Shown here: piece after piece, positions 1 through 64,000 of the stretch
How the letters are laid out: every line of letters starts with the position of its first letter
Numbering within the stretch: position 1 is the first letter of the stretch
Assembly (NCBI GenBank): GCA_017416855.1
Contig: JAFQAZ010000031.1
Coordinates: forward strand, 1-64,000
DNA: 64,000 bases
Direction of reading: 5' to 3'
Source: Clostridia bacterium
GTDB lineage: Bacteria > Bacillota > Clostridia > UBA1381 > UBA9506
Program-made: the position numbers and the translations under genes
The notes under the pieces: model-generated
Told to the model about the DNA's origin: nothing
The model's input: only the letters and a program-made list of their open reading frames with translations
The model's database searches: none

Positions 1-48
1 AAAATCCTTATACTTTTCAATTAAATCATCTGTTATAATTTTAATCAT
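1..48 (-). CDS. N-terminus of an unidentified protein (truncated by window edge)
   Basis: The first 16 codons of a leftward gene are visible, beginning MIKIITDDLIEKYKDF, with a GGAAG ribosome binding site about 8 bases upstream of the ATG. The rest lies outside the window, so no function can be given. It diverges from the XRE regulator gene at 302. Its start region carries the palindrome TTGTACAA, which also occurs in the regulator promoter. It is probably part of the integrated element. Confidence 0.45.
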   Translation of the reverse strand, partial: MIKIITDDLIEKYKDF

Positions 49-250
49 TGTACAACTTCCTTTCTATATTTATATTATTATTTTACCACGAACATAATAA
101 TATTCCATGAAGTTGCCAATAATTTACTGTTTTTTACAAAAATAAGCTGCTGTTCGTATAATGCATTGTCTTATTTTGTAATTATATACATCGTATCGTC
201 TTTGATTATACCAATAAATAGTAAAATGTCAACTGTTTTTGTTAATTTCA

Positions 251-279
251 TTGACGAATTAGACATTGTGTTGTACAAT
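251..279 (+). promoter_or_regulatory. Sigma-A promoter of the XRE/ImmA pair with overlapping palindrome
   Basis: TTGACG (251-256) and TACAAT (274-279) are separated by 17 bases. The -10 lies inside an inverted repeat ATTGT-gttgt-ACAAT (265-279), a plausible operator for autorepression. A start near 286 would leave a very short leader, which favours the TTG start codon at 302 over upstream in-frame starts. Confidence 0.65.
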
Positions 280-301
280 ATTGATGAAGGAAGTGATTCT
301 G

Positions 302-736
302 TTGGATTTATATAAAGATTTGATTCGTAAGAGAATAAAAGAAAAATTTGGTACGATAGAAAATTTTTCGAAACATATGAATATTCCTCGTACAACGGTT
401 AATTTTATATTAAAAAACGGTGTGTCATTATCTAATTATGGTATGGTAAGTACAATTTTAAAAGAACTTGACATTCATTCCATTAATGAACAACCTATCG
501 TCATTGATGAAAAGGTATTGGATTTTATAAAAATTTACAGTTCTCTTGATGATATTGGGAAGCACACTGTAGCCGCTGTAGCAGAAACTGAGTATAGGCG
601 GCTTCACCCTGAATTTTTAGAAGATGCTATTATTGCTGCATATGGGAGCATAACTTCTGGTAAGCCTCTGACAGAAGAAGAAAATGCAATTATGGATATA
701 GTTGACAAAATAAAAAAGGACAACAATGAAAAATAA
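302..736 (+). CDS. XRE-family HTH transcriptional regulator (ImmR-like)
   Basis: A 144-residue protein with an N-terminal helix-turn-helix (about residues 12-50; IENFSKHMNIPRTTVNFIL covers the recognition region) and a longer C-terminal part without a recognised domain. The TTG start at 302 is preceded by AAGGAAG with good spacing, and the promoter geometry excludes the ATG at 284. It overlaps the following metallopeptidase gene by 11 bases. This repressor-plus-ImmA arrangement is known from the regulatory modules of integrative elements and prophages such as ICEBs1, where the protease destroys the repressor after DNA damage or cell-cell signalling. That role is inferred here. The DNA is markedly AT-rich compared with genes to the right. 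Confidence 0.7.
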   Translation: MDLYKDLIRKRIKEKFGTIENFSKHMNIPRTTVNFILKNGVSLSNYGMVSTILKELDIHSINEQPIVIDEKVLDFIKIYSSLDDIGKHTVAAVAETEYRRLHPEFLEDAIIAAYGSITSGKPLTEEENAIMDIVDKIKKDNNEK

Positions 737-1445
737 TTCACCAAAGTATATAGCTTTTAAAACACTAATTAAACACAAACTTTACTTATTGAATAATTAT
801 GCTGTTTTAAGACATATCATAGAATCTAATCAGTTTACGATTATTGAGTATAAAAAACATACTAACTCAGAACCAGTGTCTGAACTTATAAAAAAGTTAA
901 CGATTGAAAAAGAAATCCAGCAAAACGACTCTTTCTTATATATTAACAACAACCTAAAATTTGTATTTGTTAATGCAGATATTTCAGATGAAGACAAGTG
1001 TTCACTTCTGCGGCATGAACTTGGACACATCTGTGACCCTGATTTAAAGAATACTGGTTCACAAAACTCCAGAATTAAAAGAGAAGAGTTTGCAAATGAA
1101 TTCTCCTGTTATACTAAAAATCCTGGCATTCGTTTAAAGGGTTATGTTTTTTTAATAAAAAAATGGAAGTTATTAGTCGCTGTAATGGCATTACTAGCAT
1201 GTCTTTTAGGAGCTGCATTTATAACTAATACTCTAATCATACCACCAGCAAAGCCTGTAACGGGTAATGTCTCAACCTATGTAAATTCTGACAGTACATA
1301 TTATGTAACATCGGCAGGCAAAAAATATCACCTGAGACACTGTATCATCATTAAGTATAAAAATAATCTGACTGAAATAACATTAAACGATGCTGTAAAT
1401 AAAGGATACAAACCATGCTTAATATGTATTCCTGAAGAAGAATAA
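726..1445 (+). CDS. ImmA/IrrE-type metallopeptidase with a transmembrane segment and Cys/His C-terminal domain
   Basis: A 239-residue protein. The N-terminal part contains the zinc-peptidase motif HELGH (residues about 97-101, in RHELGHICD), typical of ImmA/IrrE antirepressor proteases. After a basic stretch there is one hydrophobic membrane segment (about residues 146-168). A C-terminal domain follows with the pattern YHxxxC...GYxPCxxC, a small module seen at the ends of some nuclease and peptidase proteins and probably metal-binding. The membrane anchor and C-terminal module are unusual for ImmA, which is normally soluble. The likely substrate is the upstream XRE repressor (inference from operon overlap). 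Confidence 0.65.
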   Translation: MKNNSPKYIAFKTLIKHKLYLLNNYAVLRHIIESNQFTIIEYKKHTNSEPVSELIKKLTIEKEIQQNDSFLYINNNLKFVFVNADISDEDKCSLLRHELGHICDPDLKNTGSQNSRIKREEFANEFSCYTKNPGIRLKGYVFLIKKWKLLVAVMALLACLLGAAFITNTLIIPPAKPVTGNVSTYVNSDSTYYVTSAGKKYHLRHCIIIKYKNNLTEITLNDAVNKGYKPCLICIPEEE

Positions 1446-1575
1446 AATTTTATGAACATCCATAAGCGCGTATTTTATCTCCGCATCCACAAACAATATC
1501 ACAACAAAGATATCAAACTAACAGAGGATTAATCCTTATTGGACGCACAAAACTTTCACATATGCTATATAACCA
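1446..1575. other. End of the integrated element, non-coding
   Basis: AT-rich sequence between the ImmA-like gene and the tRNA-Leu fragment. It contains a perfect 12-bp palindrome, AGGATTAATCCT (1525-1536), about 40 bases from the putative crossover region. Recombinase arm-type or accessory protein sites often lie at such positions, but nothing specific can be proven. The bases just upstream of the tRNA fragment do not form a tRNA 5' half. Confidence 0.4.
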
Positions 1576-1626
1576 TTAGGTTCTGGTGTCTACGATGTGC
1601 AGGTTCAAGTCCTGTCATCCGCACCA
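1576..1626 (+). mobile_element. attR-like site: displaced 3' half of tRNA-Leu(UAG)
   Basis: From TTAGGTTCTGG through the variable region, T arm (GCAGG TTCAAGT CCTGT) and CATCCGCA-CCA this is the 3' part of a leucine tRNA beginning in the anticodon loop (anticodon TAG). No D arm, 5' acceptor strand or matching anticodon stem lies upstream. Many tyrosine recombinases integrate into the 3' half of tRNA genes, starting at the anticodon loop, and leave exactly such a fragment next to the original terminator. The intact tRNA-Leu and the integrase are predicted to lie left of position 1. Confidence 0.75.
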
Positions 1627-1668
1627 AAAACGGCAAGATTCATTTGAATCTTGCCGTTTTACTTTTTT
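1627..1668 (+). terminator. Intrinsic terminator after the tRNA-Leu fragment, bidirectional
   Basis: A perfect 15-bp stem (1627-1641 with 1646-1660, 4-base loop) is followed by ACTTTTTTT. It ends the original tRNA-Leu transcript on the plus strand and can also serve the glycoside hydrolase gene converging from the right. Confidence 0.85.
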
Positions 1669-1670
1669 TC

Positions 1671-3770
1671 TTACAGTTCCAATGCCTGGCGGAACTGTTT
1701 CAATTCTGTACCGATTACATAATTCACCTGACGGATTTTCCACTCTAAATGCCATCTGTCTGTCATATAGAGCATAGATGGCTCAAAACCTAAAGACGAA
1801 TCCTTCTCTACTAAGGGAATGGTCGCCTCTGTATTTTTAATTTCTTCCTTCAGCATGGCTTCCATCTCATCAAAGATTTTAGCTAAGCCTTCTTTTGTGT
1901 CCTCAACATACATTTTACATTTCAAAATGTGCCACTCTTTTGCCCGTTTACCTGTTTTTACGCAGTTGGTTAAGAACTGGCAGAGGTTAATTAAATAGTC
2001 AAGTTTCTCGTTCTTACCATTTAAAGGATTGAGTAGTTCCATTGCCGCCTCAAAATGATTCAACATTTTTTCCTGGAAGGCCACTTCTTCTTTAATACGC
2101 ATACCAAGAGGCGAAATTCTCCAGTCAGTACGGCTGATATAAGTGGTTTCGCAAATACGGCTGCCAAAGTGCGCACCCTCATATTCCGGAATTTTTGCCA
2201 TAGTACCCAAGTGGCTGCCGCCGGCCAAGTTGAAGGGATAAGAAGGGCCTACCCGGTAAGCACCGTACTGGTCGGCATCACTGGGAGTATAGTAACGAAT
2301 GCCTTCGCTGAAATGCATCATTGCTTTATCCACAGCCTCATAATTTTCTTCGCCGAACTCAGAAATCAGAATGGTTTTTAAAAGCTTGTTCATATCTTCT
2401 CTGGGTTCAAAGAAGGCATGTTTGGAAAGTTTACTGATAAAGGAAGGATAAAAACCGTAATGATGGCCTTCCATAATACCCACAAGGCCCCAATCATCGT
2501 GAGCCTTTCTCATGCCTTCATAGCGTTTCATCCACTGATAGGGCATCGGTTCATAAGGTGCCACGCCAAAATCCCAGGTTCTGCCGCCGGTGTTTGTCAT
2601 AGAATACAGGCGGATGCCCCGTTTTTTAGCAGCAGCTGCTTCACTGGCAAAATATTTGCCCGGACCTGCAACTTTTAAAGAATAGTCTGCACCCTGGCCG
2701 GTACTTTTACCGTATTTAAACTGTTCGAACATTTCAAAGGTTGCCTGCAGAGAAATATCCGTAGGCAGACTTTCAATCAGCTTAAGTCTTGCTTCTTCCG
2801 GTCTTGAACCCCAGTTATAGGTCCAGAACACAATGTCGGCATCGGGTTTATATTTACGAATAGTCTTCTTGATGAAGTTCAGCCAAACGGGATAGTCATA
2901 GCAGGGATACCAACCGGCACTGGGTTTGTCGCTGGGAATGCCGTCCTTATGGATTTCATAATATCTTCCCTTGGCAATATGGGGGTCTTTACTGGGGAAT
3001 TCCACACTTTCCCCCACTAAGGTTACACCCTTTAAGCCGGGACATTCGCGAAACAGTTTACCGTAATTTCCTTCATAGTATTCTTCGGCTTCCGGTGCCT
3101 CGGGGCTCACGTCACTCTTTAAATAGCTGTAAGCATATACATCAATACCATATTTTGCTGCGCGGTCAATCAGTTCATTAAAGTTCATATAGCCGCAAGT
3201 GGTTTTGTTTACATCCTTGGTAAACACCAAAATGGCATCTCTGCCCTCGTGGGCCACACGAAGGAGATACTCATCCGGAAACTCATCAATGCCGTAACCG
3301 GAATGAATCATCTGAGGATAGAACATCGGCTTTTTCTTAATATCGCCAAAGGCCAAAACAGGCGCTTTGGCAAAACACATTAAATCTTCTATGTAGAAAA
3401 GAGCCTGAGCAATACCACGTGGGTCGTGACCGTAAATTTTGATACCCTGAGCACTTGTCTGAATTAAAAAGCCTTTATAGGATGCAAATTCGCCTAAATC
3501 CACACCGGCATCTTCGGCCAGTTCCAGGGTAATGGTTGCATTGTCGCCAAAGTTAACAACACCGGCTGTAACGCCCATAGAAACATTTAAAAAGTCCACA
3601 AAATCATTAGCCGCAATTTTAACCACATCGCAGGCATTGGGGCTGATTTTAATCAGGGCGCCATTTATAATTTCAAATTCATTTTCTTTTTTAGTACGGT
3701 TTACATTTCTGACATCACGGTCATGAACTTCAAGCAATCTTTTTCTGAAGTCATACATTTTTTCAGCCAT
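1671..3770 (-). CDS. Putative glycoside hydrolase, GH20/GH67-like architecture
   Basis: A 699-residue cytoplasmic protein without a signal peptide. Residues about 25-150 resemble the alpha/beta N-terminal domain found before the barrel in GH20 and GH67 enzymes (ending IKIYGHDPRGIAQALFYIED). A probable TIM-barrel follows, with acidic motifs such as LVGESVEF, DIVFWTYNWG and the histidine-rich IMEGHHYG, then a helical C-terminal region. The glutamates are candidate acid/base residues, but I cannot assign the family or substrate. AGGAG lies 10 bases before the ATG, and the gene has its own consensus promoter. It is monocistronic beside the integration junction. A role in intracellular breakdown of an imported glycan is inferred. 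Confidence 0.55.
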   Translation of the reverse strand: MAEKMYDFRKRLLEVHDRDVRNVNRTKKENEFEIINGALIKISPNACDVVKIAANDFVDFLNVSMGVTAGVVNFGDNATITLELAEDAGVDLGEFASYKGFLIQTSAQGIKIYGHDPRGIAQALFYIEDLMCFAKAPVLAFGDIKKKPMFYPQMIHSGYGIDEFPDEYLLRVAHEGRDAILVFTKDVNKTTCGYMNFNELIDRAAKYGIDVYAYSYLKSDVSPEAPEAEEYYEGNYGKLFRECPGLKGVTLVGESVEFPSKDPHIAKGRYYEIHKDGIPSDKPSAGWYPCYDYPVWLNFIKKTIRKYKPDADIVFWTYNWGSRPEEARLKLIESLPTDISLQATFEMFEQFKYGKSTGQGADYSLKVAGPGKYFASEAAAAKKRGIRLYSMTNTGGRTWDFGVAPYEPMPYQWMKRYEGMRKAHDDWGLVGIMEGHHYGFYPSFISKLSKHAFFEPREDMNKLLKTILISEFGEENYEAVDKAMMHFSEGIRYYTPSDADQYGAYRVGPSYPFNLAGGSHLGTMAKIPEYEGAHFGSRICETTYISRTDWRISPLGMRIKEEVAFQEKMLNHFEAAMELLNPLNGKNEKLDYLINLCQFLTNCVKTGKRAKEWHILKCKMYVEDTKEGLAKIFDEMEAMLKEEIKNTEATIPLVEKDSSLGFEPSMLYMTDRWHLEWKIRQVNYVIGTELKQFRQALEL

Positions 3771-3808
3771 ATTCTCAATCTCCTTTTACACAAGTAAACT
3801 CTATGTGT

Positions 3809-3837
3809 ATTGTACATTATTTTATATTCACAGTCAA
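3809..3837 (-). promoter_or_regulatory. Sigma-A promoter of the glycoside hydrolase gene
   Basis: Read on the minus strand, TTGACT (3832-3837) and TACAAT (3809-3814) are separated by 17 bases, about 40 bases upstream of the ATG. Confidence 0.7.
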
Positions 3838-3959
3838 GCAAAAACATCATTTTTTTACCAGCTCACACGCAAAACAGCAAATTTTATCCGATGAATATTG
3901 GCGGCGCCACTCTCAAAATACAAAAAATGTAAAATTATATATAAACTGTTGTGTTTTAT

Positions 3960-3988
3960 TTGATTATTGACGAAAAATATGATATGAT
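3960..3988 (+). promoter_or_regulatory. Candidate promoter of the kinase-helicase operon
   Basis: TTGATT (3960-3965) and TATGAT (3983-3988) have a 17-base spacer. An overlapping alternative is TTGACG (3967-3972) with TAAAAT (3988-3993) at 15 bases. It lies 54 bases before the first gene, in a 270-bp divergent region with no other feature seen. Confidence 0.55.
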
Positions 3989-4041
3989 AAAATATATGTA
4001 TTTTTTTATTGTTTCTGAAAGTCTTGTATGGAGGCTATGCA

Positions 4042-5463
4042 ATGATTTCTAATTTCGATTTTGTGGAAAAACTGGATCCAAAAGCATTTAAAATTATATT
4101 GAATATAGAACGCTACGCCAAGATTAAACCCTTTAACATAGGCAACGATCTTCGGCACGTTTTGGAGCATCTGTGCGGTTCCATTGTGTGGAAATATAAT
4201 TTAAAAGACGAAATGATTGCCGAATGTGGCGGAAAAGCCCCAACCTTACATGAACAGTTCCGACTGCTCCGGGATAAGCACGGTTTCATTGCACGTATGC
4301 AACAAAAGCCAGGCAATGAAACATTAACGCCTCTGCCCGTTTTTAAGGTATCGCTTAGTTACCGTAACCGTAACAATCAATTAGTCTCCCGATTGGCAGA
4401 ACCGGAAAAATGGACGGACAAACAGATTGCTCATTATGAATGGGCGGACAATTTTTTACGACAGATCGGTAATGATTTTTCTCACGAAGATAATCCCTTT
4501 TTAGAGCACATCTTTGACAAAACCTATGAAAACGTCATTTATGCCCTTGAGTGTCTTCAGAAATATCTTCGTTTATATTTTAATGTAAACAAAGACGATG
4601 TTCAGCCTTTCAACGAGGACAAAATGCCCATTGCTGATTATGAAATCACCGGTGCCTGTGTGCCGGAAGACTGGGAACGCACCTCCTGCGAAAAGGAATA
4701 TACCGCCAACCGCTACGAGGATTATAGGAGTGAAAGCGTTGGGTGCTCTGTCATCCGCCAATATCCACGGACGGACAGCCGTTCTGTTTTTCTCCGTCGT
4801 GCACCGGATGTGTATTTAGCCGAAGACAACTGCGGTTCCCTTTTAAATAAAGTAACTGTTCTTTCGGAAGGTGGGCACAGAGAAAAACCATTTTATCTGA
4901 TTGCCTATGATTTCAGAACAAAGGCTTCCGTGCTGAATTCGGCATTTTTAGCAACCCTCTCCGTCAAGGAGCGGCTACAGCTATGCTTATCCTATGCTGA
5001 GACCCTGGCCTGCTTCCACAATAACCCCACGCCGATTTATCACAGAGTGTTTTCTGATAACTGTGCTTATTACGCCGACGAGCGGGATAAAAACAGAGGC
5101 ATCAGCACCGCTATTATTAAATTTGAGTATGCCAAAATTGCAGACGGGCGTGCTGAAACCGTTATTGGCAACCAACCGGCCAATGTCATTCGCAATCAGG
5201 AGGATAAACGGTATATCGCTCCGGAATGGAATTCGTTGACAAACCCTTCTGCCAACGATTGGTCTAAAGTGGATATTTACGCCTTAGGTATTTTATTTGC
5301 TGATATTATGATGGGGAAAATTGGCGGATATCCTATGAGCGAAGTGGCCAAAAACCCGGAAGCAAAAGTCATTTTGCCTCTTTTACAAAAAATGTGCACA
5401 TCAGCACCGGGCCGGCCGGATATCAACACTGTTTGTCGCACACTGAAGGAGATGTGTCAATGA
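4042..5463 (+). CDS. DUF4145/HEPN-like domain fused to a pseudokinase
   Basis: A 473-residue soluble protein, first gene of a five-gene operon. The start at 4042 follows TGGAGG by 7 bases. The N-terminal ~180 residues are mostly helical and include FLRQIGNDFSHED, which resembles the conserved R-x-x-G-N-x-x-x-H signature of DUF4145, a branch of the HEPN-like folds often found in defence genes. The C-terminal ~230 residues look like a protein kinase: YIAPEW (APE motif) and SKVDIYALGILFADIM (helix F) are clear. The catalytic loop, however, reads HRVFSDN, with the HRD aspartate missing, and the DFG position reads FEY. I therefore infer an inactive pseudokinase, perhaps a scaffold or sensor for the kinase encoded next. 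The stop overlaps the next start (ATGA). Confidence 0.6.
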   Translation: MISNFDFVEKLDPKAFKIILNIERYAKIKPFNIGNDLRHVLEHLCGSIVWKYNLKDEMIAECGGKAPTLHEQFRLLRDKHGFIARMQQKPGNETLTPLPVFKVSLSYRNRNNQLVSRLAEPEKWTDKQIAHYEWADNFLRQIGNDFSHEDNPFLEHIFDKTYENVIYALECLQKYLRLYFNVNKDDVQPFNEDKMPIADYEITGACVPEDWERTSCEKEYTANRYEDYRSESVGCSVIRQYPRTDSRSVFLRRAPDVYLAEDNCGSLLNKVTVLSEGGHREKPFYLIAYDFRTKASVLNSAFLATLSVKERLQLCLSYAETLACFHNNPTPIYHRVFSDNCAYYADERDKNRGISTAIIKFEYAKIADGRAETVIGNQPANVIRNQEDKRYIAPEWNSLTNPSANDWSKVDIYALGILFADIMMGKIGGYPMSEVAKNPEAKVILPLLQKMCTSAPGRPDINTVCRTLKEMCQ

Positions 5464-6299
5464 GAATAGAAAACAGACAAAACAGAACCTATAGTTATGA
5501 TGATCAATCCCCTTTATATGCCGGTGAAAACAGCCATGTTTATTATGCGATGGATGAAACCTTCTGCCGGAAGGTGTGTTTAAAAATTGTTTCTTTTCAA
5601 AATGCCTCCCCTACTGCGGAAGGCCTCTTAAAAAAAGAAGCCATTGCCCTTTCCAAAGCAGGCGCCGCCTCAACCCATGTGCCAATGCTGTTGGATTTTT
5701 GGTCCGACCGGAACAAAAAACTGTTTTATCTGGTGATGCAATATATCCCCGGCGATTCCCTTCGCATCCGGATGCGTTCCTGCGACCGCAGAACCTTTAA
5801 TAACTGGATGATTTCTCTTTGCGATACCTTGCAAAGTGTTCATAACACCCACATTTTCCATAAGGATATCAAACCGGAAAATGTCATCATCACCCCAGGC
5901 GGCGATGTGTATTTGATTGATTTTAACATCAGCATTGGCAAAGCAAATTTAAAGGACGGCACCGAATTTTACCGTGCACCGGAGATGTATCAGACCGGTC
6001 TTTCTGCCGCCAGAAGCCAATCGGATATTTTCTCTTTAGGCGTGATGATGTATGAATATTACACCGGTACAAAACCCGTTGACGGTGTGCAGTACGGCAC
6101 AGATATTTTTCAGGCAGATAATACCGTTTGGGGATATTTTGCCGAACCGGCTTCCCTCTGCCCCGGTATGCCACGACAGCTTAATAACATCATTGTCAAA
6201 TGCATGAATCGCAATCCCCTGCAACGCTACCGGCAGACCGCCGATTTAAAACGCGATTTAATTCAAGCATCAAAGGAGTTTAGAGCATGGACAAATTAA
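5460..6299 (+). CDS. Serine/threonine protein kinase (Hanks type), soluble
   Basis: A 279-residue single-domain kinase. The glycine-rich loop is degenerate (LYAGENSHVY). The VAIK-type lysine is in VCLKIV, followed by a helix C glutamate (KKEAIAL). HKDIKPEN supplies the catalytic aspartate and asparagine; the metal-binding motif is DFN instead of DFG, and TEFYRAPEM is the APE region. All residues needed for catalysis appear present. There is no transmembrane segment or PASTA repeat, so it is not a PrkC-type receptor. The ATG overlaps the upstream stop, with AAGGAG 8 bases before it, implying translational coupling to the pseudokinase. Targets are unknown; the partner proteins of this operon are the obvious candidates. 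Confidence 0.8.
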   Translation: MRIENRQNRTYSYDDQSPLYAGENSHVYYAMDETFCRKVCLKIVSFQNASPTAEGLLKKEAIALSKAGAASTHVPMLLDFWSDRNKKLFYLVMQYIPGDSLRIRMRSCDRRTFNNWMISLCDTLQSVHNTHIFHKDIKPENVIITPGGDVYLIDFNISIGKANLKDGTEFYRAPEMYQTGLSAARSQSDIFSLGVMMYEYYTGTKPVDGVQYGTDIFQADNTVWGYFAEPASLCPGMPRQLNNIIVKCMNRNPLQRYRQTADLKRDLIQASKEFRAWTN

Positions 6300-6436
6300 A
6301 AATTCTTGTTGATTTTGAATCCTTTCTGAAAAAACGTTTTCCCGGCAGGGACAAGCCCATTATCCGTGATGTTGAAGTCCTGCAACCGAAAAGCTTTAAC
6401 GACCACCGCTTTAATGAATGGAGGAAAAACAAATGA
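6287..6436 (+). CDS. 49-residue operon protein of unknown function
   Basis: A small gene (MDKLKILVDFESFLKKRF...) that begins inside the last 13 bases of the kinase gene and ends overlapping the helicase start (ATGA). AAGGAG lies 8 bases before the ATG. The protein is basic, with no membrane segment or cysteines. Its C-terminal codons contain the ribosome binding site of the helicase, so its translation probably couples the kinase to the helicase. The overlap at both ends and the good ribosome binding site argue for a real gene. No family was recognised. Confidence 0.6.
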   Translation: MDKLKILVDFESFLKKRFPGRDKPIIRDVEVLQPKSFNDHRFNEWRKNK

Positions 6437-9400
6437 GCGATTTTCTTTCATTTGATATTAAAGTCCCCGGTGAGATTCGTATTAAGCTGACCAACGCGGC
6501 CATTAACGCCGCTGCCAAGCTACAGTGCGGAAACCGCTGGTTTCAGAACTGTTCTGCCTCTTCCCGCATTCTGGTTTCCTTCGGTTCAGAAGGCAATGTT
6601 TATTTTATGCATCTGGGCGGTAATATTTTTACCTGCAAGGTTGCGGCCGAAGATAATGATCCGCGTAATTTTTATTTTGTAGCTACCAACATACAACCTG
6701 AAAACTACAACAAAAAAAATATGGCACTCCACTCGGGTTTGTGTTTTTACTTTGAGAGTGGCATTATGATTTCCTATTTTAATCAAAGCAAAGGCTTCCA
6801 CTACCGAAACGGCAATTCTGTACTCTCTTCCTTTGCCAACCGCAATTGTACGGCCGGCTTAAACGCCATTGTAACAGCCTTTAAAAACAAAGAACACATC
6901 ACAGCATCTCAGGAAGAGGACAAAGGACCTTCTCCCCAACTGATGGAATACTTAAATTTAGCCAGAGAATATTCTGAAGCTGAGTTCGAGCTGGAAGAAA
7001 CCCGCGCACTCTCCAATGATCCCCTGTATTATGACGGCGTTTCCGGTTGTGACTATGAGCGCATCGCCAACAGTACATACCGCTTTTTCGTAAACCGCTT
7101 AGATGATACCTTATATCCCATTGGCGGCAAGGTAGAAATCACCGATGCAAACGACGAAAAACTCCGTGCCACCCTTGTAGATGCCGGGACAGAAGAAGAT
7201 GGACGATATTTTGTGGACTTGCTGTTTAACAGTCAGCTCAGCATCAACATGATTCCCTCTGTAGGTAGTATTACCTTGAGCTTTTCCAGCGTGAACCGCG
7301 ATGTACAGCAAAAAGCCATTGAAAAGATTTTAGACGGCACCTCCGACGCCCGCTATTTAAACGATGTTTTGGGCTTAGCACAGCCTATAGGCTTTGAAGA
7401 CCTTGATTTATCCGGTGTGAAAGCTGTTTTAAAAAGCTATAAAAACAAACCCAACGACAGTCAGGAAGACGCCATTTGCAAAGGCATAAAAACCAAGGAT
7501 GTCTATCTGGTTATGGGTCCTCCGGGTACCGGAAAAACCACGGTTATTCTGGAATGGATAAAATACTTTGTCCACGAAAAGAAAATGCGTGTTCTGGTTT
7601 CTTCGCAAAACAACAAGGCTGTTGATAATGTGCTGGAGCGAATCATCAAAGAAGAAGGCATTAACGCTCTGCGCATCGGTAGCGAAAACAAAGTCGCCGA
7701 GCAGATTAAGCCCTGCCTGTTTGATCTGAAACTGGAATCTTTGCGCAGCAAAATTAAAACCACAACAGATAACCACGCCGAAACCATTGCCCCTTACACC
7801 GAATACTGGACCGGCATTAACGGCTCTTTACTGTCTGTTGAGCCTTTATACAGCAAAAAAGGCGAACTGGAAAAAGCACTGGAAGCAGCCTGCAATGAGC
7901 TGCTGGCCTCAGCATATCAGTTAGAGGATTTGTTGGCTCGGTACAGAACCCGTGAACAGATAACAGAAGCCAATGTTTTCAAAATTAACCTTTTGATTGA
8001 TAAGGAGCAGACTTACAGAAATAAAAACGCTTTTCTGCGGTTTATTCTGAAACCGATATCGCTATTTAGAACCTGGCGCATCGGAAGACTGATTACCAGA
8101 CATGATGACAACCTGATGTTCTTATCACAGCTTCTGACAAGCTATAACAACAAACGGGATGAACACATTCATCTATTTGACCACAGCGTTACAGAGGTGT
8201 ACATTCCTGAACGGGAATCTGCCGCTGAAATTGCTGAAAAAATGGCTGATTTCTCCATTGATTACGATGGTCAGCTTGACCCCTATGCTATTTATGACCT
8301 GACTCAGTTTAAAGAACAGGACATCACGGCATATAGCTATTATACCAGCATCACCTCTGCCCTTCAAACTGCTCTTTCAAGAGCTGCCGCTCTGATCACC
8401 GAGCTACAGAGATGGCAGAGCGTGGCTGTGGATACCTCAAACTACACTTTAAAGAACATTCTGTTTGAAGAAGTGAATCTGGTTGGTGCCACCTGCATTG
8501 GTATCAATTCACAGCACCGCTTTGCTGATCTGAACTTTGATGTGAGCATCATTGACGAAGCCGGACAGATACAAATTCACAATGCCTTGGTGCCTATGAG
8601 CGTTTCAAACAAACTGATTATGCTGGGCGACCACAAACAAATCCCGCCAATGGCCGATCAGGAATTGTTGGACATTTTAAACGAACACCAGATTCCCACC
8701 GATTTGTTGGAAAAAAGTCTCTTTGAAGATATGTACGAGCGGTTGCCGGAAGAAAACAAAAGTATGCTGGATACTCAGTACCGTATGCCGGCAGAAATTG
8801 CAAACATCATTTCGGATTGGTTTTACGGTGGTGAATACAAATCATTTACAGGTAAATTCGATTTGCCTTCTGCTGTTCCTGCGCTGTCCGACCGTCCCTT
8901 CCTGATTGTTGACACCTCAGACAGCGGTAAGGAACGTTGGGAAAGAAGCATACCCCAAGGTGAACAGATTGTTCACGACAACCCCCTTGAAGCTTCCGTT
9001 GCTGCACAAATTGTCGCTGCTTTGCATCAGGATGGTTATAACCTGAACAATGTGGGCATTATTGCCGCCCTAAAGGCACAGGTGGATTTAATCAGAAAAG
9101 AACTGCGCAAAAATGATATTCCTGCCGAACTGACCAATGAACTGGCCGCCACGTTAGACAGTTATCAGGGTCAGGAGCGCAACATTATTATTTATAGCTT
9201 CGGTCGCAGCTCCGGAGCTGACCCAAGCCGCAACGGTGTTGGCTTCTTAACAGAGCTCCGCCGTTTGAATGTGGCTATGTCCCGCTGCAAGGAAACCTTG
9301 ATTATGATTGGTGATATGACCTTTTTATCCAGCCGTGAATCAGAAACGGATTATAAAGGGAATCTCATCACCGACGAACGAAAGACCGAAAAGAATTTCG

Positions 9401-9525
9401 GCCACTTTATTCAGCATATGCTCACAGGTGTTACTAACGGCTCCGGTGAAATCATTAATGTACAAACCTTTAAAGAGCGTATGGCCCAATGGAATCACGG
9501 TAACGAAGGAGGGATGACCGAATGA
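6433..9525 (+). CDS. Superfamily 1 helicase, UPF1/DNA2/NAM7-like (COG1112 type)
   Basis: A 1030-residue protein. The N-terminal ~330 residues have no recognised domain but include beta-rich sequence that may form an OB-like barrel. The helicase core then has motif I GPPGTGKT (residues 362-369), motif Ia SSQNNKAVDNVLER, a long helical insertion (about 430-650), motif II DEAGQ (from residue 708), motif III LGDHKQIPP, a QYRMP box, motif V YQGQERNIIIYS and motif VI LNVAMSRC. This is the Upf1-like subgroup, which acts on RNA or DNA with 5'-3' polarity. The ATG at 6433 is preferred because GGAGG is 8 bases upstream; an ATG at 6418 lacks such a site. Helicases of this group occur with kinase domains in Mokosh-type phage defence, the closest known parallel. 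Confidence 0.85.
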   Translation: MSDFLSFDIKVPGEIRIKLTNAAINAAAKLQCGNRWFQNCSASSRILVSFGSEGNVYFMHLGGNIFTCKVAAEDNDPRNFYFVATNIQPENYNKKNMALHSGLCFYFESGIMISYFNQSKGFHYRNGNSVLSSFANRNCTAGLNAIVTAFKNKEHITASQEEDKGPSPQLMEYLNLAREYSEAEFELEETRALSNDPLYYDGVSGCDYERIANSTYRFFVNRLDDTLYPIGGKVEITDANDEKLRATLVDAGTEEDGRYFVDLLFNSQLSINMIPSVGSITLSFSSVNRDVQQKAIEKILDGTSDARYLNDVLGLAQPIGFEDLDLSGVKAVLKSYKNKPNDSQEDAICKGIKTKDVYLVMGPPGTGKTTVILEWIKYFVHEKKMRVLVSSQNNKAVDNVLERIIKEEGINALRIGSENKVAEQIKPCLFDLKLESLRSKIKTTTDNHAETIAPYTEYWTGINGSLLSVEPLYSKKGELEKALEAACNELLASAYQLEDLLARYRTREQITEANVFKINLLIDKEQTYRNKNAFLRFILKPISLFRTWRIGRLITRHDDNLMFLSQLLTSYNNKRDEHIHLFDHSVTEVYIPERESAAEIAEKMADFSIDYDGQLDPYAIYDLTQFKEQDITAYSYYTSITSALQTALSRAAALITELQRWQSVAVDTSNYTLKNILFEEVNLVGATCIGINSQHRFADLNFDVSIIDEAGQIQIHNALVPMSVSNKLIMLGDHKQIPPMADQELLDILNEHQIPTDLLEKSLFEDMYERLPEENKSMLDTQYRMPAEIANIISDWFYGGEYKSFTGKFDLPSAVPALSDRPFLIVDTSDSGKERWERSIPQGEQIVHDNPLEASVAAQIVAALHQDGYNLNNVGIIAALKAQVDLIRKELRKNDIPAELTNELAATLDSYQGQERNIIIYSFGRSSGADPSRNGVGFLTELRRLNVAMSRCKETLIMIGDMTFLSSRESETDYKGNLITDERKTEKNFGHFIQHMLTGVTNGSGEIINVQTFKERMAQWNHGNEGGMTE

Positions 9526-10760
9526 CAAAACACACCATAAAAGCAGAAGTAGCTTTAAAAGATATCTGTGCACGTTACCGTGTCATTAAAAAAAGTGAAA
9601 TTGAAGCCTTTGGTCCCGTTTACTACCCCATTGCCAGAATTGAAGCTGATATGCACGAAAAAACCTTTGAAGATTTTGATGCTGTGCAGGAATCGGTTCT
9701 CCGTTTCATTTCCATTGGTTTTAAAGAGGAAGCAATGATTGCCAACCTCATGGGACTTACCACAAATTATGTGCAGAATATGATGAAAATGCTTTTATCG
9801 TATGGTCATATTGATCCTCAGCGAAATATCACCCCATTAGGGATGGAATCCCTTGCTCAGGGACAAAAAATTATGCTCATTTTCACCAAGCAGGTCTTTT
9901 TACTGGATGCTTTGAACTGCAACATCATCCGCATAGATAAGGACCTTGACCGAACCATCGTGGAGCATCCGGATGAAATGACCAATTCAGAAAAGCACAT
10001 CACATTTTTAGACCATGCCGCAGGCATCAGCAAGGAAGATGTGGAAAAAACATTGAAAGAATCGCAATTTTCTACTCTGCAGCGCTTAAGCGGCGGAATG
10101 AACATCAATGTAACGGCCGTTTCTGATGTGCGATGTCTGGGCATCCGGTATGTAAAAAGCTACCTTTTAAAGCTCAAGGGCCATCCGCCGGTGATTTTTG
10201 TTAAGCGCTTTGATTATAACGGTAAAGGTGCCGAGCGATTTTACTGGCTTCCCTTTAGTGTGGAAGAACAAAGTGAGGGCACATTCTTTGGCTTGCCGGA
10301 TATGCAGGTACACAACTACAGTACCTCTGCCATGATTCACGATGCTTATAACCGGATGTTGGAAAATGGTGCTTCCGAGTGGGTGCAGGAAGAAATGCAG
10401 CGTAGTCTTGAAGAGCTAACGAAAAAAGTCTATGGCATTGAGCTGATGCCGGATGCCACGGAAAACACCGTACATTCCAGCGGTTTTTCCAAATATGCAA
10501 CCAGCGTTCTCCGTTTGTTGTACGGTTTTGGGAAAGATGGCCTTTTCTCGTTGGTTGATGACAGAATCTCCGGCAACATTATGATTTTGTATCCCGATAA
10601 AACTGATACTAAGCTAATGCAATGCGCAGAATATGTCTGTCAGGCACTTGACCAGTTTGCCTTTGATAAGGTGCATAAGTTTATGGAAAAGCGAATGCAA
10701 AAGAACGACAGCATTATCGAAGATATGACAAAAATCCTGAAAGAATTACTTTCTGTGTAA
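9522..10760 (+). CDS. Unknown winged-helix-containing protein, last gene of the kinase-helicase operon
   Basis: A 412-residue protein that starts in a 4-base overlap with the helicase stop, with AAGGAGG 9 bases before the ATG. Residues about 30-110 look like a domain ending in a winged helix (SIGFKEEAMIANLMGLTTNYVQ, then a wing-like segment and TPLGMESL). The remainder is mixed alpha/beta with no catalytic signature I recognise. No HKD phospholipase motif, PD-(D/E)xK motif or membrane segment could be found. It could be the effector or the nucleic-acid-recognition subunit. Conserved coupling to the helicase is the only functional clue. Confidence 0.5.
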   Translation: MTKHTIKAEVALKDICARYRVIKKSEIEAFGPVYYPIARIEADMHEKTFEDFDAVQESVLRFISIGFKEEAMIANLMGLTTNYVQNMMKMLLSYGHIDPQRNITPLGMESLAQGQKIMLIFTKQVFLLDALNCNIIRIDKDLDRTIVEHPDEMTNSEKHITFLDHAAGISKEDVEKTLKESQFSTLQRLSGGMNINVTAVSDVRCLGIRYVKSYLLKLKGHPPVIFVKRFDYNGKGAERFYWLPFSVEEQSEGTFFGLPDMQVHNYSTSAMIHDAYNRMLENGASEWVQEEMQRSLEELTKKVYGIELMPDATENTVHSSGFSKYATSVLRLLYGFGKDGLFSLVDDRISGNIMILYPDKTDTKLMQCAEYVCQALDQFAFDKVHKFMEKRMQKNDSIIEDMTKILKELLSV

Positions 10761-10774
10761 ATTAATGAAAAGTA

Positions 10775-10803
10775 TTGACGAAAAACCAAATACAGTATAT
10801 AAT
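10775..10803 (+). promoter_or_regulatory. Sigma-A promoter of the lysine riboswitch transcript
   Basis: TTGACG (10775-10780) and TATAAT (10798-10803) with an exact 17-base spacer, just after the end of the kinase-helicase operon. The transporter therefore has its own transcription unit. Confidence 0.8.
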
Positions 10804-10810
10804 AAAGTTA

Positions 10811-10972
10811 TCTGAATAGAGGTGCGCCCTGCAATTAGCTGTTTTCTTGCTTTCGGAGGCTATAAGATAACAGTAGGTGTCCGGCGCCGAGATGGCAGCA
10901 TTTCCGAAGATGCTACTGTCGGAAATATGTGAAAACATCCATATTTCTGTCACTTTTGTGGAGCGCTATCCA
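10811..10972 (+). ncRNA. Lysine riboswitch (L-box) aptamer
   Basis: The L-box landmarks appear in order: AGAGGTGCG near the 5' end (10818-10826), a GCGCCGAGATGG core, a GGCAGCATTTCCGAAGATGC-like hairpin region, and the 3' block CTGTCAC...GTGGAGCGCTATC. P1 can form between ATAG/GGTGC at the 5' side and GCGC/CTAT at the 3' side. Lysine binding should stabilise P1 and allow the downstream terminator to form. Without lysine, CCAGTC just after the aptamer can pair with GACTG of the terminator stem as antiterminator. The element directly precedes an NhaC-family transporter. Confidence 0.88.
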
Positions 10973-10993
10973 GTCATTTTCTTACGAAGTAAT

Positions 10994-11029
10994 AGACTGC
11001 GGTGCAAAACTGCAGTCTTTTATTTTATT
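10994..11029 (+). terminator. Riboswitch-controlled terminator
   Basis: The stem AGACTGC (10994-11000) pairs with GCAGTCT (11012-11018) and is followed by TTTATTTTATT. It sits between the L-box and the transporter ribosome binding site, as expected for transcriptional control. Confidence 0.8.
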
Positions 11030-11049
11030 AAAATTTTGGAGGGTATATT

Positions 11050-12900
11050 ATGTTTACAAAGAAAAAAGTGTTTGCTCTTATTCTTTGTCTGCTGTGTGTT
11101 TGCCTGACATTCACAGCTTTTGCTGATGAACTGCCCGGCTACGCAAAATATGTTGACGAAGTAACAGCTGTTGCTGAAGAGCAAGAAGCAAAAGACGAAG
11201 CTGAACGTGTTGCCGGCCTTAGTGCAGAAGAGCTGGCCGCAGAGGCTGAAGCTGCAGAAGCAAGCGCAAAGCTTGACAGTGCAATGGCATACATCGATGG
11301 TTATGCTGATGCCATTCAGGCAGACCCCAATAACGATGTTAACATTGCAGAAGCCGTTAGCGAGGTTCGTTCTCAGGTGACTCCTTTTTATGCCACCTTC
11401 TGGTCAATCTTACCGGCTCTCATCGCCATCGCACTTGCATTAATTACCAAAGAGGTATATTCTTCCCTCTTTATCGGTATTGTTGCCGGCGGTGTTTTAT
11501 ACGCAAACTTCAACTTTGAAGGGGCACTGAACCACGTTGTAAGCGGTGGATTTGTTGCAAGTCTGTCCGATTCTTATAATGTGGGCATTCTGCTCTTCTT
11601 AGTATTACTCGGCACTCTCGTTGCCATTATGAACAAGGCAGGCGGTTCCGCGGCTTTCGGTCGTTGGGCAAGCACTCACATCAAATCAAGAGTAGGCGCT
11701 CAGCTGGCTACTATCGCACTGGGTGTGCTGATCTTCGTTGATGACTATTTCAACTGTCTTACCGTTGGTAGCGTTATGAGACCGGTTGCTGATGCTAAGA
11801 GAATTTCCCGTGCAAAATTAGCTTACCTGATTGATGCTACAGCCGCTCCGGTTTGTATTATCGCTCCGATTTCCTCCTGGGCTGCAGCTGTTTCCGGCTT
11901 TGCTCCCGAAGGTGTCAGCGGTTTAGCTCTCTTTATCCAGGCCATTCCTTATAACTTCTATGCTATTCTCACAATCCTTATGATGGTGACCATCGCACTG
12001 ATGAAGTTTGATTTTGGTCCTATGAAACTTCACGAAAAGAACGCTGAAGAAAAAGGCGATTTATTTACAACCTTAGAAGAAACTGCAAAAGCCGCAGAGG
12101 AACAGACTAAAAACGAAAAAGGTAAGGTTATTGACCTGATTATCCCTGTTGTTATCCTGATCATCTGCTGTATCATTGGTATGATCTATTCCGGTGGTTT
12201 CTTCAGTGGCGAAAACTTTATTGATGCTTTCTCTAACTGTGACGCGTCTGTTGGTCTGGCTCTCGGCTCCGTTGTTGCTATCATTTTAGTTATGGCATAC
12301 TTCCTGATCTTCAGACACGGCACCGTTAAGTTCTCTGACTTAATGGGTTGCCTGCCGGAAGGCTTTAAAGCAATGGTTCCTGCTATTTTAATTCTGACCT
12401 GTGCCTGGACTTTAAAGGGTATGACTGATAGCCTTGGCGCTACCGTATTCATTGCAGAATTCGTAAATAGCAATGCACAGGCATTTGTAAGCTTCCTGCC
12501 TGCAATTATCTTCTTAATTGCTATCGGCCTCTCCTTCTCCACCGGTACAAGCTGGGGTACCTTCGGTATCTTAATCCCCATCGTGCTGGCAGTATTTGAG
12601 CCCGGTAGCTCTATGGCCATTGTTGGTATGTCTGCTTGTATGGCAGGTGCGGTTTGCGGTGACCACTGCTCCCCCATCTCCGATACAACCATTATGGCCT
12701 CTGCTGGTGCACAGTGTAACCATGTTAACCATGTTAACACACAGTTGCCTTATGCACTTCTGGTTGCTGGTGTATCCTTTGTATCATACATCATCGCAGG
12801 CTTCATTCCCAACGCATTGATTGCCCTGCCCATCGCTATTGTACTGATGCTGGCGACACTCTTCATTCTGAAAGCTGTTCTTTCAAAGAAAAATGCGTAA
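11050..12900 (+). CDS. NhaC-family Na+/H+ antiporter-like protein, predicted lysine transporter
   Basis: A 616-residue polytopic membrane protein. The NhaC-type core begins near residue 115 and includes FVDDYFNCLTVGSVMRPV, STGTSWGTFGILIPI and GDHCSPISDTTIMAS, typical of this antiporter superfamily. Members under L-box control are regarded as lysine transporters (LysW-type), and the riboswitch here supports lysine import. Before the core there is a signal-peptide-like segment (residues 1-25, ending TAFADE) and about 80 residues rich in Ala and Glu, predicted to lie outside the membrane. That extension is unusual for the family. GGAGGG lies 6 bases before the ATG. Confidence 0.8.
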   Translation: MFTKKKVFALILCLLCVCLTFTAFADELPGYAKYVDEVTAVAEEQEAKDEAERVAGLSAEELAAEAEAAEASAKLDSAMAYIDGYADAIQADPNNDVNIAEAVSEVRSQVTPFYATFWSILPALIAIALALITKEVYSSLFIGIVAGGVLYANFNFEGALNHVVSGGFVASLSDSYNVGILLFLVLLGTLVAIMNKAGGSAAFGRWASTHIKSRVGAQLATIALGVLIFVDDYFNCLTVGSVMRPVADAKRISRAKLAYLIDATAAPVCIIAPISSWAAAVSGFAPEGVSGLALFIQAIPYNFYAILTILMMVTIALMKFDFGPMKLHEKNAEEKGDLFTTLEETAKAAEEQTKNEKGKVIDLIIPVVILIICCIIGMIYSGGFFSGENFIDAFSNCDASVGLALGSVVAIILVMAYFLIFRHGTVKFSDLMGCLPEGFKAMVPAILILTCAWTLKGMTDSLGATVFIAEFVNSNAQAFVSFLPAIIFLIAIGLSFSTGTSWGTFGILIPIVLAVFEPGSSMAIVGMSACMAGAVCGDHCSPISDTTIMASAGAQCNHVNHVNTQLPYALLVAGVSFVSYIIAGFIPNALIALPIAIVLMLATLFILKAVLSKKNA

Positions 12901-12915
12901 TCAAAATTAGCATAG

Positions 12916-12950
12916 AAAAAGCGGATGGGTTAAACCATCCGCTTTTTTTG
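12916..12950 (+). terminator. Intrinsic terminator of the transporter gene
   Basis: The stem AAAAAGCGGATGG pairs with CCATCCGCTTTTT around a short loop, followed by a T run. It begins 16 bases after the stop codon. Confidence 0.85.
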
Positions 12951-12953
12951 CGT

Positions 12954-13031
12954 CGCAAAAACCCTCTTAAGGCTTTAGTCCCTTCAAACAAAGAAAATAA
13001 AGGCACCCTACAAGGGTGCTCTTTATTTTGG
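12954..13031. repeat. Terminator-containing repeat, copy A
   Basis: A 78-base unit that matches 13306-13383 with 6 mismatches. It contains the hairpin GGCACCCT-aca-AGGGTGC, which on the minus strand acts as a tRNA terminator. Copy A is not attached to an intact tRNA. Confidence 0.75.
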
Positions 13032-13305
13032 CAAGGCAGAACAATAATGATGCAAAGCAACCTTAACTTCTTCCCTTTTTGCTATTACTTATTACTTTCC
13101 AAAAATCGACAAGGCTTTTTAGTGAAGAGTGAATAGGTAATAAGTAAAATCGACATCCCTCTGTCGAAGAATGTCGATTTTGGAGCTGGAGATGGGACAC
13201 AGCCGCTGCGCGTCTTCCCTGCTTGTCCACCCAAATGCTGTGCATTTCGGTACCGGACTGCGCACCTTTTTGCTAAAAAATATGCCACCGGCATATTTTT
13301 CTTTA
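13032..13305. other. Rearranged intergenic stretch between terminator repeats
   Basis: No credible gene. It holds a run of short AGTGAATAGTAA-like words (about 13119-13150), an inverted repeat AATCGACAT...ATGTCGATT (13149-13179) that could be a minus-strand terminator, the tRNA-Thr 3' fragment at 13181, and a small hairpin around 13282-13299. It appears to be the remains of a lost tRNA copy. Confidence 0.45.
13181..13198 (-). pseudogene. Fragment of tRNA-Thr 3' end
   Basis: Eighteen bases identical to the 3' end of the intact tRNA-Thr (13381-13398), exactly 200 bp away. Only the acceptor 3' strand, the CCA and part of the T stem remain; the rest of the tRNA is missing. Confidence 0.65.
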
Positions 13306-13383
13306 CGCAAAAACCCTCTTAGGGTTCAAGTCCCTTCAATCAAAAAAAATAAAGGCACCCTACAAGGGTGCTCTTTATTTTGG
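13306..13383. repeat. Terminator-containing repeat, copy B (tRNA-Thr terminator)
   Basis: The 78-base partner of 12954-13031. On the minus strand, GAGCACCCT-tgt-AGGGTGCC plus a T-rich tract directly follows the tRNA-Thr gene and is its terminator. Confidence 0.75.
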
Positions 13384-13456
13384 AGCTGGAGATGGGACTT
13401 GAACCCACGACCTGCTGATTACGAATCAGCTGCGCTACCAACTGTGCCACTCCAGC
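13381..13456 (-). tRNA. tRNA-Thr (anticodon CGT)
   Basis: On the minus strand the acceptor GCTGGAG pairs with CTCCAGC. There is a D arm with GTTGGTAGCGC, an anticodon arm CTGAT-TCGTAA-TCAG with anticodon CGT, and a T arm GTGGG-TTCAAGT-CCCAT. CCA is encoded (13381-13383). It has its own promoter. Confidence 0.93.
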
Positions 13457-13482
13457 AAATATTCACTTTTTGCAACATTGTA

Positions 13483-13511
13483 ATTATACTATGAATCTGC
13501 CTTTTTGTCAA
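13483..13511 (-). promoter_or_regulatory. Promoter of tRNA-Thr
   Basis: On the minus strand, TTGACA (13506-13511) and TATAAT (13483-13488) are perfect consensus boxes with a 17-base spacer, 27 bases before the tRNA. Confidence 0.88.
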
Positions 13512-13529
13512 TAGTTTTCTACTTCCTGT

Positions 13530-13567
13530 AAAAAAGAAACCCGGCAAACCGTTAAAGGTCTGCCGGT
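13530..13567 (-). terminator. Terminator of the esterase gene
   Basis: On the minus strand, AACCGGCAGACC pairs imperfectly with GGTTTGCCGGGTT and is followed by TCTTTTTT, immediately after the stop codon at 13575. Confidence 0.75.
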
Positions 13568-13574
13568 TACTCTT

Positions 13575-15494
13575 TTAAATGTCCACATATTCCAGAATGT
13601 TAGGAAACAGCACACTGGGCAGGTTATAATTTTCATAATATCTTGATGTTACAACATCAGAAAGCTTGCCGGAAAAGCCGTCAGTTTCAATATCACATTC
13701 AGGATGTACGATCTGATACAATTTTGCATATACCGTGGATAATCCACGGGCATAGAGTTCTATTTTCGCATTCGGAAAATGCTCTTTTAATACCCGCTGA
13801 GCACACTCCACTTCAAAAAGACGCAAAGCGCAAAGGGAATCACCACAGAAGAACATATCCTTTGTAATCCTGTCAATAGCACCATAGCGATCTTTTTCCT
13901 GACGGATTGTATTCAATGGGAACGGCGCATTTTTACCGATGCCGGACAAATCTACCACAAAGGCCGCACCGCCAGACTTGCAAATTGCTCTGATTCTGTC
14001 AATCATATCATCCAAAGCGTCTGTTCCTCTGTCATTCAGCAAAATCGCTGCTGAGCCTGTCAATTCCTTGTTACGGAAGTCAGTAAATATCATACCAAAA
14101 TTAGGCACCTGAGGCTGTGAAAACCACATTAGCGGTTGAATTTTTAAGCCGTTGTCATATTCTGTATCAAAGGTTCTCAGTTTAAGAGGCAGTTGTTCTC
14201 TGCCTTCATACATAGCAGATTTAATAAACTCTCTTGCTCTTTCCTCACGTTGTACTTGAGGAATACTGTCTCTCTGCTTCACCACTTCTTCATACACAAG
14301 CTTGTTTTCCTCGTGCAAGAAGCGAGCATCAGGATAGTCAAAGGAAACATATCCTTTGCTGGTACAGAAAAGCTGTGAGCCGGGCAAAGGTGAAAGGGAG
14401 ATGTCCTGTTTTTCTGTATCAACATCAAAACTCTTAGTAAAAAATTCTGCTGCCGCATAGGCCAAACCCGTAGAATACTGGTGAAGGGTTTTATCCACTG
14501 CCATTTGCAGGTTTTCTTCTTTTCCTAACATTTTCCAAAAAGACTTGCAAAAATCATATACCTTCTCTGTTCCTTCAATTGGAAAAAAATCAGAATCGGC
14601 CACCAAAATCATATAAGGTTTCGGCGCAACACAGGCTAAGAGTTCATAATGGTCAAAGCCTTCTTTTGTGGCTCCAAACCAAATTTGCTCAGAATCCTGA
14701 GCACTGCCAGCGTAAATATACTCCTCACGATTGGTAATAAAGGTGCCGGGTGCCGCCGCTTTGATTCTGTCATCACAAACAGCACTGACTGCCGTCATAG
14801 TACCGCCACCGGAGTTGCCTGTGGCACCGATTCGCTCCGGGTCTACTTCCGGTCGGGATAAAAGATAGTCCACACCCTTCATACCATCTGCAACGAAATA
14901 ACGAATGCTCTGCTTACCGGTTAAGAAGCAGGGATCACCGCCCATCTGATGGTCAGGACAAGCCTTAGGAATCATATTCCGGCCGATTTCAGGCTCTGCA
15001 TAGCCACTTCTCTCCCCCTGACCTACAGGGTCCATGGCAAGCACCGCTAGGCCATAAGATGCAAGAATTCTCGCGGCCTTCTGATAGACAGGATACTGTT
15101 TGCCCTCTGTACTATGACCTAGCTGAAACAGAATACCAGGGCAAGGCTTTTGTCTGTGCTTGGGAAGATAAAAGTTCGCTGTTACATATACCCCTTCACG
15201 TGCCTTGAAAACAACCTTTTCAATGGTCAGGTTGTCTTCTTCAATCACGCCCTTAATTTCCGCATCCAAAGGCAGATTTTTATCATAAGGCACACCACCC
15301 ATAGAATCTAAAAACCAGGTTTTCATCTTTTTTTGATAAGCTTGCAAATCTTCAGGTGTTTTAATGCCTTCACGCACCTTCTGTGCTTTATCAAAATATT
15401 TCTTCGATTGAGTTACACTGTACTGATACAGCTTATCCTTCATTGTGTAAAAAGAACCTTGCAGGTTATAATTCATATAGGGCCATAAACTCAT
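13575..15494 (-). CDS. Alpha/beta hydrolase, acetyl-xylan-esterase-like
   Basis: A 639-residue cytoplasmic protein. Residues about 75-340 form an alpha/beta-hydrolase domain: GILFQLGHS near the oxyanion region, MDPVGQGERSGY, and the nucleophile elbow GNSGGG, with acid and histidine candidates in LVADSDFF and KTLHQYS. This resembles the acetyl xylan esterase / large-esterase group. The C-terminal ~290 residues hold a second region that looks like another, probably inactive, hydrolase fold (ILLNDRGTDALDDM). It has its own promoter upstream. Its neighbours are an ADP-ribosylglycohydrolase, a polysaccharide deacetylase and an AraC regulator, suggesting removal of ester groups from a carbohydrate. 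Substrate unknown. Confidence 0.65.
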   Translation of the reverse strand: MSLWPYMNYNLQGSFYTMKDKLYQYSVTQSKKYFDKAQKVREGIKTPEDLQAYQKKMKTWFLDSMGGVPYDKNLPLDAEIKGVIEEDNLTIEKVVFKAREGVYVTANFYLPKHRQKPCPGILFQLGHSTEGKQYPVYQKAARILASYGLAVLAMDPVGQGERSGYAEPEIGRNMIPKACPDHQMGGDPCFLTGKQSIRYFVADGMKGVDYLLSRPEVDPERIGATGNSGGGTMTAVSAVCDDRIKAAAPGTFITNREEYIYAGSAQDSEQIWFGATKEGFDHYELLACVAPKPYMILVADSDFFPIEGTEKVYDFCKSFWKMLGKEENLQMAVDKTLHQYSTGLAYAAAEFFTKSFDVDTEKQDISLSPLPGSQLFCTSKGYVSFDYPDARFLHEENKLVYEEVVKQRDSIPQVQREERAREFIKSAMYEGREQLPLKLRTFDTEYDNGLKIQPLMWFSQPQVPNFGMIFTDFRNKELTGSAAILLNDRGTDALDDMIDRIRAICKSGGAAFVVDLSGIGKNAPFPLNTIRQEKDRYGAIDRITKDMFFCGDSLCALRLFEVECAQRVLKEHFPNAKIELYARGLSTVYAKLYQIVHPECDIETDGFSGKLSDVVTSRYYENYNLPSVLFPNILEYVDI

Positions 15495-15532
15495 AACACG
15501 CGCCTCTTTCTAAATTGTAATGGTTTATGTAC

Positions 15533-15561
15533 ATACTACCACACCCTATCCCCACTGTCAA
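15533..15561 (-). promoter_or_regulatory. Promoter of the esterase gene
   Basis: On the minus strand, TTGACA (15556-15561) and TAGTAT (15533-15538) are separated by 17 bases. Confidence 0.65.
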
Positions 15562-15630
15562 TATGCATTTTTTTATATCATAAAAAATGATGTCATTCTA
15601 CGTTTCATCCCTCCGTTACGACTAAATATA

Positions 15631-17082
15631 CTATCCCAAAAGCGTAATGGGGATTGTCATGGGAATGACGCAGAGTTTTGAGTTAAACATAACCGAAATT
15701 CTATTTACAGGTGCTACCGTCTCTCCCACGTGTACCATCATTTCAAAAACACAGGTATTCTTATAATCAACATCGGGTAATTTTTGTTCAAAACAGGTAC
15801 GGTTATAGTCTGCCGTCCATCCTTCGGGAAGTCCTACCGTCACTTCGTGATAATAGTTGGCATCCAGCTTGTTTTTGGTTTTGATTGTCACCTTAAAATC
15901 GGTATTCGGTTTCACAACGGGCTCTTTTTCATACTCGACAATCGCGCTGGAATAAGGAACACAGGGAACCTCGAAAGAATAAGGACTTCTTGTGAAGAAC
16001 TCTTCTTTTTGCCCTTTTAAAATATTAGACGGAACAATATTGCCAAATGACATTTCCTCATCGGTATAGGTAAGTTCAATACCATATTCGTGCAGAACAA
16101 CAGGCGTCATTTCATAAATTCTTTCCACTAACTCTGCACAGGTTTTGGGAAGCGGTCTTACATAGGTACCATTAATACACTTTGTTCTGATGGTATCCCC
16201 TATGTACTCTTTCCAGTCAGCAGGAATTTTATCTGCACCAAGGGTAATACCCAGAATGGCACCGGCAGTTGCACCGGTACAATCCGTATCGTCACCGCAG
16301 TTAACCGTATAAATAAGACTCTTTTTGAAATCACCTTCACCATATAAAAGTCCCAGAACCACATAGCCAACGTTGGCAGGAGCCTGGAACCAACCCAAAT
16401 CCTCACAGTCTTTTCTAAGGTTTTCTCTGACCTCTTTCCAATCCAGTTTCTTATCATAACCATCCATAGCAATTTTAACACTTCGGGCAATACGACAATC
16501 CTGAGGAATATGAGAAAGACCGATATGAATCAGTTTGCGGATATCACTTTCAAAAAACGCCATACTTTCAAGGGATGCTGTGAAAATTTCTGCATAAGTA
16601 CCCTCTGAAAGTCCGTGATCGACAGAAGCATCCATAATGGCATATTTAATAGCAATGTTGGGAATCCCCGGAGCAAGGCACGCCCAGATTTCAGAGCGTA
16701 TCCATGCACCATTGGAATATTTCCATGTGCTGTTATTCATTTCCCCTGAAAGTGGCGGCAGAAGTCCCATTTCCAAATTTGCCTTAGCAATGCCATATTC
16801 ATTCCAGTAGGGCGTAATGTGTGTCATCCAGTAATAAGCCAACACATTGGCGCTCATTGCCTTCGGACCTACCTGTTGCATAGCCTTAAGCCACACAAGT
16901 TGAAGGTCTAAATCATCATTGGGTGCAGGTTCCCCTTTTTCCGTAGAAAAACCTTTAATATCCAGCATATCGTGTGTACCCTCATAAGGATCGCCCAAAG
17001 TGCCACCAATATTTTTACCTATCCAGCAGCCATGCACTTTGTTCAAATATTCCTCTTTGTTCAGTTTCATTTTTAACGCCAT
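15631..17082 (-). CDS. ADP-ribosylglycohydrolase family protein
   Basis: A 483-residue protein. The family hallmarks are GCWIGKNIGGTLGDPYEG near the N-terminus (the GxxxGxxLG-type start of the all-helical fold), NDDLDLQL at about residue 56, and CGDDTDCTGATAGAILG at about residue 265, which supplies the two-magnesium site. The C-terminal ~120 residues form an extra beta-rich domain, perhaps carbohydrate- or protein-binding. Many family members in gut anaerobes lie in glycan-degradation clusters and probably cleave N- or O-glycosidic bonds other than protein ADP-ribose. The neighbouring esterase and deacetylase favour that reading. Whether it acts on ADP-ribose is not visible from the sequence. 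Confidence 0.8.
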   Translation of the reverse strand: MALKMKLNKEEYLNKVHGCWIGKNIGGTLGDPYEGTHDMLDIKGFSTEKGEPAPNDDLDLQLVWLKAMQQVGPKAMSANVLAYYWMTHITPYWNEYGIAKANLEMGLLPPLSGEMNNSTWKYSNGAWIRSEIWACLAPGIPNIAIKYAIMDASVDHGLSEGTYAEIFTASLESMAFFESDIRKLIHIGLSHIPQDCRIARSVKIAMDGYDKKLDWKEVRENLRKDCEDLGWFQAPANVGYVVLGLLYGEGDFKKSLIYTVNCGDDTDCTGATAGAILGITLGADKIPADWKEYIGDTIRTKCINGTYVRPLPKTCAELVERIYEMTPVVLHEYGIELTYTDEEMSFGNIVPSNILKGQKEEFFTRSPYSFEVPCVPYSSAIVEYEKEPVVKPNTDFKVTIKTKNKLDANYYHEVTVGLPEGWTADYNRTCFEQKLPDVDYKNTCVFEMMVHVGETVAPVNRISVMFNSKLCVIPMTIPITLLG

Positions 17083-17133
17083 AGAATCATCTTCTCTTGA
17101 TATAATGTTTTATTTCGTTTTTTCGTTTGTGGT

Positions 17134-17985
17134 TTATATACGTATGGTTTCGCCCGGGTTCACGGCATATAACTTACCATCAACATCCAGCCACATTGTA
17201 AAAAGAGCGGGGTTGTAAACCATATGTCCATCAGCACTGTACCTTAAATGTTTATAAGCCTCCACATAATCGTAAATTTCTATGTTTGTGGCATACCAGA
17301 TTTCTTTATTGTTTGCAAGTTTTTTACAAATTTCTTCTATATGTTCCCAATTTCCGTTTTTTTCAAACTCAACACTATGCCCCCATATATACAAAAGGCG
17401 TGGAAATCGTCGTGTATGGTATATTTTTGTAGAAATATCAAGTTTTAAAAATTCATCTACAAACTCCATTATCTTCGGATTGTCGTGATGGGCACTGGGC
17501 ATCCACGCGTGGAAATCATTTGGTAAAACAAAAGAATTATTATCTCCGCCCAATGTTCTTGCATATGCGATATCAAGTTCTGTAAGATATTGTTTTATCA
17601 TCTCATAATTGCCAAAATTGCTCATTCGTATAATGCCGCAATCAGGATAAGCCATTCCCCGAATAATACAATCACACTTTGCTTCAAGTTCAAGCCTGCA
17701 ATCAAGCACATCCCTGATTCCTTCAATAGGTCTTAAATTACCATTGGCCCTGTGATTCGCTCCATGAACAGCGATTTCATGTCCTTTTGAGATAAAATAT
17801 TCTTTGATCTGCTCCTTTGTAAAATTTACCTCTCTCATAGAATCGCAATTCAGGTTAAATGTAGCTTTCATACCATATCTGTCAAACAATTCTGCCAGTC
17901 GCCGATCATGTTGATTTCCATCGTCATAACTGAATGTCAGTGCTTTTGCTTTCCCTTTCGGATATCTCATAAAAACCGACTTCAT
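17134..17985 (-). CDS. Polysaccharide deacetylase (NodB-type) family protein
   Basis: A 283-residue protein. TFSYDDG near the N-terminus is the catalytic-base/metal motif, and HEIAVHGANH supplies the histidine pair of the zinc site; SAHHDNP and YIWGHSVEF occur later. It has no signal peptide, so a cytoplasmic carbohydrate substrate is likely. The ATG at 17985 is preferred, with AAGGAT about 9 bases upstream. It lies between the AraC regulator and the ADP-ribosylglycohydrolase, with small gaps, and is probably co-transcribed with both. Confidence 0.8.
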   Translation of the reverse strand: MKSVFMRYPKGKAKALTFSYDDGNQHDRRLAELFDRYGMKATFNLNCDSMREVNFTKEQIKEYFISKGHEIAVHGANHRANGNLRPIEGIRDVLDCRLELEAKCDCIIRGMAYPDCGIIRMSNFGNYEMIKQYLTELDIAYARTLGGDNNSFVLPNDFHAWMPSAHHDNPKIMEFVDEFLKLDISTKIYHTRRFPRLLYIWGHSVEFEKNGNWEHIEEICKKLANNKEIWYATNIEIYDYVEAYKHLRYSADGHMVYNPALFTMWLDVDGKLYAVNPGETIRI

Positions 17986-18010
17986 AAAAAACACATCCTT
18001 TTGATTAATC

Positions 18011-18940
18011 TTACATTGTCTCCTTATCCAATTGCCGACACTTAAAGGGCGTTACCCCAAAGTGTTTTTTAAACACTCTCTGAAAATATTCGTGGCTTTC
18101 ATAGCCTAAAAGTCTTGCAATCTCATACATTTTAAGGTCTGTATCCGCCAAATATGTCAGTGCCTTATTCATTCTGATTTCAGTTACAATTCTGCTGAAT
18201 GACTTTCCCGTTTCTTTTACAAACATTCTGCAAATATGAGCAGTAGAATATCCAAATCGTTCAGATATATGGTTAAGGGTTGTCACGGCATAATGTTCAG
18301 ATATATACTCCAATATATCCATCAAAACATTTGAGTTTACATTTTGCTTACCGGAAATGGCTGCCTTTATTTCTCCTCTTAACAGTTTGCATATCAGGGA
18401 CAGAAACAAGGACACCTGAATCATATCTCTATTAAAACGGCCCGCCCATTCTTCTTCCATCAAGGCTTCTACTTCTTCTCTCACACATTCAGCTTTGCAC
18501 ATCATATATTTATAGTAGGCTTTATCTTTTGCCGTACTCATAAAACCAGCCAGCAAGGATGTTCCGTTTTCTTCAGCTGAAGAAAGAACTTCATCAAAAA
18601 ATGATGCTCTGACCAGAATATTCACCACTACACTTTGGGATTCTGCATATATTGTATGGAAGGTTCCGGGGTGCATAATCACAAAATCCCCAGATGTCAT
18701 ATAAAGCTTTTCACCATCGACGATATTGACACAATCACCCTCATATAAATAATTGACTTCATAAAAATCGTGTGTATGATAATGATAAGCCTTGCCACAG
18801 GGATGAAGACCTACAAAAATATTCTTTGTGTTTTTCTTTACATATTTACACAATTCTTCTAAATTGGAACGGTCATTAATATCAATAATGTCAATTTCTT
18901 TTAGTAGCTTCTGTATTCTTTTCTGATGTGGTATATCCAT
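18011..18940 (-). CDS. AraC-family transcriptional regulator with cupin sensor
   Basis: A 309-residue regulator. Residues about 40-140 form a cupin-type ligand-binding domain (HPCGKAYHYHTHDFYEVNYLYEG, MTSGDFVIMHPGTFH). Residues about 205-305 carry two AraC helix-turn-helix motifs ending in the signature YESHEYFQRVFKKHFGVTP. GGAG precedes the ATG. It heads the leftward deacetylase / ADP-ribosylglycohydrolase genes and probably activates them when a sugar is bound. A near-perfect 21-base inverted repeat surrounds its promoter region and may include its binding sites. Confidence 0.88.
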   Translation of the reverse strand: MDIPHQKRIQKLLKEIDIIDINDRSNLEELCKYVKKNTKNIFVGLHPCGKAYHYHTHDFYEVNYLYEGDCVNIVDGEKLYMTSGDFVIMHPGTFHTIYAESQSVVVNILVRASFFDEVLSSAEENGTSLLAGFMSTAKDKAYYKYMMCKAECVREEVEALMEEEWAGRFNRDMIQVSLFLSLICKLLRGEIKAAISGKQNVNSNVLMDILEYISEHYAVTTLNHISERFGYSTAHICRMFVKETGKSFSRIVTEIRMNKALTYLADTDLKMYEIARLLGYESHEYFQRVFKKHFGVTPFKCRQLDKETM

Positions 18941-18979
18941 TATAACGTCTCCTTTTCAGAAACTATATTCTCATATAAT

Positions 18980-19008
18980 AGCATATCAAAAAAATCAAAA
19001 TAAGTCAA
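18980..19008 (-). promoter_or_regulatory. Promoter of the AraC-led operon
   Basis: On the minus strand, TTGACT (19003-19008) and TATGCT (18980-18985) have a 17-base spacer. The -35 box lies within one arm of the inverted repeat at 18991-19011. Confidence 0.5.
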
Positions 19009-19136
19009 TTTAATGCACTCGACTCGTTTGTATATCCTCCGCACCTTATCAATGTCTTTCCAGTAAATATTGTATTACACATCTATGGGTTTGTCATTGA
19101 TTTATGTCTGCAAAAAAATTGACTTATCTTGATTTT
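18991..19136. repeat. 21-base inverted repeat pair in the AraC upstream region
   Basis: Bases 18991-19011 and 19116-19136 are reverse complements with one mismatch. Each arm contains TTGACTTA, giving two outward-facing -35-like boxes about 105 bp apart. The right arm faces rightward, where no gene begins on the plus strand before the terminator at 19194. The rest of the 300-bp intergenic region shows no further feature. Confidence 0.6.
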
Positions 19137-19193
19137 CGGTATCATAACTATAAAAAAACGCATCGTTAAGCATTTATTTTTCATGCCTTATTC

Positions 19194-19230
19194 ATAGAAA
19201 AAGACCGTGCAGGATGTCCTACACGGTCTT
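19194..19230 (-). terminator. Terminator of ppdK
   Basis: On the minus strand, AAGACCGTG pairs with CACGGTCTT (inner AGGA/TCCT) and is followed by TTTCTAT. It begins 22 bases after the ppdK stop. Confidence 0.85.
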
Positions 19231-19251
19231 AATATACTTTTTGTTTCTATC

Positions 19252-21900
19252 TTACTTAGAACTGATTGCAGCCTGAGCAGCAGCCAGACGAGCGATGGGC
19301 ACACGGAAGGGTGAGCAGGAAACGTAGTCCAAACCAATCTTATGGCAGAACTCTACGCTGGTGGGATCGCCACCGTGCTCGCCACAAATACCGAAGTGCA
19401 GCTTGCCGTTTGCGGGCTTACCTAACTGAATGGACATTTCCATCAGTTTACCAACACCGGACTGGTCAAGTCTTGCGAAGGGATCATTTTCGAAAATCTT
19501 GGTGTCATAGTAAGCACCTAAGAACTTACCGGCATCGTCACGAGAGAAGCCGTAAGCCATCTGAGTTAAGTCGTTAGTACCGAAGCAGAAGAAGTCAGCT
19601 TCTTTTGCGATTTCATCAGCAGTCAGTGCTGCTCTGGGGATTTCAATCATGGTACCAACTTCATAAGTTAAGTTGCTGCCTGCTGCTGCGATTTCAGCAT
19701 CAGCGGTTTCAACAACGATTTTCTTAACGAACTTCAGTTCTTTTACGTCGCCAACCAACGGAATCATAATTTCAGGAGCAACCTTCCAATCGGGATGTGC
19801 TTTCTGAACATTGATAGCCGCACGGATAACAGCCTTGGTCTGCATCTTAGCAATTTCAGGATATGTAACAGCCAGACGGCAGCCACGGTGACCCATCATG
19901 GGGTTGAACTCGTGGAGAGATTCAATGATAGCCTTAATGTGATCAACAGTTTTACCCTGTGTATCAGCCAGCTTTTTGATGTCTTCTTCAGTAGTGGGAA
20001 CGAACTCATGAAGCGGTGGATCTAAGAAACGAATGGTAACCGGGTTACCTTCCAGAGCTTCATAAAGCTTTTCAAAGTCGCCCTGCTGAACCGGCAGAAT
20101 CTTATCCAGAGCTTTTTCTCTTTCTTCAACTGTATCGGAGCAGATCATTTCACGGAAAGCGTCAATTCTGTCACCTTCGAAGAACATATGCTCGGTACGG
20201 CAGAGACCGATACCTTCAGCACCCAGTTCGCGGGCCTTTTTAGCATCAGCGGGAGTATCTGCATTGGTTCTTACCTTCAGTCTTCTGAACTTATCAGCCA
20301 GATCCATAATTCTGCCGAACTCACCTACGATGGAAGCATCAACTGTGGGGATGATACCATCGTAAATGTTACCGGTAGAACCGTCGATGGAGATGTAATC
20401 ACCTTCCACAAAGGTTTTGCCGTTTAATTCAAATTTCTTGTTGTCTTCATCCATGTTGATGTCGCCACAACCGGATACACAGCAAGTACCCATGCCACGA
20501 GCAACAACGGCTGCATGAGAGGTCATACCGCCACGAACGGTCAGGATACCCTGAGAAGCCTTCATACCGGTAATATCTTCAGGAGAGGTTTCCAGACGAA
20601 CCAGAACAACCTTTTCTCCTCTTTCATGCCATTCAACAGCATCTTCAGCAGTAAATACAACTTTACCGCAAGCAGCACCCGGAGATGCGCCAAGACCTTT
20701 ACCCATAGGAGTAGCAGCCTTAAGAGCCTTTGCATCAAACTGGGGATGCAGCAGTGTATCTAAGTTTCTGGGATCGATCATCAGAACTGCTTCTTCTTCA
20801 GACTTCATACCTTCATCAATGAGGTCGCAAGCAATCTTTAATGCAGCCTGAGCTGTTCTCTTACCATTTCTTGTCTGAAGCATATAGAGCTGTTCGTTTT
20901 CAACGGTAAACTCCATATCCTGCATATCGTGATAATGGTTTTCCAGAATACCGCAAATTTCCACAAACTGTTTGTAAGCTGCGGGGAACTTTTCAGCCAT
21001 CATTTCAATTTTCATAGGTGTTCTAACGCCTGCAACAACGTCTTCGCCCTGTGCATTTACAAGGAATTCACCCATCAGTTTCTTTTCACCGGTAGCCGGG
21101 TCACGGGTAAAGGCAACACCGGTACCGCAGTTGTCACCCATGTTACCGAATGCCATAGCCTGAACGTTAACAGCAGTACCCCAGGAATACGGGATATCAT
21201 TGTCACGACGGTAAACGTTAGCACGGGGGTTGTCCCAAGAACGGAATACTGCTTTAACAGCACCCATCAGCTGTTCCTTAGGATCGGAGGGGAAATCCGC
21301 ACCGATTTTAGCTTTATATTCAGCTTTAAACTGGTTAGCCAGTTCTTTTAAATCATCAGCAGTCAGATCAACGTCAAATACAACGCCTTTCTTTGCTTTC
21401 ATTTCATCAATAAGTTCTTCGAAGTATTTCTTACCCACTTCCATAACAACGTCGGAATACATCTGGATAAATCTTCTGTAGCAGTCATAAGCCCATCTGG
21501 GGTTGCCGGATTTTGCAGCCATAACTTCTACAACTTCTTCGTTAAGACCCAGGTTTAAGATGGTGTCCATCATACCGGGCATAGATGCACGGGCACCGGA
21601 ACGAACAGATACCAGAAGGGGATTTTCCTTATCACCAAACTTTTTGCCTGTAACTTCTTCCATCTTCGTGATGTATTCGCTGATTTCAGCAGTGATTTCG
21701 GGATTAATCTGCTTTCCGTCTTCATAATACTGAGTACAAGCTTCTGTGGAAATGGTAAAACCCTGAGGAACAGGATTTCTGTCCGGGAACTTTTCCTTGA
21801 ATATGTTGGTCATTTCAGCCAAGTTTGCGCCTTTACCACCAAGGATTTCACGCATACTTGCGTTACCTTCGGTAAAGAGATAACAATACTTCTTTGCCAT
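19252..21900 (-). CDS. ppdK: Pyruvate, phosphate dikinase
   Basis: An 882-residue cytosolic enzyme that interconverts pyruvate, ATP and phosphate with phosphoenolpyruvate, AMP and pyrophosphate. The order is canonical: N-terminal ATP-grasp domain (GGKGANLAEM, VSVRSGARASMPGMMDTILNLG), central swivelling domain with the phosphorylated histidine in GGMTSHAAVVARGMG (about residue 455), and C-terminal TIM barrel (GIGLCRTEHMFF, EIPRAAL, GTNDLTQM and the catalytic CGEHGG). Length is normal for the family. GGAGG precedes the ATG. It is monocistronic. In fermenting clostridia it serves pyrophosphate-linked glycolysis or gluconeogenesis. Confidence 0.97.
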   Translation of the reverse strand: MAKKYCYLFTEGNASMREILGGKGANLAEMTNIFKEKFPDRNPVPQGFTISTEACTQYYEDGKQINPEITAEISEYITKMEEVTGKKFGDKENPLLVSVRSGARASMPGMMDTILNLGLNEEVVEVMAAKSGNPRWAYDCYRRFIQMYSDVVMEVGKKYFEELIDEMKAKKGVVFDVDLTADDLKELANQFKAEYKAKIGADFPSDPKEQLMGAVKAVFRSWDNPRANVYRRDNDIPYSWGTAVNVQAMAFGNMGDNCGTGVAFTRDPATGEKKLMGEFLVNAQGEDVVAGVRTPMKIEMMAEKFPAAYKQFVEICGILENHYHDMQDMEFTVENEQLYMLQTRNGKRTAQAALKIACDLIDEGMKSEEEAVLMIDPRNLDTLLHPQFDAKALKAATPMGKGLGASPGAACGKVVFTAEDAVEWHERGEKVVLVRLETSPEDITGMKASQGILTVRGGMTSHAAVVARGMGTCCVSGCGDINMDEDNKKFELNGKTFVEGDYISIDGSTGNIYDGIIPTVDASIVGEFGRIMDLADKFRRLKVRTNADTPADAKKARELGAEGIGLCRTEHMFFEGDRIDAFREMICSDTVEEREKALDKILPVQQGDFEKLYEALEGNPVTIRFLDPPLHEFVPTTEEDIKKLADTQGKTVDHIKAIIESLHEFNPMMGHRGCRLAVTYPEIAKMQTKAVIRAAINVQKAHPDWKVAPEIMIPLVGDVKELKFVKKIVVETADAEIAAAGSNLTYEVGTMIEIPRAALTADEIAKEADFFCFGTNDLTQMAYGFSRDDAGKFLGAYYDTKIFENDPFARLDQSGVGKLMEMSIQLGKPANGKLHFGICGEHGGDPTSVEFCHKIGLDYVSCSPFRVPIARLAAAQAAISSK

Positions 21901-22122
21901 TTTTATTCCTCCTGTAATTTTATGCCGATTGGTTTAACCGGCCTTTATTTTTTCTTTTACATCCAATTTAGTATATCACATAAAACGCAGATTGTAAATG
22001 ATATTTTTAGTTTTTTTCATATTTTTTTCCTATTTATAATATAACTTCCCGATTATACGTCAAAAAATTGAATATTTTATGCGTAACTCTAAAAAAATAA
22101 TATCGAAAATTGTAATTAAGAC

Positions 22123-22151
22123 TTGATTTATAAAGGAACTTTACATATAAT
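22123..22151 (+). promoter_or_regulatory. Promoter of the hydrogenase-like gene
   Basis: TTGATT (22123-22128) and TATAAT (22146-22151) with a 17-base spacer, ending 33 bases before the chosen start. Confidence 0.72.
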
Positions 22152-22184
22152 TAAATGAATTAGTAAATGAAAGAGGTTAACGCA

Positions 22185-23258
22185 TTGGAACGAATTAAAG
22201 ATTTATATAAGAAACTGACTACACCAGACTCACTGAAGCAGTTTAACAGTCATCATTTAAACTGCCTTTTAAATCCCACCGAAGACTCCACCGCATCAGA
22301 TGCTGATTACAGAGAATTTAAAGATGAATTGCAGGCGATTCCGCTCTTTCAGGATATACTGGAATCCGGCCGACCGGTTTATGCAATGATTGCACCGGCC
22401 TTCATTGGTCAGTTTGAGCCAAAGGTTTCTCCGGGCAAACTTCGTGCCGCTTTCAAACAACTGGGTTTTGCCGGTATGGTTGAAGTGGCTTTGTTTGCTG
22501 ATATTCTAACCTTAAAAGAGGCTCTGGAATTCGACCGTGCTGTTAAAACCGAAACCGACTATATGCTCACCAGCTGTTGTTGTCCCATTTGGCTGGCCAT
22601 GTGCCGAAAAGCGGGATTGATGGATCACATGCCCGGTTCTGTTTCTCCCATGATTGCCTGCGGCCGCGCTATCAAAAGGCTCCACCCCGATGCTCTTACG
22701 GTGTTTATCGGCCCCTGTGTTGCCAAAAAAGCTGAGGCCAAAGAAGCTGATATTGCTGATGCTGTGGACTATGTGCTAACCTTTCAGGAAATTAAAGAAA
22801 TATTTGACTTAGCTGAAATCTCCATCTACGAGTTGCCTGAAGACGATCGTGAACACTCCTCTACCGCCGGCCGGATTTATGCTTATTCCGGCGGCGTGAG
22901 TCAGGCTGTTCGCGGTTGCTTAAACAGGCTGCGCCCCTATCGTGCCATCCCTTTAACCGCTGAACACGCTGATGGTGTTGCCGGTTGCCGTGAGCTGATT
23001 GAACGGGTGAAATCCGGCGATATTACTGCTAATTTTATTGAAGGTATGGGTTGCATCGGCGGTTGTGTTGGCGGACCAAGATCCCTGACCGATGCAGAGC
23101 ACGGTAAACAGCATGTTGCAGAATACGGTGAAGAAGCTGTTTATATTTCACCTGCCGAAAACCCCTATGTAATAGAACTGCTAAATCGGCTTGGATTTTC
23201 CACGGTGGAAGAACTTTTGGAAAAAGATGATATTTTTACAAGACATTTTAACTGTTAA
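22185..23258 (+). CDS. [FeFe]-hydrogenase H-domain protein, minimal form
   Basis: A 357-residue protein that consists almost only of the large-subunit H-cluster domain. The cluster-binding motifs are TSCCCPIW (L1), GPCVAKKAEA (L2, methionine replaced by glycine) and EGMGCIGGCVGG (L3), so all expected cysteines are present. No N-terminal ferredoxin-type CxxCxxCxxxC clusters precede it, and no PAS domain follows. The TTG start at 22185 is preferred, with AGAGG 8 bases before it; an ATG at 22167 has no site. It could be a sensory or electron-confurcation partner enzyme, or could handle another redox reaction. No maturase genes lie nearby. Confidence 0.75.
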   Translation: MERIKDLYKKLTTPDSLKQFNSHHLNCLLNPTEDSTASDADYREFKDELQAIPLFQDILESGRPVYAMIAPAFIGQFEPKVSPGKLRAAFKQLGFAGMVEVALFADILTLKEALEFDRAVKTETDYMLTSCCCPIWLAMCRKAGLMDHMPGSVSPMIACGRAIKRLHPDALTVFIGPCVAKKAEAKEADIADAVDYVLTFQEIKEIFDLAEISIYELPEDDREHSSTAGRIYAYSGGVSQAVRGCLNRLRPYRAIPLTAEHADGVAGCRELIERVKSGDITANFIEGMGCIGGCVGGPRSLTDAEHGKQHVAEYGEEAVYISPAENPYVIELLNRLGFSTVEELLEKDDIFTRHFNC

Positions 23259-23266
23259 ACTATATT

Positions 23267-23295
23267 TTGACTTGTTTTTCGTTCAAAAGTATAGT
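23267..23295 (+). promoter_or_regulatory. Promoter of the NagD-like gene
   Basis: TTGACT (23267-23272) and TATAGT (23290-23295) with a 17-base spacer. Confidence 0.68.
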
Positions 23296-23337
23296 AAAAT
23301 TATATAAGTATTATGAACCAAAAGAGGTAAACAGAAA

Positions 23338-24117
23338 ATGAATGAACTATATAAAAAAGACGGATTTATATGCGATATGGACGGCGTGATCTATCACGGC
23401 AATCGTCTCTTGCCCGGTGTAACAGAATTTGTAAACTGGATGCAGCAGGAAAACAAAAAGTTTTTATTCTTGACCAATTCCAGTGAATATTCTCCTTTAG
23501 AGTTATCCCAAAAACTGGCTCGTATGGGCCTGGAAGTTGACCAAAGCCATTTTTATACCAGTGCTTTGGCTACTGCTCACTTTTTGAAAAATCAGATGCC
23601 GGGCTGCAGCGTCTATGCCATTGGTGCGCCGGGGCTTTTAAATGCTCTCCACGATGCCGGCATTGCCCTAAATGACATTAACCCTGACTATGTGGTTATT
23701 GGCGAAACCAGAAACTATAACTATGACAGCGTGCTTCGTGCCGTAACCCATGTGCGGAACGGCGCTAGACTCATCGGCACCAACACCGACTTAACTGCCC
23801 CGGGTCAGGATGGCATCATCCCCGCCTGCCGTGCCTTTATGGCTCCGGTAGAGCTGGCCTCCGGCAAATCAGCTTACTTTATCGGCAAGCCTAACCCCTT
23901 AATGATGCGGACTGGTCTTAAAATGTTGGATGTGCACTCCGAAAATGCCGCTATGATTGGCGACCGGATGGATACGGACATCATTGCCGGCATCGAAACC
24001 GGTTTGGATACTGTTTTGGTGCTTTCCGGCGTAACCGATGAAGAAATCTTAAAGCAATACCCCTACCGCCCTAAATACATTTTAAACGGCGTGGGTGATA
24101 TTGTTCCAAAAAACTAA
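23338..24117 (+). CDS. HAD-superfamily phosphatase, NagD / class IIA
   Basis: A 259-residue cytosolic phosphatase. CDMDGVIYHGNRLLPG (residues about 11-26) carries the nucleophile DxD motif, FLTNSSEY is motif II, GKPNPLMM includes the motif III lysine, and MIGDRMDTDIIAGIETG is motif IV. The large cap between motifs II and III defines class IIA. Members dephosphorylate sugar phosphates or nucleotides (NagD, AraL, PGP); the substrate here cannot be told. AAGAGG lies before the ATG. Confidence 0.88.
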   Translation: MNELYKKDGFICDMDGVIYHGNRLLPGVTEFVNWMQQENKKFLFLTNSSEYSPLELSQKLARMGLEVDQSHFYTSALATAHFLKNQMPGCSVYAIGAPGLLNALHDAGIALNDINPDYVVIGETRNYNYDSVLRAVTHVRNGARLIGTNTDLTAPGQDGIIPACRAFMAPVELASGKSAYFIGKPNPLMMRTGLKMLDVHSENAAMIGDRMDTDIIAGIETGLDTVLVLSGVTDEEILKQYPYRPKYILNGVGDIVPKN

Positions 24118-24127
24118 TTTACATAGC

Positions 24128-24167
24128 AAACGGTCGCAGTGATATTCACTTGCGACCGTTTTATTTT
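24128..24167. terminator. Bidirectional terminator between convergent genes
   Basis: AACGGTCGCA pairs with TGCGACCGTT (24129-24138, 24151-24160), with an inner GTGA/TCAC and T-rich flanks on the plus strand. It serves the NagD-like gene and probably the converging hydrolase gene. Confidence 0.8.
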
Positions 24168-24170
24168 TCC

Positions 24171-25295
24171 TTATAAGCAACCGTAAACCGTATTCCGGAT
24201 GCGTCTGTGGATATACTCTTCTTTGCTGGTGAGCATATGCTGAGCATAGTATACCGCCAGTTCATTTTCCGGATCCATTAACACATAGGCACCGGCGGCA
24301 CCGCCCCAGCCAAACTCCCCAACAGGGCCGTTAGAACCACCGGCTACCGGGTCTACCATAGTGCGGACACCTAAACCATAGCCGTAGCCGGGCATATGAC
24401 TCCAACCGTATTCACGAATACCATCGCTTTTTAAATGATTTTTCCGCATTAAATTGATGGTGTTTCCACCGAGAATGTGTTCGCCTGTGATTGTTTTTCC
24501 GCCGGCGCACAGGCAATCGGCAAGCTTGATAAAATCGGAAACCGAAGACACAATCCCCGCTCCCCCGCTTGCATATTCACTGCCAAAACGAAAGATGTTA
24601 TGATTGGAAATGGACTCTGCCACCTCTTTTTCTTCATTAAACAGATACATGGGTGCCAATCGTTTTTCTTTTTCCTCATCCATAAAATAAGAGGTATCAT
24701 TCATATGTAGTGGCTCAAAAATATGCTCGCGGCAGTATTCTTCCAGCGTTTTTCCGCTCACAACTTCCACCAGACCGCCCAACACATCGTGGCACAGGCT
24801 GTAATACCAACGGCTGCCCGGCTCAAATAAAAGGGGTTCTTTTGCCAAAGCCCGAACCACCTCCAGGGTAGGACAACGCTGCTCCGTTTCCTTTTTCACT
24901 GCCATTAAAGAGGGAGATTTGATATCATAGTTGAATCCGGCCGTCATAGTGAATAAATCACGGATTAAAATATCCTTTTCCGCCTGACTGACAAAGCCGT
25001 TTTCCTTAATTTTCATGGTTTTAAATTCGGGAATATATTCATAGAGAGGGTCTGTCAAGAGAAAATATCCCTGTTCATAAAGCCGCAGTGCCGCAACACA
25101 TGTCACCAATTTTGATGCTGAATAAACATTATATAAAGCATCTGTTTCCACCGGTTTTTGTGCTGCCACATCGCTATAACCCGATTGATGACGGTAAACC
25201 TCTTTTCTGTGATGATATACCACACAATCCGCACCGGGAATCCCCGACTCTTGCGGTAACCTGTCAAGAAGTGCTGTTAACGCATTAAAATTCAT
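24171..25295 (-). CDS. Serine hydrolase of the class C beta-lactamase / penicillin-binding-protein fold
   Basis: A 374-residue protein without a signal peptide. The catalytic SxxK is SASK in YNVYSASKLVT, the YxN-like motif is YYSLCHD, and HMPGYGYGLG near the end is followed by GEFGWGGAAGAY, which resembles the HxG region of esterase-type members (EstB-like). It is more likely an esterase or peptide hydrolase than an antibiotic-resistance enzyme because it is cytoplasmic. The ATG at 25295 has GGGGGAAG 5-7 bases upstream. Confidence 0.8.
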   Translation of the reverse strand: MNFNALTALLDRLPQESGIPGADCVVYHHRKEVYRHQSGYSDVAAQKPVETDALYNVYSASKLVTCVAALRLYEQGYFLLTDPLYEYIPEFKTMKIKENGFVSQAEKDILIRDLFTMTAGFNYDIKSPSLMAVKKETEQRCPTLEVVRALAKEPLLFEPGSRWYYSLCHDVLGGLVEVVSGKTLEEYCREHIFEPLHMNDTSYFMDEEKEKRLAPMYLFNEEKEVAESISNHNIFRFGSEYASGGAGIVSSVSDFIKLADCLCAGGKTITGEHILGGNTINLMRKNHLKSDGIREYGWSHMPGYGYGLGVRTMVDPVAGGSNGPVGEFGWGGAAGAYVLMDPENELAVYYAQHMLTSKEEYIHRRIRNTVYGCL

Positions 25296-25309
25296 CATTC
25301 TTCCCCCAA

Positions 25310-25347
25310 AAATTTGCAAACTGAGCACAGCTGATGCTGTGCTCAGT
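25310..25347 (-). terminator. Hairpin terminator after the Clp ATPase gene
   Basis: CTGAGCACAG (25321-25330) pairs with CTGTGCTCAG (25337-25346). On the minus strand it follows the Clp stop and is followed by TTTGCAAATTTTT, a rather weak U tract, so some readthrough into the downstream hydrolase gene is possible. Confidence 0.65.
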
Positions 25348-25353
25348 TTTTAC

Positions 25354-27633
25354 TTACAGTTGTTTAATCTCAATCTTTCCATCTACCACTTCTGCCGAAA
25401 GCTTGGAATGCTGTGGTACACTACCACGAAGTACCATTTCTGCAATCGGATTCTGAATCAGCTTTTCAATGGTGCGGCGCAAAGGTCTTGCTCCATATTT
25501 CGGGTCATAACCCTCTTGTAATACCAAAGCTTTTGCTTCCTCTGAAATGGTAAAGATGATATCACGGTTAAAGAGTTCTTCTGCCAGATCGAAAATCATC
25601 AGGTCAACAATCTTGGAAAGCTCTGCTTCCGTCAACTGGTTAAAAATAACCGTTTCATCAATACGATTTAAAAATTCAGGACGGAAAATATCTTTCAAAG
25701 CGCTTTGAACCTTATTTTTAATGCTCTCATTTTCGGTTTTGTTAAAGCCTAAATTAGAGCTCTTTAAATCTGAACCGGCATTGGATGTCATAATAATAAT
25801 GGTATTTTCAAAATTCACGATACGTCCGTGACTGTCTGCTACACGGCCGTCATCTAAAATCTGCAGCAAAATATTAAACACATCCTGATGTGCTTTTTCA
25901 ATTTCATCCAGCAGAATAATGGAATAGGGCTTGCGGCGAACCTTCTCTGTCAGCTGACCGGCTTCATCATAGCCCACATATCCCGGCGGTGCACCAATGA
26001 GCTTGGAAACCGTGTGTTTTTCCATATATTCAGACATATCCACACGAATCATAGCTTCTTCATTATCAAACATAATCTTAGCCAGAGTTTTGGCAAGCTC
26101 TGTTTTACCCACACCTGTGGGACCTACAAAGATAAAGGATACCGGTCGGCGCTGTTTGGAAAGTCTTGCTCGGTTCCGGCGAATCGCCTGAGAAATCAGG
26201 CTCACAGCCTCTTCCTGTCCAATCACAAATTTATGAATACGATTTTCCAGATCCAAAAGCTTCGCACTTTCAGCTTCTGTAATGCTCTTAACAGGGATTT
26301 TGGTCCAGTCTTCTATAACAGAGGCCACATCCTCCACCGTCAGAGCTTTATCAATACCGACGCTGTCTAACTGATTAATCTGCTCAATGAGCACACATTC
26401 TTTGGCTTTGAGTTCTGCCGCCAGCTGATAATTCTCTGTTGAATCACTGGAGATAGCATCATCTTTATCCTTCTGCACCTTTTTCAGCTGTTCCTTTAAT
26501 TGAGTCAGCTTAATTAAATCCTGATTGGCAAGGTTTACCTTAGAGCCGGCTTCGTCAATCACGTCAATGGCTTTATCCGGCAGAAAACGGTCGGTAATAT
26601 ACCGTTCAGACATAAGCACAGCCTGACGGATAACCTCATCGGAAATAACGACTCTGTGATATTTTTCATAATAATCTCGGATGCCCTTTAACACTTCAAT
26701 AGAATCAGCAATAGAAGGCTCTTCAATCATCACCGGCTGGAAGCGACGCTCTAACGCAGAATCCTTTTCAATGTGTTTTCTGTATTCATTCAAAGTCGTA
26801 GCGCCGATAATCTGCACATCCCCACGGGCCAAAGCCGGCTTTAAAATATTAGCCGCACTCATAGCACCTTCTGCATCGCCGGCACCCACGATATTATGCA
26901 ATTCGTCAATAACTAAAATCACATTACCTAATTCTTTAGCTTCCTCTAAAATTTTCTTAAGACGGGCTTCAAACTGACCACGGAACTGCGTGCCTGCTAC
27001 AATAGCCGTAAAGTCTAACAGATAGATTTCCATATTCTGCAGCTTGGCCGGCACCTTCTTTTCTGCGATTCGTACCGCTAAGCCTTCCGCCACAGCAGTT
27101 TTACCCACGCCGGGTTCGCCTAATAAAACAGGGTTATTTTTGGAACGGCGGTTTAAAATCTGAATCACACGGCTGATTTCCTGATCACGACCAATGATAC
27201 GGTCCACCAGCTGATTCTTTGCTTTCAGTGTTAAATTGGTTCCATAGGTATCCAGAATCCGTTTTTTCTCTTTTTTCTTTTGTTTCGTTGCTGTCTGCGT
27301 TCCTCCCTTACCACCCATAGGCTCTTCACCGCCCATAGGCTGACCGAAAGCTTCCGGCAGATTGCCCAGCATCATCATAGGAGACATAAAGTCCATACCT
27401 TCTCCGTCGCCATCCGGATCAAGTTGACTCATCATTTCATTCATGCCTTCACTGAGCATATCCATCTGATCAGGGGAAATGCCCATATCTTTAAGCACCT
27501 CATCCACCGGCGCAAGACCCAACTCTTTCACACACTTTAAGCAATATCCCTCTGTGCTTTCTGTTTTATTGATAGGGTCTAACTTCTTTATGAAAACAAC
27601 AGCCGTGTTTTGTTTGCAATTTGCACATAACAT
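25354..27633 (-). CDS. ClpE-like Hsp100 unfoldase (Clp ATPase with N-terminal zinc finger)
   Basis: A 759-residue protein that probably feeds substrates to ClpP. The N-terminus has a zinc finger (CANC...CLKC, residues 3-35), as in ClpE, followed by a Gly/Met-rich linker. AAA domain 1 has GEPGVGKT and VIDELHN; domain 2 has GPTGVGKT and LLDEIEKAH, with the sensor and arginine motifs of class I Clp proteins. LGF after the domain 2 sensor region may be the ClpP-docking loop. I see no UVR motif in the middle region. The start at 27633 (MLCANC) is chosen because upstream TTG codons lack a ribosome binding site. No CtsR box was recognised upstream. Confidence 0.85.
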
Positions 27634-27784
27634 AGTTCTCAACTCACTTTAATTTATACTTTACTATTGCAGATCGGTTTCCCTATTGCTCATACAGTAT
27701 ATCATAAAATTATGAATATAAAAAGAGATTTTTAAAAAAATTTACAATGTCGCAATAATTTTATAACTTTTTTATAAATTGTAC

Positions 27785-27813
27785 TTGAAAATGTAAGAAC
27801 AATGGTGTATAAT
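27785..27813 (+). promoter_or_regulatory. Promoter of amino acid ABC transporter operon 1
   Basis: TTGAAA (27785-27790) and TATAAT (27808-27813) with a 17-base spacer. Confidence 0.75.
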
Positions 27814-27858
27814 TATAAAAGCAAATTTATTATTATTCATTTTTAGGAGGACTTTTTT

Positions 27859-28611
27859 ATGAAACGTTCAAAATTTTTATGTTTAGTTCTGGCCGCTTTA
27901 ATGCTGGCTGCTGTGTTAACAGCTTGTGGCGGCGGTGCTAAAGAAAATGTGTTAACAGTAGCAACCAATGCTGAATTCCCGCCCTTTGAATATTTCGAAG
28001 GCGAAAAAATCGTTGGTGCTGACATCGATATGATGGAAGCAATTGCTGAAAAAATGGGTGTTACCTTAGAAATCACTCACATTGACTTTGATGCTGCTTT
28101 AACTGGTGCTGCTACCGGTAAGTATGACATTGCTCTGTCTGGTATCACCGCTAACGATGAAAGACGTAAGAACATGGCTTTCACCGATGACTACTATGTG
28201 GCATCTCAGGCTGTTATCGTTATGGCAGATGGTGAATACAAAACTGTTGAATCCTTGGCCGGCAAAACCATTTCCTGTCAGGAAGGTACTACCGGTGAAC
28301 AGTATCTGTTAGATAACGAATACACCGTACAGTCTTTCAAGACCGGTGCTGAAGCTATCTCTGCTTTAACCGCAGGCAAAGTTGACGCTGTTGTTATCGA
28401 TGATGCTGTTGCAAAAGCTCTTTCTGCAAAACAGGAAGGCAAAACTGTTGTTTTAGATGAGCCTATGACCAAAGAGAATTATGCTATCGCTACCAAGTTA
28501 GGCAATGATGAACTGATTGCAAAAATCAACGCCGCTTTAGCAGAAATCAAAGCTGACGGTACTTTAGCTTCCATCTTCACCAAATATGATTTGGCATTTG
28601 ATGCTGAATAA
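27859..28611 (+). CDS. Polar amino acid ABC transporter, substrate-binding lipoprotein
   Basis: A 250-residue lipoprotein with signal peptide and lipobox LTAC (lipidated cysteine at about residue 23), anchored outside the cytoplasmic membrane. The mature part is a family 3 solute-binding protein: FPPFEYFEGEKIVGADIDMMEAIAEKMG, then DIALSGITANDERRKNMAFTDDYY. The RxxxxxF-type binding-site features fit polar amino acids; the exact ligand cannot be read. GGAGG precedes the ATG. It is the first gene of a binding protein - permease - ATPase operon. Confidence 0.92.
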   Translation: MKRSKFLCLVLAALMLAAVLTACGGGAKENVLTVATNAEFPPFEYFEGEKIVGADIDMMEAIAEKMGVTLEITHIDFDAALTGAATGKYDIALSGITANDERRKNMAFTDDYYVASQAVIVMADGEYKTVESLAGKTISCQEGTTGEQYLLDNEYTVQSFKTGAEAISALTAGKVDAVVIDDAVAKALSAKQEGKTVVLDEPMTKENYAIATKLGNDELIAKINAALAEIKADGTLASIFTKYDLAFDAE

Positions 28612-28634
28612 TTAACTTGTTTTAAACATACAGC

Positions 28635-28667
28635 AAAGGGGCTGTGACAGGTTGTCACAGCCCCTTT
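28635..28667 (+). promoter_or_regulatory. Intercistronic hairpin between binding protein and permease genes
   Basis: A 15-bp perfect stem (28635-28649 with 28653-28667) with a 3-base loop and no T run after it. It probably protects the binding-protein mRNA from 3' decay and lowers permease/ATPase expression relative to it. Confidence 0.7.
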
Positions 28668-28716
28668 GGATACACATCGTTTAAAAAAAGAAAATTAATC
28701 GAAAGGTTTTTGTTTT

Positions 28717-29412
28717 ATGGAATGGTTTAACAAATGGCTCGATACCTTGTATAACACATTTATGGTAGACCAGCGTTATATGACCATTGTTTCCGGTTTT
28801 GAAAAAACAATCGTTATCACGTTTGGCGCCCTGCTCATTGGTGTTATCATTGGTACAATCGTTGCCATCATCAAGGTTTTTGCCGATGGCAATAAGAAAT
28901 TAAAGATTTTAGATGTTATCTGCAACATTTACCTGACCGTCATCCGTGGTACACCGGTTGTAGTTCAGTTATTGATTGCATTCTTCATCATTTTCGTTTC
29001 TGCTAAAGACGGAACAATGGTAGCAATTATCACCTTCGGTGTTAACTCCGGCGCTTATGTAGCCGAAACCATCCGTTCCGGTATTATGGCTGTAGACTCC
29101 GGCCAGAACGAAGCTGGTCGTGCCTTAGGTTTCTCTAAACTGAGAACCATGCAGTATATCATTCTGCCTCAGGCATTTAAAAATATTCTGCCTGCCATCG
29201 GCAACGAAATGATTGCGCTTTTAAAGGAAACCTCTGTTGCCGGTTATGTGGCGGTTGTGGATATTACAAAAGCTGCCAATCAGATTAAAAATACTACATA
29301 TGACCAAATCAATCCCATTATGCTGGTTGCTTTAATCTATTTAATTCTGGTTATCGGTTTAACCAAGCTGCTCAACGTATTTGAAAGGAGGCTCCGTAAG
29401 AGTGAACGATAA
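28717..29412 (+). CDS. Polar amino acid ABC transporter, permease
   Basis: A 231-residue membrane protein of the HisM/GlnP family with about five transmembrane segments. [12 protein letters not shown] and the EAA loop [23 protein letters not shown], the contact site for the ATPase, are clear. It overlaps the following ATPase gene by 11 bases. Confidence 0.92.
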
Positions 29413-30145
29413 TGTAATTATTAAAACCGAAGATCTTTGTAAGCATTACAGAGGCGGAGTTATCCGTGCATTAGACGGAGTCAGTGCCGAAATTAAAAAA
29501 GGCGAAGTGGTGGTTGTTATCGGCCCCTCCGGTTCCGGCAAATCCACTTTTCTCCGTTCTTTGAATTTATTGGAAATCCCCACCAGCGGAAAGATTCTGT
29601 TCGAAGATGTGGATATTACCAACCCCAAACTGGATGTGAATGTTTATCGCCGCAAAATGGGTATGGTGTTTCAGCATTTTAATCTCTTCCCTCATATGAC
29701 CATTTTACGGAATATGACTATTGCACCCATGAAGCTTTTGAAAAAGACCAAGGAAGAAGCTGAAGCAAAGGCTCTTGAGCTGTTAAAGCTTGTTGGTCTT
29801 GAAGACCGTGCTGAGTCCTACCCCAGCCAGTTATCCGGCGGTCAGAAGCAGCGTGTGGCCATTGTACGCGCACTTTGTATGGAGCCTGAGGTCATGCTCT
29901 TTGATGAACCTACCTCCGCGCTTGACCCCGAAATGGTTGGCGAAGTTTTAGATGTTATGAAAAACTTGGCAGAATCCGGTATGACAATGCTGGTAGTAAC
30001 CCACGAAATGGGCTTTGCCCGTGAGGTTGCCAGCCGTGTTATCTTTATGGATGAAGGTCAGATTATTGAAGAAGGAACACCTGCTGATATCTTTGAAAAT
30101 CCGCAGAATTCCAGAACACAGTCTTTCTTGAGCAAAGTGTTGTAA
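29402..30145 (+). CDS. Polar amino acid ABC transporter, ATP-binding protein
   Basis: A 247-residue ATPase with Walker [11 protein letters not shown]-loop [13 protein letters not shown], signature LSGGQKQR, Walker [13 protein letters not shown] and the switch histidine in VVTHEMG. The GTG at 29402 is chosen; AGGAGG is inside the permease end, 12 bases upstream, a slightly long spacing. An in-frame ATG at 29381 is the alternative start. Together with the two preceding genes it forms a complete importer. Confidence 0.92.
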
Positions 30146-30162
30146 GTTCTTTCTGTGCATAA

Positions 30163-30203
30163 AAAAACAGGAACCGAAATGATTCTCGGTTCCTGTTTTT
30201 TTA
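30163..30203. terminator. Terminator of transporter operon 1
   Basis: ACAGGAACCGA pairs with TCGGTTCCTGT, flanked by A and T runs, so it can work for both this operon and the converging ECF gene. Confidence 0.88.
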
Positions 30204-30211
30204 TGTATGAT

Positions 30212-30760
30212 TTATGCCTTGAATTTTGTCAGATTAACAGGTTCTAAAGAAACCAGACCTTTTGTTGCTTGCAAAGCTTTGTAAACAACCATTGCAATAG
30301 CAAAATCAAAGAAATGATGCAAAACTGTAATGCCGCCGGTTATTCCCCAAACGAAATACATAGTTGATTGACTCATTCCAAACAGAGCGAAAACTGATAC
30401 CACAATAATTTCTCCCAAACCATGTAACACTGCCGTTATAACCATAGTCAGGAACAAATTATAACGTTTCTTTATCATATAACATCCAAATAACGTGAAA
30501 ATAATATGCGAAAAAGCACGCATAGCTACAACCGGGCCTAATGCCACAAAAAATGCAATTGTTCCTCCTAAAACTGTACAAACAACCGCAAAAGGACTGA
30601 CAAACATTGCCAGAATAACTGCCAGATGTGACGCCGGAGTTACTGAAAACGGCTGAGGAACAGGCAATTTAGGCATAAATAAGGGAATTACAATTGCCAA
30701 TGCCGTTAAAAGCCCTGAAATGGTCAATGCTTTGATACTTTTGGAAATTCTTGTGTTCAT
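30212..30760 (-). CDS. ECF-transporter S component-like membrane protein
   Basis: A 182-residue protein with about six hydrophobic segments; the N-terminal ALTISGLLTALAIVIPLFMP and internal SHLAVILAMFVSP are typical of S components of energy-coupling-factor transporters. The vitamin carried (for example niacin, pantothenate or a thiamine precursor) cannot be decided. No riboswitch was seen upstream. The ATG at 30760 has GGGAGG about 6 bases before it. The energising EcfAA'T module is not in this window. Confidence 0.7.
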   Translation of the reverse strand: MNTRISKSIKALTISGLLTALAIVIPLFMPKLPVPQPFSVTPASHLAVILAMFVSPFAVVCTVLGGTIAFFVALGPVVAMRAFSHIIFTLFGCYMIKKRYNLFLTMVITAVLHGLGEIIVVSVFALFGMSQSTMYFVWGITGGITVLHHFFDFAIAMVVYKALQATKGLVSLEPVNLTKFKA

Positions 30761-30830
30761 AAAAATACCTCCCATAAATTTTGTAACACTTAAAAACTTC
30801 ACTCATACTATGTAGTACGAGGTGATAACA

Positions 30831-31223
30831 ATGTTTATTGCAATCATAAAAGATTCAATCATCCTGTTTCTGCTTATATATGCCATCATTGATTTGTGCC
30901 AGCATTTTGTGCACTTCTTAAGTAAATGGCTGGCTGTGGAATCACCGATTTGGGAACTGCATTTCTGGGATGCAACGCAGCATCCACTTTGCGGTTTGGA
31001 ATGTGCTCTCAGAATAGCTGCTTCAAAACAAAAAGAGCCTGTCTGGGTTATTTACAATTCTACAGAAACAGAAAAATATGAAATTCTGACCCGACTTTGC
31101 CGGGACTACGAAAACATTACACTCATCACCCGAGAAGAGTGCCTTCAAATGATTACCGACGAAACAGATCAGGTCGTTTCTTCAGTACATAATAGAGAGG
31201 TAACCCCATTCCCAGACAAATAA
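30831..31223 (+). CDS. Small membrane-anchored protein of unknown function
   Basis: A 130-residue protein with one N-terminal transmembrane segment (about residues 3-20). The cytoplasmic part contains WELHFWDATQHPLCGLECALRIAASK and WVIYNSTETEKYEILTRLCRDYENITLI, reading like a small alpha/beta domain with an odd Cys pair. No family was recognised. GAGG lies about 9 bases before the ATG. Its 3' end overlaps the converging queT gene by 71 bases. Confidence 0.5.
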   Translation: MFIAIIKDSIILFLLIYAIIDLCQHFVHFLSKWLAVESPIWELHFWDATQHPLCGLECALRIAASKQKEPVWVIYNSTETEKYEILTRLCRDYENITLITREECLQMITDETDQVVSSVHNREVTPFPDK

Positions 31224-31626
31224 CCAGTTCCCCTACTCCAACGGTTACAATGTTATAAAGCAGTGCCGGCGAGTCCGGAACTATAAAAAATAACATACTG
31301 CCTACAATCAGCGCATTGGAGACAACAGGAGCCAGCATAGCAAACACCGGTTTTTTCCGCAAAAGTCGTGTACCGATAGCGCCGAGCAACGTGGCCAGGG
31401 AACCAAAAATAATATCATAAAGTCCAAAACCACCTACTAAATTTGCCACTACGCACCCAATGGTTAAACCAGGAACCGCAAAAGCAAACAATACCGGCAA
31501 AGCCGTTAATGCTTCGGATATACGAAACTGCACAGGGCCATAGGATATGGGAGCAAAAGCCAATGTCAATACGGCATATAGTGCCGCAACCACAGCAGAA
31601 TAAACGAGCTGTTTTGTTTTATTCAT
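31153..31626 (-). CDS. queT: QueT-family transporter (queuosine precursor ECF S component)
   Basis: A 157-residue membrane protein. LAFAPISYGPVQFRISEALTALPVL and VGGFGLYDIIFGSLATLLGA are characteristic of the QueT family, which imports a queuosine precursor with the shared ECF module. The start at 31626 overlaps the iscU stop by 8 bases, so translation is probably coupled to iscU. No preQ1 riboswitch was seen. Confidence 0.85.
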   Translation of the reverse strand: MNKTKQLVYSAVVAALYAVLTLAFAPISYGPVQFRISEALTALPVLFAFAVPGLTIGCVVANLVGGFGLYDIIFGSLATLLGAIGTRLLRKKPVFAMLAPVVSNALIVGSMLFFIVPDSPALLYNIVTVGVGELVICLGMGLPLYYVLKKRPDLFRR

Positions 31627-32050
31627 GATGATGGTCACAGCTTCCGCAACAACCGGAGCACTTTTTCTTAGGTTCATACGTCAGGTTATTTTTCTTATAA
31701 TAATCTTCAATAGCAGCTTCTATAGCTTCTTCTGCCAGCACAGAGCAATGTACCTTTGCCGGAGGCAGACCGTCAAGTGCCTCCATAACGGCAGCATTGG
31801 TTAACTGTCTTGCTTCTTCAATGGTTTTACCCTTCACCATTTCTGTCGCCATTGAGCTGGTGGCAATTGCAGCACCGCAGCCAAAGGTTTTGAACTTACA
31901 GTCCACAATCACACCGTCTTCAATTTTCATATACATTTTCATAATATCGCCGCATTTGGCGTTACCAACCTGACCAACTGCATCGGCATCTTTAATCTCG
32001 CCTACATTGCGGGGATTTTCAAAATGGTCCATTACTTTTTCACTATACAT
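31619..32050 (-). CDS. iscU: Fe-S cluster scaffold protein IscU/NifU
   Basis: A 143-residue scaffold on which Fe-S clusters are assembled from sulfur delivered by the adjacent desulfurase. The three cluster cysteines lie in GNAKCGD (about 33), KTFGCGAAIA (about 58) and KVHCSVL (about 101). The C-terminal tail is extended and rich in Cys and His (KKKCSGCCGSCDHHHE), probably a further metal-binding patch. It is co-transcribed with the cysteine desulfurase upstream. Confidence 0.93.
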   Translation of the reverse strand: MYSEKVMDHFENPRNVGEIKDADAVGQVGNAKCGDIMKMYMKIEDGVIVDCKFKTFGCGAAIATSSMATEMVKGKTIEEARQLTNAAVMEALDGLPPAKVHCSVLAEEAIEAAIEDYYKKNNLTYEPKKKCSGCCGSCDHHHE

Positions 32051-32080
32051 TTCTATATCTCCTTTCAGGAATAGTCAGTT

Positions 32081-33247
32081 TTATTCTCCGGGATATAAAG
32101 GTGACATCATTCTTAAAATGTTCACAATGCCCGGCAGAACAGATAATACATAATCAATATCTTCTTCTGTGTTCTGCTCACCGATGGAAAGTCTTAAAGA
32201 ACCATGCGCTATTTCGTGTGGTAAGCCCAATGCCAACAGAACGTGAGACGGATCAAGCGATCCGCTGGTGCACGCCGAGCCGGAAGACGCAGCAATGCCT
32301 TTGGCATCTAAGCGAAGCAATAATGCCTCACCCTCAATGTAACGGAAGCAGAAGTTCACATTACCCGGCAAACGATCTGTTCTGTGGCCGTTTAAGCGGG
32401 CATCCGGAATGGTTGCCAGAATACCTTCAATGAGTTTTTCACGAAGAGCTGTTATCTTTTTTGTTTTTTCTTCTAAGTTCTGCGTAGCTAATGTGATAGC
32501 TTTACCCAGACCGGCAATACCGGCTACATTCTCTGTACCTCCACGGCGGTTTCTTTCCTGTGCGCCACCGTGCATAAAGGTGTCAATCTTTGTACCTTTT
32601 TTCACATATAAAGCACCCACGCCCTTGGGTCCACCAAATTTATGAGCAGAAAGAGAGAGCATATCCACACCCAGTTCTTTCACATCAACCGCCAAAGAGC
32701 CAATGGCCTGTACAGCATCAGTGTGGAATAAAATTTTCTTCTCTTTCGCAATGGCCGCCAGTTCACGAATGGGCTGTACCGTGCCGATTTCGTTATTGGC
32801 CATCATAATGGTAATTAAAATCGTATCTTCACGAATGGCACCGGAAAGTGCTTCAGGACTCACCTTGCCCTCTGCATCCACCGGCAGATAGGTAACGGAA
32901 AAGCCCTGCTTTTCCAAATACTCCAAGGTATGCAACACCGCATGATGTTCAATTTTCGAAGTGATAATGTGCTTGCCCTTATTTTGATTGGCAAAAGCCG
33001 CACCTTTAATAGCCCAGTTATCCGATTCTGTTCCGCAAGCTGTAAAGAAAATTTCATTCACATCAGCATTCAAGGCTTTAGCCACCTGCTCACGACCGGT
33101 ACGAACAGCTATTTCAGATGCTGCCGCTTTTCTGTAAATAGATGATGGATTACCATATTCCTCCTGCAGATAAGGCAGCATGGTTTCTAAAACCTCTGGT
33201 TTCACCGGTGTGGTTGCACTATTATCCAAATAAACAAATTGATTCAT
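32081..33247 (-). CDS. iscS: Cysteine desulfurase (IscS/NifS)
   Basis: A 388-residue PLP enzyme that converts cysteine to alanine and a protein persulfide. YLDNSATTP opens the protein, the PLP lysine is in SLSAHKFGGPKG, and the catalytic cysteine is in the flexible loop SSGSACTSGSLDPSHV. The ATG at 33247 has AGAGG 8 bases upstream; the upstream TTG start is less likely. It forms an operon with iscU and queT. No IscR-type regulator is adjacent. Confidence 0.94.
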   Translation of the reverse strand: MNQFVYLDNSATTPVKPEVLETMLPYLQEEYGNPSSIYRKAAASEIAVRTGREQVAKALNADVNEIFFTACGTESDNWAIKGAAFANQNKGKHIITSKIEHHAVLHTLEYLEKQGFSVTYLPVDAEGKVSPEALSGAIREDTILITIMMANNEIGTVQPIRELAAIAKEKKILFHTDAVQAIGSLAVDVKELGVDMLSLSAHKFGGPKGVGALYVKKGTKIDTFMHGGAQERNRRGGTENVAGIAGLGKAITLATQNLEEKTKKITALREKLIEGILATIPDARLNGHRTDRLPGNVNFCFRYIEGEALLLRLDAKGIAASSGSACTSGSLDPSHVLLALGLPHEIAHGSLRLSIGEQNTEEDIDYVLSVLPGIVNILRMMSPLYPGE

Positions 33248-33419
33248 TTTATCAGCCTCTGTCATACTATTGTTCTTTTGAGGATTATCTCTTAACAAAA
33301 CAAGACTTCCCTCAACTTAAATATTATACACCATTTTATAGAAAACTGCAAGAATAAAAGTGATAAATTTTAGCCTTTTTCAAGAATTTTCTTGAGTAAA
33401 AATGACGATACCGTTTCAC

Positions 33420-33680
33420 TTATTCAAAAAGTGTTCCATAGCATCGGTTTTCCACCGTTTGCCGCACCTCCCCGGGAGACATGTTCCGAACACAAACCAT
33501 CAGCACACCTGCCTGACTGTTCCGGCAGAATTCTGCCGTTGGCAGATATTGCCAGGGCGTGTCGCGGTAGACAACTGCATCGGCACCGATGGATGAATTG
33601 TAAAGTGACACAACCTGATGTCCTGCCCGGATTAACTCCTTCTCAATATCCTGCAACCCCTCTTCTAAAGCAATAATCAT
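33420..33680 (-). CDS. UPF0180 (YkuS)-like small protein
   Basis: An 86-residue protein: EEGLQDIEKELIRAGHQVV followed by GADAVVY fits the UPF0180 family pattern, whose function is unknown. AGGAGG precedes the ATG. It stands alone between iscS and rapZ, which read away from it on either side or in parallel. Confidence 0.7.
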   Translation of the reverse strand: MIIALEEGLQDIEKELIRAGHQVVSLYNSSIGADAVVYRDTPWQYLPTAEFCRNSQAGVLMVCVRNMSPGEVRQTVENRCYGTLFE

Positions 33681-33729
33681 TCTTTTTCCTCCTGAAACAT
33701 ATTTTTAATAATATTTTTTTGAAAAACCT

Positions 33730-33758
33730 TTTACAATTATGCAAAATTATGATAAAAT
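33730..33758 (+). promoter_or_regulatory. Promoter of the rapZ operon
   Basis: TTTACA (33730-33735) and TAAAAT (33753-33758) with a 17-base spacer. Confidence 0.62.
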
Positions 33759-33808
33759 AATAAATTATATTGTTTTTACGTACCCTAACGAAGAATTGAG
33801 GAGATTCT

Positions 33809-34663
33809 ATGCAGTTTGTAATCGTAACCGGTATGTCCGGTGCAGGAAAAAGCTCCGTTGTCCACATTTTAGAGGACATCGGTTATTATTGTATTGATAA
33901 TATGCCCCCCACGCTGATCACTAAGTTTGTTGCGCTTTGTCAGCATTCCAATCTTGTTATGGACAAGATTGCCTTCGTGGTGGATGCCCGCAGTGGCGAA
34001 CGCATCACCCATTTAACCGATGAAATCAAGGAATTTAAAAACAACGGCAATCTGTGTGAGGTTCTGTTTTTAGAGGCAAGCGATGAAACGATTATCAAAC
34101 GCTATAAAGAAACACGCCGAAAGCATCCGCACGCCAAAGGCGGCCTCTTAATCGATGGCATCTCCGCTGAACGTCAGCTGTTATCTGAAATCCGTGATCA
34201 TTCAGATTATATTATTGATACCACCGGTCTTTTAACCAAGCAATTAAAAGAACAGGTGTTGGCATTATTCGAAGATCATAAAAAGTATAAAAGTATCAGC
34301 GTAAACATTATTTCGTTCGGTTTTAAACGAGGCTTACCTCTGGATACTGACTTGCTATTTGATGTCCGTTTTCTGCCCAATCCTTTTTACGAGGATGATT
34401 TAAAAGAAAAAACCGGTCTTGATGCCGCTGTGCGTGACTACGTTATTAAAACCGATGTGGCACAAAGCTTTTTAGAAAAATTATATGATATGATTGACTT
34501 TTTATTGCCACAGTACATTGCTGAAGGTAAATCACAACTGGTGATCAGCATCGGCTGTACCGGCGGCAAGCACCGTTCTGTTTCTGTGGCTGAAGAACTG
34601 GCAGCCGTTTTATCGAAAAACAACTACTATACCGTTGTAAATCATCGGGATATTAAGGCATAA
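33809..34663 (+). CDS. rapZ: RapZ/YvcJ-family nucleotide-binding protein
   Basis: A 284-residue P-loop protein. Walker A GMSGAGKSS near the N-terminus, YYCIDNMPP, VDARSG and the C-terminal SIGCTGGKHRSV motif are diagnostic. In Enterobacteria it is an RNase E adapter for GlmZ; in Gram-positives (YvcJ) it affects competence and cell-wall metabolism by an unsettled route. In most Bacillota it is adjacent to yvcK and whiA; here it instead heads an operon with an alcohol dehydrogenase and lysA, while whiA is 26 kb away. GAGGAG precedes the ATG. Confidence 0.94.
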   Translation: MQFVIVTGMSGAGKSSVVHILEDIGYYCIDNMPPTLITKFVALCQHSNLVMDKIAFVVDARSGERITHLTDEIKEFKNNGNLCEVLFLEASDETIIKRYKETRRKHPHAKGGLLIDGISAERQLLSEIRDHSDYIIDTTGLLTKQLKEQVLALFEDHKKYKSISVNIISFGFKRGLPLDTDLLFDVRFLPNPFYEDDLKEKTGLDAAVRDYVIKTDVAQSFLEKLYDMIDFLLPQYIAEGKSQLVISIGCTGGKHRSVSVAEELAAVLSKNNYYTVVNHRDIKA

Positions 34664-34674
34664 GGAGAACTGTT

Positions 34675-35757
34675 ATGGAACTGTATATTCCCACCCGCGT
34701 CGTTATTGGACAAGGCTCTATTCGCGAGCATTATCGCAGTTTTGCCGAATTCGGCAAAAAAGCCCTGATTGTTACCGGCAGACAAAGTGCCGTTAAAAGT
34801 GGCGCTCTGCAGGATGTTAAAGATGCTTTGTTTGCCTGTGGTATATCCTGGGTTGTCTTTAATGAAGTAGAAAACAATCCAACGATTGAAACCTGCTACC
34901 GTGGCGGTCAGGTTGCCAAAGAACATGGTGCCGATTTCATTATTGCCATTGGCGGCGGTTCACCTATGGATGCGGCAAAAGCCATTGCGGCCTATGCCAC
35001 CAACGACATAGAGCTGATGGATCTTTATAAACCCCTGCCTAATCTGCCACTGCCATTTGTGAGTGTTCCGTTAACCGCCGGCACCGGCAGTGAGGTGACT
35101 CCTTATTCAGTATTAACTGTGCATGAAATCAAAAACAAACTCACCTTTACCCATCCGGCAAACTTTTCGAAAATTGCCTTTTTAGACCCTGACTATCTTA
35201 AAACTATGACTCGCGAAACATTGCTCGATACCATAGCTGATGCATTGAGTCACGCTGTGGAAAGCTTATTGTCCCGTCGGAGTACTGTGGCCTCTGCTGT
35301 TTATGCCGAAGCCACCCTGCGCCACCTGGGCCAGTGTATCCCCGATGTAGTAGCCGGTAATCCGGACTATGAGCGTTTGCTGTTGGCTTCCACCCTGGCC
35401 GGTATGGCCATTTCTCACACCGGTACCATTGTTGTGCATTCTATGGGGTATATGCTGACATATTACAAAGATGTGCCTCACGGACGTGCCAATGCCCTGC
35501 TGCTCCCCGGTTATATCAGATTGTGCCAGGAGCAGGTACCTGATCGTTTACAAACCGTCCTGGATGCTTTCGGAGCTGAAAATGTCGAGGCTTTTTGTAA
35601 CACAATAAAACAATTAACCGCAGTTCAATGCAACTTAACGCCCGAAGAAGCAAAAGACTTTGCTGCTAAAGCGATTGTAGCAAAAAACGTGGTACAAAAT
35701 CCCTGGTCGTTAACCGAAGCAGAAGAAAAATCAGTGTTTGACGGCTTAGTTCAATAG
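34675..35757 (+). CDS. Iron-containing alcohol dehydrogenase family protein
   Basis: A 360-residue NAD(P)-dependent dehydrogenase. The Rossmann region has GGGSPMDAAKAIA; metal ligands are an aspartate and histidines in LLDTIADALSHAVESL, HTGTIVVHSMGYML and DVPHGRANALLLP. This looks like the butanol-dehydrogenase branch; substrate unknown. It starts 11 bases after rapZ, with AAGGAG before its ATG, and lysA follows closely. Confidence 0.88.
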   Translation: MELYIPTRVVIGQGSIREHYRSFAEFGKKALIVTGRQSAVKSGALQDVKDALFACGISWVVFNEVENNPTIETCYRGGQVAKEHGADFIIAIGGGSPMDAAKAIAAYATNDIELMDLYKPLPNLPLPFVSVPLTAGTGSEVTPYSVLTVHEIKNKLTFTHPANFSKIAFLDPDYLKTMTRETLLDTIADALSHAVESLLSRRSTVASAVYAEATLRHLGQCIPDVVAGNPDYERLLLASTLAGMAISHTGTIVVHSMGYMLTYYKDVPHGRANALLLPGYIRLCQEQVPDRLQTVLDAFGAENVEAFCNTIKQLTAVQCNLTPEEAKDFAAKAIVAKNVVQNPWSLTEAEEKSVFDGLVQ

Positions 35758-35780
35758 AAAATTACACCTTGGAGGAAAAT

Positions 35781-37085
35781 ATGTTTATCTCAGAATGTTT
35801 ATCAGTTAATGAAGAAAATCATCTGACCATCGGCGGCTTGGATACCGTTTCCCTGGCAGAAGAATATGGCACCCCGTTGTATGTCTTTGATGAAAATCAA
35901 ATTCGCAAAAACTGCCGTTTATATACTGAATCGATGAAGAATTTTTATGGTGACAACGGCCTGATTTTATATGCCAGCAAGGCCTTTTGTACAATGGCAA
36001 TGTGTAAGCTGATTGATTCAGAAGGTATGGGGTTGGATGTTGTTTCCGGCGGCGAGCTGTACACAGCTCATAAGGCCGGATTTCCAATGGAAAGAATTTA
36101 TTTCCACGGCAATAACAAATCCAAAGCTGAATTGGAATTGGCTCTTTCTTTCGGTGTTGGCAGAATTGTTGTGGATAATTTCGATGAACTGCATCTTTTA
36201 AATGAATTGTGCGATAAGGCAGAAAAAAAAGCCGCTGTCCTTTTCAGAATTAAGCCTGGCATTGACGCACACACCCACGACTTTATTATGACAGGTCAGA
36301 TTGACTCTAAATTTGGCGTAGCCTTGGAAACCGGTGAGGCTATGGAATTGCTTCGCGAAGCAAACACGCTTTCTAACATTGAAGTCGTTGGTCTCCATTG
36401 CCATATTGGCTCTCAAATTTTCGACCTTCCCCCATTCTGCGAAGCAGCTCAGGTGATGATGAACTTTATTGCTGATATCAAAAAAGAGCTGGGACTCACC
36501 ATTCAGGAACTAAATTTGGGTGGCGGTTTCGGTATTCAGTATACTGAAAACGATGACCCCGTCTCCTATGATAAATATATGGAAGCCGTAAGCCGGACCG
36601 TAAAGGAAACCGCCAAAAAGCGCAACATTGAACTGCCACGCATTTTAATGGAGCCCGGTCGCTCCATTGTTGGTTCTGCAGGCATCACATTATATAATGT
36701 GGGTTTTGTGAAAGAAATCCCCGGCATCCGAAATTACCTTTCTGTGGATGGCGGTATGGCAGATAATCCCCGTTATATGCTCTACGATGCGGAATACACC
36801 TTCCTGTTGGCTAATCGCGCCACAGAAGAAAAAAATAAAACCTATACGGTTGCCGGCAAAAGTTGTGAATCCGGCGATTTGCTGGGTGAAAACGTTCCAC
36901 TGCCCGAAGCTCACACCGGTGATACCTTAGCTGTGCTTGCCACCGGGGCTTATAACTACTCTATGGCCAGCAACTATAACCGTCTGCCCCGTCCGGCGGC
37001 CATTATGGTAAAAGACGGCAAGAGCCATATGATTATTAAGCGGGAAACCTATGAAGACATTATAAAGAATGATATTTGTGAATAA
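35781..37085 (+). CDS. lysA: Diaminopimelate decarboxylase
   Basis: A 434-residue PLP enzyme of the alanine-racemase fold that makes L-lysine from meso-diaminopimelate. The PLP lysine lies in LYASKAFC; GLHCHIGSQ, LGGGFGI, MEPGRSIV and KSCESGDLL are family motifs, the last bearing the catalytic cysteine. The ATG at 35781 follows GGAGG by 6 bases; the open frame extends 4 codons further. It is last in the rapZ operon and lacks a lysine riboswitch, unlike the transporter at 11050. Confidence 0.95.
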   Translation: MFISECLSVNEENHLTIGGLDTVSLAEEYGTPLYVFDENQIRKNCRLYTESMKNFYGDNGLILYASKAFCTMAMCKLIDSEGMGLDVVSGGELYTAHKAGFPMERIYFHGNNKSKAELELALSFGVGRIVVDNFDELHLLNELCDKAEKKAAVLFRIKPGIDAHTHDFIMTGQIDSKFGVALETGEAMELLREANTLSNIEVVGLHCHIGSQIFDLPPFCEAAQVMMNFIADIKKELGLTIQELNLGGGFGIQYTENDDPVSYDKYMEAVSRTVKETAKKRNIELPRILMEPGRSIVGSAGITLYNVGFVKEIPGIRNYLSVDGGMADNPRYMLYDAEYTFLLANRATEEKNKTYTVAGKSCESGDLLGENVPLPEAHTGDTLAVLATGAYNYSMASNYNRLPRPAAIMVKDGKSHMIIKRETYEDIIKNDICE

Positions 37086-37090
37086 CAGAA

Positions 37091-37123
37091 AAAGGGTTGC
37101 CGCTTTTGCGACAACCCTTTTAC
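37091..37123 (+). terminator. Terminator after lysA
   Basis: AAAGGGTTGCCGC pairs with GCGACAACCCTTT (one mismatch, TTTT loop), ending in TTTTA. It can also serve the converging rubrerythrin gene. Confidence 0.8.
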
Positions 37124-37133
37124 ATTATAAAAC

Positions 37134-37667
37134 TTAATAGTTTTCTTTTCTAACTTCAAAATAGGCCTGAGGATGAGCGCAAACCGGGCAAACCTGAGGT
37201 GCCTTTTTACCCATTACCAGATGACCGCAGTTGCGGCATTCCCACATAATTTCTTCGCTCTTTTCAAACACTTTCTGCATTTCAACATTATTTAAAAGTG
37301 CCCGATAGCGTTCTTCGTGAGATTTTTCAATTTTAGCAACCATTCTGAACTGTGCAGCCAGTGCTGTGAAGCCTTCTTCTTCAGCTTCATCAGCAAAGCG
37401 GGCATACATATCTGTCCATTCATAGTTCTCGCCTTCAGCAGCGTGGAGCAGATTTTCAGCGGTGTTGCCCAACTCTCCTAAAGCCTTGAACCAAAGCTTT
37501 GCATGCTCCTTTTCATTGTTTGCTGTTTCTTCAAAGATAGCAGAAATCTGCTGATAACCTTCTTTTTTAGCAACCGATGCAAAATAAGTATATTTGTTTC
37601 TTGCCTGGCTTTCACCGGCAAAAGCCTCCATTAGATTTTTTTCTGTTTTTGAACCTTTTAATTCCAT
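37134..37667 (-). CDS. rbr: Rubrerythrin
   Basis: A 177-residue peroxide-reducing protein of anaerobes. An N-terminal ferritin-like four-helix domain carries the di-iron ligands ([34 protein letters not shown]-type helices), and the C-terminal rubredoxin knuckle has CRNCG and CPVC. GGAGG lies 9 bases before the ATG. It is monocistronic. It detoxifies hydrogen peroxide, consistent with an anaerobic host. Confidence 0.95.
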
Positions 37668-37745
37668 GTTAATATACCTCCTGATATTTAAAATTATATT
37701 TAAAGCATACCGCAAAATTCCAATTTTGTCAATAAAAAAAACAAA

Positions 37746-37777
37746 CAAAAAGCGGCACAGAAAATTTTCTGTGCCGC
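37746..37777 (-). terminator. Terminator of hpf
   Basis: A perfect 26-base palindrome (37752-37777) follows the hpf stop on the minus strand and is followed by TTTTTGTTTG. Confidence 0.82.
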
Positions 37778-37786
37778 CAATTTTAT

Positions 37787-38323
37787 TTAAATCAATTCAA
37801 TCAAGCCATAGTCGCCGTTTTTGCGCTTATACACCACATTGGATTCGCCGGTTTCGGCATTGCTGAAAATGTAGAACTGATGGCCTAAAAGATTCATTTG
37901 CAAAATAGCTTCTTCAGGGCTCATGGGCTTTGTTGCAAACCGTTTGGTTCTCACGATTTTAAATTCTGTTTCTTCTTCAATAGCTTCAGCAAAGGGAATC
38001 TGCGCCAGCGCTGCCGCTTCAAAATTATCCTTCTTTAATTTCTTTTCAATTCTTGTTTTGTGTTTTCTGAGCTGACGTTCTAAAATATCAACTGCATTGT
38101 CAATGCTCACATACATATCGTCAGTTGCTTCTTCAACACGGACAATCAGGCTACCTGAATATACCGTTGCTTCCACAACCTGTTTTTCACGCTGCACAGA
38201 AAGAGTGACTGTCGCTTCGGTTTCTTTATGGAAATACCGGTCCAGTTTGGCGAAGCGATCTTCGATCCTGTCTTTTAAAGCCTGAGTTAATTCAATCTGT
38301 TTTCCTGTCATTGTCAATTTCAT
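37787..38323 (-). CDS. hpf: Ribosome hibernation promoting factor, long form
   Basis: A 178-residue protein. The N-terminal ~100 residues ([21 protein letters not shown] onward) bind the 30S decoding region; the C-terminal dimerisation domain ([27 protein letters not shown]) links two ribosomes into 100S dimers, as in other Gram-positives. GAGGAG precedes the ATG; longer in-frame starts lack a site. It lies upstream of a cell-wall carboxypeptidase gene in divergent orientation. Confidence 0.95.
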
Positions 38324-38470
38324 ATGGATCCACTCCTCTAAATGTATTCTAACAAGGTTTTTCCTTGTATAGAATATATACCCCTCTTTTTTTGTTTCTA
38401 AACAACTTTTTTTCATTTTGCAAAAAAAAGTTTCATATACTTTACAAAAACACCCTAAGGAGCGATGATT

Positions 38471-39601
38471 ATGAGAAGGTTTGTCCTTATTTTTTTTACC
38501 GTTTTTTCGATTTTATCTGCTGTCTGCCCTGCTTATGCCATTGATGTTTCCGCCCGGTACGCCTGCGTAATGGATGCGCAAACCGGTAGAGTTCTATATG
38601 AAAAAAACGCCTACGACCGCCATTCTATGGCCAGCACCACCAAAATTATGACTGCTTTGCTGGCCCTTGAAAATACCAAGGAAAATGAAATTGTTACTGT
38701 CAGCAAAAATGCCGCCGGCACCGAAGGCTCCAGCATTTATCTTTCCGCCGGTGAAAAGCTTTCCATGGAAGCCCTGTTATACGGGTTACTGCTAAACTCC
38801 GGCAACGATGCCGCTATTGCCATTGCTGAGCACGTTGGCGGTAATGTAGAAAAATTTGCGCAAATGATGACAGACCGTGCCCACGCCTTAGGTGCAAAAA
38901 ATACACAGTTTAAAAATCCCAACGGTCTTGATGAAGAGGGACATTACACCACAGCTTATGATTTAGCGTTAATCACCCGAACTGCCCTTTTAAACCCTCG
39001 TTTTACCGAAATTGTATCTACAAAGCATAAATCATACCCTGCTACCGAAGGAAGCATTGCCCGCAGCTTTACCAATCACAACAAACTGCTATCCCTTTAT
39101 AGCGGTTGCATTGGTGTTAAAACCGGCTTTACTAAAAAAACAGGTCGTTGTCTGGTTTCTGCTGCACGTCGTGACCACTCCACCATCATCTGTGTTACCT
39201 TAAATGCTCCCAACGATTGGAACTACCACAAAAGATTACTGGATTACGGGTTCTCTGTAAACCAATCCCGTCCGTTAATTATGAAAGATATGATATTGAA
39301 AACCCTGCCTGTCAAAAATGGTGACGTTAAAGCACTTGACCTGTTGGCCGCTGATGATTTTTATCTGTCCTATAACGGTAAAGAAGGCCTGAGCAAAGTG
39401 ACCCTTGACTATAAATTGCCGGCCACCATTCCGGCTCCTGTCACCGCCGGTTCACAAATCGGCACCCTGACCGTTCGTTATAACGGAGACCCCTTATGCC
39501 AGATCAATTTATTAGCTGCCGGAGACGTGACATTCCACGAGCCGGAAAAGCCCGGTTTTTGGGAAAATTTAATCAATTTTTTTAAAAACTTATTGAAATG
39601 A
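38471..39601 (+). CDS. D-alanyl-D-alanine carboxypeptidase (S11 / DacF type)
   Basis: A 376-residue exported penicillin-binding protein that trims peptidoglycan stem peptides. A signal peptide (about 1-22, ending PAYA) is followed by SxxK as STTK (about residue 56), SGN as LNSGND and KTG as VKTGFT. The C-terminal beta domain ends in an amphipathic helix (FWENLINFFKNLLK) for membrane attachment, the PBP5-like pattern. The ATG at 38471 is 8 bases after AAGGAG; another ATG lies 6 bases earlier. DacF-type enzymes in spore formers often act on the cortex, but which one this is cannot be told. Confidence 0.92.
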   Translation: MRRFVLIFFTVFSILSAVCPAYAIDVSARYACVMDAQTGRVLYEKNAYDRHSMASTTKIMTALLALENTKENEIVTVSKNAAGTEGSSIYLSAGEKLSMEALLYGLLLNSGNDAAIAIAEHVGGNVEKFAQMMTDRAHALGAKNTQFKNPNGLDEEGHYTTAYDLALITRTALLNPRFTEIVSTKHKSYPATEGSIARSFTNHNKLLSLYSGCIGVKTGFTKKTGRCLVSAARRDHSTIICVTLNAPNDWNYHKRLLDYGFSVNQSRPLIMKDMILKTLPVKNGDVKALDLLAADDFYLSYNGKEGLSKVTLDYKLPATIPAPVTAGSQIGTLTVRYNGDPLCQINLLAAGDVTFHEPEKPGFWENLINFFKNLLK

Positions 39602-39621
39602 AATAGAAAATAAGATATAAT
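39593..39621 (+). promoter_or_regulatory. Promoter of the rluB-gal genes
   Basis: TTGAAA (39593-39598) and TATAAT (39616-39621) with a 17-base spacer, overlapping the end of the carboxypeptidase gene. Confidence 0.7.
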
Positions 39622-39680
39622 AAGATTAATATGTTTAAACTCAGGAAAGGCGCTGTTTTCCGGCGTCAAAAGGAGATTGT

Positions 39681-40400
39681 ATGGCTGAAGAAATGCGGTT
39701 GCAAAAATTTATTGCCTTGTGTGGCATTGCCTCCCGCCGGGCGGCAGAAGATATGATTATAAACGGTCGTATTTCGGTTAACGGTGCTATCATCCGTGAA
39801 TTGGGCAGCAAAGTGAATCCCGATACTGATATTGTATCTGTTGACGGCAAAACAATCACTGCACCGGAGCCAAAGGTGTACCTGATACTCAACAAACCAA
39901 AGGGTTATGTAACCACTTTAAAGGATAATTTTAACCGTCATACGGTTTTAGAGCTGATACCGCCAGATTTAGGACGGCTATATCCCGTTGGTCGGTTGGA
40001 CTACGACACCGAAGGCCTGCTCTTGATGACAAACGACGGCGATTTAACCTATCGTTTAACCCACCCCAGCCACGAGATTTCAAAAACCTATCTGGCTGTT
40101 GTGAGTGGTATTCCCTCGGAAGATGCTTTATCCGCTCTTCGCAGAGGTGTGGTGATCGATGGGCGTAAAACCCACCCGGCACAGGTGATTTTAAAAAAGA
40201 AAAACGAAAAAAATGCACTTCTGCAAATTACCATTCACGAAGGCAGAAACCGACAGGTTAGAAAAATGTGTGAAGCGGTGGGACATGCTGTTTTAAAACT
40301 TCGCCGTGTTGCAGAAGGACCTCTGCGTTTGGGTGATTTACCTATCGGCAGTTTTCGTCACTTAACAGAAGCAGAAGTTGCAAACCTTGGAGGCAAATGA
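39681..40400 (+). CDS. rluB: Ribosomal pseudouridine synthase, RsuA/RluB family
   Basis: A 239-residue enzyme that converts uridine to pseudouridine in 23S rRNA. An S4 RNA-binding domain (RLQKFIALCGIASRRAAEDMI) comes first; the catalytic domain has the aspartate in GRLDYDTEGLLLMTNDG and the later GRNRQVRKMCEAVGH. In clostridia the gene usually follows spore-maturation or carboxypeptidase genes, as here. It overlaps the next gene by one base. Confidence 0.92.
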   Translation: MAEEMRLQKFIALCGIASRRAAEDMIINGRISVNGAIIRELGSKVNPDTDIVSVDGKTITAPEPKVYLILNKPKGYVTTLKDNFNRHTVLELIPPDLGRLYPVGRLDYDTEGLLLMTNDGDLTYRLTHPSHEISKTYLAVVSGIPSEDALSALRRGVVIDGRKTHPAQVILKKKNEKNALLQITIHEGRNRQVRKMCEAVGHAVLKLRRVAEGPLRLGDLPIGSFRHLTEAEVANLGGK

Positions 40401-40774
40401 TGATAACCATTAAAAAAATTGAAGATATGAACGAAATCAATGCTTACTTACAGGCCCGGAACATTGACCATACCTTTGGGATGGAACAGTTTATGGGTAT
40501 GTATGACGGTGACCGCCTCATTGGTTTGGGTAGTATTGAACTTCGTGTTACAAAGGTTTATTTAAACTTTATTCATACGGAAGAAAACACGCACGCCTTT
40601 AATTACGGCCTGGCAAAATCTCTCTTAAATATGGCTGACCTTTCCGGTGTGAAAACCGTTTACGGCAATAACCCCGACCTTACTGTACTGTATATGGCGT
40701 TGCGGTTTGTAACAGAAAATGATGAATATATGCTTTCTTTAGAAGGTTATTTTACTGAAGAAGGCTGTCACTAA
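40400..40774 (+). CDS. Small GNAT-like protein of unknown function
   Basis: A 124-residue protein. GMYDGDRLIGLGSIELR resembles the central beta strands of GNAT acetyltransferases, but the acetyl-CoA P-loop (Q/RxxGxG/A) is not evident. GGAGG lies 6 bases before the ATG at 40400 (another ATG is at 40397). It is sandwiched in the rluB - galT transcription unit. No function can be assigned. Confidence 0.5.
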   Translation: MITIKKIEDMNEINAYLQARNIDHTFGMEQFMGMYDGDRLIGLGSIELRVTKVYLNFIHTEENTHAFNYGLAKSLLNMADLSGVKTVYGNNPDLTVLYMALRFVTENDEYMLSLEGYFTEEGCH

Positions 40775-40794
40775 ATACACAGGAGGAATTTTTC

Positions 40795-41769
40795 ATGGCT
40801 GAATTACGTTTTAACCCTTTAACCAAAGACTGGGTAATGATTGCATCTCACCGTCAGAACAGACCCCAGATGCCCAAAGACTGGTGCCCATTTTGTCCCG
40901 GTTCCGGCAAAGTACCGGAGCATTACACTGTACATAAATATGACAACGATTTTCCGGCTCTTTCTCAGACACCGCCGGTGCCTGATGATGTGGCCACCGA
41001 TTTATATAAGACCAAAGAGGCTTACGGTAAGTGCGAGGTTGTGCTCTATTCTCCTGACCACACCGCCACCCTCTCAGACTTAAATGTACCTCACATTCGT
41101 GAAATCGTAGATTTATGGACAGAACGCTTTGCTGAAATCCGCAAAGATGAAAACATTAAATACATCCTGATTTTCGAAAACCGCGGCGAAGTGGTTGGCG
41201 TAACCATGCCTCATCCCCACGGCCAGATTTATGGCTACTCTTATATTCCAAAGAAGCTGGAATTAGAGCTTGCCTCTGCTAAAGAGCATTACGAAGAAAA
41301 AGGTCGTTGCCTCTTCTGTGATATTTTAAAAGAGGAACAGGACTTTGCAAAACGTATTATCATTGAAAATGATGATTTTGTAACCTATCTACCCTTCTGG
41401 TCTGAATATCCCTACGGTGTACACATCATTTCCAAGCGCCACTTAGGTACTTTAGAGGATATGACTGATAGCGAAAAGAACAATCTGGCAACTATTTTAA
41501 AGCAAACCGTTGGTACATTGGATAACTTATTCGGCTACACCTTCCCCTATATGATGACCCTGCATCAAAATCCGGTTAACAGCGAAGATACTACTGATAT
41601 TTTCCATTTCCATATCGAATTTTTCCCGCCCATGCGTGCTGCGGATAAAGTAAAATACAATGCTTCCAGCGAAACCGGTGCCTGGGCACATTGTAACCCC
41701 ACCGCTCCTGAAGAAAAAGCAGAGGAACTGCGGGTTGCCTTTAAAAAATTCATGAGCAAGGAGCAATAA
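40795..41769 (+). CDS. galT: Galactose-1-phosphate uridylyltransferase
   Basis: A 324-residue Leloir enzyme that exchanges UMP between UDP-glucose and galactose-1-phosphate. CPFCPG near the N-terminus gives zinc cysteines, and the catalytic HPHGQ histidine is in GVTMPHPHGQIYG (about residue 142). A second HIT-like half contains FHFHIEFFPP. AGGAGG precedes the ATG. galK follows after one base, so the two are co-translated. Confidence 0.95.
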   Translation: MAELRFNPLTKDWVMIASHRQNRPQMPKDWCPFCPGSGKVPEHYTVHKYDNDFPALSQTPPVPDDVATDLYKTKEAYGKCEVVLYSPDHTATLSDLNVPHIREIVDLWTERFAEIRKDENIKYILIFENRGEVVGVTMPHPHGQIYGYSYIPKKLELELASAKEHYEEKGRCLFCDILKEEQDFAKRIIIENDDFVTYLPFWSEYPYGVHIISKRHLGTLEDMTDSEKNNLATILKQTVGTLDNLFGYTFPYMMTLHQNPVNSEDTTDIFHFHIEFFPPMRAADKVKYNASSETGAWAHCNPTAPEEKAEELRVAFKKFMSKEQ

Positions 41770-41770
41770 A

Positions 41771-42955
41771 ATGACACAAACTGAATTAAAACAAGAATTT
41801 ATAAAATTATACGGCGAAGGTGGAGACATCCGTTTGTTCCACTCCCCCGGCCGCGTGAATCTCATTGGAGAGCACACCGACTATAACGGCGGTTTTGTGT
41901 TCCCCGCAGCTCTTTCTATGGGTACAACCATCGCCCTAAGGAAACGTGACGACAACATTGTTCGTATGAAAGCCACAGATCTGCCGGATATGGTGACCAT
42001 TGACCTTTCTGATCTGTCCGGATATAAGGATTTATTCTGGGGGAATTATCAGGCCGGTGTTTTAGATGAACTGAAAAAGGATGGCTACACCTTAGTAGGC
42101 TGCGATATGCTCTATGACGATACCCTGCCTCACGGTGGCGGCCTTTCCTCCTCAGCTGCCATTCAGGTTTCCACAGCCCTGACCTTCGCGACTTTAGCTA
42201 AAGAAGCAGAGGGCAAGGAAGAACCCGTGGATATGGTTTCCATGGCAAAAATAGGACAGCGCTCCGAGCATAATTACATTGGTGTTAAATGCGGTATTAT
42301 GGATCAGTTTGCCTCTGCTATGGGCAAGAAGAACCACGCCATTTTCCTTCGTTGCAGCGATCTTTCCTATGAGCTTGTTCCAATGGAAATGGATGGTTAC
42401 ACCTTAATCATTTCCAATACCAACAAAAAGCGTGGTCTGGCTGATTCTAAGTATAACGAACGTCGCAGCGAATGCGAAGAAGGTCTTCGTATTCTGCAAA
42501 CCGTTCTGCCGGATATTAAAACCCTCTCTGATGTTTCTTTGGATGACTTTAACAAATACGGTAAAGTTATAGAAAACGAAGTCGTTTATCGTCGTGTACG
42601 GCACGTCATTACTGAAAATGACCGTGTATTAAAGAGCGTAGACGCTTTAAAAGCCGGCGATATGAAAACCTTTGGTACCTTGATGAATGCCTCTCACGAT
42701 AGCCTACGGGATGATTATGAGGTAACCGGCATTGAACTGGATACTTTGGTTGCAGAAGCACGAAACATTCCTGGTGTCATTGGCTCCCGTATGACAGGTG
42801 CCGGCTTTGGCGGTTGCACCGTTACCCTGGCAAAGACCTCTGCAACGGAAGAATTTATTGAAAAAGTCGGTAAGGCTTATGAAGCAAAAATCGGTTATGC
42901 TGCTTCCTTCTATTTATCTACCATTGAAGACGGTGGACACGAGATTTTGCTGTAG
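41771..42955 (+). CDS. galK: Galactokinase
   Basis: A 394-residue GHMP-family kinase that phosphorylates galactose. The galactokinase signature RVNLIGEHTDYNGGFVFPAA is at residues about 28-47, the ATP-binding motif LPHGGGLSSSAAIQVS at about 117-132, and MTGAGFGGCTV near the end. No galE or galactose transporter is adjacent. Confidence 0.95.
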   Translation: MTQTELKQEFIKLYGEGGDIRLFHSPGRVNLIGEHTDYNGGFVFPAALSMGTTIALRKRDDNIVRMKATDLPDMVTIDLSDLSGYKDLFWGNYQAGVLDELKKDGYTLVGCDMLYDDTLPHGGGLSSSAAIQVSTALTFATLAKEAEGKEEPVDMVSMAKIGQRSEHNYIGVKCGIMDQFASAMGKKNHAIFLRCSDLSYELVPMEMDGYTLIISNTNKKRGLADSKYNERRSECEEGLRILQTVLPDIKTLSDVSLDDFNKYGKVIENEVVYRRVRHVITENDRVLKSVDALKAGDMKTFGTLMNASHDSLRDDYEVTGIELDTLVAEARNIPGVIGSRMTGAGFGGCTVTLAKTSATEEFIEKVGKAYEAKIGYAASFYLSTIEDGGHEILL

Positions 42956-43300
42956 AAAAATGCACAGACCGCAAAAAGAAAAATTATTCTAAATATTGTA
43001 GAGACCGGCGTCCTCGACGGTCCGCAAAAAAGGCAATGTAAAAAAATTTTTTACATCGCCTTTTTTGTGTTTGAGGGGATAGGAAAAAACGTTCCAGAAC
43101 GGACAAACTGAGTCCCGAAGCCGTACGTTGGTACTGCGAGCGGCGAAGTTTGTTCGTAGCAAAAAGGCTTAAAAATATAGAAAAATTGAATAAAATGAAA
43201 TTTTTCAACATTTCTTTACCAATTTTGTACTGAATTGCCTATCAATAGTTATTGTTTTACTGCCTTTTTGCGGTCTGGACTTTTTTTACATCCCCTTTTT
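42956..43300. repeat. Repeat-rich palindromic intergenic element between galK and the anti-sigma gene
   Basis: No gene. A 14-bp perfect inverted repeat bounds it (CAGACCGCAAAAAG at 42965-42978; its complement at 43264-43277), with weaker similarity extending on both sides. Inside are a long hairpin (43026-43066), a direct copy of its right arm at 43281-43301 (TTTTTTACATCCCCTTTTTT, one mismatch to 43047-43066), a GACCGGCG...GACGGTC palindrome (43003-43022), and ACAAACT...AGTTTGT (43103-43153) with a nested GCCG...CGGC. The hairpin at 43026-43066 probably also terminates galK. Confidence 0.6.
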
Positions 43301-44245
43301 TCATTCACTTTTTTCAACAACTACCAATGTATGTGTACTGTATAACGCCACTTGCTCATCCGTTGGTTCATTCAAACTCTCTGCTATGTTTTCATGGCCT
43401 TTATAGCCTTTTAGAGCCTCTAAATTTTCACAAAGAGAAAACAAATCTTCATCCGGCACCAAGTAGCCTTCACCTTCCATTTCATAAACAGAAAGCAAAT
43501 TTAACGCTATAGAAAAACTTTCTTCCCCAATACTGTAACACATTCCTGTTTTCATAAACGGCATAGCCGCACGAGCCATTCCACCACCACTTCCACCTCC
43601 GGAAACTGCCATATCTGCTGTGGCGTTAGCAATAGTTACCGGTTCAACAGGCATCGCTTCTTCTGCAGGAATCGGCTGTGGTTCAGCCGCATCCATCGAA
43701 ATACTTTCCTCTGGAACAACTGATTCTTTTTTCTCTTCCGGCAGAGGTGATTCTACAGTCTGCGGTATATTTTGCTCATGTGTACTCTTTTGTTTAGTAT
43801 TTTCTTCCGGCACTTGTGTAGGCGCAGGTGTATGCATACTTTCGCTGGTTTCTAACTGATTTACACTAGGTGTCGGGACAAACGGTGTCAATTCTGATTG
43901 CTTGGGCAGACTACTGAAGGATACAACTGAAATAGCAATCACAGCCACTGCAGCAACAAATCCGGAAGCCATTTGCCAAATGGGTCGTTTGCGGATTTTG
44001 ATTGCTTTGGGTTTGCTTGCTTCTGCCACTAACTTGCTATGCAACTCTTCACGAAAACGATTGCTGACAGGGATTGACGGCATCGTAGTGGCACTTTGCA
44101 AAATACCGGATAAGAACCGATGCTCTTCACGGCATTTCTCGCATTCTGCCAGATGCTTTTCTACACATTTTGCTTCGTTTTCGTTCAGCACTCCGTCTAT
44201 GTAAGCGGATAAATCTTCACGAATTGCATCACATAATTTGCTCAC
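43301..44245 (-). CDS. Anti-sigma factor with zinc-finger domain
   Basis: A 314-residue membrane protein. The N-terminal ~55 residues are an anti-sigma zinc finger (HLAECEKCREEH), then a basic segment and one transmembrane helix (MASGFVAAVAVIAISVVSF). The external part has a Thr/Pro/Glu-rich linker (about 120-215) and a C-terminal ~90-residue domain. It probably holds the ECF sigma factor encoded just upstream at the membrane until an envelope signal arrives. The GTG at 44245 has GGGAGGG 7 bases upstream. Confidence 0.85.
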   Translation of the reverse strand: MSKLCDAIREDLSAYIDGVLNENEAKCVEKHLAECEKCREEHRFLSGILQSATTMPSIPVSNRFREELHSKLVAEASKPKAIKIRKRPIWQMASGFVAAVAVIAISVVSFSSLPKQSELTPFVPTPSVNQLETSESMHTPAPTQVPEENTKQKSTHEQNIPQTVESPLPEEKKESVVPEESISMDAAEPQPIPAEEAMPVEPVTIANATADMAVSGGGSGGGMARAAMPFMKTGMCYSIGEESFSIALNLLSVYEMEGEGYLVPDEDLFSLCENLEALKGYKGHENIAESLNEPTDEQVALYSTHTLVVVEKSE

Positions 44246-44303
44246 TGTTTTCCCTCCCTTCAAGGTTTTTGCAGATAAAATCTGTTCTTTATTTATTTAG
44301 ACG

Positions 44304-44888
44304 TTACGATAACAGAAAAAGTTCCTTATCTTTTTCCAAAAGTTTTTGCAAGCTCTGACGGGCACGATTCAAGCGGGATTTTACCGTTCCCGGAGCCGTT
44401 CCCATTGTCTCCGCAATTTCTTCATAAGAAAGCCCTTCAATATCCCGAAGGATAACCACTTGCTTATGCTCCTCGCTCAATTGCTCCAGCGCATTTGCAA
44501 GAGCCCTCTGCGCCTCAGAAAGCTGTGCCCGCTGGTAAGGATCAGGCTCTGTGTCTTCAATGGCGATAGAATATTCTTCGCCCTCATCATTTTCCTGATG
44601 GATACTGACCACATCCTGAGGACGCCGTTTCGCTTTTCGCAAAAGATCCAAACAGACATTAGAAGCAATCCGATATAACCAGGTAGAAAAAGAAGATTGT
44701 CCGTTAAAGCTTTCAATAAACCGAAAGATTTTAACAAACACCTCTTGGGCGGCATCTTCCGCATCTGATAGGTTCCCCATCATACGAAAGCAATAATTCA
44801 GTATTCTTTTTTCATAATCGCGAATCAGCTGTTCAAAGGCTTCCACATTGCCTTCCTGAGCTTTCTTAATTAAATCTTGTTCAGACAC
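44304..44888 (-). CDS. ECF RNA polymerase sigma factor (SigW/RpoE-like)
   Basis: A 194-residue sigma-70 family factor. Region 2 includes YCFRMMGNLSDAEDAAQEVFVKIF and STWLYRIASNVCLDLLRK; region 4 includes LPEEHKQ-like EEHKQVVILRDIEGLSYEEIAETMGTAPGTVKSRLNRAR. It is paired with the anti-sigma gene downstream (58-base gap). A GTG start follows AGGTGG. It is only 28 bases from the metallophosphoesterase gene, so all three may form one transcript. Confidence 0.93.
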   Translation of the reverse strand: MSEQDLIKKAQEGNVEAFEQLIRDYEKRILNYCFRMMGNLSDAEDAAQEVFVKIFRFIESFNGQSSFSTWLYRIASNVCLDLLRKAKRRPQDVVSIHQENDEGEEYSIAIEDTEPDPYQRAQLSEAQRALANALEQLSEEHKQVVILRDIEGLSYEEIAETMGTAPGTVKSRLNRARQSLQKLLEKDKELFLLS

Positions 44889-44916
44889 GGTTTCACCACC
44901 TTTCCAAAGCTTCTCA

Positions 44917-45600
44917 TTATTCCATTATCAAAAGAGGTTTAAAATGCAAATAATCGGCCGATACCAGGCTATATTCCACACCATTATGAGCCCCCACCGT
45001 AGCCAGCCTATGAGCACCGCCGTGCAAGTGACCATACAAACAGCGGGACACCCCATATTCTTCCATCAACCGTGTAAAATCAGAGCCCTGCATGGGCGGA
45101 TAGTGAAGCATTACAAAAATTTGCTCTGCTCCCTCTTTGGCCGCCAGGTCCAAAGACAGTTGCAACCGGCTGACCTCGCGGTTATATAGCTTTATATCTT
45201 CGTCCGTTGTGCCGTTATCAGGATATCCTTTAGCCGCACAAATGACGGTATTTTCATATTTATAAATGCTGTTGTGCATAAAATGAAGGCTGTCAAAACC
45301 CATTTTTGAAACATACTGATTAAGTTTGTTCAAGGTTTCCCACCAATAGTCATGATTACCTTTAGAAATAATTTTCGTGCCGGGCAATTCATGCAAAAAC
45401 CGAAAGTCTGCTTCGGCACGGTCAATATAGGTTGCCCAGGAAATATCCCCAGGAACCAGCACAACATCTTCCTGGTGGATACATTCTGTCCAGTTATTTT
45501 TCAACAGCTCTAAATAATTTTCCCAACGACCGCCGAAAATATCCATAGGCTTATCGTTGGATAATCCCAAATGCAAATCAGAAATAGCATAAAGCGACAT
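44917..45600 (-). CDS. Metallophosphoesterase family protein
   Basis: A 227-residue calcineurin-like phosphoesterase. The metal-binding motifs are ISDLHLG (D, H), LVPGDISW (GD), SKGNHDYWW (GNHD) and VMLHYPP with YGHLHGGAH (final histidines). It belongs to the short cytosolic branch; substrate unknown. It lies directly upstream of the ECF sigma gene. Confidence 0.87.
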   Translation of the reverse strand: MSLYAISDLHLGLSNDKPMDIFGGRWENYLELLKNNWTECIHQEDVVLVPGDISWATYIDRAEADFRFLHELPGTKIISKGNHDYWWETLNKLNQYVSKMGFDSLHFMHNSIYKYENTVICAAKGYPDNGTTDEDIKLYNREVSRLQLSLDLAAKEGAEQIFVMLHYPPMQGSDFTRLMEEYGVSRCLYGHLHGGAHRLATVGAHNGVEYSLVSADYLHFKPLLIME

Positions 45601-45631
45601 ACAGACAAGCTCCCTGTCATAAAATTTTAGA

Positions 45632-45665
45632 AAAAAAAGCCCAAACCATAACGGAATGGGCTTTT
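45632..45665 (-). terminator. Terminator of the rplU-prp-rpmA operon
   Basis: On the minus strand, AAAAGCCCA pairs with TGGGCTTTT around a 13-base loop, followed by TTTTCT, 10 bases after the rpmA stop. Confidence 0.82.
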
Positions 45666-45674
45666 ATTTTTAAA

Positions 45675-45953
45675 TTATGCAGAATATACGCTGACCTGCT
45701 TCTTATTCTTGCCTTTTCTTTCGAATTTAACCTGACCATCAATCAAAGCAAACAACGTATCATCGCCGCCCTTGCCCACATTGACACCGGGATGAATTTT
45801 GGTACCTCTCTGGCGAACCAGAATGTTACCGGCTAAAACGGGCTGACCGTCGCCTTTTTTCACACCCAGACGCTTAGCTTCGCTATCACGACCGTTCTTG
45901 GTGCTACCTACACCCTTTTTATGAGCAAACAGCTGAATATCAAATTTAATCAT
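45675..45953 (-). CDS. rpmA: 50S ribosomal protein L27 (with cleavable N-terminal leader)
   Basis: A 92-residue protein. It starts [16 protein letters not shown], in which the segment before AHKKG is the leader removed by the Prp protease in Bacillota; cleavage after the phenylalanine exposes the N-terminal tail that reaches the peptidyl-transferase centre. GGAGG lies 6-8 bases before the ATG. It is the third gene after rplU and prp, the standard order. Confidence 0.96.
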
Positions 45954-46018
45954 GAGATAACCTCCTTTTTTAGGTGCAACCCAATGTTGCACATGCTGGC
46001 AAAATTGCCGCTAACAAT

Positions 46019-46345
46019 CTATTCCTCCCGCAGACGGATATAATCACCGTACTGCGATTCTAAGTTCTGCATTGTCAGAACCATACTTTCCAGTAAAACA
46101 TCAGCCTCACGGCGCTGTTCTTCTGAAAGCTTTTCCGGCAGGCAACAGGATAGATATCCTTCCCGCACTTCCGGAGTTAAAGAAATGTGTACCACATCTG
46201 TCAGGCCGTTTACTGTAGTCATAGCCGCTGTGGTCACTGCTGCACAAACAATGTCTGTGCCGTGTTCACCAAAGCCTGCATGACCTTTAACCGTAAACCC
46301 CTGAATATTATGGTTTTTGTTTCTGAATAAACTGATGGTAATCAT
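46019..46345 (-). CDS. prp: Ribosomal-processing cysteine protease Prp
   Basis: A 108-residue protease that removes the L27 leader. The catalytic histidine and cysteine lie in GHAGFGEHGTDIVCAAV (about residues 21-37). It sits between rplU and rpmA, the conserved arrangement in Bacillota, and its presence matches the leader on L27 here. Confidence 0.94.
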   Translation of the reverse strand: MITISLFRNKNHNIQGFTVKGHAGFGEHGTDIVCAAVTTAAMTTVNGLTDVVHISLTPEVREGYLSCCLPEKLSEEQRREADVLLESMVLTMQNLESQYGDYIRLREE

Positions 46346-46354
46346 AAACTTTGA

Positions 46355-46666
46355 TTATGCGTTAATCTTTTCGATAACGACTTTTGTGTAAGGCTGTCTG
46401 TGGCCCTGCTTTTTAGCATAACCCTTTTTGGGTTTATACTTGAAAACAATCACTTTCTTAGCTTTGCCTTCGTTAACAACCTTAGCAGTAACACTTGCGC
46501 CTTCAACAAAAGGAGCACCAATCTTTAAATCGCTGCCTTCGCCAACGGCTACAACTTCGTTAAAGGTAACAGCAGCATCAGCTTCCAGACCCAGCTTTTC
46601 AACGAAAATGGTGTCGCCTTCGCTAACTTTATACTGTTTACCACCTGTTTTAATAATTGCGTACAT
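46355..46666 (-). CDS. rplU: 50S ribosomal protein L21
   Basis: A 103-residue protein beginning [18 protein letters not shown] and ending with a [16 protein letters not shown] tail typical of L21. GGAGG lies 7 bases before the ATG; the longer frame is not needed. It is first in the operon, behind a structured leader. Confidence 0.96.
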
Positions 46667-46667
46667 A

Positions 46668-46750
46668 CTTGCACCTCCTCCATCCTTGCTCGCTGTCACT
46701 TTGAGGTAGATTATAAATCGTTTGAGACCCCATACACGCGGCTACATTAT
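46668..46750 (-). promoter_or_regulatory. Probable L21 leader RNA
   Basis: The ~80-base leader upstream of rplU contains GCCGCGTGTATGGGGTCTC, which resembles the conserved core of the L21 leader found before rplU in Bacillota, where ribosomal protein binding is thought to give autoregulation. The assignment rests on position and remembered consensus. Confidence 0.5.
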
Positions 46751-46779
46751 ATTGTATCACACAAAAACTTCCTTGTCAA
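46751..46779 (-). promoter_or_regulatory. Promoter of rplU-prp-rpmA
   Basis: On the minus strand, TTGACA (46774-46779) and TACAAT (46751-46756) with a 17-base spacer. Confidence 0.85.
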
Positions 46780-46802
46780 TCATTTTTTCTCAATTTGCAA
46801 TG

Positions 46803-46832
46803 AAAAATCCGTTCTGTTTTGAGACAGAACGG
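46803..46832 (-). terminator. Terminator of transporter operon 2
   Basis: CCGTTCTG pairs with CAGAACGG (46809-46832), followed on the minus strand by ATTTTTC. Confidence 0.7.
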
Positions 46833-46839
46833 ACGAAAA

Positions 46840-47586
46840 TCAATATTCGTTATAATTCTTTAAAAACGTAGCCAATCGCTCATTATCACTGTGGAAAATG
46901 TCCTCCGGTGTTCCGTCTGCAACAATCACACCGCCATCCATAAAGATAATGCGTTTAGCCACATCTTTTGCAAAGGACATTTCATGAGTTACAACTATCA
47001 TGGTCATTCCCTCTTCTGCCAGATTTTTAATAACCCTAAGTACTTCCCCCGTCAGTTCAGGGTCAAGGGCCGATGTGGGTTCATCAAACAACAGAATATC
47101 AGGTTTTAAAGCCAACGCCCGGGCAATCGCCACACGCTGCTGCTGACCACCGGAAAGTTCACAAGGATAAGCCTTTTCTTTTTCCGTCAGCCCCACCTGT
47201 GCCAAAAGCATTCTGGCCTGCTCCTCGGCTTCTGTATGTGGAATTTTTTTCACCGAAACCGGTGCCATTGTTATATTTTCTAAAACTGATTTATGAGGAA
47301 ACAGATTAAAGTTCTGAAACACCATACCCAGTTTTTTATATGCATTCTTAGAATCTTCCGTTTTATCGTAAATACCATTTTTTACAACAGTTTGGCCATC
47401 AATAATAATCTCGCCGCCATTAATTTTTTCCAAGTTAATCAAACTGCGCAAAAATGTACTTTTACCCGAGCCGGAAGGGCCGATAATGGCAATAACATCG
47501 CCTTTGGATACGACCAGATCAACGCCTTTTAAAACTTCTAATTTTCCATAGCTTTTTTTAATGCCACTTGCTTTTAAAACATTCAC
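46840..47586 (-). CDS. Polar amino acid ABC transporter 2, ATP-binding protein
   Basis: A 248-residue ATPase with Walker [11 protein letters not shown]-loop [13 protein letters not shown], signature LSGGQQQR, Walker [13 protein letters not shown] and VVTHEMS. It is the last gene of a binding protein - permease - ATPase operon, distinct from the operon at 27859 and reading leftward. Confidence 0.92.
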
Positions 47587-47598
47587 AGCCGTACCTCC

Positions 47599-48333
47599 TT
47601 ACCCCTTGTAGTAATCCAGCTTCTTCTCAATATAGCCAAACAAAACTGTTAACAGACCGCAGAACAACAGGAAAAACGCTCCGGTATAAAACAGTGGCCA
47701 GATGACACCACGGGCCGAAAAGCGTTCTGCCGCTTTTAAAATTTCTGCAACGGCAATAATTCTTGCCAAACTGGTATCTTTAACCAAGGTAATGATTTCA
47801 TTGCCCATAGGCGGTACAATCCGCTTAATAACCTGCATTAAAACAACTTTAAAGAACACCTGTGTTTTGGTTAAACCTAAAACCTGACCTGCTTCATACT
47901 GACCCTTGGGAATTGATTCAATACCCCCGCGGTAAATTTCGGAAAAATAAGCAGCATAGTTGATGACAAAGGCAATCAGCGCCGCCAGTAATCTGTTGGT
48001 CATCGGGTAGTCAAAAATCAGACCGGGTACATAAAAAACCACCAGAAGCTGCAACAGAAGCGGTGTTCCACGGATAATCCATACAAAAATTCTTGTGATA
48101 AAGCTAATCGGTCTGAAATCTGCAATTGTCAGCAAAATTGTATGTAAGTCTATCTTTTTTTTGCCTTTTTGTCTGATGCAAAACCGACGCAAAAAAGAAA
48201 AGGGCGCCCACTTAGACATAGAGCCAAAGGTGATAATAAGCCCCAAAGGTATTGCAAACAAGAGGGTTAAAAAAAAGATTTGACAATTCTGCCAAAAGCC
48301 ACTTAAAAGTTCAGTTGTTACTGTGTTAAACAT
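47599..48333 (-). CDS. Polar amino acid ABC transporter 2, permease
   Basis: A 244-residue HisM/GlnP-type membrane protein with WIIRGTPLLLQL and the EAA loop EAGQVLGLTKTQVFFKVVLMQVI. Compared with the first transporter it has an insertion of about 25 mostly basic residues after the first membrane segment (RRFCIRQKGKKKIDL). The ATG at 48333 has GGAG about 7 bases upstream; an ATG at 48345 is also possible. Confidence 0.9.
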   Translation of the reverse strand: MFNTVTTELLSGFWQNCQIFFLTLLFAIPLGLIITFGSMSKWAPFSFLRRFCIRQKGKKKIDLHTILLTIADFRPISFITRIFVWIIRGTPLLLQLLVVFYVPGLIFDYPMTNRLLAALIAFVINYAAYFSEIYRGGIESIPKGQYEAGQVLGLTKTQVFFKVVLMQVIKRIVPPMGNEIITLVKDTSLARIIAVAEILKAAERFSARGVIWPLFYTGAFFLLFCGLLTVLFGYIEKKLDYYKG

Positions 48334-48352
48334 AGCAAACTCCATGATTTAC

Positions 48353-48390
48353 AAGAACTTCCGGCAAAGATTCCAATGCCGGAAGTTCTT
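48353..48390 (-). promoter_or_regulatory. Intercistronic hairpin in transporter operon 2
   Basis: A 14-bp perfect stem (48353-48366 with 48377-48390) without a T run lies between the binding-protein and permease genes, the same position as the hairpin at 28635 in operon 1. Confidence 0.68.
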
Positions 48391-48418
48391 GCTGAATATT
48401 AAATGCAATAAACCAAAA

Positions 48419-49219
48419 TCAAACTTTTAACAGTTCATCCAGTTTGTATTTCTTAGCAATTTCTTCTAAAGTACCGTCTTCAGACAGTTCCTTCATTGCT
48501 TCGTTTACTTTTTCAGTAATATCGCTGCCTTTTCTGAATGCAACGCCATATTCTTCGGGAGAGAATTCTTTGGTTTCAACAACAACCAAATCTTCATAGT
48601 CGGTGCCTTCACCAATCATACCGATGGAAGCAACAAAGTCAACTACACAAGCGCCTGCTGTACCGCTGCTTACTTCCATTAAAGCTTTTGCCTGAGAATC
48701 AACTGCGGTGTAAGTAGCCTTGTTGAAGAATTCATCAGTGCTGGCAACTTCTTCGCCTGCAGATTCAGCTTCAGCAACAACTACAACCTTGTCAAGACCT
48801 TCAGCGGTATTGTACTTATCAGCATTTTCAGCCTTAGCAACAACAACCTGCTTGTTAGCCATGTAAGGAGTGGTGATGGACATTGCTTCTGCTCTTTCCG
48901 GTGTGATGGTCATACCATTCCAGATACAGTCAATGCTCTTAGCTGCCAGTTCAACTTCTTTTGTATTCCAGTCAATTTCAATGAACTTGGGTTCAACACC
49001 CAGTTTTTCAGCAACAGCCTTAGCAAACTCAGTTTCAAAACCAACCAGTTCTTCGCCTTCATAATAGTTCATAGGAGCAAACAGAGTCATACCAATAATC
49101 AGTTCACCCTTGTCCTGGATGTACTTCAGGTCAGATTCTACTGCAGGCTTTGCAGAGCAAGCACTCAACAGCATTACCATAGCACATACCAATGCTAAAA
49201 CTTTTACAAATTTTTTCAT
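48419..49219 (-). CDS. Polar amino acid ABC transporter 2, substrate-binding lipoprotein
   Basis: A 266-residue lipoprotein with lipobox LLSACS (cysteine at about residue 21). The mature part is a family 3 solute-binding protein (LIIGMTLFAPMNYYEGEELVGFETEFAKAVAEKLG; SIDCIWNGMTITPERAEAMSITTPY). It is first in its operon, with a recognisable promoter. It is only distantly similar to the binding protein at 27859, so a different amino acid is likely. Confidence 0.92.
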   Translation of the reverse strand: MKKFVKVLALVCAMVMLLSACSAKPAVESDLKYIQDKGELIIGMTLFAPMNYYEGEELVGFETEFAKAVAEKLGVEPKFIEIDWNTKEVELAAKSIDCIWNGMTITPERAEAMSITTPYMANKQVVVAKAENADKYNTAEGLDKVVVVAEAESAGEEVASTDEFFNKATYTAVDSQAKALMEVSSGTAGACVVDFVASIGMIGEGTDYEDLVVVETKEFSPEEYGVAFRKGSDITEKVNEAMKELSEDGTLEEIAKKYKLDELLKV

Positions 49220-49288
49220 GATACTTTCTCCTTCACAATTATAAAATTTTTCTGCACATTTTTGCAGAATAATGTATTGAACTTTTTT

Positions 49289-49317
49289 ATTTTACTATAT
49301 TTTTCTTGCAAAGTAAA
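49289..49317 (-). promoter_or_regulatory. Promoter of transporter operon 2
   Basis: On the minus strand, TTTACT (49312-49317) and TAAAAT (49289-49294) with a 17-base spacer. Confidence 0.6.
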
Positions 49318-49364
49318 GTATCTTTCCATATATCACCAAAAAATACATCCATTTGATTGTATGC

Positions 49365-49961
49365 TTAGGGTAAATGATAAATTTGAGCAGAGATTCCTTC
49401 TCCATCGACAGAAATATAGATTTTAACTGTTTTCTGTGTTTGATTAACAAATCGCATATCAAGATGCCCATAATCCACCGCTGCATCATATCCTTTTTGT
49501 GCATAGCCCACTTCTCCGCTATGGTTGTTCCGCTCAGTTATTCTGAGACCGGCACTCTTCGCCGCCTGATACAGCGTTGTACTGACCTGACAAACACCAC
49601 CACCACAGCCTGTTTGCTTTTCTTCTTTTACAATTACAGCGGCATCCTTATACCCCTGTTCCGGCGTTCGTGGTCCTACAACCCGGTTAAAAGAAAACTC
49701 TTCTCCGGGAGATATGCGATAGCCGTTCAGCTTGCTGATTGCCAAACGGATATTGTGTAACCGACTGTCGCTTTTATCCAGCAATTTAGTTCTCGCACTC
49801 CCTAACAGAACCGGTTCAGGGGCCGGCGTGGCTGTCACCTCCGGTGTTGAAGACGGTTGCTCCGTTGCGTGTTCCGGCATATGTCTTTCTTCCTTTTTTC
49901 CTACACAAGAAGTTAAAACCAAAAGCATAAGAAAAAAAGAAAATGCATTTTTTCTGTTCAT
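49365..49961 (-). CDS. VanW-family lipoprotein
   Basis: A 198-residue lipoprotein: signal peptide with lipobox VLTSC (cysteine about residue 19), a Pro/Thr/Glu-rich linker, and a VanW domain (SPGEEFSFNRVVGPRTPEQGY, GGGVCQVSTTLYQAA). VanW domains occur in envelope proteins, and their activity is unknown; despite the name this is not evidence of vancomycin resistance. The ATG at 49961 follows a GGAG-containing stretch. The in-frame upstream extension is charged and unlikely to be translated. Confidence 0.85.
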   Translation of the reverse strand: MNRKNAFSFFLMLLVLTSCVGKKEERHMPEHATEQPSSTPEVTATPAPEPVLLGSARTKLLDKSDSRLHNIRLAISKLNGYRISPGEEFSFNRVVGPRTPEQGYKDAAVIVKEEKQTGCGGGVCQVSTTLYQAAKSAGLRITERNNHSGEVGYAQKGYDAAVDYGHLDMRFVNQTQKTVKIYISVDGEGISAQIYHLP

Positions 49962-50098
49962 TTTTTCTTCTCCAAATCCTTTTTCTTTTATTCTTTCTTT
50001 GTTTTCCTCTTTCATACCTTATAATTACATTCACATTTTACCTGTTTATTCTCTTCTTTAATGGGAACAATACAAAATAAAACGAAAAGAGAATAAAA

Positions 50099-50494
50099 AT
50101 GAAAGCTTTTAAAACAGTTTCTGAATCTTCCGTGGAAGCCGTACACCTGGTGCTGCCCAACGATGTGAATTTATTAAACAATTTAATGGGTGGACAACTG
50201 ATGCATTGGATTGATATTGCCGCCGCCCTCACAGCGTCTAAACATGCTAACTCAATTGTTGCCACAGTTTCTATGGATAGTCTTAATTTTAAGCATCCTG
50301 CCCGATTGGGTGAAATGGTCCGTTTACAGTCAAACTTAGTCTCCGTGGGTAATACGTCAATGAAAATCAAAGTAGATGTGTGGGCAGAAAACCTGCAGAC
50401 CGGCAACAAAATTCACACCAATGAGGCAACCTTGGTCTTTGTTGCTTTGGATGATTCGGGTAAGCCAACTCCTGTCCCGGGATTAATGCACTAA
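50099..50494 (+). CDS. Acyl-CoA thioesterase, hotdog fold (YciA/BACH-like)
   Basis: A 131-residue hotdog-fold protein that hydrolyses acyl-CoA thioesters. NLMGGQLMHWIDIAAALTASKH includes the catalytic Asp on the central helix, and SMDSLNFKHPARLGEMV follows as the second conserved strand. The ribosome binding site is weak (AGAGA). The gene is monocistronic. Confidence 0.88.
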   Translation: MKAFKTVSESSVEAVHLVLPNDVNLLNNLMGGQLMHWIDIAAALTASKHANSIVATVSMDSLNFKHPARLGEMVRLQSNLVSVGNTSMKIKVDVWAENLQTGNKIHTNEATLVFVALDDSGKPTPVPGLMH

Positions 50495-50496
50495 AA

Positions 50497-50530
50497 AAAG
50501 TAGCGGTTGCCTTCTGGCTTCCGCTACTTT
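50497..50530. terminator. Bidirectional terminator
   Basis: AAAGTAGCGG pairs with CCGCTACTTT (50497-50506, 50521-50530), between the converging thioesterase and TVP38 genes. Confidence 0.8.
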
Positions 50531-51218
50531 ATAGTTTATTTTTGATATTTCTTTTTTCTGTTTGTTTTTTATCCCAAAAACGGTAAAGCAAAATACCCAC
50601 TATAGAAAACATACCGATTACACTGTAAACGATTGCCGTTTTCAGGAGATTGCGCTCAATAAAGGTGCTCCCTCCATAAGTTGAAGATAGAACTGACGGA
50701 ATTCTGGCAATCAGTGTAATAATGAGAAAATCTTTTAGATTAATTTTTGTCATAGGCGCCATATACGTAATTAAATCCTTCGGCGTGCCGGGAATAAAAA
50801 ACAGAAAGAAAATAACAGTTTTCAGTTTTCTTTCATCCCGAAGAAAAGAAAAATTCTGAACACTTTTGCTACCTGCAACTTTCTCTACAAAATCCTTCCC
50901 AAAGGATCTCACCAGGCCAAAAATAATTATTTGGCCAACCGCAATCCCCATCATACAAAACAAAAAACCACCAAAGGTTCCATAGATAACGCCGGCCAAC
51001 GTTTCCACCACCTCACCGGGAATCAACGCCACCACAACCTGAAAAACCTGAATAAACAGCATCATTGGAATCCCCCATGATCCAAAACTCTCAATTAAAG
51101 CTTTAAAAACTTCAGGATTTTGATAAGATTGAATCAGCGGCAACATAACCAGCGTAATAATAGCCATAGCTAATAAAAAAATGATAAAGGAAAGAATCTT
51201 AATTGTCTGTTTTTTCAT
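50529..51218 (-). CDS. TVP38/TMEM64 family membrane protein
   Basis: A 229-residue protein with about five hydrophobic segments and the SNARE-associated (DedA-superfamily) core: GEVVETLAGVIYGTFGGFLFCMMG, then the re-entrant FFIPGTPKDLITYMAPMT. Members of the superfamily are lipid scramblases or transporters; this one is unassigned. It is monocistronic. Confidence 0.88.
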   Translation of the reverse strand: MKKQTIKILSFIIFLLAMAIITLVMLPLIQSYQNPEVFKALIESFGSWGIPMMLFIQVFQVVVALIPGEVVETLAGVIYGTFGGFLFCMMGIAVGQIIIFGLVRSFGKDFVEKVAGSKSVQNFSFLRDERKLKTVIFFLFFIPGTPKDLITYMAPMTKINLKDFLIITLIARIPSVLSSTYGGSTFIERNLLKTAIVYSVIGMFSIVGILLYRFWDKKQTEKRNIKNKL

Positions 51219-51296
51219 ATTGCACCTCAGAATGATATAACATCTGTTTACAATATTATGTTAGAAAATGCATAGTTTTATCATAGAATACTAATA

Positions 51297-51341
51297 AAAA
51301 AAGTTGCAGAAAACGACACTCATTTGCTGCAACCTTTTTAT
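51297..51341. terminator. Hairpin upstream of the TVP38 gene
   Basis: AAAAAGTTGCAG pairs with CTGCAACCTTTTT (one bulge). It can stop transcription from the spoIIE side on the minus strand. Confidence 0.68.
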
Positions 51342-51401
51342 CAGAAACCAGTTATCATACAAATTACTTGCATGTTATGTTTTGTTTTTTTATACATTTC
51401 T

Positions 51402-53741
51402 TTATACTTCTGCCAGTCTTGCCGCTATAACAGTCATATCATCCTTTGCCGTGCCGCCACTGACCATAATGGCGATTCTTAAAATTTCATCTGCCAGTTG
51501 TTGCGGCGTTTCCCCTGCAAAATTTCTGATAATGGTTTCCAGTTGAGCGTTTTCACCCTTCCCCAGAACATCTGTCACCCCATCGGTTACAAGGACTACA
51601 TAATCATCTGTTGTTGCGAACTTCAAATCGCAATCTGCCTCAACATTGCTGACAATGCCAACAGGCAAGGACGAGCAGGTAATAGCTTCAACCATTTCTC
51701 CTTTTTTGAGATACGAATAACTGGCACCAATTTTAATGAACTCTAAAGCACCGCTATATAAATTCACCAGACACAAGTCTGCTGTGGCAAAGCTCTCACG
51801 CTCTGTACTGATCATTAAAATACTGTTAATCAGTCGGAGTGCCGTTTCTTTATCAAAACCACACAGAAGCAATTGCTTCATTAAATGAATGGTCATACTG
51901 CTCTGGCTTTCTGCCGCATCGCCCTGCCCCATACCGTCTGACAAGGCCAGCACAAACTTACCGTCTGCCGAAGGCGACATCATATAATGATCACCGCAAA
52001 TTGCTCCGTTTTTGCCAGCCACCTGAGCGAATCCTGTTTCCAGCGTATACCGCGCCTGTTCTTTAAAGCAAAGCCGGCAGCTTGACTCACCGCACACAGC
52101 AGGCATACGCATCACCGGTGTTTGCAGCACACTACCGAGCACCGTAGCAATCTTTTGAACACAATACCTTTCCCCACCACAGGCAGGTACTACCATTGTA
52201 ACAGTAAGGGGGTCTGCTCCCGTTACGCGGATATGACTTGCCTCGATTCCCTTCCTGTCCAGTGCCGCCGCAATTCTTCGTTCCAGTCGGATGCCATCCG
52301 TTACTTCGGTGCCCAGTTCTGTCTTGATATGTTCCAACACCGAAGACAAATTCTGAAACTGTTCAGCAACAAGACTCCGGCTCTCCGCCACACGACCGGC
52401 CCATAGCAGATTAATTTTATATAACTCATAGTTTTTATGTAAAATAGCAAGGAAGTCCTCCAGTCGTATGCATTCTTTTTTAAAGCTCTCAGGAACATCT
52501 TCTATGGTAACGGCTCCCCTTTGCTCCATACGATGGTATAACGTCAGCATCGACCGTCTTGTTTCGTTGTATTCCTTCTGCCAGCAATAACGCATTAAAG
52601 AACAGTTATGGCAAATTTCATCTGCGGTTTTGTCAAACAGAAAAGCAGGGTCACGGATTTCTTTATCAACATGTTGCTCTATTGCCTCATTAAAGGTTTG
52701 TGATAACGCTTCAAATGCACGGGAAGCAGACGTCAGCTTGTCCGTCATAATATCCCGCAGACGTTCTACCGAATCCTCAGCATAAACCGGTGATTTAACC
52801 GCTTCACCAAACACAGCAAGCATACGGTCTGGCAACAGGAATAAAATTCCTCCTGCCAGTAAAATGTGATAATAAGAAATAATGGAATTAGCGGAAGAAT
52901 TAAAATAAATCATCGCCGCTGCATTAGCAACAAAAAAGCCTAAGGTTACACCCCAGCGCCCTTTTCTCTGCAGCAATCCGGAGCTGAAGGCGCTCACTGC
53001 ATACACAGCCACCACCTGTGCCGGCAACACATCAAAAAGGCTATTCACGATGCCAAGGAGTACACCGGCTGTGCAGGAAAGAGAAAACCCACCTGTGAGT
53101 CCGGCTATCAATATAATTACCATACTCAATACGTGTGCCGCACCGCTGAAATAGGGAATACTGCCAAAGCTAAGCACCAACGTAGCAGACAAAAACAAAA
53201 GACAAAGGCTTTCTGTTGGTTCAAAAACCGTCCTTGCTTTAATGCCTCGTAAAACCTCAGTGGCCTTTTTAAAAGCAAAACAAGAAAAAAAGACCAGAAT
53301 ACCTTCTAAAATCTGAAGCAAAATATCATACATTAAAAAGCCTTCAAACGCAATAAACACAAATCCGGTCAGGCAAACCGCACTGGATGCCACGGTGGCG
53401 TACATCCACACACGCCCCGAAAACTCCTGTTCTAATAAAACCGATATGGCGCAAACGATAATCAGCGCACCGGCATATTGCATAACACGAAGGCCCAAAC
53501 CGGCTGTAGCAATACCCAAAAGCACCGCCAACACCGCCGGAAAGCGCTTTTGATTAGGAAAAACAGCCGTAAAAAAAGCAATGCCAAAGGGTGACATACC
53601 GCTCATTAAAACCGTTCTGCCAAGGAGAAAGGAAAAAGCATATTCCAACACTTCAAACAGACCGAAATCATGGCTTCGTTTTCGTTTTTTAGGAATAGGA
53701 ATTCCCAACCGCTTATAAGATTGCATCTCTTGATTTGTCAT
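51402..53741 (-). CDS. spoIIE: Stage II sporulation protein E
   Basis: A 779-residue membrane phosphatase that dephosphorylates SpoIIAA and so activates sigma-F in the forespore; it also takes part in polar septation. The N-terminal ~300 residues contain about ten transmembrane segments, a central region follows (about 310-550), and the C-terminus is a PP2C domain with LALSDGMGQG and VLVTDGVTDVLG, bearing the metal-binding aspartates. AGGAGG lies 6 bases before the ATG. This is direct evidence that the organism sporulates or recently did. Confidence 0.95.
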   Translation of the reverse strand: MTNQEMQSYKRLGIPIPKKRKRSHDFGLFEVLEYAFSFLLGRTVLMSGMSPFGIAFFTAVFPNQKRFPAVLAVLLGIATAGLGLRVMQYAGALIIVCAISVLLEQEFSGRVWMYATVASSAVCLTGFVFIAFEGFLMYDILLQILEGILVFFSCFAFKKATEVLRGIKARTVFEPTESLCLLFLSATLVLSFGSIPYFSGAAHVLSMVIILIAGLTGGFSLSCTAGVLLGIVNSLFDVLPAQVVAVYAVSAFSSGLLQRKGRWGVTLGFFVANAAAMIYFNSSANSIISYYHILLAGGILFLLPDRMLAVFGEAVKSPVYAEDSVERLRDIMTDKLTSASRAFEALSQTFNEAIEQHVDKEIRDPAFLFDKTADEICHNCSLMRYCWQKEYNETRRSMLTLYHRMEQRGAVTIEDVPESFKKECIRLEDFLAILHKNYELYKINLLWAGRVAESRSLVAEQFQNLSSVLEHIKTELGTEVTDGIRLERRIAAALDRKGIEASHIRVTGADPLTVTMVVPACGGERYCVQKIATVLGSVLQTPVMRMPAVCGESSCRLCFKEQARYTLETGFAQVAGKNGAICGDHYMMSPSADGKFVLALSDGMGQGDAAESQSSMTIHLMKQLLLCGFDKETALRLINSILMISTERESFATADLCLVNLYSGALEFIKIGASYSYLKKGEMVEAITCSSLPVGIVSNVEADCDLKFATTDDYVVLVTDGVTDVLGKGENAQLETIIRNFAGETPQQLADEILRIAIMVSGGTAKDDMTVIAARLAEV

Positions 53742-54028
53742 TTGTAATCCTCCTGGAAGTTTTTTACATTTCCATTATATACCATTTATTGGAAATTTTT
53801 TGTCATATCCTGCGGTTTAAACAAAGAAATTTTTCTTATAATTCCGACATAATTCTTAAGATAAATTATTCTCAAAAATTTACTTATTTTGTTTCCTTTT
53901 TACAAATAATATGGTATAATGAACGCATACCCTAAAAATTTTTAATTGGAAAATTTGTGGTATAATAAAAAATGTTGAGTAAAAATAATCGCGGAGTCTT
54001 AACTCCCGTATAATGTTCGGAGGCTGTT
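53742..54028. other. AT-rich divergent promoter region
   Basis: The 287-bp gap between spoIIE and the rightward housekeeping run. It has two TGGTATAAT extended -10 boxes (TATAAT at 53915-53920 and 53961-53966) facing right; the second lies about 60 bases before the next gene. On the spoIIE side there is a TATAAT-like box (ATTATA at about 53774-53779 on the plus strand). No coding or RNA gene is evident. Confidence 0.5.
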
Positions 54029-54739
54029 TTGAAAGAAAAAATATATACCATTCCTTTAACCGATGCATTTACCGAAGGCGGTGAATGTCCTTTTTGCACC
54101 CTGGAAAAAAAACTGGAGGCCGAGCAGGTTTCCTATGTTTTAGGTGCCTCTATGATGGAGCCGGATGCTCGGATTATCTCCAACGACAGAGGCTATTGCC
54201 GACGCCACTATGAGCAAATGAGCAGAGAATCCAAGGCGCTGAGCCTGGCGTTAGTACTGGATACTCATTTAAATGAACTGATTGAAAAACTGGAAAACGC
54301 GTCAAAAAAACCGGATGTAAAAGCTGGCTTATTCAAAAAGGCAGAAGGTGAAAATCCTCTTGTTTCTGCTATTCGTGATGACCAGTCCTCTTGCCTCGTT
54401 TGCGACAAATTACAGCACACCTTAGAGAAATTTGCCGAAGTTTTTTGGTATTTATATAAAAACGAAGCTGATTTTAAAGAAAAAGCCAAAAACTGTCAGG
54501 GCTTTTGTCTGCCTCACTTTTTGCTTTTGCTGGAATGTGCCGACCGTGAGCTTTCCGGCAAAACCTTAGAAGAAGCAAAACGGGATATGATTGAGCTTGA
54601 ATTAACCCATTTAAAACGAATCAATGAAGAGGTAAATTGGTTTACCAAAAAGTTTGACTATCGCTATCAGAACGAGCCTTGGAAAAACTCCAAGGATGCA
54701 CCCCAGCGTGCTATGGAAAAACTGTCAAAATTTTTATAA
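54029..54739 (+). CDS. DUF6062-like cysteine-motif protein
   Basis: A 236-residue soluble protein with two copies of a CxxC...CxxH pattern: CPFC then YCRRHY in the first half, and CLVC then FCLPHF in the second. This suggests two zinc sites or a duplicated fold. It fits the DUF6062 family pattern; function unknown. The TTG start at 54029 has GGAGG 8 bases upstream. It is the first gene of the run leading to coaE and polA. Confidence 0.65.
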   Translation: MKEKIYTIPLTDAFTEGGECPFCTLEKKLEAEQVSYVLGASMMEPDARIISNDRGYCRRHYEQMSRESKALSLALVLDTHLNELIEKLENASKKPDVKAGLFKKAEGENPLVSAIRDDQSSCLVCDKLQHTLEKFAEVFWYLYKNEADFKEKAKNCQGFCLPHFLLLLECADRELSGKTLEEAKRDMIELELTHLKRINEEVNWFTKKFDYRYQNEPWKNSKDAPQRAMEKLSKFL

Positions 54740-54751
54740 AGAGGTGCTGGT

Positions 54752-55336
54752 ATGCCCATTGTGATTGGTTTAACCGGTGGTACTGGCTGTGGAAAAAGCA
54801 CCGCCGCCGCATATTTTAAAAAAAAAGGTGCTGTCATCATCGATGCCGACGCCATTGCCCGGGATGTTGTCCGTCCGGGAATGCCGGCGCTTATGAAGAT
54901 TGCACAGACTTTTGACGGAATTCTCCTCCCTGATGGTGCACTGGACCGAAAAAAATTAGGTGCCATTGTTTTTAATGATGACCGGGCGCTTGCACGGTTA
55001 AATTCCATCACCCATACATATATTATTAAAGAAATTGAAAACCGTTTGCGCTCAACACCTGCTTCTATAACCGTTATCGATGCACCCCTGTTGCTGGAAT
55101 GCGGTTTGGAAAGGCTTTGTAATGTAACCATTGCAATTTTAGCCAGTCATTCTCTCCGCATCAGCCGCATTATGCAGCGTGACGGATTAACAGAAACAGA
55201 AGCTTCGTCACGAATCAACGCACAACCAAAAGACGAATTTTATCGTAAATATTGTCATTATATTGTAGAAAACAATGATAACCCTGCTCTGTTAGAGCAA
55301 GCCTTAGAGACTATTTTAAAGGAGTTAACCCTGTGA
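54752..55336 (+). CDS. coaE: Dephospho-CoA kinase
   Basis: A 194-residue P-loop kinase that performs the last step of coenzyme A synthesis. Walker A GGTGCGKST is at residues 9-17, followed by IDADAIAR and VIDAPLLLECGLE, typical of CoaE. AGAGG precedes the ATG. The stop overlaps the transglycosylase start (GTGA). Confidence 0.95.
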   Translation: MPIVIGLTGGTGCGKSTAAAYFKKKGAVIIDADAIARDVVRPGMPALMKIAQTFDGILLPDGALDRKKLGAIVFNDDRALARLNSITHTYIIKEIENRLRSTPASITVIDAPLLLECGLERLCNVTIAILASHSLRISRIMQRDGLTETEASSRINAQPKDEFYRKYCHYIVENNDNPALLEQALETILKELTL

Positions 55337-55899
55337 AGGTAAAAAAACGTATTACCATTTTGATTATCGCTCTTTGTCTGATTCTTTTATTGGCAAATCT
55401 CGGTAGCCTCACCCGTTTACTATATCCGGCAAAATATGTAGATCACATAAAAAAATACGCCGCACAATACGAAGTAGATCCCTATTTGATTATGAGTATC
55501 ATCAAAACTGAAAGCAACTTTCAGTCTGATGCTGTTTCCAACAAAAACGCCTCCGGCCTGATGCAGATTATTGAGCCTACTGCTCTCTGGCTGGCGGATA
55601 AAATGGAGCTTCAGGATTTTCATTATGAAAACATCACAGACCCTGAGCTGAATATTCAGATGGGGTGTTACTATATCCGCTATCTGCTGGATATTTATGA
55701 GGACAACGAAGAAAACGCCACCGCTGCTTATAACGCCGGTGAAGGAACGGTGAACCGTTGGCTTGCCGATAAAGAATATTCTGCCGACGGCAAAACCCTG
55801 CATACCATTCCCTATCCTGAAACCCGTCATTACATAAACAAGCTGAAAAACAACCGTAAAATGTATCAGCTGTTATATAAAATCCAACCTGCCGGTTAA
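55333..55899 (+). CDS. Lytic transglycosylase (SLT domain)
   Basis: A 188-residue membrane-anchored peptidoglycan-cleaving enzyme. One N-terminal transmembrane segment (about 8-25) is followed by the SLT domain with the catalytic glutamate in IIKTESNF, then ASGLMQI and ENATAAYNAGEGTVNRWL. The GTG start overlaps the coaE stop. CoaE-transglycosylase pairs are common in clostridia. Confidence 0.9.
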   Translation: MKVKKRITILIIALCLILLLANLGSLTRLLYPAKYVDHIKKYAAQYEVDPYLIMSIIKTESNFQSDAVSNKNASGLMQIIEPTALWLADKMELQDFHYENITDPELNIQMGCYYIRYLLDIYEDNEENATAAYNAGEGTVNRWLADKEYSADGKTLHTIPYPETRHYINKLKNNRKMYQLLYKIQPAG

Positions 55900-55922
55900 C
55901 GGCAGATGCACGGAGTTTGCCA

Positions 55923-56930
55923 ATGAAATATGCTAAGATAACCGCCGGACTTCTGGTTCTGATTCTGCTTTTTCTCAGTTTTTCAAAGCCCGGCACCCAT
56001 ACAGAAACAGAGTTTTTAATGGATACCCTCATCTCGGTTACCACATACGGTTCACAGGCCAAAACCGCTACCGGACAGGTCTTTACCCGCCTTCGGGAGA
56101 TTGACAAAAAATGTAACGCTCATAATGCAGAAAGTGAAATCGCCCGTCTTAACAACGCTCCGACCGGCGTAGTTGTTTCCCTTGATCCGGAGGTATTTGA
56201 TATTTTGAAAATTGCTTTAGAGTTTTCACAGGCTTCTGAGGGCGCTTTTGATGTTACCTTGTTACCCGTCAGCAGACTGTGGGGGTTGTCTTCAGGATCA
56301 CCCAAACGGCCTGACGAAGAGGTGTTAGCCTCTGCCTTGGCAAAAACCGGTTATCAGCACCTTGCTTTAGACGAAACCAACTGTACAGTAACCAAAGAAA
56401 TTGACGGTGTGCAGATAGATTTAGGTGCCGTTGCCAAAGGCTATGCCGCCGAAGAAGCCATCAAGTTGCTGAAAGAACAAGGCATCCGCCACGCCTATCT
56501 GGATTTAGGCGGTAACATTGCCGTAATGGGTGGAAAACCTCTTGGATTCTGGGAATCTGTTGTCACCGGCAAAAAAACACGTCCCTTTCTCATTGGCCTG
56601 CAACAACCGGATGCTCCCCGTGGCACCATTATGGAAACCCTTTCCCTGTCAGAGGGCTATGTTGTCACCTCCGGAGATTATGAACGGTATTTTGAAGAAG
56701 GCGGAAAGCGCTATCATCACATTATTGATCCAAACACCGGCTACCCAGCCGATACCCACATTAAAAGTGTAACTGTGGTTTCAGATAACGGCACTGAGGC
56801 CGATATGCTGTCAACAGCACTCTTTGTCCTTGGTTCTGACCGGATGGAGCTGCTGAAAGACCGTTGCAAAGCTATTTACGTTGTGGATAATCAAATGAAT
56901 TTCAAAACGGTGAAACCTCTCACGGAATAA
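55923..56930 (+). CDS. apbE: FAD:protein FMN transferase (ApbE family)
   Basis: A 335-residue exported flavin transferase that attaches FMN to threonines of Rnf/Nqr-type subunits. There is an N-terminal hydrophobic anchor (about 5-20) without a lipobox cysteine. Motifs include FDVTLLPVSRLWG, IDLGAVAKGYAAEEA, YLDLGGNI and HHIIDPNTGYPA. GGAG lies 7 bases before the ATG. An Rnf complex is not seen in this window but would be the expected partner. Confidence 0.9.
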   Translation: MKYAKITAGLLVLILLFLSFSKPGTHTETEFLMDTLISVTTYGSQAKTATGQVFTRLREIDKKCNAHNAESEIARLNNAPTGVVVSLDPEVFDILKIALEFSQASEGAFDVTLLPVSRLWGLSSGSPKRPDEEVLASALAKTGYQHLALDETNCTVTKEIDGVQIDLGAVAKGYAAEEAIKLLKEQGIRHAYLDLGGNIAVMGGKPLGFWESVVTGKKTRPFLIGLQQPDAPRGTIMETLSLSEGYVVTSGDYERYFEEGGKRYHHIIDPNTGYPADTHIKSVTVVSDNGTEADMLSTALFVLGSDRMELLKDRCKAIYVVDNQMNFKTVKPLTE

Positions 56931-56950
56931 ATAACAAAGGAATGAAGGAA

Positions 56951-59566
56951 ATGTCTAAACCTAAATTTTTAATTATTGATGCAAACAGCATTATTAACCG
57001 CGCTTTTTATGGCATTCGTCTGCTAACGGCCAAAGACGGTACCTACACCAATGCTGTTTACGGGTTTTTAAATATTTTTTATAAATTCAAGGAAGAAATT
57101 AAGCCCGATTACATTGCCGCTGCTTTCGATTTAAAGTCACCCACCTTCCGCCACAAAATGTTTGATGGCTATAAGGCCACCCGTAAGCCCATGCCGGAAG
57201 AGTTGGTGCCACAGATTCCCCTTTTAAAAGAAGTGCTTGTGGCTTTGGGCATTCCTGTTTTAGAAAAAGAAGGCTACGAAGCAGATGACATTATCGGCAC
57301 AGTTGCCGCCCGTTGCACCAAAGAAGACATTGCCTGCATGATTTTAACCGGTGATAAGGACGATTTACAGCTTGCCACCAACGATAACAAAATTTATCTT
57401 GTTACCACCCGTATGGGCAACACCGATACCGAGATTTTTGATGCTGACCACGTTTTCGAAAAATACGGTGTTACTCCCCAAGAGTTTATTGATGTAAAAG
57501 CCATTATGGGTGACACCTCTGATAACATTCCCGGTGTGAAGGGAATTGGCGAAAAGGGTGCTTTTTCCCTGATTGCAAACTTTAAAAATCTGGAAAACAT
57601 TTATGAGAACTTGGATTCGGAAGCCATTACCAAATCCTTGCGCACCAAATTGACCGAAGGTAAAGAAACTGCATTCCTTTCCCGCACACTGGCTACCATT
57701 GACTGTAACGTGCCCATCGAACTGGATTTTTCTGCTGCCAAAGAGCAGACAGGCAACATTGATGTTCTTCGGGCTCTCTATACCCGTCTGGAATTCAAAA
57801 GTTTCTTGAAAAAGTTGCCACAAGACGGCGAGTCAATGGCAACGCAGGCAGAAAAACCAACCTTTACCACCGTAACCCCAACGGTGGACGAGCTTACCAA
57901 ACTACTGGATAGTGAAACTGTTTTTTACCTGATGGATACGGAGACAAAAACTATTGCTGTCACTAATGGAAGCGGCACCGTTGGCATTGCCAACTTATCC
58001 GAGAACTATCTCCCCTGCTTGAAAACCTTTTTTGAAAAGGAAAAAGGCATTAAGGTAACTCACGAAAGCAAAAAACAGCATCTGTTTTTAAAAAAGCTGG
58101 GTATTACATTACGAGGGCAGATCTTCGACACGGCCATTGCTGCTTACCTGATTGATCCTTCCCGAAAGAATTACGACATCAACGAGCTCAGCTTTGATTT
58201 ACTGGACATCACGCTCTCCGATACAAGCATTGGTGAGCAGCTTTCCTTTGATGCCGAGCCTAATGATGATGTTTCCTTCCTTGCTGAGCAATCATCCGTT
58301 TTGCCTGCACTTTATTCACTGTTAGAAAACCGTTTGACCGAAGAAGGCTCTAAAGAATTATTCAAAACCATTGAAATGCCCTTAGTGAGCGTGCTAGCTG
58401 CTATGGAACACGACGGCATTTTAGTTGATAAGGAAAGCCTTTTATCCTTCGGGGAAATGCTTGATGAGAAAATCACTTTGTTTACACAGGATATTTACGA
58501 TTTGGCAGGCGAAGAATTTAATATCAACTCCCCAAAACAGCTGGGCGTGATTCTGTTTGAAAAACTGGGGCTTAAAGCTTCCAAGAAAACCAAAACCGGC
58601 TATTCGACCAATGCAAGTGCTTTGGAAAAACTAATTGGTGTCCATCCTATTATAGAAAAAATTCTGGAATACCGTCATTTAGCCAAATTAAAATCCACCT
58701 ATGTAGACGGATTAAAGGATGTTATTCAGACCGACGGCCGCATTCACTCCACCTTCCATCAGACCGTAACGGTCACCGGCCGCATCAGCTCTTCTGAACC
58801 TAATTTACAGAATATTCCCATCCGCACAGCTTTAGGTCGTGAAATGCGGAAAATGTTTGTTGCCGCACCGGGGCACATTTTACTGGATGCCGACTATTCA
58901 CAAATTGAGCTTCGCGTGTTGGCTCACATTGCCAATGACCAGGCAATGATTGAAGCCTTTGCCAGCGGCAAGGATATTCATGCAAGCACCGCTGCCAAGC
59001 TGTTTAATCTGCCCTTAGACGAGGTGACAAGCGATATGCGTACCGCCGCCAAGGCCGTAAATTTCGGATTAATTTACGGCAAGGGTGAATTTTCTCTGGC
59101 ACAGGATCTGCAGATTTCCATGCGGGAGGCAAAGGCCTATATTGAAGACTATTTAGGCTCCTTTCCCAGCGTGCGGGAATATATGAAAAACGTTGTGGAA
59201 AAAGCCAAAGAAAACGGCTATGTCACCACGCTCTTTGGCCGTCGCCGTGCATTGCCGGAGCTTTCCGCCTCTAACTTCCAATTGCGCGCTTTTGGAGAAC
59301 GCGCTGCCTTAAACACCCCCATTCAGGGCACTGCCGCAGATATTATTAAACTGGCTATGGTGAGAGTGTATAACCGATTAGAAAAAGAAGGGCTCCGCGC
59401 CCGTCTGATTCTGCAGGTACACGACGAACTGATTGTGGAAGCCCCCTTAGAAGAACAGGAACAGGCCGGACGGATTTTAAAAGAAGAAATGGAACAGGCA
59501 TTCATTATGCAGGCACCCCTGGCTGTGGATATGCACGCAGGCGCCAGCTGGTTTGAAGCCAAATAA
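56951..59566 (+). CDS. polA: DNA polymerase I
   Basis: An 871-residue enzyme for gap filling and repair. The N-terminal 5'-3' exonuclease domain has IDANSIINRAFYG and GDKDDLQLATN; a vestigial 3'-5' exonuclease domain (about 290-450) keeps a DTE motif but reads Q in place of the aspartate of exo motif II and S in place of that in motif III by eye alignment, so proofreading is probably lost. The polymerase domain has motif A LDADYSQIELRVLAH, motif B RTAAKAVNFGLIYG and motif C QVHDELIVEAP. The start at 56951 is preferred to the ATG 9 bases earlier. Confidence 0.96.
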   Translation: MSKPKFLIIDANSIINRAFYGIRLLTAKDGTYTNAVYGFLNIFYKFKEEIKPDYIAAAFDLKSPTFRHKMFDGYKATRKPMPEELVPQIPLLKEVLVALGIPVLEKEGYEADDIIGTVAARCTKEDIACMILTGDKDDLQLATNDNKIYLVTTRMGNTDTEIFDADHVFEKYGVTPQEFIDVKAIMGDTSDNIPGVKGIGEKGAFSLIANFKNLENIYENLDSEAITKSLRTKLTEGKETAFLSRTLATIDCNVPIELDFSAAKEQTGNIDVLRALYTRLEFKSFLKKLPQDGESMATQAEKPTFTTVTPTVDELTKLLDSETVFYLMDTETKTIAVTNGSGTVGIANLSENYLPCLKTFFEKEKGIKVTHESKKQHLFLKKLGITLRGQIFDTAIAAYLIDPSRKNYDINELSFDLLDITLSDTSIGEQLSFDAEPNDDVSFLAEQSSVLPALYSLLENRLTEEGSKELFKTIEMPLVSVLAAMEHDGILVDKESLLSFGEMLDEKITLFTQDIYDLAGEEFNINSPKQLGVILFEKLGLKASKKTKTGYSTNASALEKLIGVHPIIEKILEYRHLAKLKSTYVDGLKDVIQTDGRIHSTFHQTVTVTGRISSSEPNLQNIPIRTALGREMRKMFVAAPGHILLDADYSQIELRVLAHIANDQAMIEAFASGKDIHASTAAKLFNLPLDEVTSDMRTAAKAVNFGLIYGKGEFSLAQDLQISMREAKAYIEDYLGSFPSVREYMKNVVEKAKENGYVTTLFGRRRALPELSASNFQLRAFGERAALNTPIQGTAADIIKLAMVRVYNRLEKEGLRARLILQVHDELIVEAPLEEQEQAGRILKEEMEQAFIMQAPLAVDMHAGASWFEAK

Positions 59567-59581
59567 CAGAAAGGAGCCGCT

Positions 59582-60499
59582 ATGTCCTTTTCAAGCGAAA
59601 TTAAACAGGAGCTATGCAGTCTGCCACTAGAAAACACCTGCTGTCAACGGGCAGAATTGGCAGGACTATTGGCATTATCCGGCACCTTGATTTCTGAATC
59701 AGAGGGCGGCGGTTTACGCCTTCGTACAGAAAACGCCCACGTTGCCAAGCGTGCATTTACGCTCCTTTCCGGATTATTCTCCGTTCACCCAAAACGGATG
59801 GCCGTAGAAAAGAAAAACGAAGGTTATATTCATACCATCCATTTGTATGAGCACGATAATTTTGTGCCCATTATGAAAACCTTGGGTTTTTGGCGTGATG
59901 GCCGGGTGAAGTTTTCCGCCGATCCCTTTGTCACCGGTGAATCCTGTTGTCGACGGGCCTTTTTGCGCGGTGCTTTTTTAGGTGCCGGTTCTGCCAGCGC
60001 ACCGCAAAAAAGCTATCATTTGGAGATCGAAACCCATTACCGTGATTTGGCTCAAGACTTGTTACATCTGTTTGAAGACGAACAGCTTTCTGCGCGGTCA
60101 GTTGTCCGCAAATCCAACTATGTGATATATATGAAAGACAGTGAGGAAATCGCTGATACCCTGACAGCCTTAGGAGCTACAGATTCTGCTTTGAATCTTT
60201 ACCACGTTAAAATAGAAAAAGATATGAAAAATCAGGTAAACCGCAGAGTAAACTGCGAAACTGCCAATCTTACCAAAATCGCCAATTCTGCCGCTTTGCA
60301 GATTCAGGCTATTAAAAAGGTTATGTCGGCCACCATCGCTGCTGATTTATCTGAGGAGCTCATAGAACTGGCCAAACTGCGAATAGAAAATCCCGAAGCC
60401 AGCTTAATTGAACTTGCCTCTATGCTGAACGAGCCCATCAGCAAATCCGGTGTGAGCCGCCGTTTACAAAAGCTGATTAAAATGGCAGAAGAATTATAA
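59582..60499 (+). CDS. whiA: DNA-binding protein WhiA
   Basis: A 305-residue regulator. The N-terminal half resembles LAGLIDADG homing-endonuclease folds (RAELAGLLALSGTL, CCRRAFLRGAFLGAGSASAP), and the C-terminal part is a helix-turn-helix (LIELASMLNEPISKSGVSRRLQKL). WhiA influences cell division and sporulation in Gram-positives. It is usually next to rapZ and yvcK; here it follows polA and rapZ is at 33809. AAGGAG lies before the ATG. Confidence 0.95.
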   Translation: MSFSSEIKQELCSLPLENTCCQRAELAGLLALSGTLISESEGGGLRLRTENAHVAKRAFTLLSGLFSVHPKRMAVEKKNEGYIHTIHLYEHDNFVPIMKTLGFWRDGRVKFSADPFVTGESCCRRAFLRGAFLGAGSASAPQKSYHLEIETHYRDLAQDLLHLFEDEQLSARSVVRKSNYVIYMKDSEEIADTLTALGATDSALNLYHVKIEKDMKNQVNRRVNCETANLTKIANSAALQIQAIKKVMSATIAADLSEELIELAKLRIENPEASLIELASMLNEPISKSGVSRRLQKLIKMAEEL

Positions 60500-60509
60500 G
60501 GAGAATACA

Positions 60510-60941
60510 ATGACTCAAAAAGGAACGGTTATACAAACAGCAAATTCAAAAGCACTGGTGGCTATTCCCCGAGCCTCTGCCTGCGGTGAGCACTGCGCTT
60601 CCTGCTCTGGTGGATGTCAGGGGAAAGGACACAATGTCTGGCTGGAAAATCCAATTGGCGCCTCTGTCGGAGACAGGGTGCTCTTATCCGCCCCCACCTC
60701 CACTGTGCTTCTTAGCAGTTTGTTTGTTTATTTTCTGCCACTGCTGTTGTTTTTTATCGGCTATGGTGTAGCCTATAGCATTACCAACAGTACCGGGCTT
60801 GCCATTCTGGTATCTCTTTTATGTTTAGCCGGCAGTATACTCATTCTGCATATTTGCGATAACAAGTTAGCCCCCAAGACGGAGATAATTGAAATATTAA
60901 ACCCTGATGGTTCAGGAAAGGATGATTCTCATGGCCTTTGA
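60510..60941 (+). CDS. SoxR-reducing-system / RseC family membrane protein
   Basis: A 143-residue protein with a Cys-rich N-terminal region (SACGEHCASCSGGCQGKG, CxxxCxxCxxxC-like) and two transmembrane segments. RseC-type proteins act in redox control of electron-transfer complexes (Rnf/Rsx) and envelope stress. Co-occurrence with apbE in this operon fits a link to Rnf-type electron transfer (inference). Confidence 0.85.
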   Translation: MTQKGTVIQTANSKALVAIPRASACGEHCASCSGGCQGKGHNVWLENPIGASVGDRVLLSAPTSTVLLSSLFVYFLPLLLFFIGYGVAYSITNSTGLAILVSLLCLAGSILILHICDNKLAPKTEIIEILNPDGSGKDDSHGL

Positions 60942-62679
60942 TGGTCTTGTAGTCCGTGCCTTAGCACAAGAATTGAACAAAAAGCTATCCGGCGCAAGGC
61001 TGGATAAAATATATCAGCCAGAAACTGACGAACTGCTTCTCCACTTTCATGGTCCCGCCGGCACCTATAAGGTAACACTTTCTGCCAACGCGGCCATTCC
61101 ACGGATTGCTCTTTCTGAATCCGGCAAAGAAAATCCTATGGTGGCACCTATGTTTTGTATGCTTCTCAGAAAGCATTTAACCTCATCTCACGTTTTATCT
61201 GTCCACCAGCCGGGATTAGAACGAATGCTCTCTTTTGATTTGGAAACAAGAAACGAGCTTGGTGATCTGGTGCAAAAATCCTTAATTGTTGAAATTATGG
61301 GGCGCCATTCCAATATTATTTTAGTGGATGAAAATAACCGCGTAGCGGACAGCATTAAACGAATTGACTTCTCTGTCAGTTCAAAACGCCAGATATTACC
61401 GGGACTTCCCTATGAAATGCCTCCTGCACAGGATAAAACAGATCCCCTCTCCTGCGGTCTTACAGGCTATGTGGAGACTTTGTCTGACACAGAAGAACAC
61501 GAGCGACTGGATAAAGCCATCGTTGCCCGTTTTCAGGGCATTAGTCCACTCATTGCAAGGGAAATCGCCTTTCGTTCCTTTGGCGAAACCGATACGCCCT
61601 GCAAAAATCTCAGCTATAGTCAGTTATTAGACATCGCCACCGTTATGCAGAAAATGCTTCAGCCTTTAAATAACGGCTCCGCTGAACCCTGCTACTTAAC
61701 AGATACCGAAACCGAAAAAATGATGGAATTTTCAGCCGTGCCCATTACGCAATACGGCAACAGCGCCACTTTACACTCTATGGATTCTATGGGTGAATTA
61801 ATCGGCTATTTTTATGACGAACGCAATAAAAAGGAACGCATGTCCCGCCGCTCTGCTCATTTAACCAAGCTGGTCGCCAACCATATTGAGCGTTGTACCA
61901 AAAAGTTGGAACTGCAAAAGGCAGAACTTGCCGACACAGAAAAACGGGAACTCTGGCGGCAGTACGGCGAGTTGATTACCGCCAACATTTATCAGTTGGA
62001 AAAAGGTATGGAGCATCTGCGAACACAAAATTATTTTGAAGAAGAAATGCCTATGGTTGTCATTCCCCTAGATTCTACTTTGACACCCTCAGGCAATGCA
62101 CAACGCTATTACAAAAAATATAACAAAGCCAAAACCGCCGCTGAGGAGTTAACAAAACAAATCGCCTTGGCTGAGGAAGAGCTGCTTTACTTAGAAAGCG
62201 TGGAAGAGGCCCTTGCCCGTGCTGAATCCTCTGCCGCGCTATCAGAAATCGGTGATGAATTGGCTGAGCAGGGTTACATCCGCCGGCCGAAGGATAACAA
62301 AAAGAAAAAGGATGCTCCCGCTGCGCCTGTTAAATTACAAACAGACGATGGGTTCATCCTCTATGCCGGTAAAAACAACCGACAAAACGATTATTTAACA
62401 AATAAAATGGCGCAAAATAAAGACCTGTGGTTTCACACCAAAAATATCCCCGGTTCTCATGTTGTGTTAAAATTTGAGCAGGATCGCCCTTTTACAGACG
62501 AGGCCATCACCCAGGCCGCTGCTCTGGCTGCCTTCTTATCCAAAGCCGCCTCTTCTGCTCAGGTACCGGTGGACTACACAGAAATCAAAAATGTTAAAAA
62601 GCCGGCAGGCTCCAAACCGGGTTTTGTCATTTACACCACAAACAAAACCGCCTATGTAACTCCAAAAAATATAGAATAA
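60931..62679 (+). CDS. rqcH: Ribosome quality control protein RqcH (NFACT family)
   Basis: A 582-residue protein that binds obstructed 50S-peptidyl-tRNA complexes and adds poly-alanine tails. The NFACT-N domain starts MAFDGLVVRALAQELN, coiled coils lie at about 300-440, and the NFACT-R domain has DLWFHTKNIPGSHVVLKF near residue 500. Older annotation calls it fibronectin-binding protein. The ATG at 60931 has AAGGA about 8 bases before it and overlaps the RseC-like gene by 11 bases. Confidence 0.94.
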   Translation: MAFDGLVVRALAQELNKKLSGARLDKIYQPETDELLLHFHGPAGTYKVTLSANAAIPRIALSESGKENPMVAPMFCMLLRKHLTSSHVLSVHQPGLERMLSFDLETRNELGDLVQKSLIVEIMGRHSNIILVDENNRVADSIKRIDFSVSSKRQILPGLPYEMPPAQDKTDPLSCGLTGYVETLSDTEEHERLDKAIVARFQGISPLIAREIAFRSFGETDTPCKNLSYSQLLDIATVMQKMLQPLNNGSAEPCYLTDTETEKMMEFSAVPITQYGNSATLHSMDSMGELIGYFYDERNKKERMSRRSAHLTKLVANHIERCTKKLELQKAELADTEKRELWRQYGELITANIYQLEKGMEHLRTQNYFEEEMPMVVIPLDSTLTPSGNAQRYYKKYNKAKTAAEELTKQIALAEEELLYLESVEEALARAESSAALSEIGDELAEQGYIRRPKDNKKKKDAPAAPVKLQTDDGFILYAGKNNRQNDYLTNKMAQNKDLWFHTKNIPGSHVVLKFEQDRPFTDEAITQAAALAAFLSKAASSAQVPVDYTEIKNVKKPAGSKPGFVIYTTNKTAYVTPKNIE

Positions 62680-62680
62680 C

Positions 62681-62716
62681 AAAAAAGAAACTGCATTGAT
62701 TGCAGTTTCTTTTTCA
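62681..62716. terminator. Bidirectional terminator
   Basis: AAAAAAGAAACTGCA pairs with TGCAGTTTCTTTTT (62681-62695, 62701-62715), between converging rqcH and the AI-2E-family gene. Confidence 0.87.
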
Positions 62717-62731
62717 TTATTTCTCCTTTGT

Positions 62732-63865
62732 TTATTCCGACGATAAGTTCATTTTCCGGTCATCAAAATAGTCCTGGGCAAGCATTTGCGCTACCGCAAT
62801 AAAGGGCACGCCGATGATGGTTCCCCAAATGCCAAACAAGCCACCAAACACAACAATGGCGAATATAACCCAAAAAGGAGAAACACCTAAGGAATCCCCT
62901 AAAATTTTGGGGCCTAACCAAAGACCATCAAACTGCTGAATTGCAAAAAGGAAAAGAACTGTCCACAGGGCAAGATATACATCTTTTGCAATCAAAGCCA
63001 CTAAAACTGCCGGAATCGCACCGATAATCGAACCAAAATACGGGATCATATTAAAGACCATAACCACAATCGCCAGCAATGCAGAATACGGAATCTTCAG
63101 TAGCGCGAAACCGATAAAACAAAGAATACCCACAATCAGGGAATCAATTGCCTTACCGAAAAAGAATTTATAAAAAATTTCGCTGATTTTATGCACATAC
63201 TGTCCCGCTACCGCAAGCTTCTCTTCTTTGATGAAAAGACTTAAAAGCTTTCGCAGAATAGCAAACAGCGCTTCTCTTTCCAGCAAGGCATAAGCACAGA
63301 TGACAATACCCATAAGCCAACTGCTCAACGTACCCGTAACACCTTTCACGCCTTCAACATAATCCCATACGTCCATCATAAGCAGATTCTGAAGAACATC
63401 CTGAAAATTAATGTCATCCACCAATTGATTCAGATTCAGCCACTCCAGCAATCCACCCTCTCGCGTCAGATAATCCACATATTCATTTAACTGTGCAATA
63501 TAACCAGGCGTTTTTTTCAAAAGATCGGCCACATTGGCAGACAGCCAAGGCAGAACAAAACTAAGTCCCAACAGCAAAACAGCCAAAAAGCCGAAATAAA
63601 CCATTAAAACAGATATCGATTTCTTTTTCTTCTTAACAGGTATCCATTTGTTTCTTTCCAATACACCTTCCAGTTTGACTGTCATAGGATACAAAAAAAA
63701 CGCAAGAATCAATCCAATGGTAAAAGGCTTTAGCAAAGCCAAAAGACTCCCTATGGTTCTGAATATGTGAGTAAAATTGTCGAATGTTTTATACACTGTA
63801 ATCAGAGCTGCACCAAACAAAAAGGCTCCAAGCCAACGTTTCCATTGCATATTGTGTTTATCCAT
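62732..63865 (-). CDS. AI-2E family transporter (UPF0118)
   Basis: A 377-residue membrane protein with about eight transmembrane segments: paired N-terminal helices, a central soluble loop (about 125-180), and the C-terminal motif MIPYFGSIIGAIPAVLVAL typical of the family. Members export varied substrates (autoinducer-2 in TqsA, Na+/H+ exchange in some). The substrate is not inferable. AGGAG lies before the ATG, 11 bases after the stop of the gene to the right. Confidence 0.88.
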   Translation of the reverse strand: MDKHNMQWKRWLGAFLFGAALITVYKTFDNFTHIFRTIGSLLALLKPFTIGLILAFFLYPMTVKLEGVLERNKWIPVKKKKKSISVLMVYFGFLAVLLLGLSFVLPWLSANVADLLKKTPGYIAQLNEYVDYLTREGGLLEWLNLNQLVDDINFQDVLQNLLMMDVWDYVEGVKGVTGTLSSWLMGIVICAYALLEREALFAILRKLLSLFIKEEKLAVAGQYVHKISEIFYKFFFGKAIDSLIVGILCFIGFALLKIPYSALLAIVVMVFNMIPYFGSIIGAIPAVLVALIAKDVYLALWTVLFLFAIQQFDGLWLGPKILGDSLGVSPFWVIFAIVVFGGLFGIWGTIIGVPFIAVAQMLAQDYFDDRKMNLSSE

Positions 63866-63876
63866 TCCACATCTCC

Positions 63877-64000
63877 TTACGATTGTTTTAAAAACCGCTT
63901 CACAGCATATTGATGTGCCTCTTTTTCTGCCTGATCTTCCAGCGGTAGCAGTTCTGCTTCTCCATACTTCCGTAATAAAGCCTTTTCCAGAAGATAATCA
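63877..64000 (-). CDS. C-terminus of an unidentified protein (truncated by window edge)
   Basis: The last 40 codons of a leftward gene, ending YAVKRFLKQS, then the stop TAA at 63877-63879. The helical, charged sequence (LLRKYGEAELLPLEDQAEK) has no recognised motif; a RecX-like regulator is one possibility but cannot be supported. Its stop is 11 bases upstream of the AI-2E-family gene, so they are likely co-transcribed. Confidence 0.5.
   Translation of the reverse strand, partial: DYLLEKALLRKYGEAELLPLEDQAEKEAHQYAVKRFLKQS

Follow-up and report, generated by a model that had tools for sequence, protein, structure and literature searches.

The analysed window comprises bases 1 to 64,000 of contig C31 (123,520 bp), from a Clostridia bacterium genome assembly of 2,368,526 bases in 32 contigs that is 96.9% complete. 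The following features lie at its left margin.

1-48, minus strand: start of a divergent reading frame, truncated by the contig end (read from the sequence only)
302-736, plus strand: small putative DNA-binding regulator, upstream of the ImmA gene
726-1445, plus strand: ImmA/IrrE-type metalloprotease with an HELGH motif (Pfam PF06114 Peptidase_M78, 5.4e-6)
1556-1562, plus strand: arm TCACATA of the rebuilt attP; C1 carries the mirror arm TATGTGA, and both are spaced 13 bp from the central TT
1557-1583, plus strand: right end conserved in the element family, CACATATGCWATATAACCATTAGGTTC (one base different in locus L221, two mismatches to the pattern in genome G097)
1576-1580, plus strand: attR core TTAGG
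1576-1626, plus strand: displaced tRNA-Leu(UAG) 3' half of the host, starting at U33 in the anticodon loop and ending with CCA; it rejoins with a 5' half on contig C1
1627-1665, plus strand: terminator-like repeat that belonged to the original tRNA gene of the host; the host chromosome starts here

The 3' half is 51 nt long (TTAGG...CATCCGCACCA), with an inverted repeat of 15 bp (1628-1659) and a T-rich run after it; the initial annotation had named both the tRNA-Leu(UAG) fragment, beginning in the anticodon loop, and the terminator after it, and both were borne out. ARAGORN found no intact tRNA-Leu spanning this position or elsewhere in the window, where the sole tRNA was a tRNA-Thr at 13381-13456. 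The last 30 nt of the 3' half occurred a single time in the 2.37-Mb assembly, and the only other match to them within 3 mismatches was a tRNA-Leu(CAG) on contig C24. The first 30 nt of the window had no other occurrence in the same assembly, and no exact copy of the 51-mer was present in genome_contigs or viral_contigs, collections that may lack the records of this genome or of one very close to it. Window base 1 is the start of C31, with no further sequence of that contig on the left, so the left side had to be checked on other contigs. The partner half was sought within the same genome in 76 pieces (644,343 bases including overlaps and the window), taken at tRNA places and at both contig ends. 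Two features were found on contig C1.

C1:172859-172896, up to the shared TTAGG (to 172899 counting TTAGGTTC): severed 5' half of the host tRNA-Leu(UAG), GCGGATGTGGCGGAATTGGCAGACGCGCCAGATTTAGGTTC
C1:173023-173106, same direction as the severed half: complete replacement tRNA-Leu(UAG), called by ARAGORN, with a sequence unlike that of the host gene

The 5' half passes straight into non-tRNA sequence (CCGTCC...) near the end of C1. Joined at the shared core, the C1 5' half and the window 3' half form an 84-nt tRNA-Leu(tag) according to ARAGORN, with 7/7 acceptor pairs and 5/5 anticodon-stem pairs. Because the halves rejoin to a perfect tRNA, the host gene was cut in two within the anticodon loop. 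Each half was found a single time in the sequence searched from this genome. The two junctions have 8 bp, TTAGGTTC, in common, the tRNA is rebuilt at neither of them, and the common core amounts to 5-8 bp. Window 1-1626 thus holds the right end of an element situated to the left, and the insertion destroyed the host tRNA-Leu(UAG) gene. C1 and C31 are unjoined in the assembly, with the element interior and the first 154 residues of the recombinase missing; this N-terminal part was absent at >50% identity from the contig ends examined in the same genome. We infer that a single insertion has one of its ends on C1 and the other on C31.

An integration junction in tRNA-Leu(UAG) with the element to the left had been proposed in the initial annotation, together with an integrase and an intact tRNA-Leu with an identical ~50-bp 3' end at the other end. 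The severed 5' half on C1 confirms the junction, and a recombinase gene does lie at the other end, that of a large serine recombinase (LSR). The intact tRNA-Leu is absent, and a severed 5' half and a different tRNA-Leu(UAG) stand there instead. The lack of a repeat of the 51-bp fragment had been regarded beforehand as evidence against a junction; no repeat was found, yet the junction is real because the element does not rebuild the tRNA.

The replacement tRNA is located 123 bp inside the left end and 164 bp from the start of the severed 5' half. It was considered as the intact partner of a classical insertion and rejected on its acceptor strand (GCGGGCG) and variable arm, which mismatch the window fragment. 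With RF00005, 39 tRNAs scored over the cut-off in the genome. All 10 of the 10 class-II-length tRNAs were typed by ARAGORN; five are tRNA-Leu (CAA, UAA, CAG, GAG, and UAG), and the C1 replacement is the only UAG gene among the 10. Nothing except tRNA attained the Rfam gathering score on the left end. CUA accounts for 29/7131 codons across 13 ORFs of the window; the cell presumably has to decode it and probably relies on its guest to do so.

The LSR gene points toward the replacement tRNA, ends 55 bp beyond it, and runs off the end of C1, leaving 385 residues to be read. The full LSR from locus L221 has Resolvase, Recombinase, and Zn ribbon domains. Further, distant serine recombinase genes lie near the ends of C2, C16, and C17 of the same genome, so the assignment of the insertion to the C1 LSR rests on its position and on its relatives, and by these the C1 recombinase probably carried out the insertion. 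The rebuilt attP reads TCACATA-13-TT-13-TATGTGA, with 7-bp arms that are symmetrical about TT in 3/3 reconstructions, and the TT at the core start was the best of six centers tested in each of the three. The symmetry score was matched by 72, 20, and 18 of 5000 shuffles, the three sequences being related to one another. Symmetrical arms around a central dinucleotide are the form expected of a serine integrase site. The crossover is predicted at this TT, corresponding to U33-U34 of the tRNA. TTAGG is present at all nine left junctions (eight loci) and at three right ends. In G097, the native 3' half reads TTAGGATC and the left end TTAGGTTC, which limits the true common core to TTAGG at most.

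Relatives were collected with one scan of genome_contigs using the C1 recombinase as the query, which returned 14 loci. Ten of these had LSR identities of 94-97%, four of them over a partial query; the close loci are titled Clostridia or Oscillospiraceae MAGs, with goat, water buffalo, or water deer gut in 7/10 titles. The four more distant loci (26-45% LSR identity) contained no tRNA-Leu. Among phages and plasmids, LSR relatives were found only at <60% identity, the best listed being a Subdoligranulum plasmid at 41%, and viral_contigs held no relative or exact match of ImmA, the LSR, the left end, the right end, or the 51-mer. At seven of the ten close loci (L218-L221 and L223-L225), a host tRNA-Leu 5' half ending in TTAGG adjoins the same left-end sequence, and a replacement tRNA-Leu(UAG) is placed 163-164 bp from the start of the 5' half. 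L218 and L219 have inserted genes between the replacement tRNA and the end of the recombinase; in the other five loci, the recombinase end directly follows the tRNA. The host 5' halves vary in the acceptor stem among hosts; among the replacement tRNAs, the only differences are at two acceptor pairs (GCGGGCG or GCGGATG) and, in L218, at a single base. On the host side of the 5' half, the closest ORF was read in seven loci, that of the present genome among them, and is a different one in each; the sole similarity among these ORFs is 33%, between two sigma-factor-like proteins of L220 and L224.

Both ends of an element are on one contig at L221 (genome G098). This 2.6-kb element contains the replacement tRNA, the recombinase, and a 162-aa ORF matching the end of a 473-aa ORF in G097, and no phage gene was recognized in its ORF list. 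Its ends share only TTAGGTTC, with the LSR inside, its right end is that of the window with one base changed, and its host halves rejoin to tRNA-Leu(tag). Twenty genomes were searched for the right end with up to 3 mismatches allowed, and three had it: the present genome, G098 (L221), and G097 (L220). It was missing at that threshold from 8/10 genomes with a close LSR, where divergence or gaps may account for its absence. A third pair of halves is formed by L220 and L232 of G097, in which the 3' half fits its own 5' half and rejoins with it. Acceptor strands pair at 7/7 positions within each of the three true pairs and at no more than 6/7 Watson-Crick positions in the six cross-pairings, the one between L221 and G097 giving six Watson-Crick pairs and one G-U.

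The order at L218 is host 5' half (GCGGCTG), leader, 5' half of a replacement-type tRNA severed at the same site, another leader, and intact replacement tRNA. By this layout, a second element seems to have entered the replacement tRNA of the first, which seems to have been the only target left at the locus. The layout is absent from three of the ten close loci. L222 (1123-1426) has an intact, different host tRNA-Leu(UAG) and, 151 bp on, the last 14 nt of the replacement tRNA, the terminator, and the recombinase; L226 has the terminator and recombinase without a tRNA; and in L230 (1167-1552), an intact, different tRNA-Leu(UAG) is joined to the terminator of the element and a stub of the recombinase. 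These three may be read as decayed or deleted copies.

No empty site and no orthologous junction were found in relatives by way of the neighboring genes (1671-3770, NhaC, and kinase). The contig of genome G004 starts inside the kinase gene; G004 has 29 tRNA matches, and the five of class-II length were all typed, none as Leu(UAG). Just right of the junction, window 4009-10760 contains two kinase-like genes, an SF1 helicase (PADLOC MkoA, 1.6e-103), and an MkoB-like gene, a cluster that looks like a Mokosh-type defense system. The last three Mokosh-type genes and the end of the first are also found in G004, ~10 kb upstream of the same NhaC gene.

Two further tRNA arrangements were noted. On C30 of the present genome (482-646; L068 and L213), a tRNA-Trp 5' half cut after the anticodon loop lies ~43 bp upstream of a complete tRNA-Trp, and a consensus promoter was seen by eye before the half. 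Its 3' half was not found in the contig ends examined; the arrangement may mark another element that splits a tRNA and supplies its substitute. At L116 (2271-3014, on C2 of G006), another tRNA-Leu(UAG) is followed by an ORF resembling a serine recombinase C-terminus (by eye) and then by further ORFs of a possible mobile element.

The XRE and ImmA regulatory genes named in the initial annotation both exist as genes; the ImmA assignment was upheld by the Pfam match, and the XRE assignment stays unconfirmed, the gene at 302-736 having no family match in Pfam, PHROGs, PADLOC, or NCBIfam. The ImmA-like protease is likely regulatory cargo of the right end. Its closest relative (44%) is in L110 (2-1972, on C21 of G009) and is directly followed by a different, Ccr-like serine recombinase; a similar-looking small gene (by eye) precedes this homolog. 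Upstream of the LSR, L218 carries a relaxase (2.6e-33) and a NikA/MobC-like gene, and an AAA protein is also encoded beside the LSR there; L224 has matching ORFs and, in addition, an ArdA-like protein beside the LSR. The mobilization, AAA, and ArdA-like genes likely lie inside the element; no right end was found at L218 or L224, and relaxase and mobilization genes are absent from the 2.6-kb element of L221. A type I/IIG-like methylase with specificity domains (L218) and an AbiEi-like protein (L219) are placed inside the element because they are encoded between the recombinase and the replacement tRNA.

Taken at the strength of the rejoined halves and the relatives, it is very probable that a serine-recombinase element sits in the anticodon loop of the host tRNA-Leu(UAG), breaking the gene and supplying its own complete tRNA-Leu(UAG). 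Most tRNA islands use another mode, in which a tyrosine integrase inserts the island and the tRNA is rebuilt from a ~50-bp repeat (available text of PMC4383910), and five Phage_integrase-family genes are present in this genome. An island of that kind, with its intact copy lost in an assembly gap, is nonetheless scarcely credible here: the 5' half of exactly this tRNA exists on C1, where it breaks off at the same core and gives way to non-tRNA sequence, and the complete element of L221, carrying an LSR, shares only the short TTAGGTTC between its ends. It is also very unlikely that an old rearrangement or gene duplication left the halves behind, with the intact C1 tRNA native and no active element. 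Remnant-like states do exist (L222 and L230), and the interior is not assembled in this genome. Against this, the leader and replacement tRNA are nearly identical in eight loci that differ in their flanks and in their host 5' halves, five loci of different genomes have LSRs with 94-98% identity, and L218 holds a tandem insertion.

In the proposed mechanism of serine-recombinase insertion, the recombinase would join the symmetrical attP to the TTAGG of the tRNA gene, so that the left side (C1:172859) keeps the host promoter with the 5' half and the right side (window 1576) keeps the host terminator with the 3' half. The element would then supply its own tRNA-Leu(UAG) in the same direction, starting 164 bp from where the severed half begins, and the host promoter would read through the dead half into it. 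With such read-through, CUA decoding would depend on the element until precise excision.

The last step was compared with promoter-like sequences. A sigma70-like site of at least 9/12 is present within 150 bp before the severed 5' half in 8/8 loci, beginning 38-93 bp before it; the site reaches at least 11/12 in six of the eight and 12/12 on C1 of the present genome. Random 150-bp pieces of the same loci reached at least 9/12 in 363/2000 cases and at least 11/12 in 33/2000. In the 123-bp leader, by a sigma70-like scan that leaves other promoter types outside it, a promoter-like site (9/12) was seen in one of nine leaders. Transcription of the replacement from the host promoter through the dead half is thus the simplest reading. 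The insertion may instead be as described and the replacement tRNA have its own promoter, making the host promoter irrelevant, a variant that differs only in the expression step and that we regard as possible, if doubtful. It would fit the conservation of the leader, its folding somewhat better than shuffles (z -2.6, 2/200 as good), the one leader with a 9/12 site, and the promoter types that the scan leaves out; the eight leaders without a promoter-like site and the sites before the host half in every locus weigh against it.

In tRNA-dependent lysogeny, described for the actinobacteriophages Fionnbharth and Gaia, cores of 8-17 bp are combined with a phage-borne cognate tRNA (available text of PMC10865867). 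The present element is similar in that attB overlaps a host tRNA gene, the core is short, the tRNA is rebuilt at neither junction, and the element carries a tRNA of the disrupted isotype (on C1 and at seven further loci). It is not a member of that class as defined, because the definition, in the part of PMC10865867 available, names a phage tyrosine integrase. Unlike those temperate phages with tyrosine integrases, it has an LSR, a core of 5-8 bp, a host among the Clostridia, and a predicted crossover at U33-U34, and the family shows no phage gene in one complete element and mobilization genes beside the LSR in two relatives. Lactobacillus johnsonii, the host of prophage Lj965, is a Firmicute. 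Lj965 likewise carries a cognate tRNA without rebuilding the target, but is a phage; the wider occurrence of tRNA replacement beyond tyrosine-integrase phages is left open in section 11 of the same source (PMC10865867, available text).

The LSR is ~29% identical to proteins annotated TndX. The element resembles the Tn4451-type serine-recombinase integrative mobilizable elements in its LSR and very short direct repeats (PMC5704250, as far as its text is available). The relaxase and MobC next to the LSR in L218, for which L224 has matching ORFs, would be a further likeness. The Tn4451 type is reported in the same portion of that source to disrupt dispensable genes, unlike here (PMC5704250). As in Islander-type tRNA islands, a displaced tRNA fragment marks one end and the predicted crossover falls in the anticodon (PMC4383910, available text); unlike in these and in classical islands, the target is not regenerated by a long core repeat, and a serine rather than a tyrosine recombinase lies beside the tRNA. 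Serine recombinases are not known to target tRNA genes according to the available text of PMC4383910. In Sinorhizobium, a host tRNA is reported to be replaced by a foreign one, with tyrosine integrases except in one ambiguous case (PMC11476347, available text). A literature search, with most subscription papers outside its reach, found no serine-recombinase element with a replacement tRNA, and the word "tRNA" does not occur in the main text of PMC10083194.

The replacement of a tRNA, described for phages with tyrosine integrases, appears here in a serine-recombinase family of gut Clostridia, and tRNA genes become a target for serine integrases. Tools seeking an intact tRNA plus a fragment would miss such elements or misplace their ends. 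On a broader reading, for which the chances appear evenly balanced, a mobilizable serine-recombinase family spreads among gut Clostridia by destroying a single-copy tRNA gene that the cell cannot do without, and its promoterless replacement works only once it is correctly inserted behind the tRNA promoter of the host. If this is true, the place and direction of insertion would be self-checking, the replacement would rebuild the target so that elements stack in tandem, and the host would lose the element only by precise excision. The arrangement suggests a toxin-free way to make a host dependent on its element.
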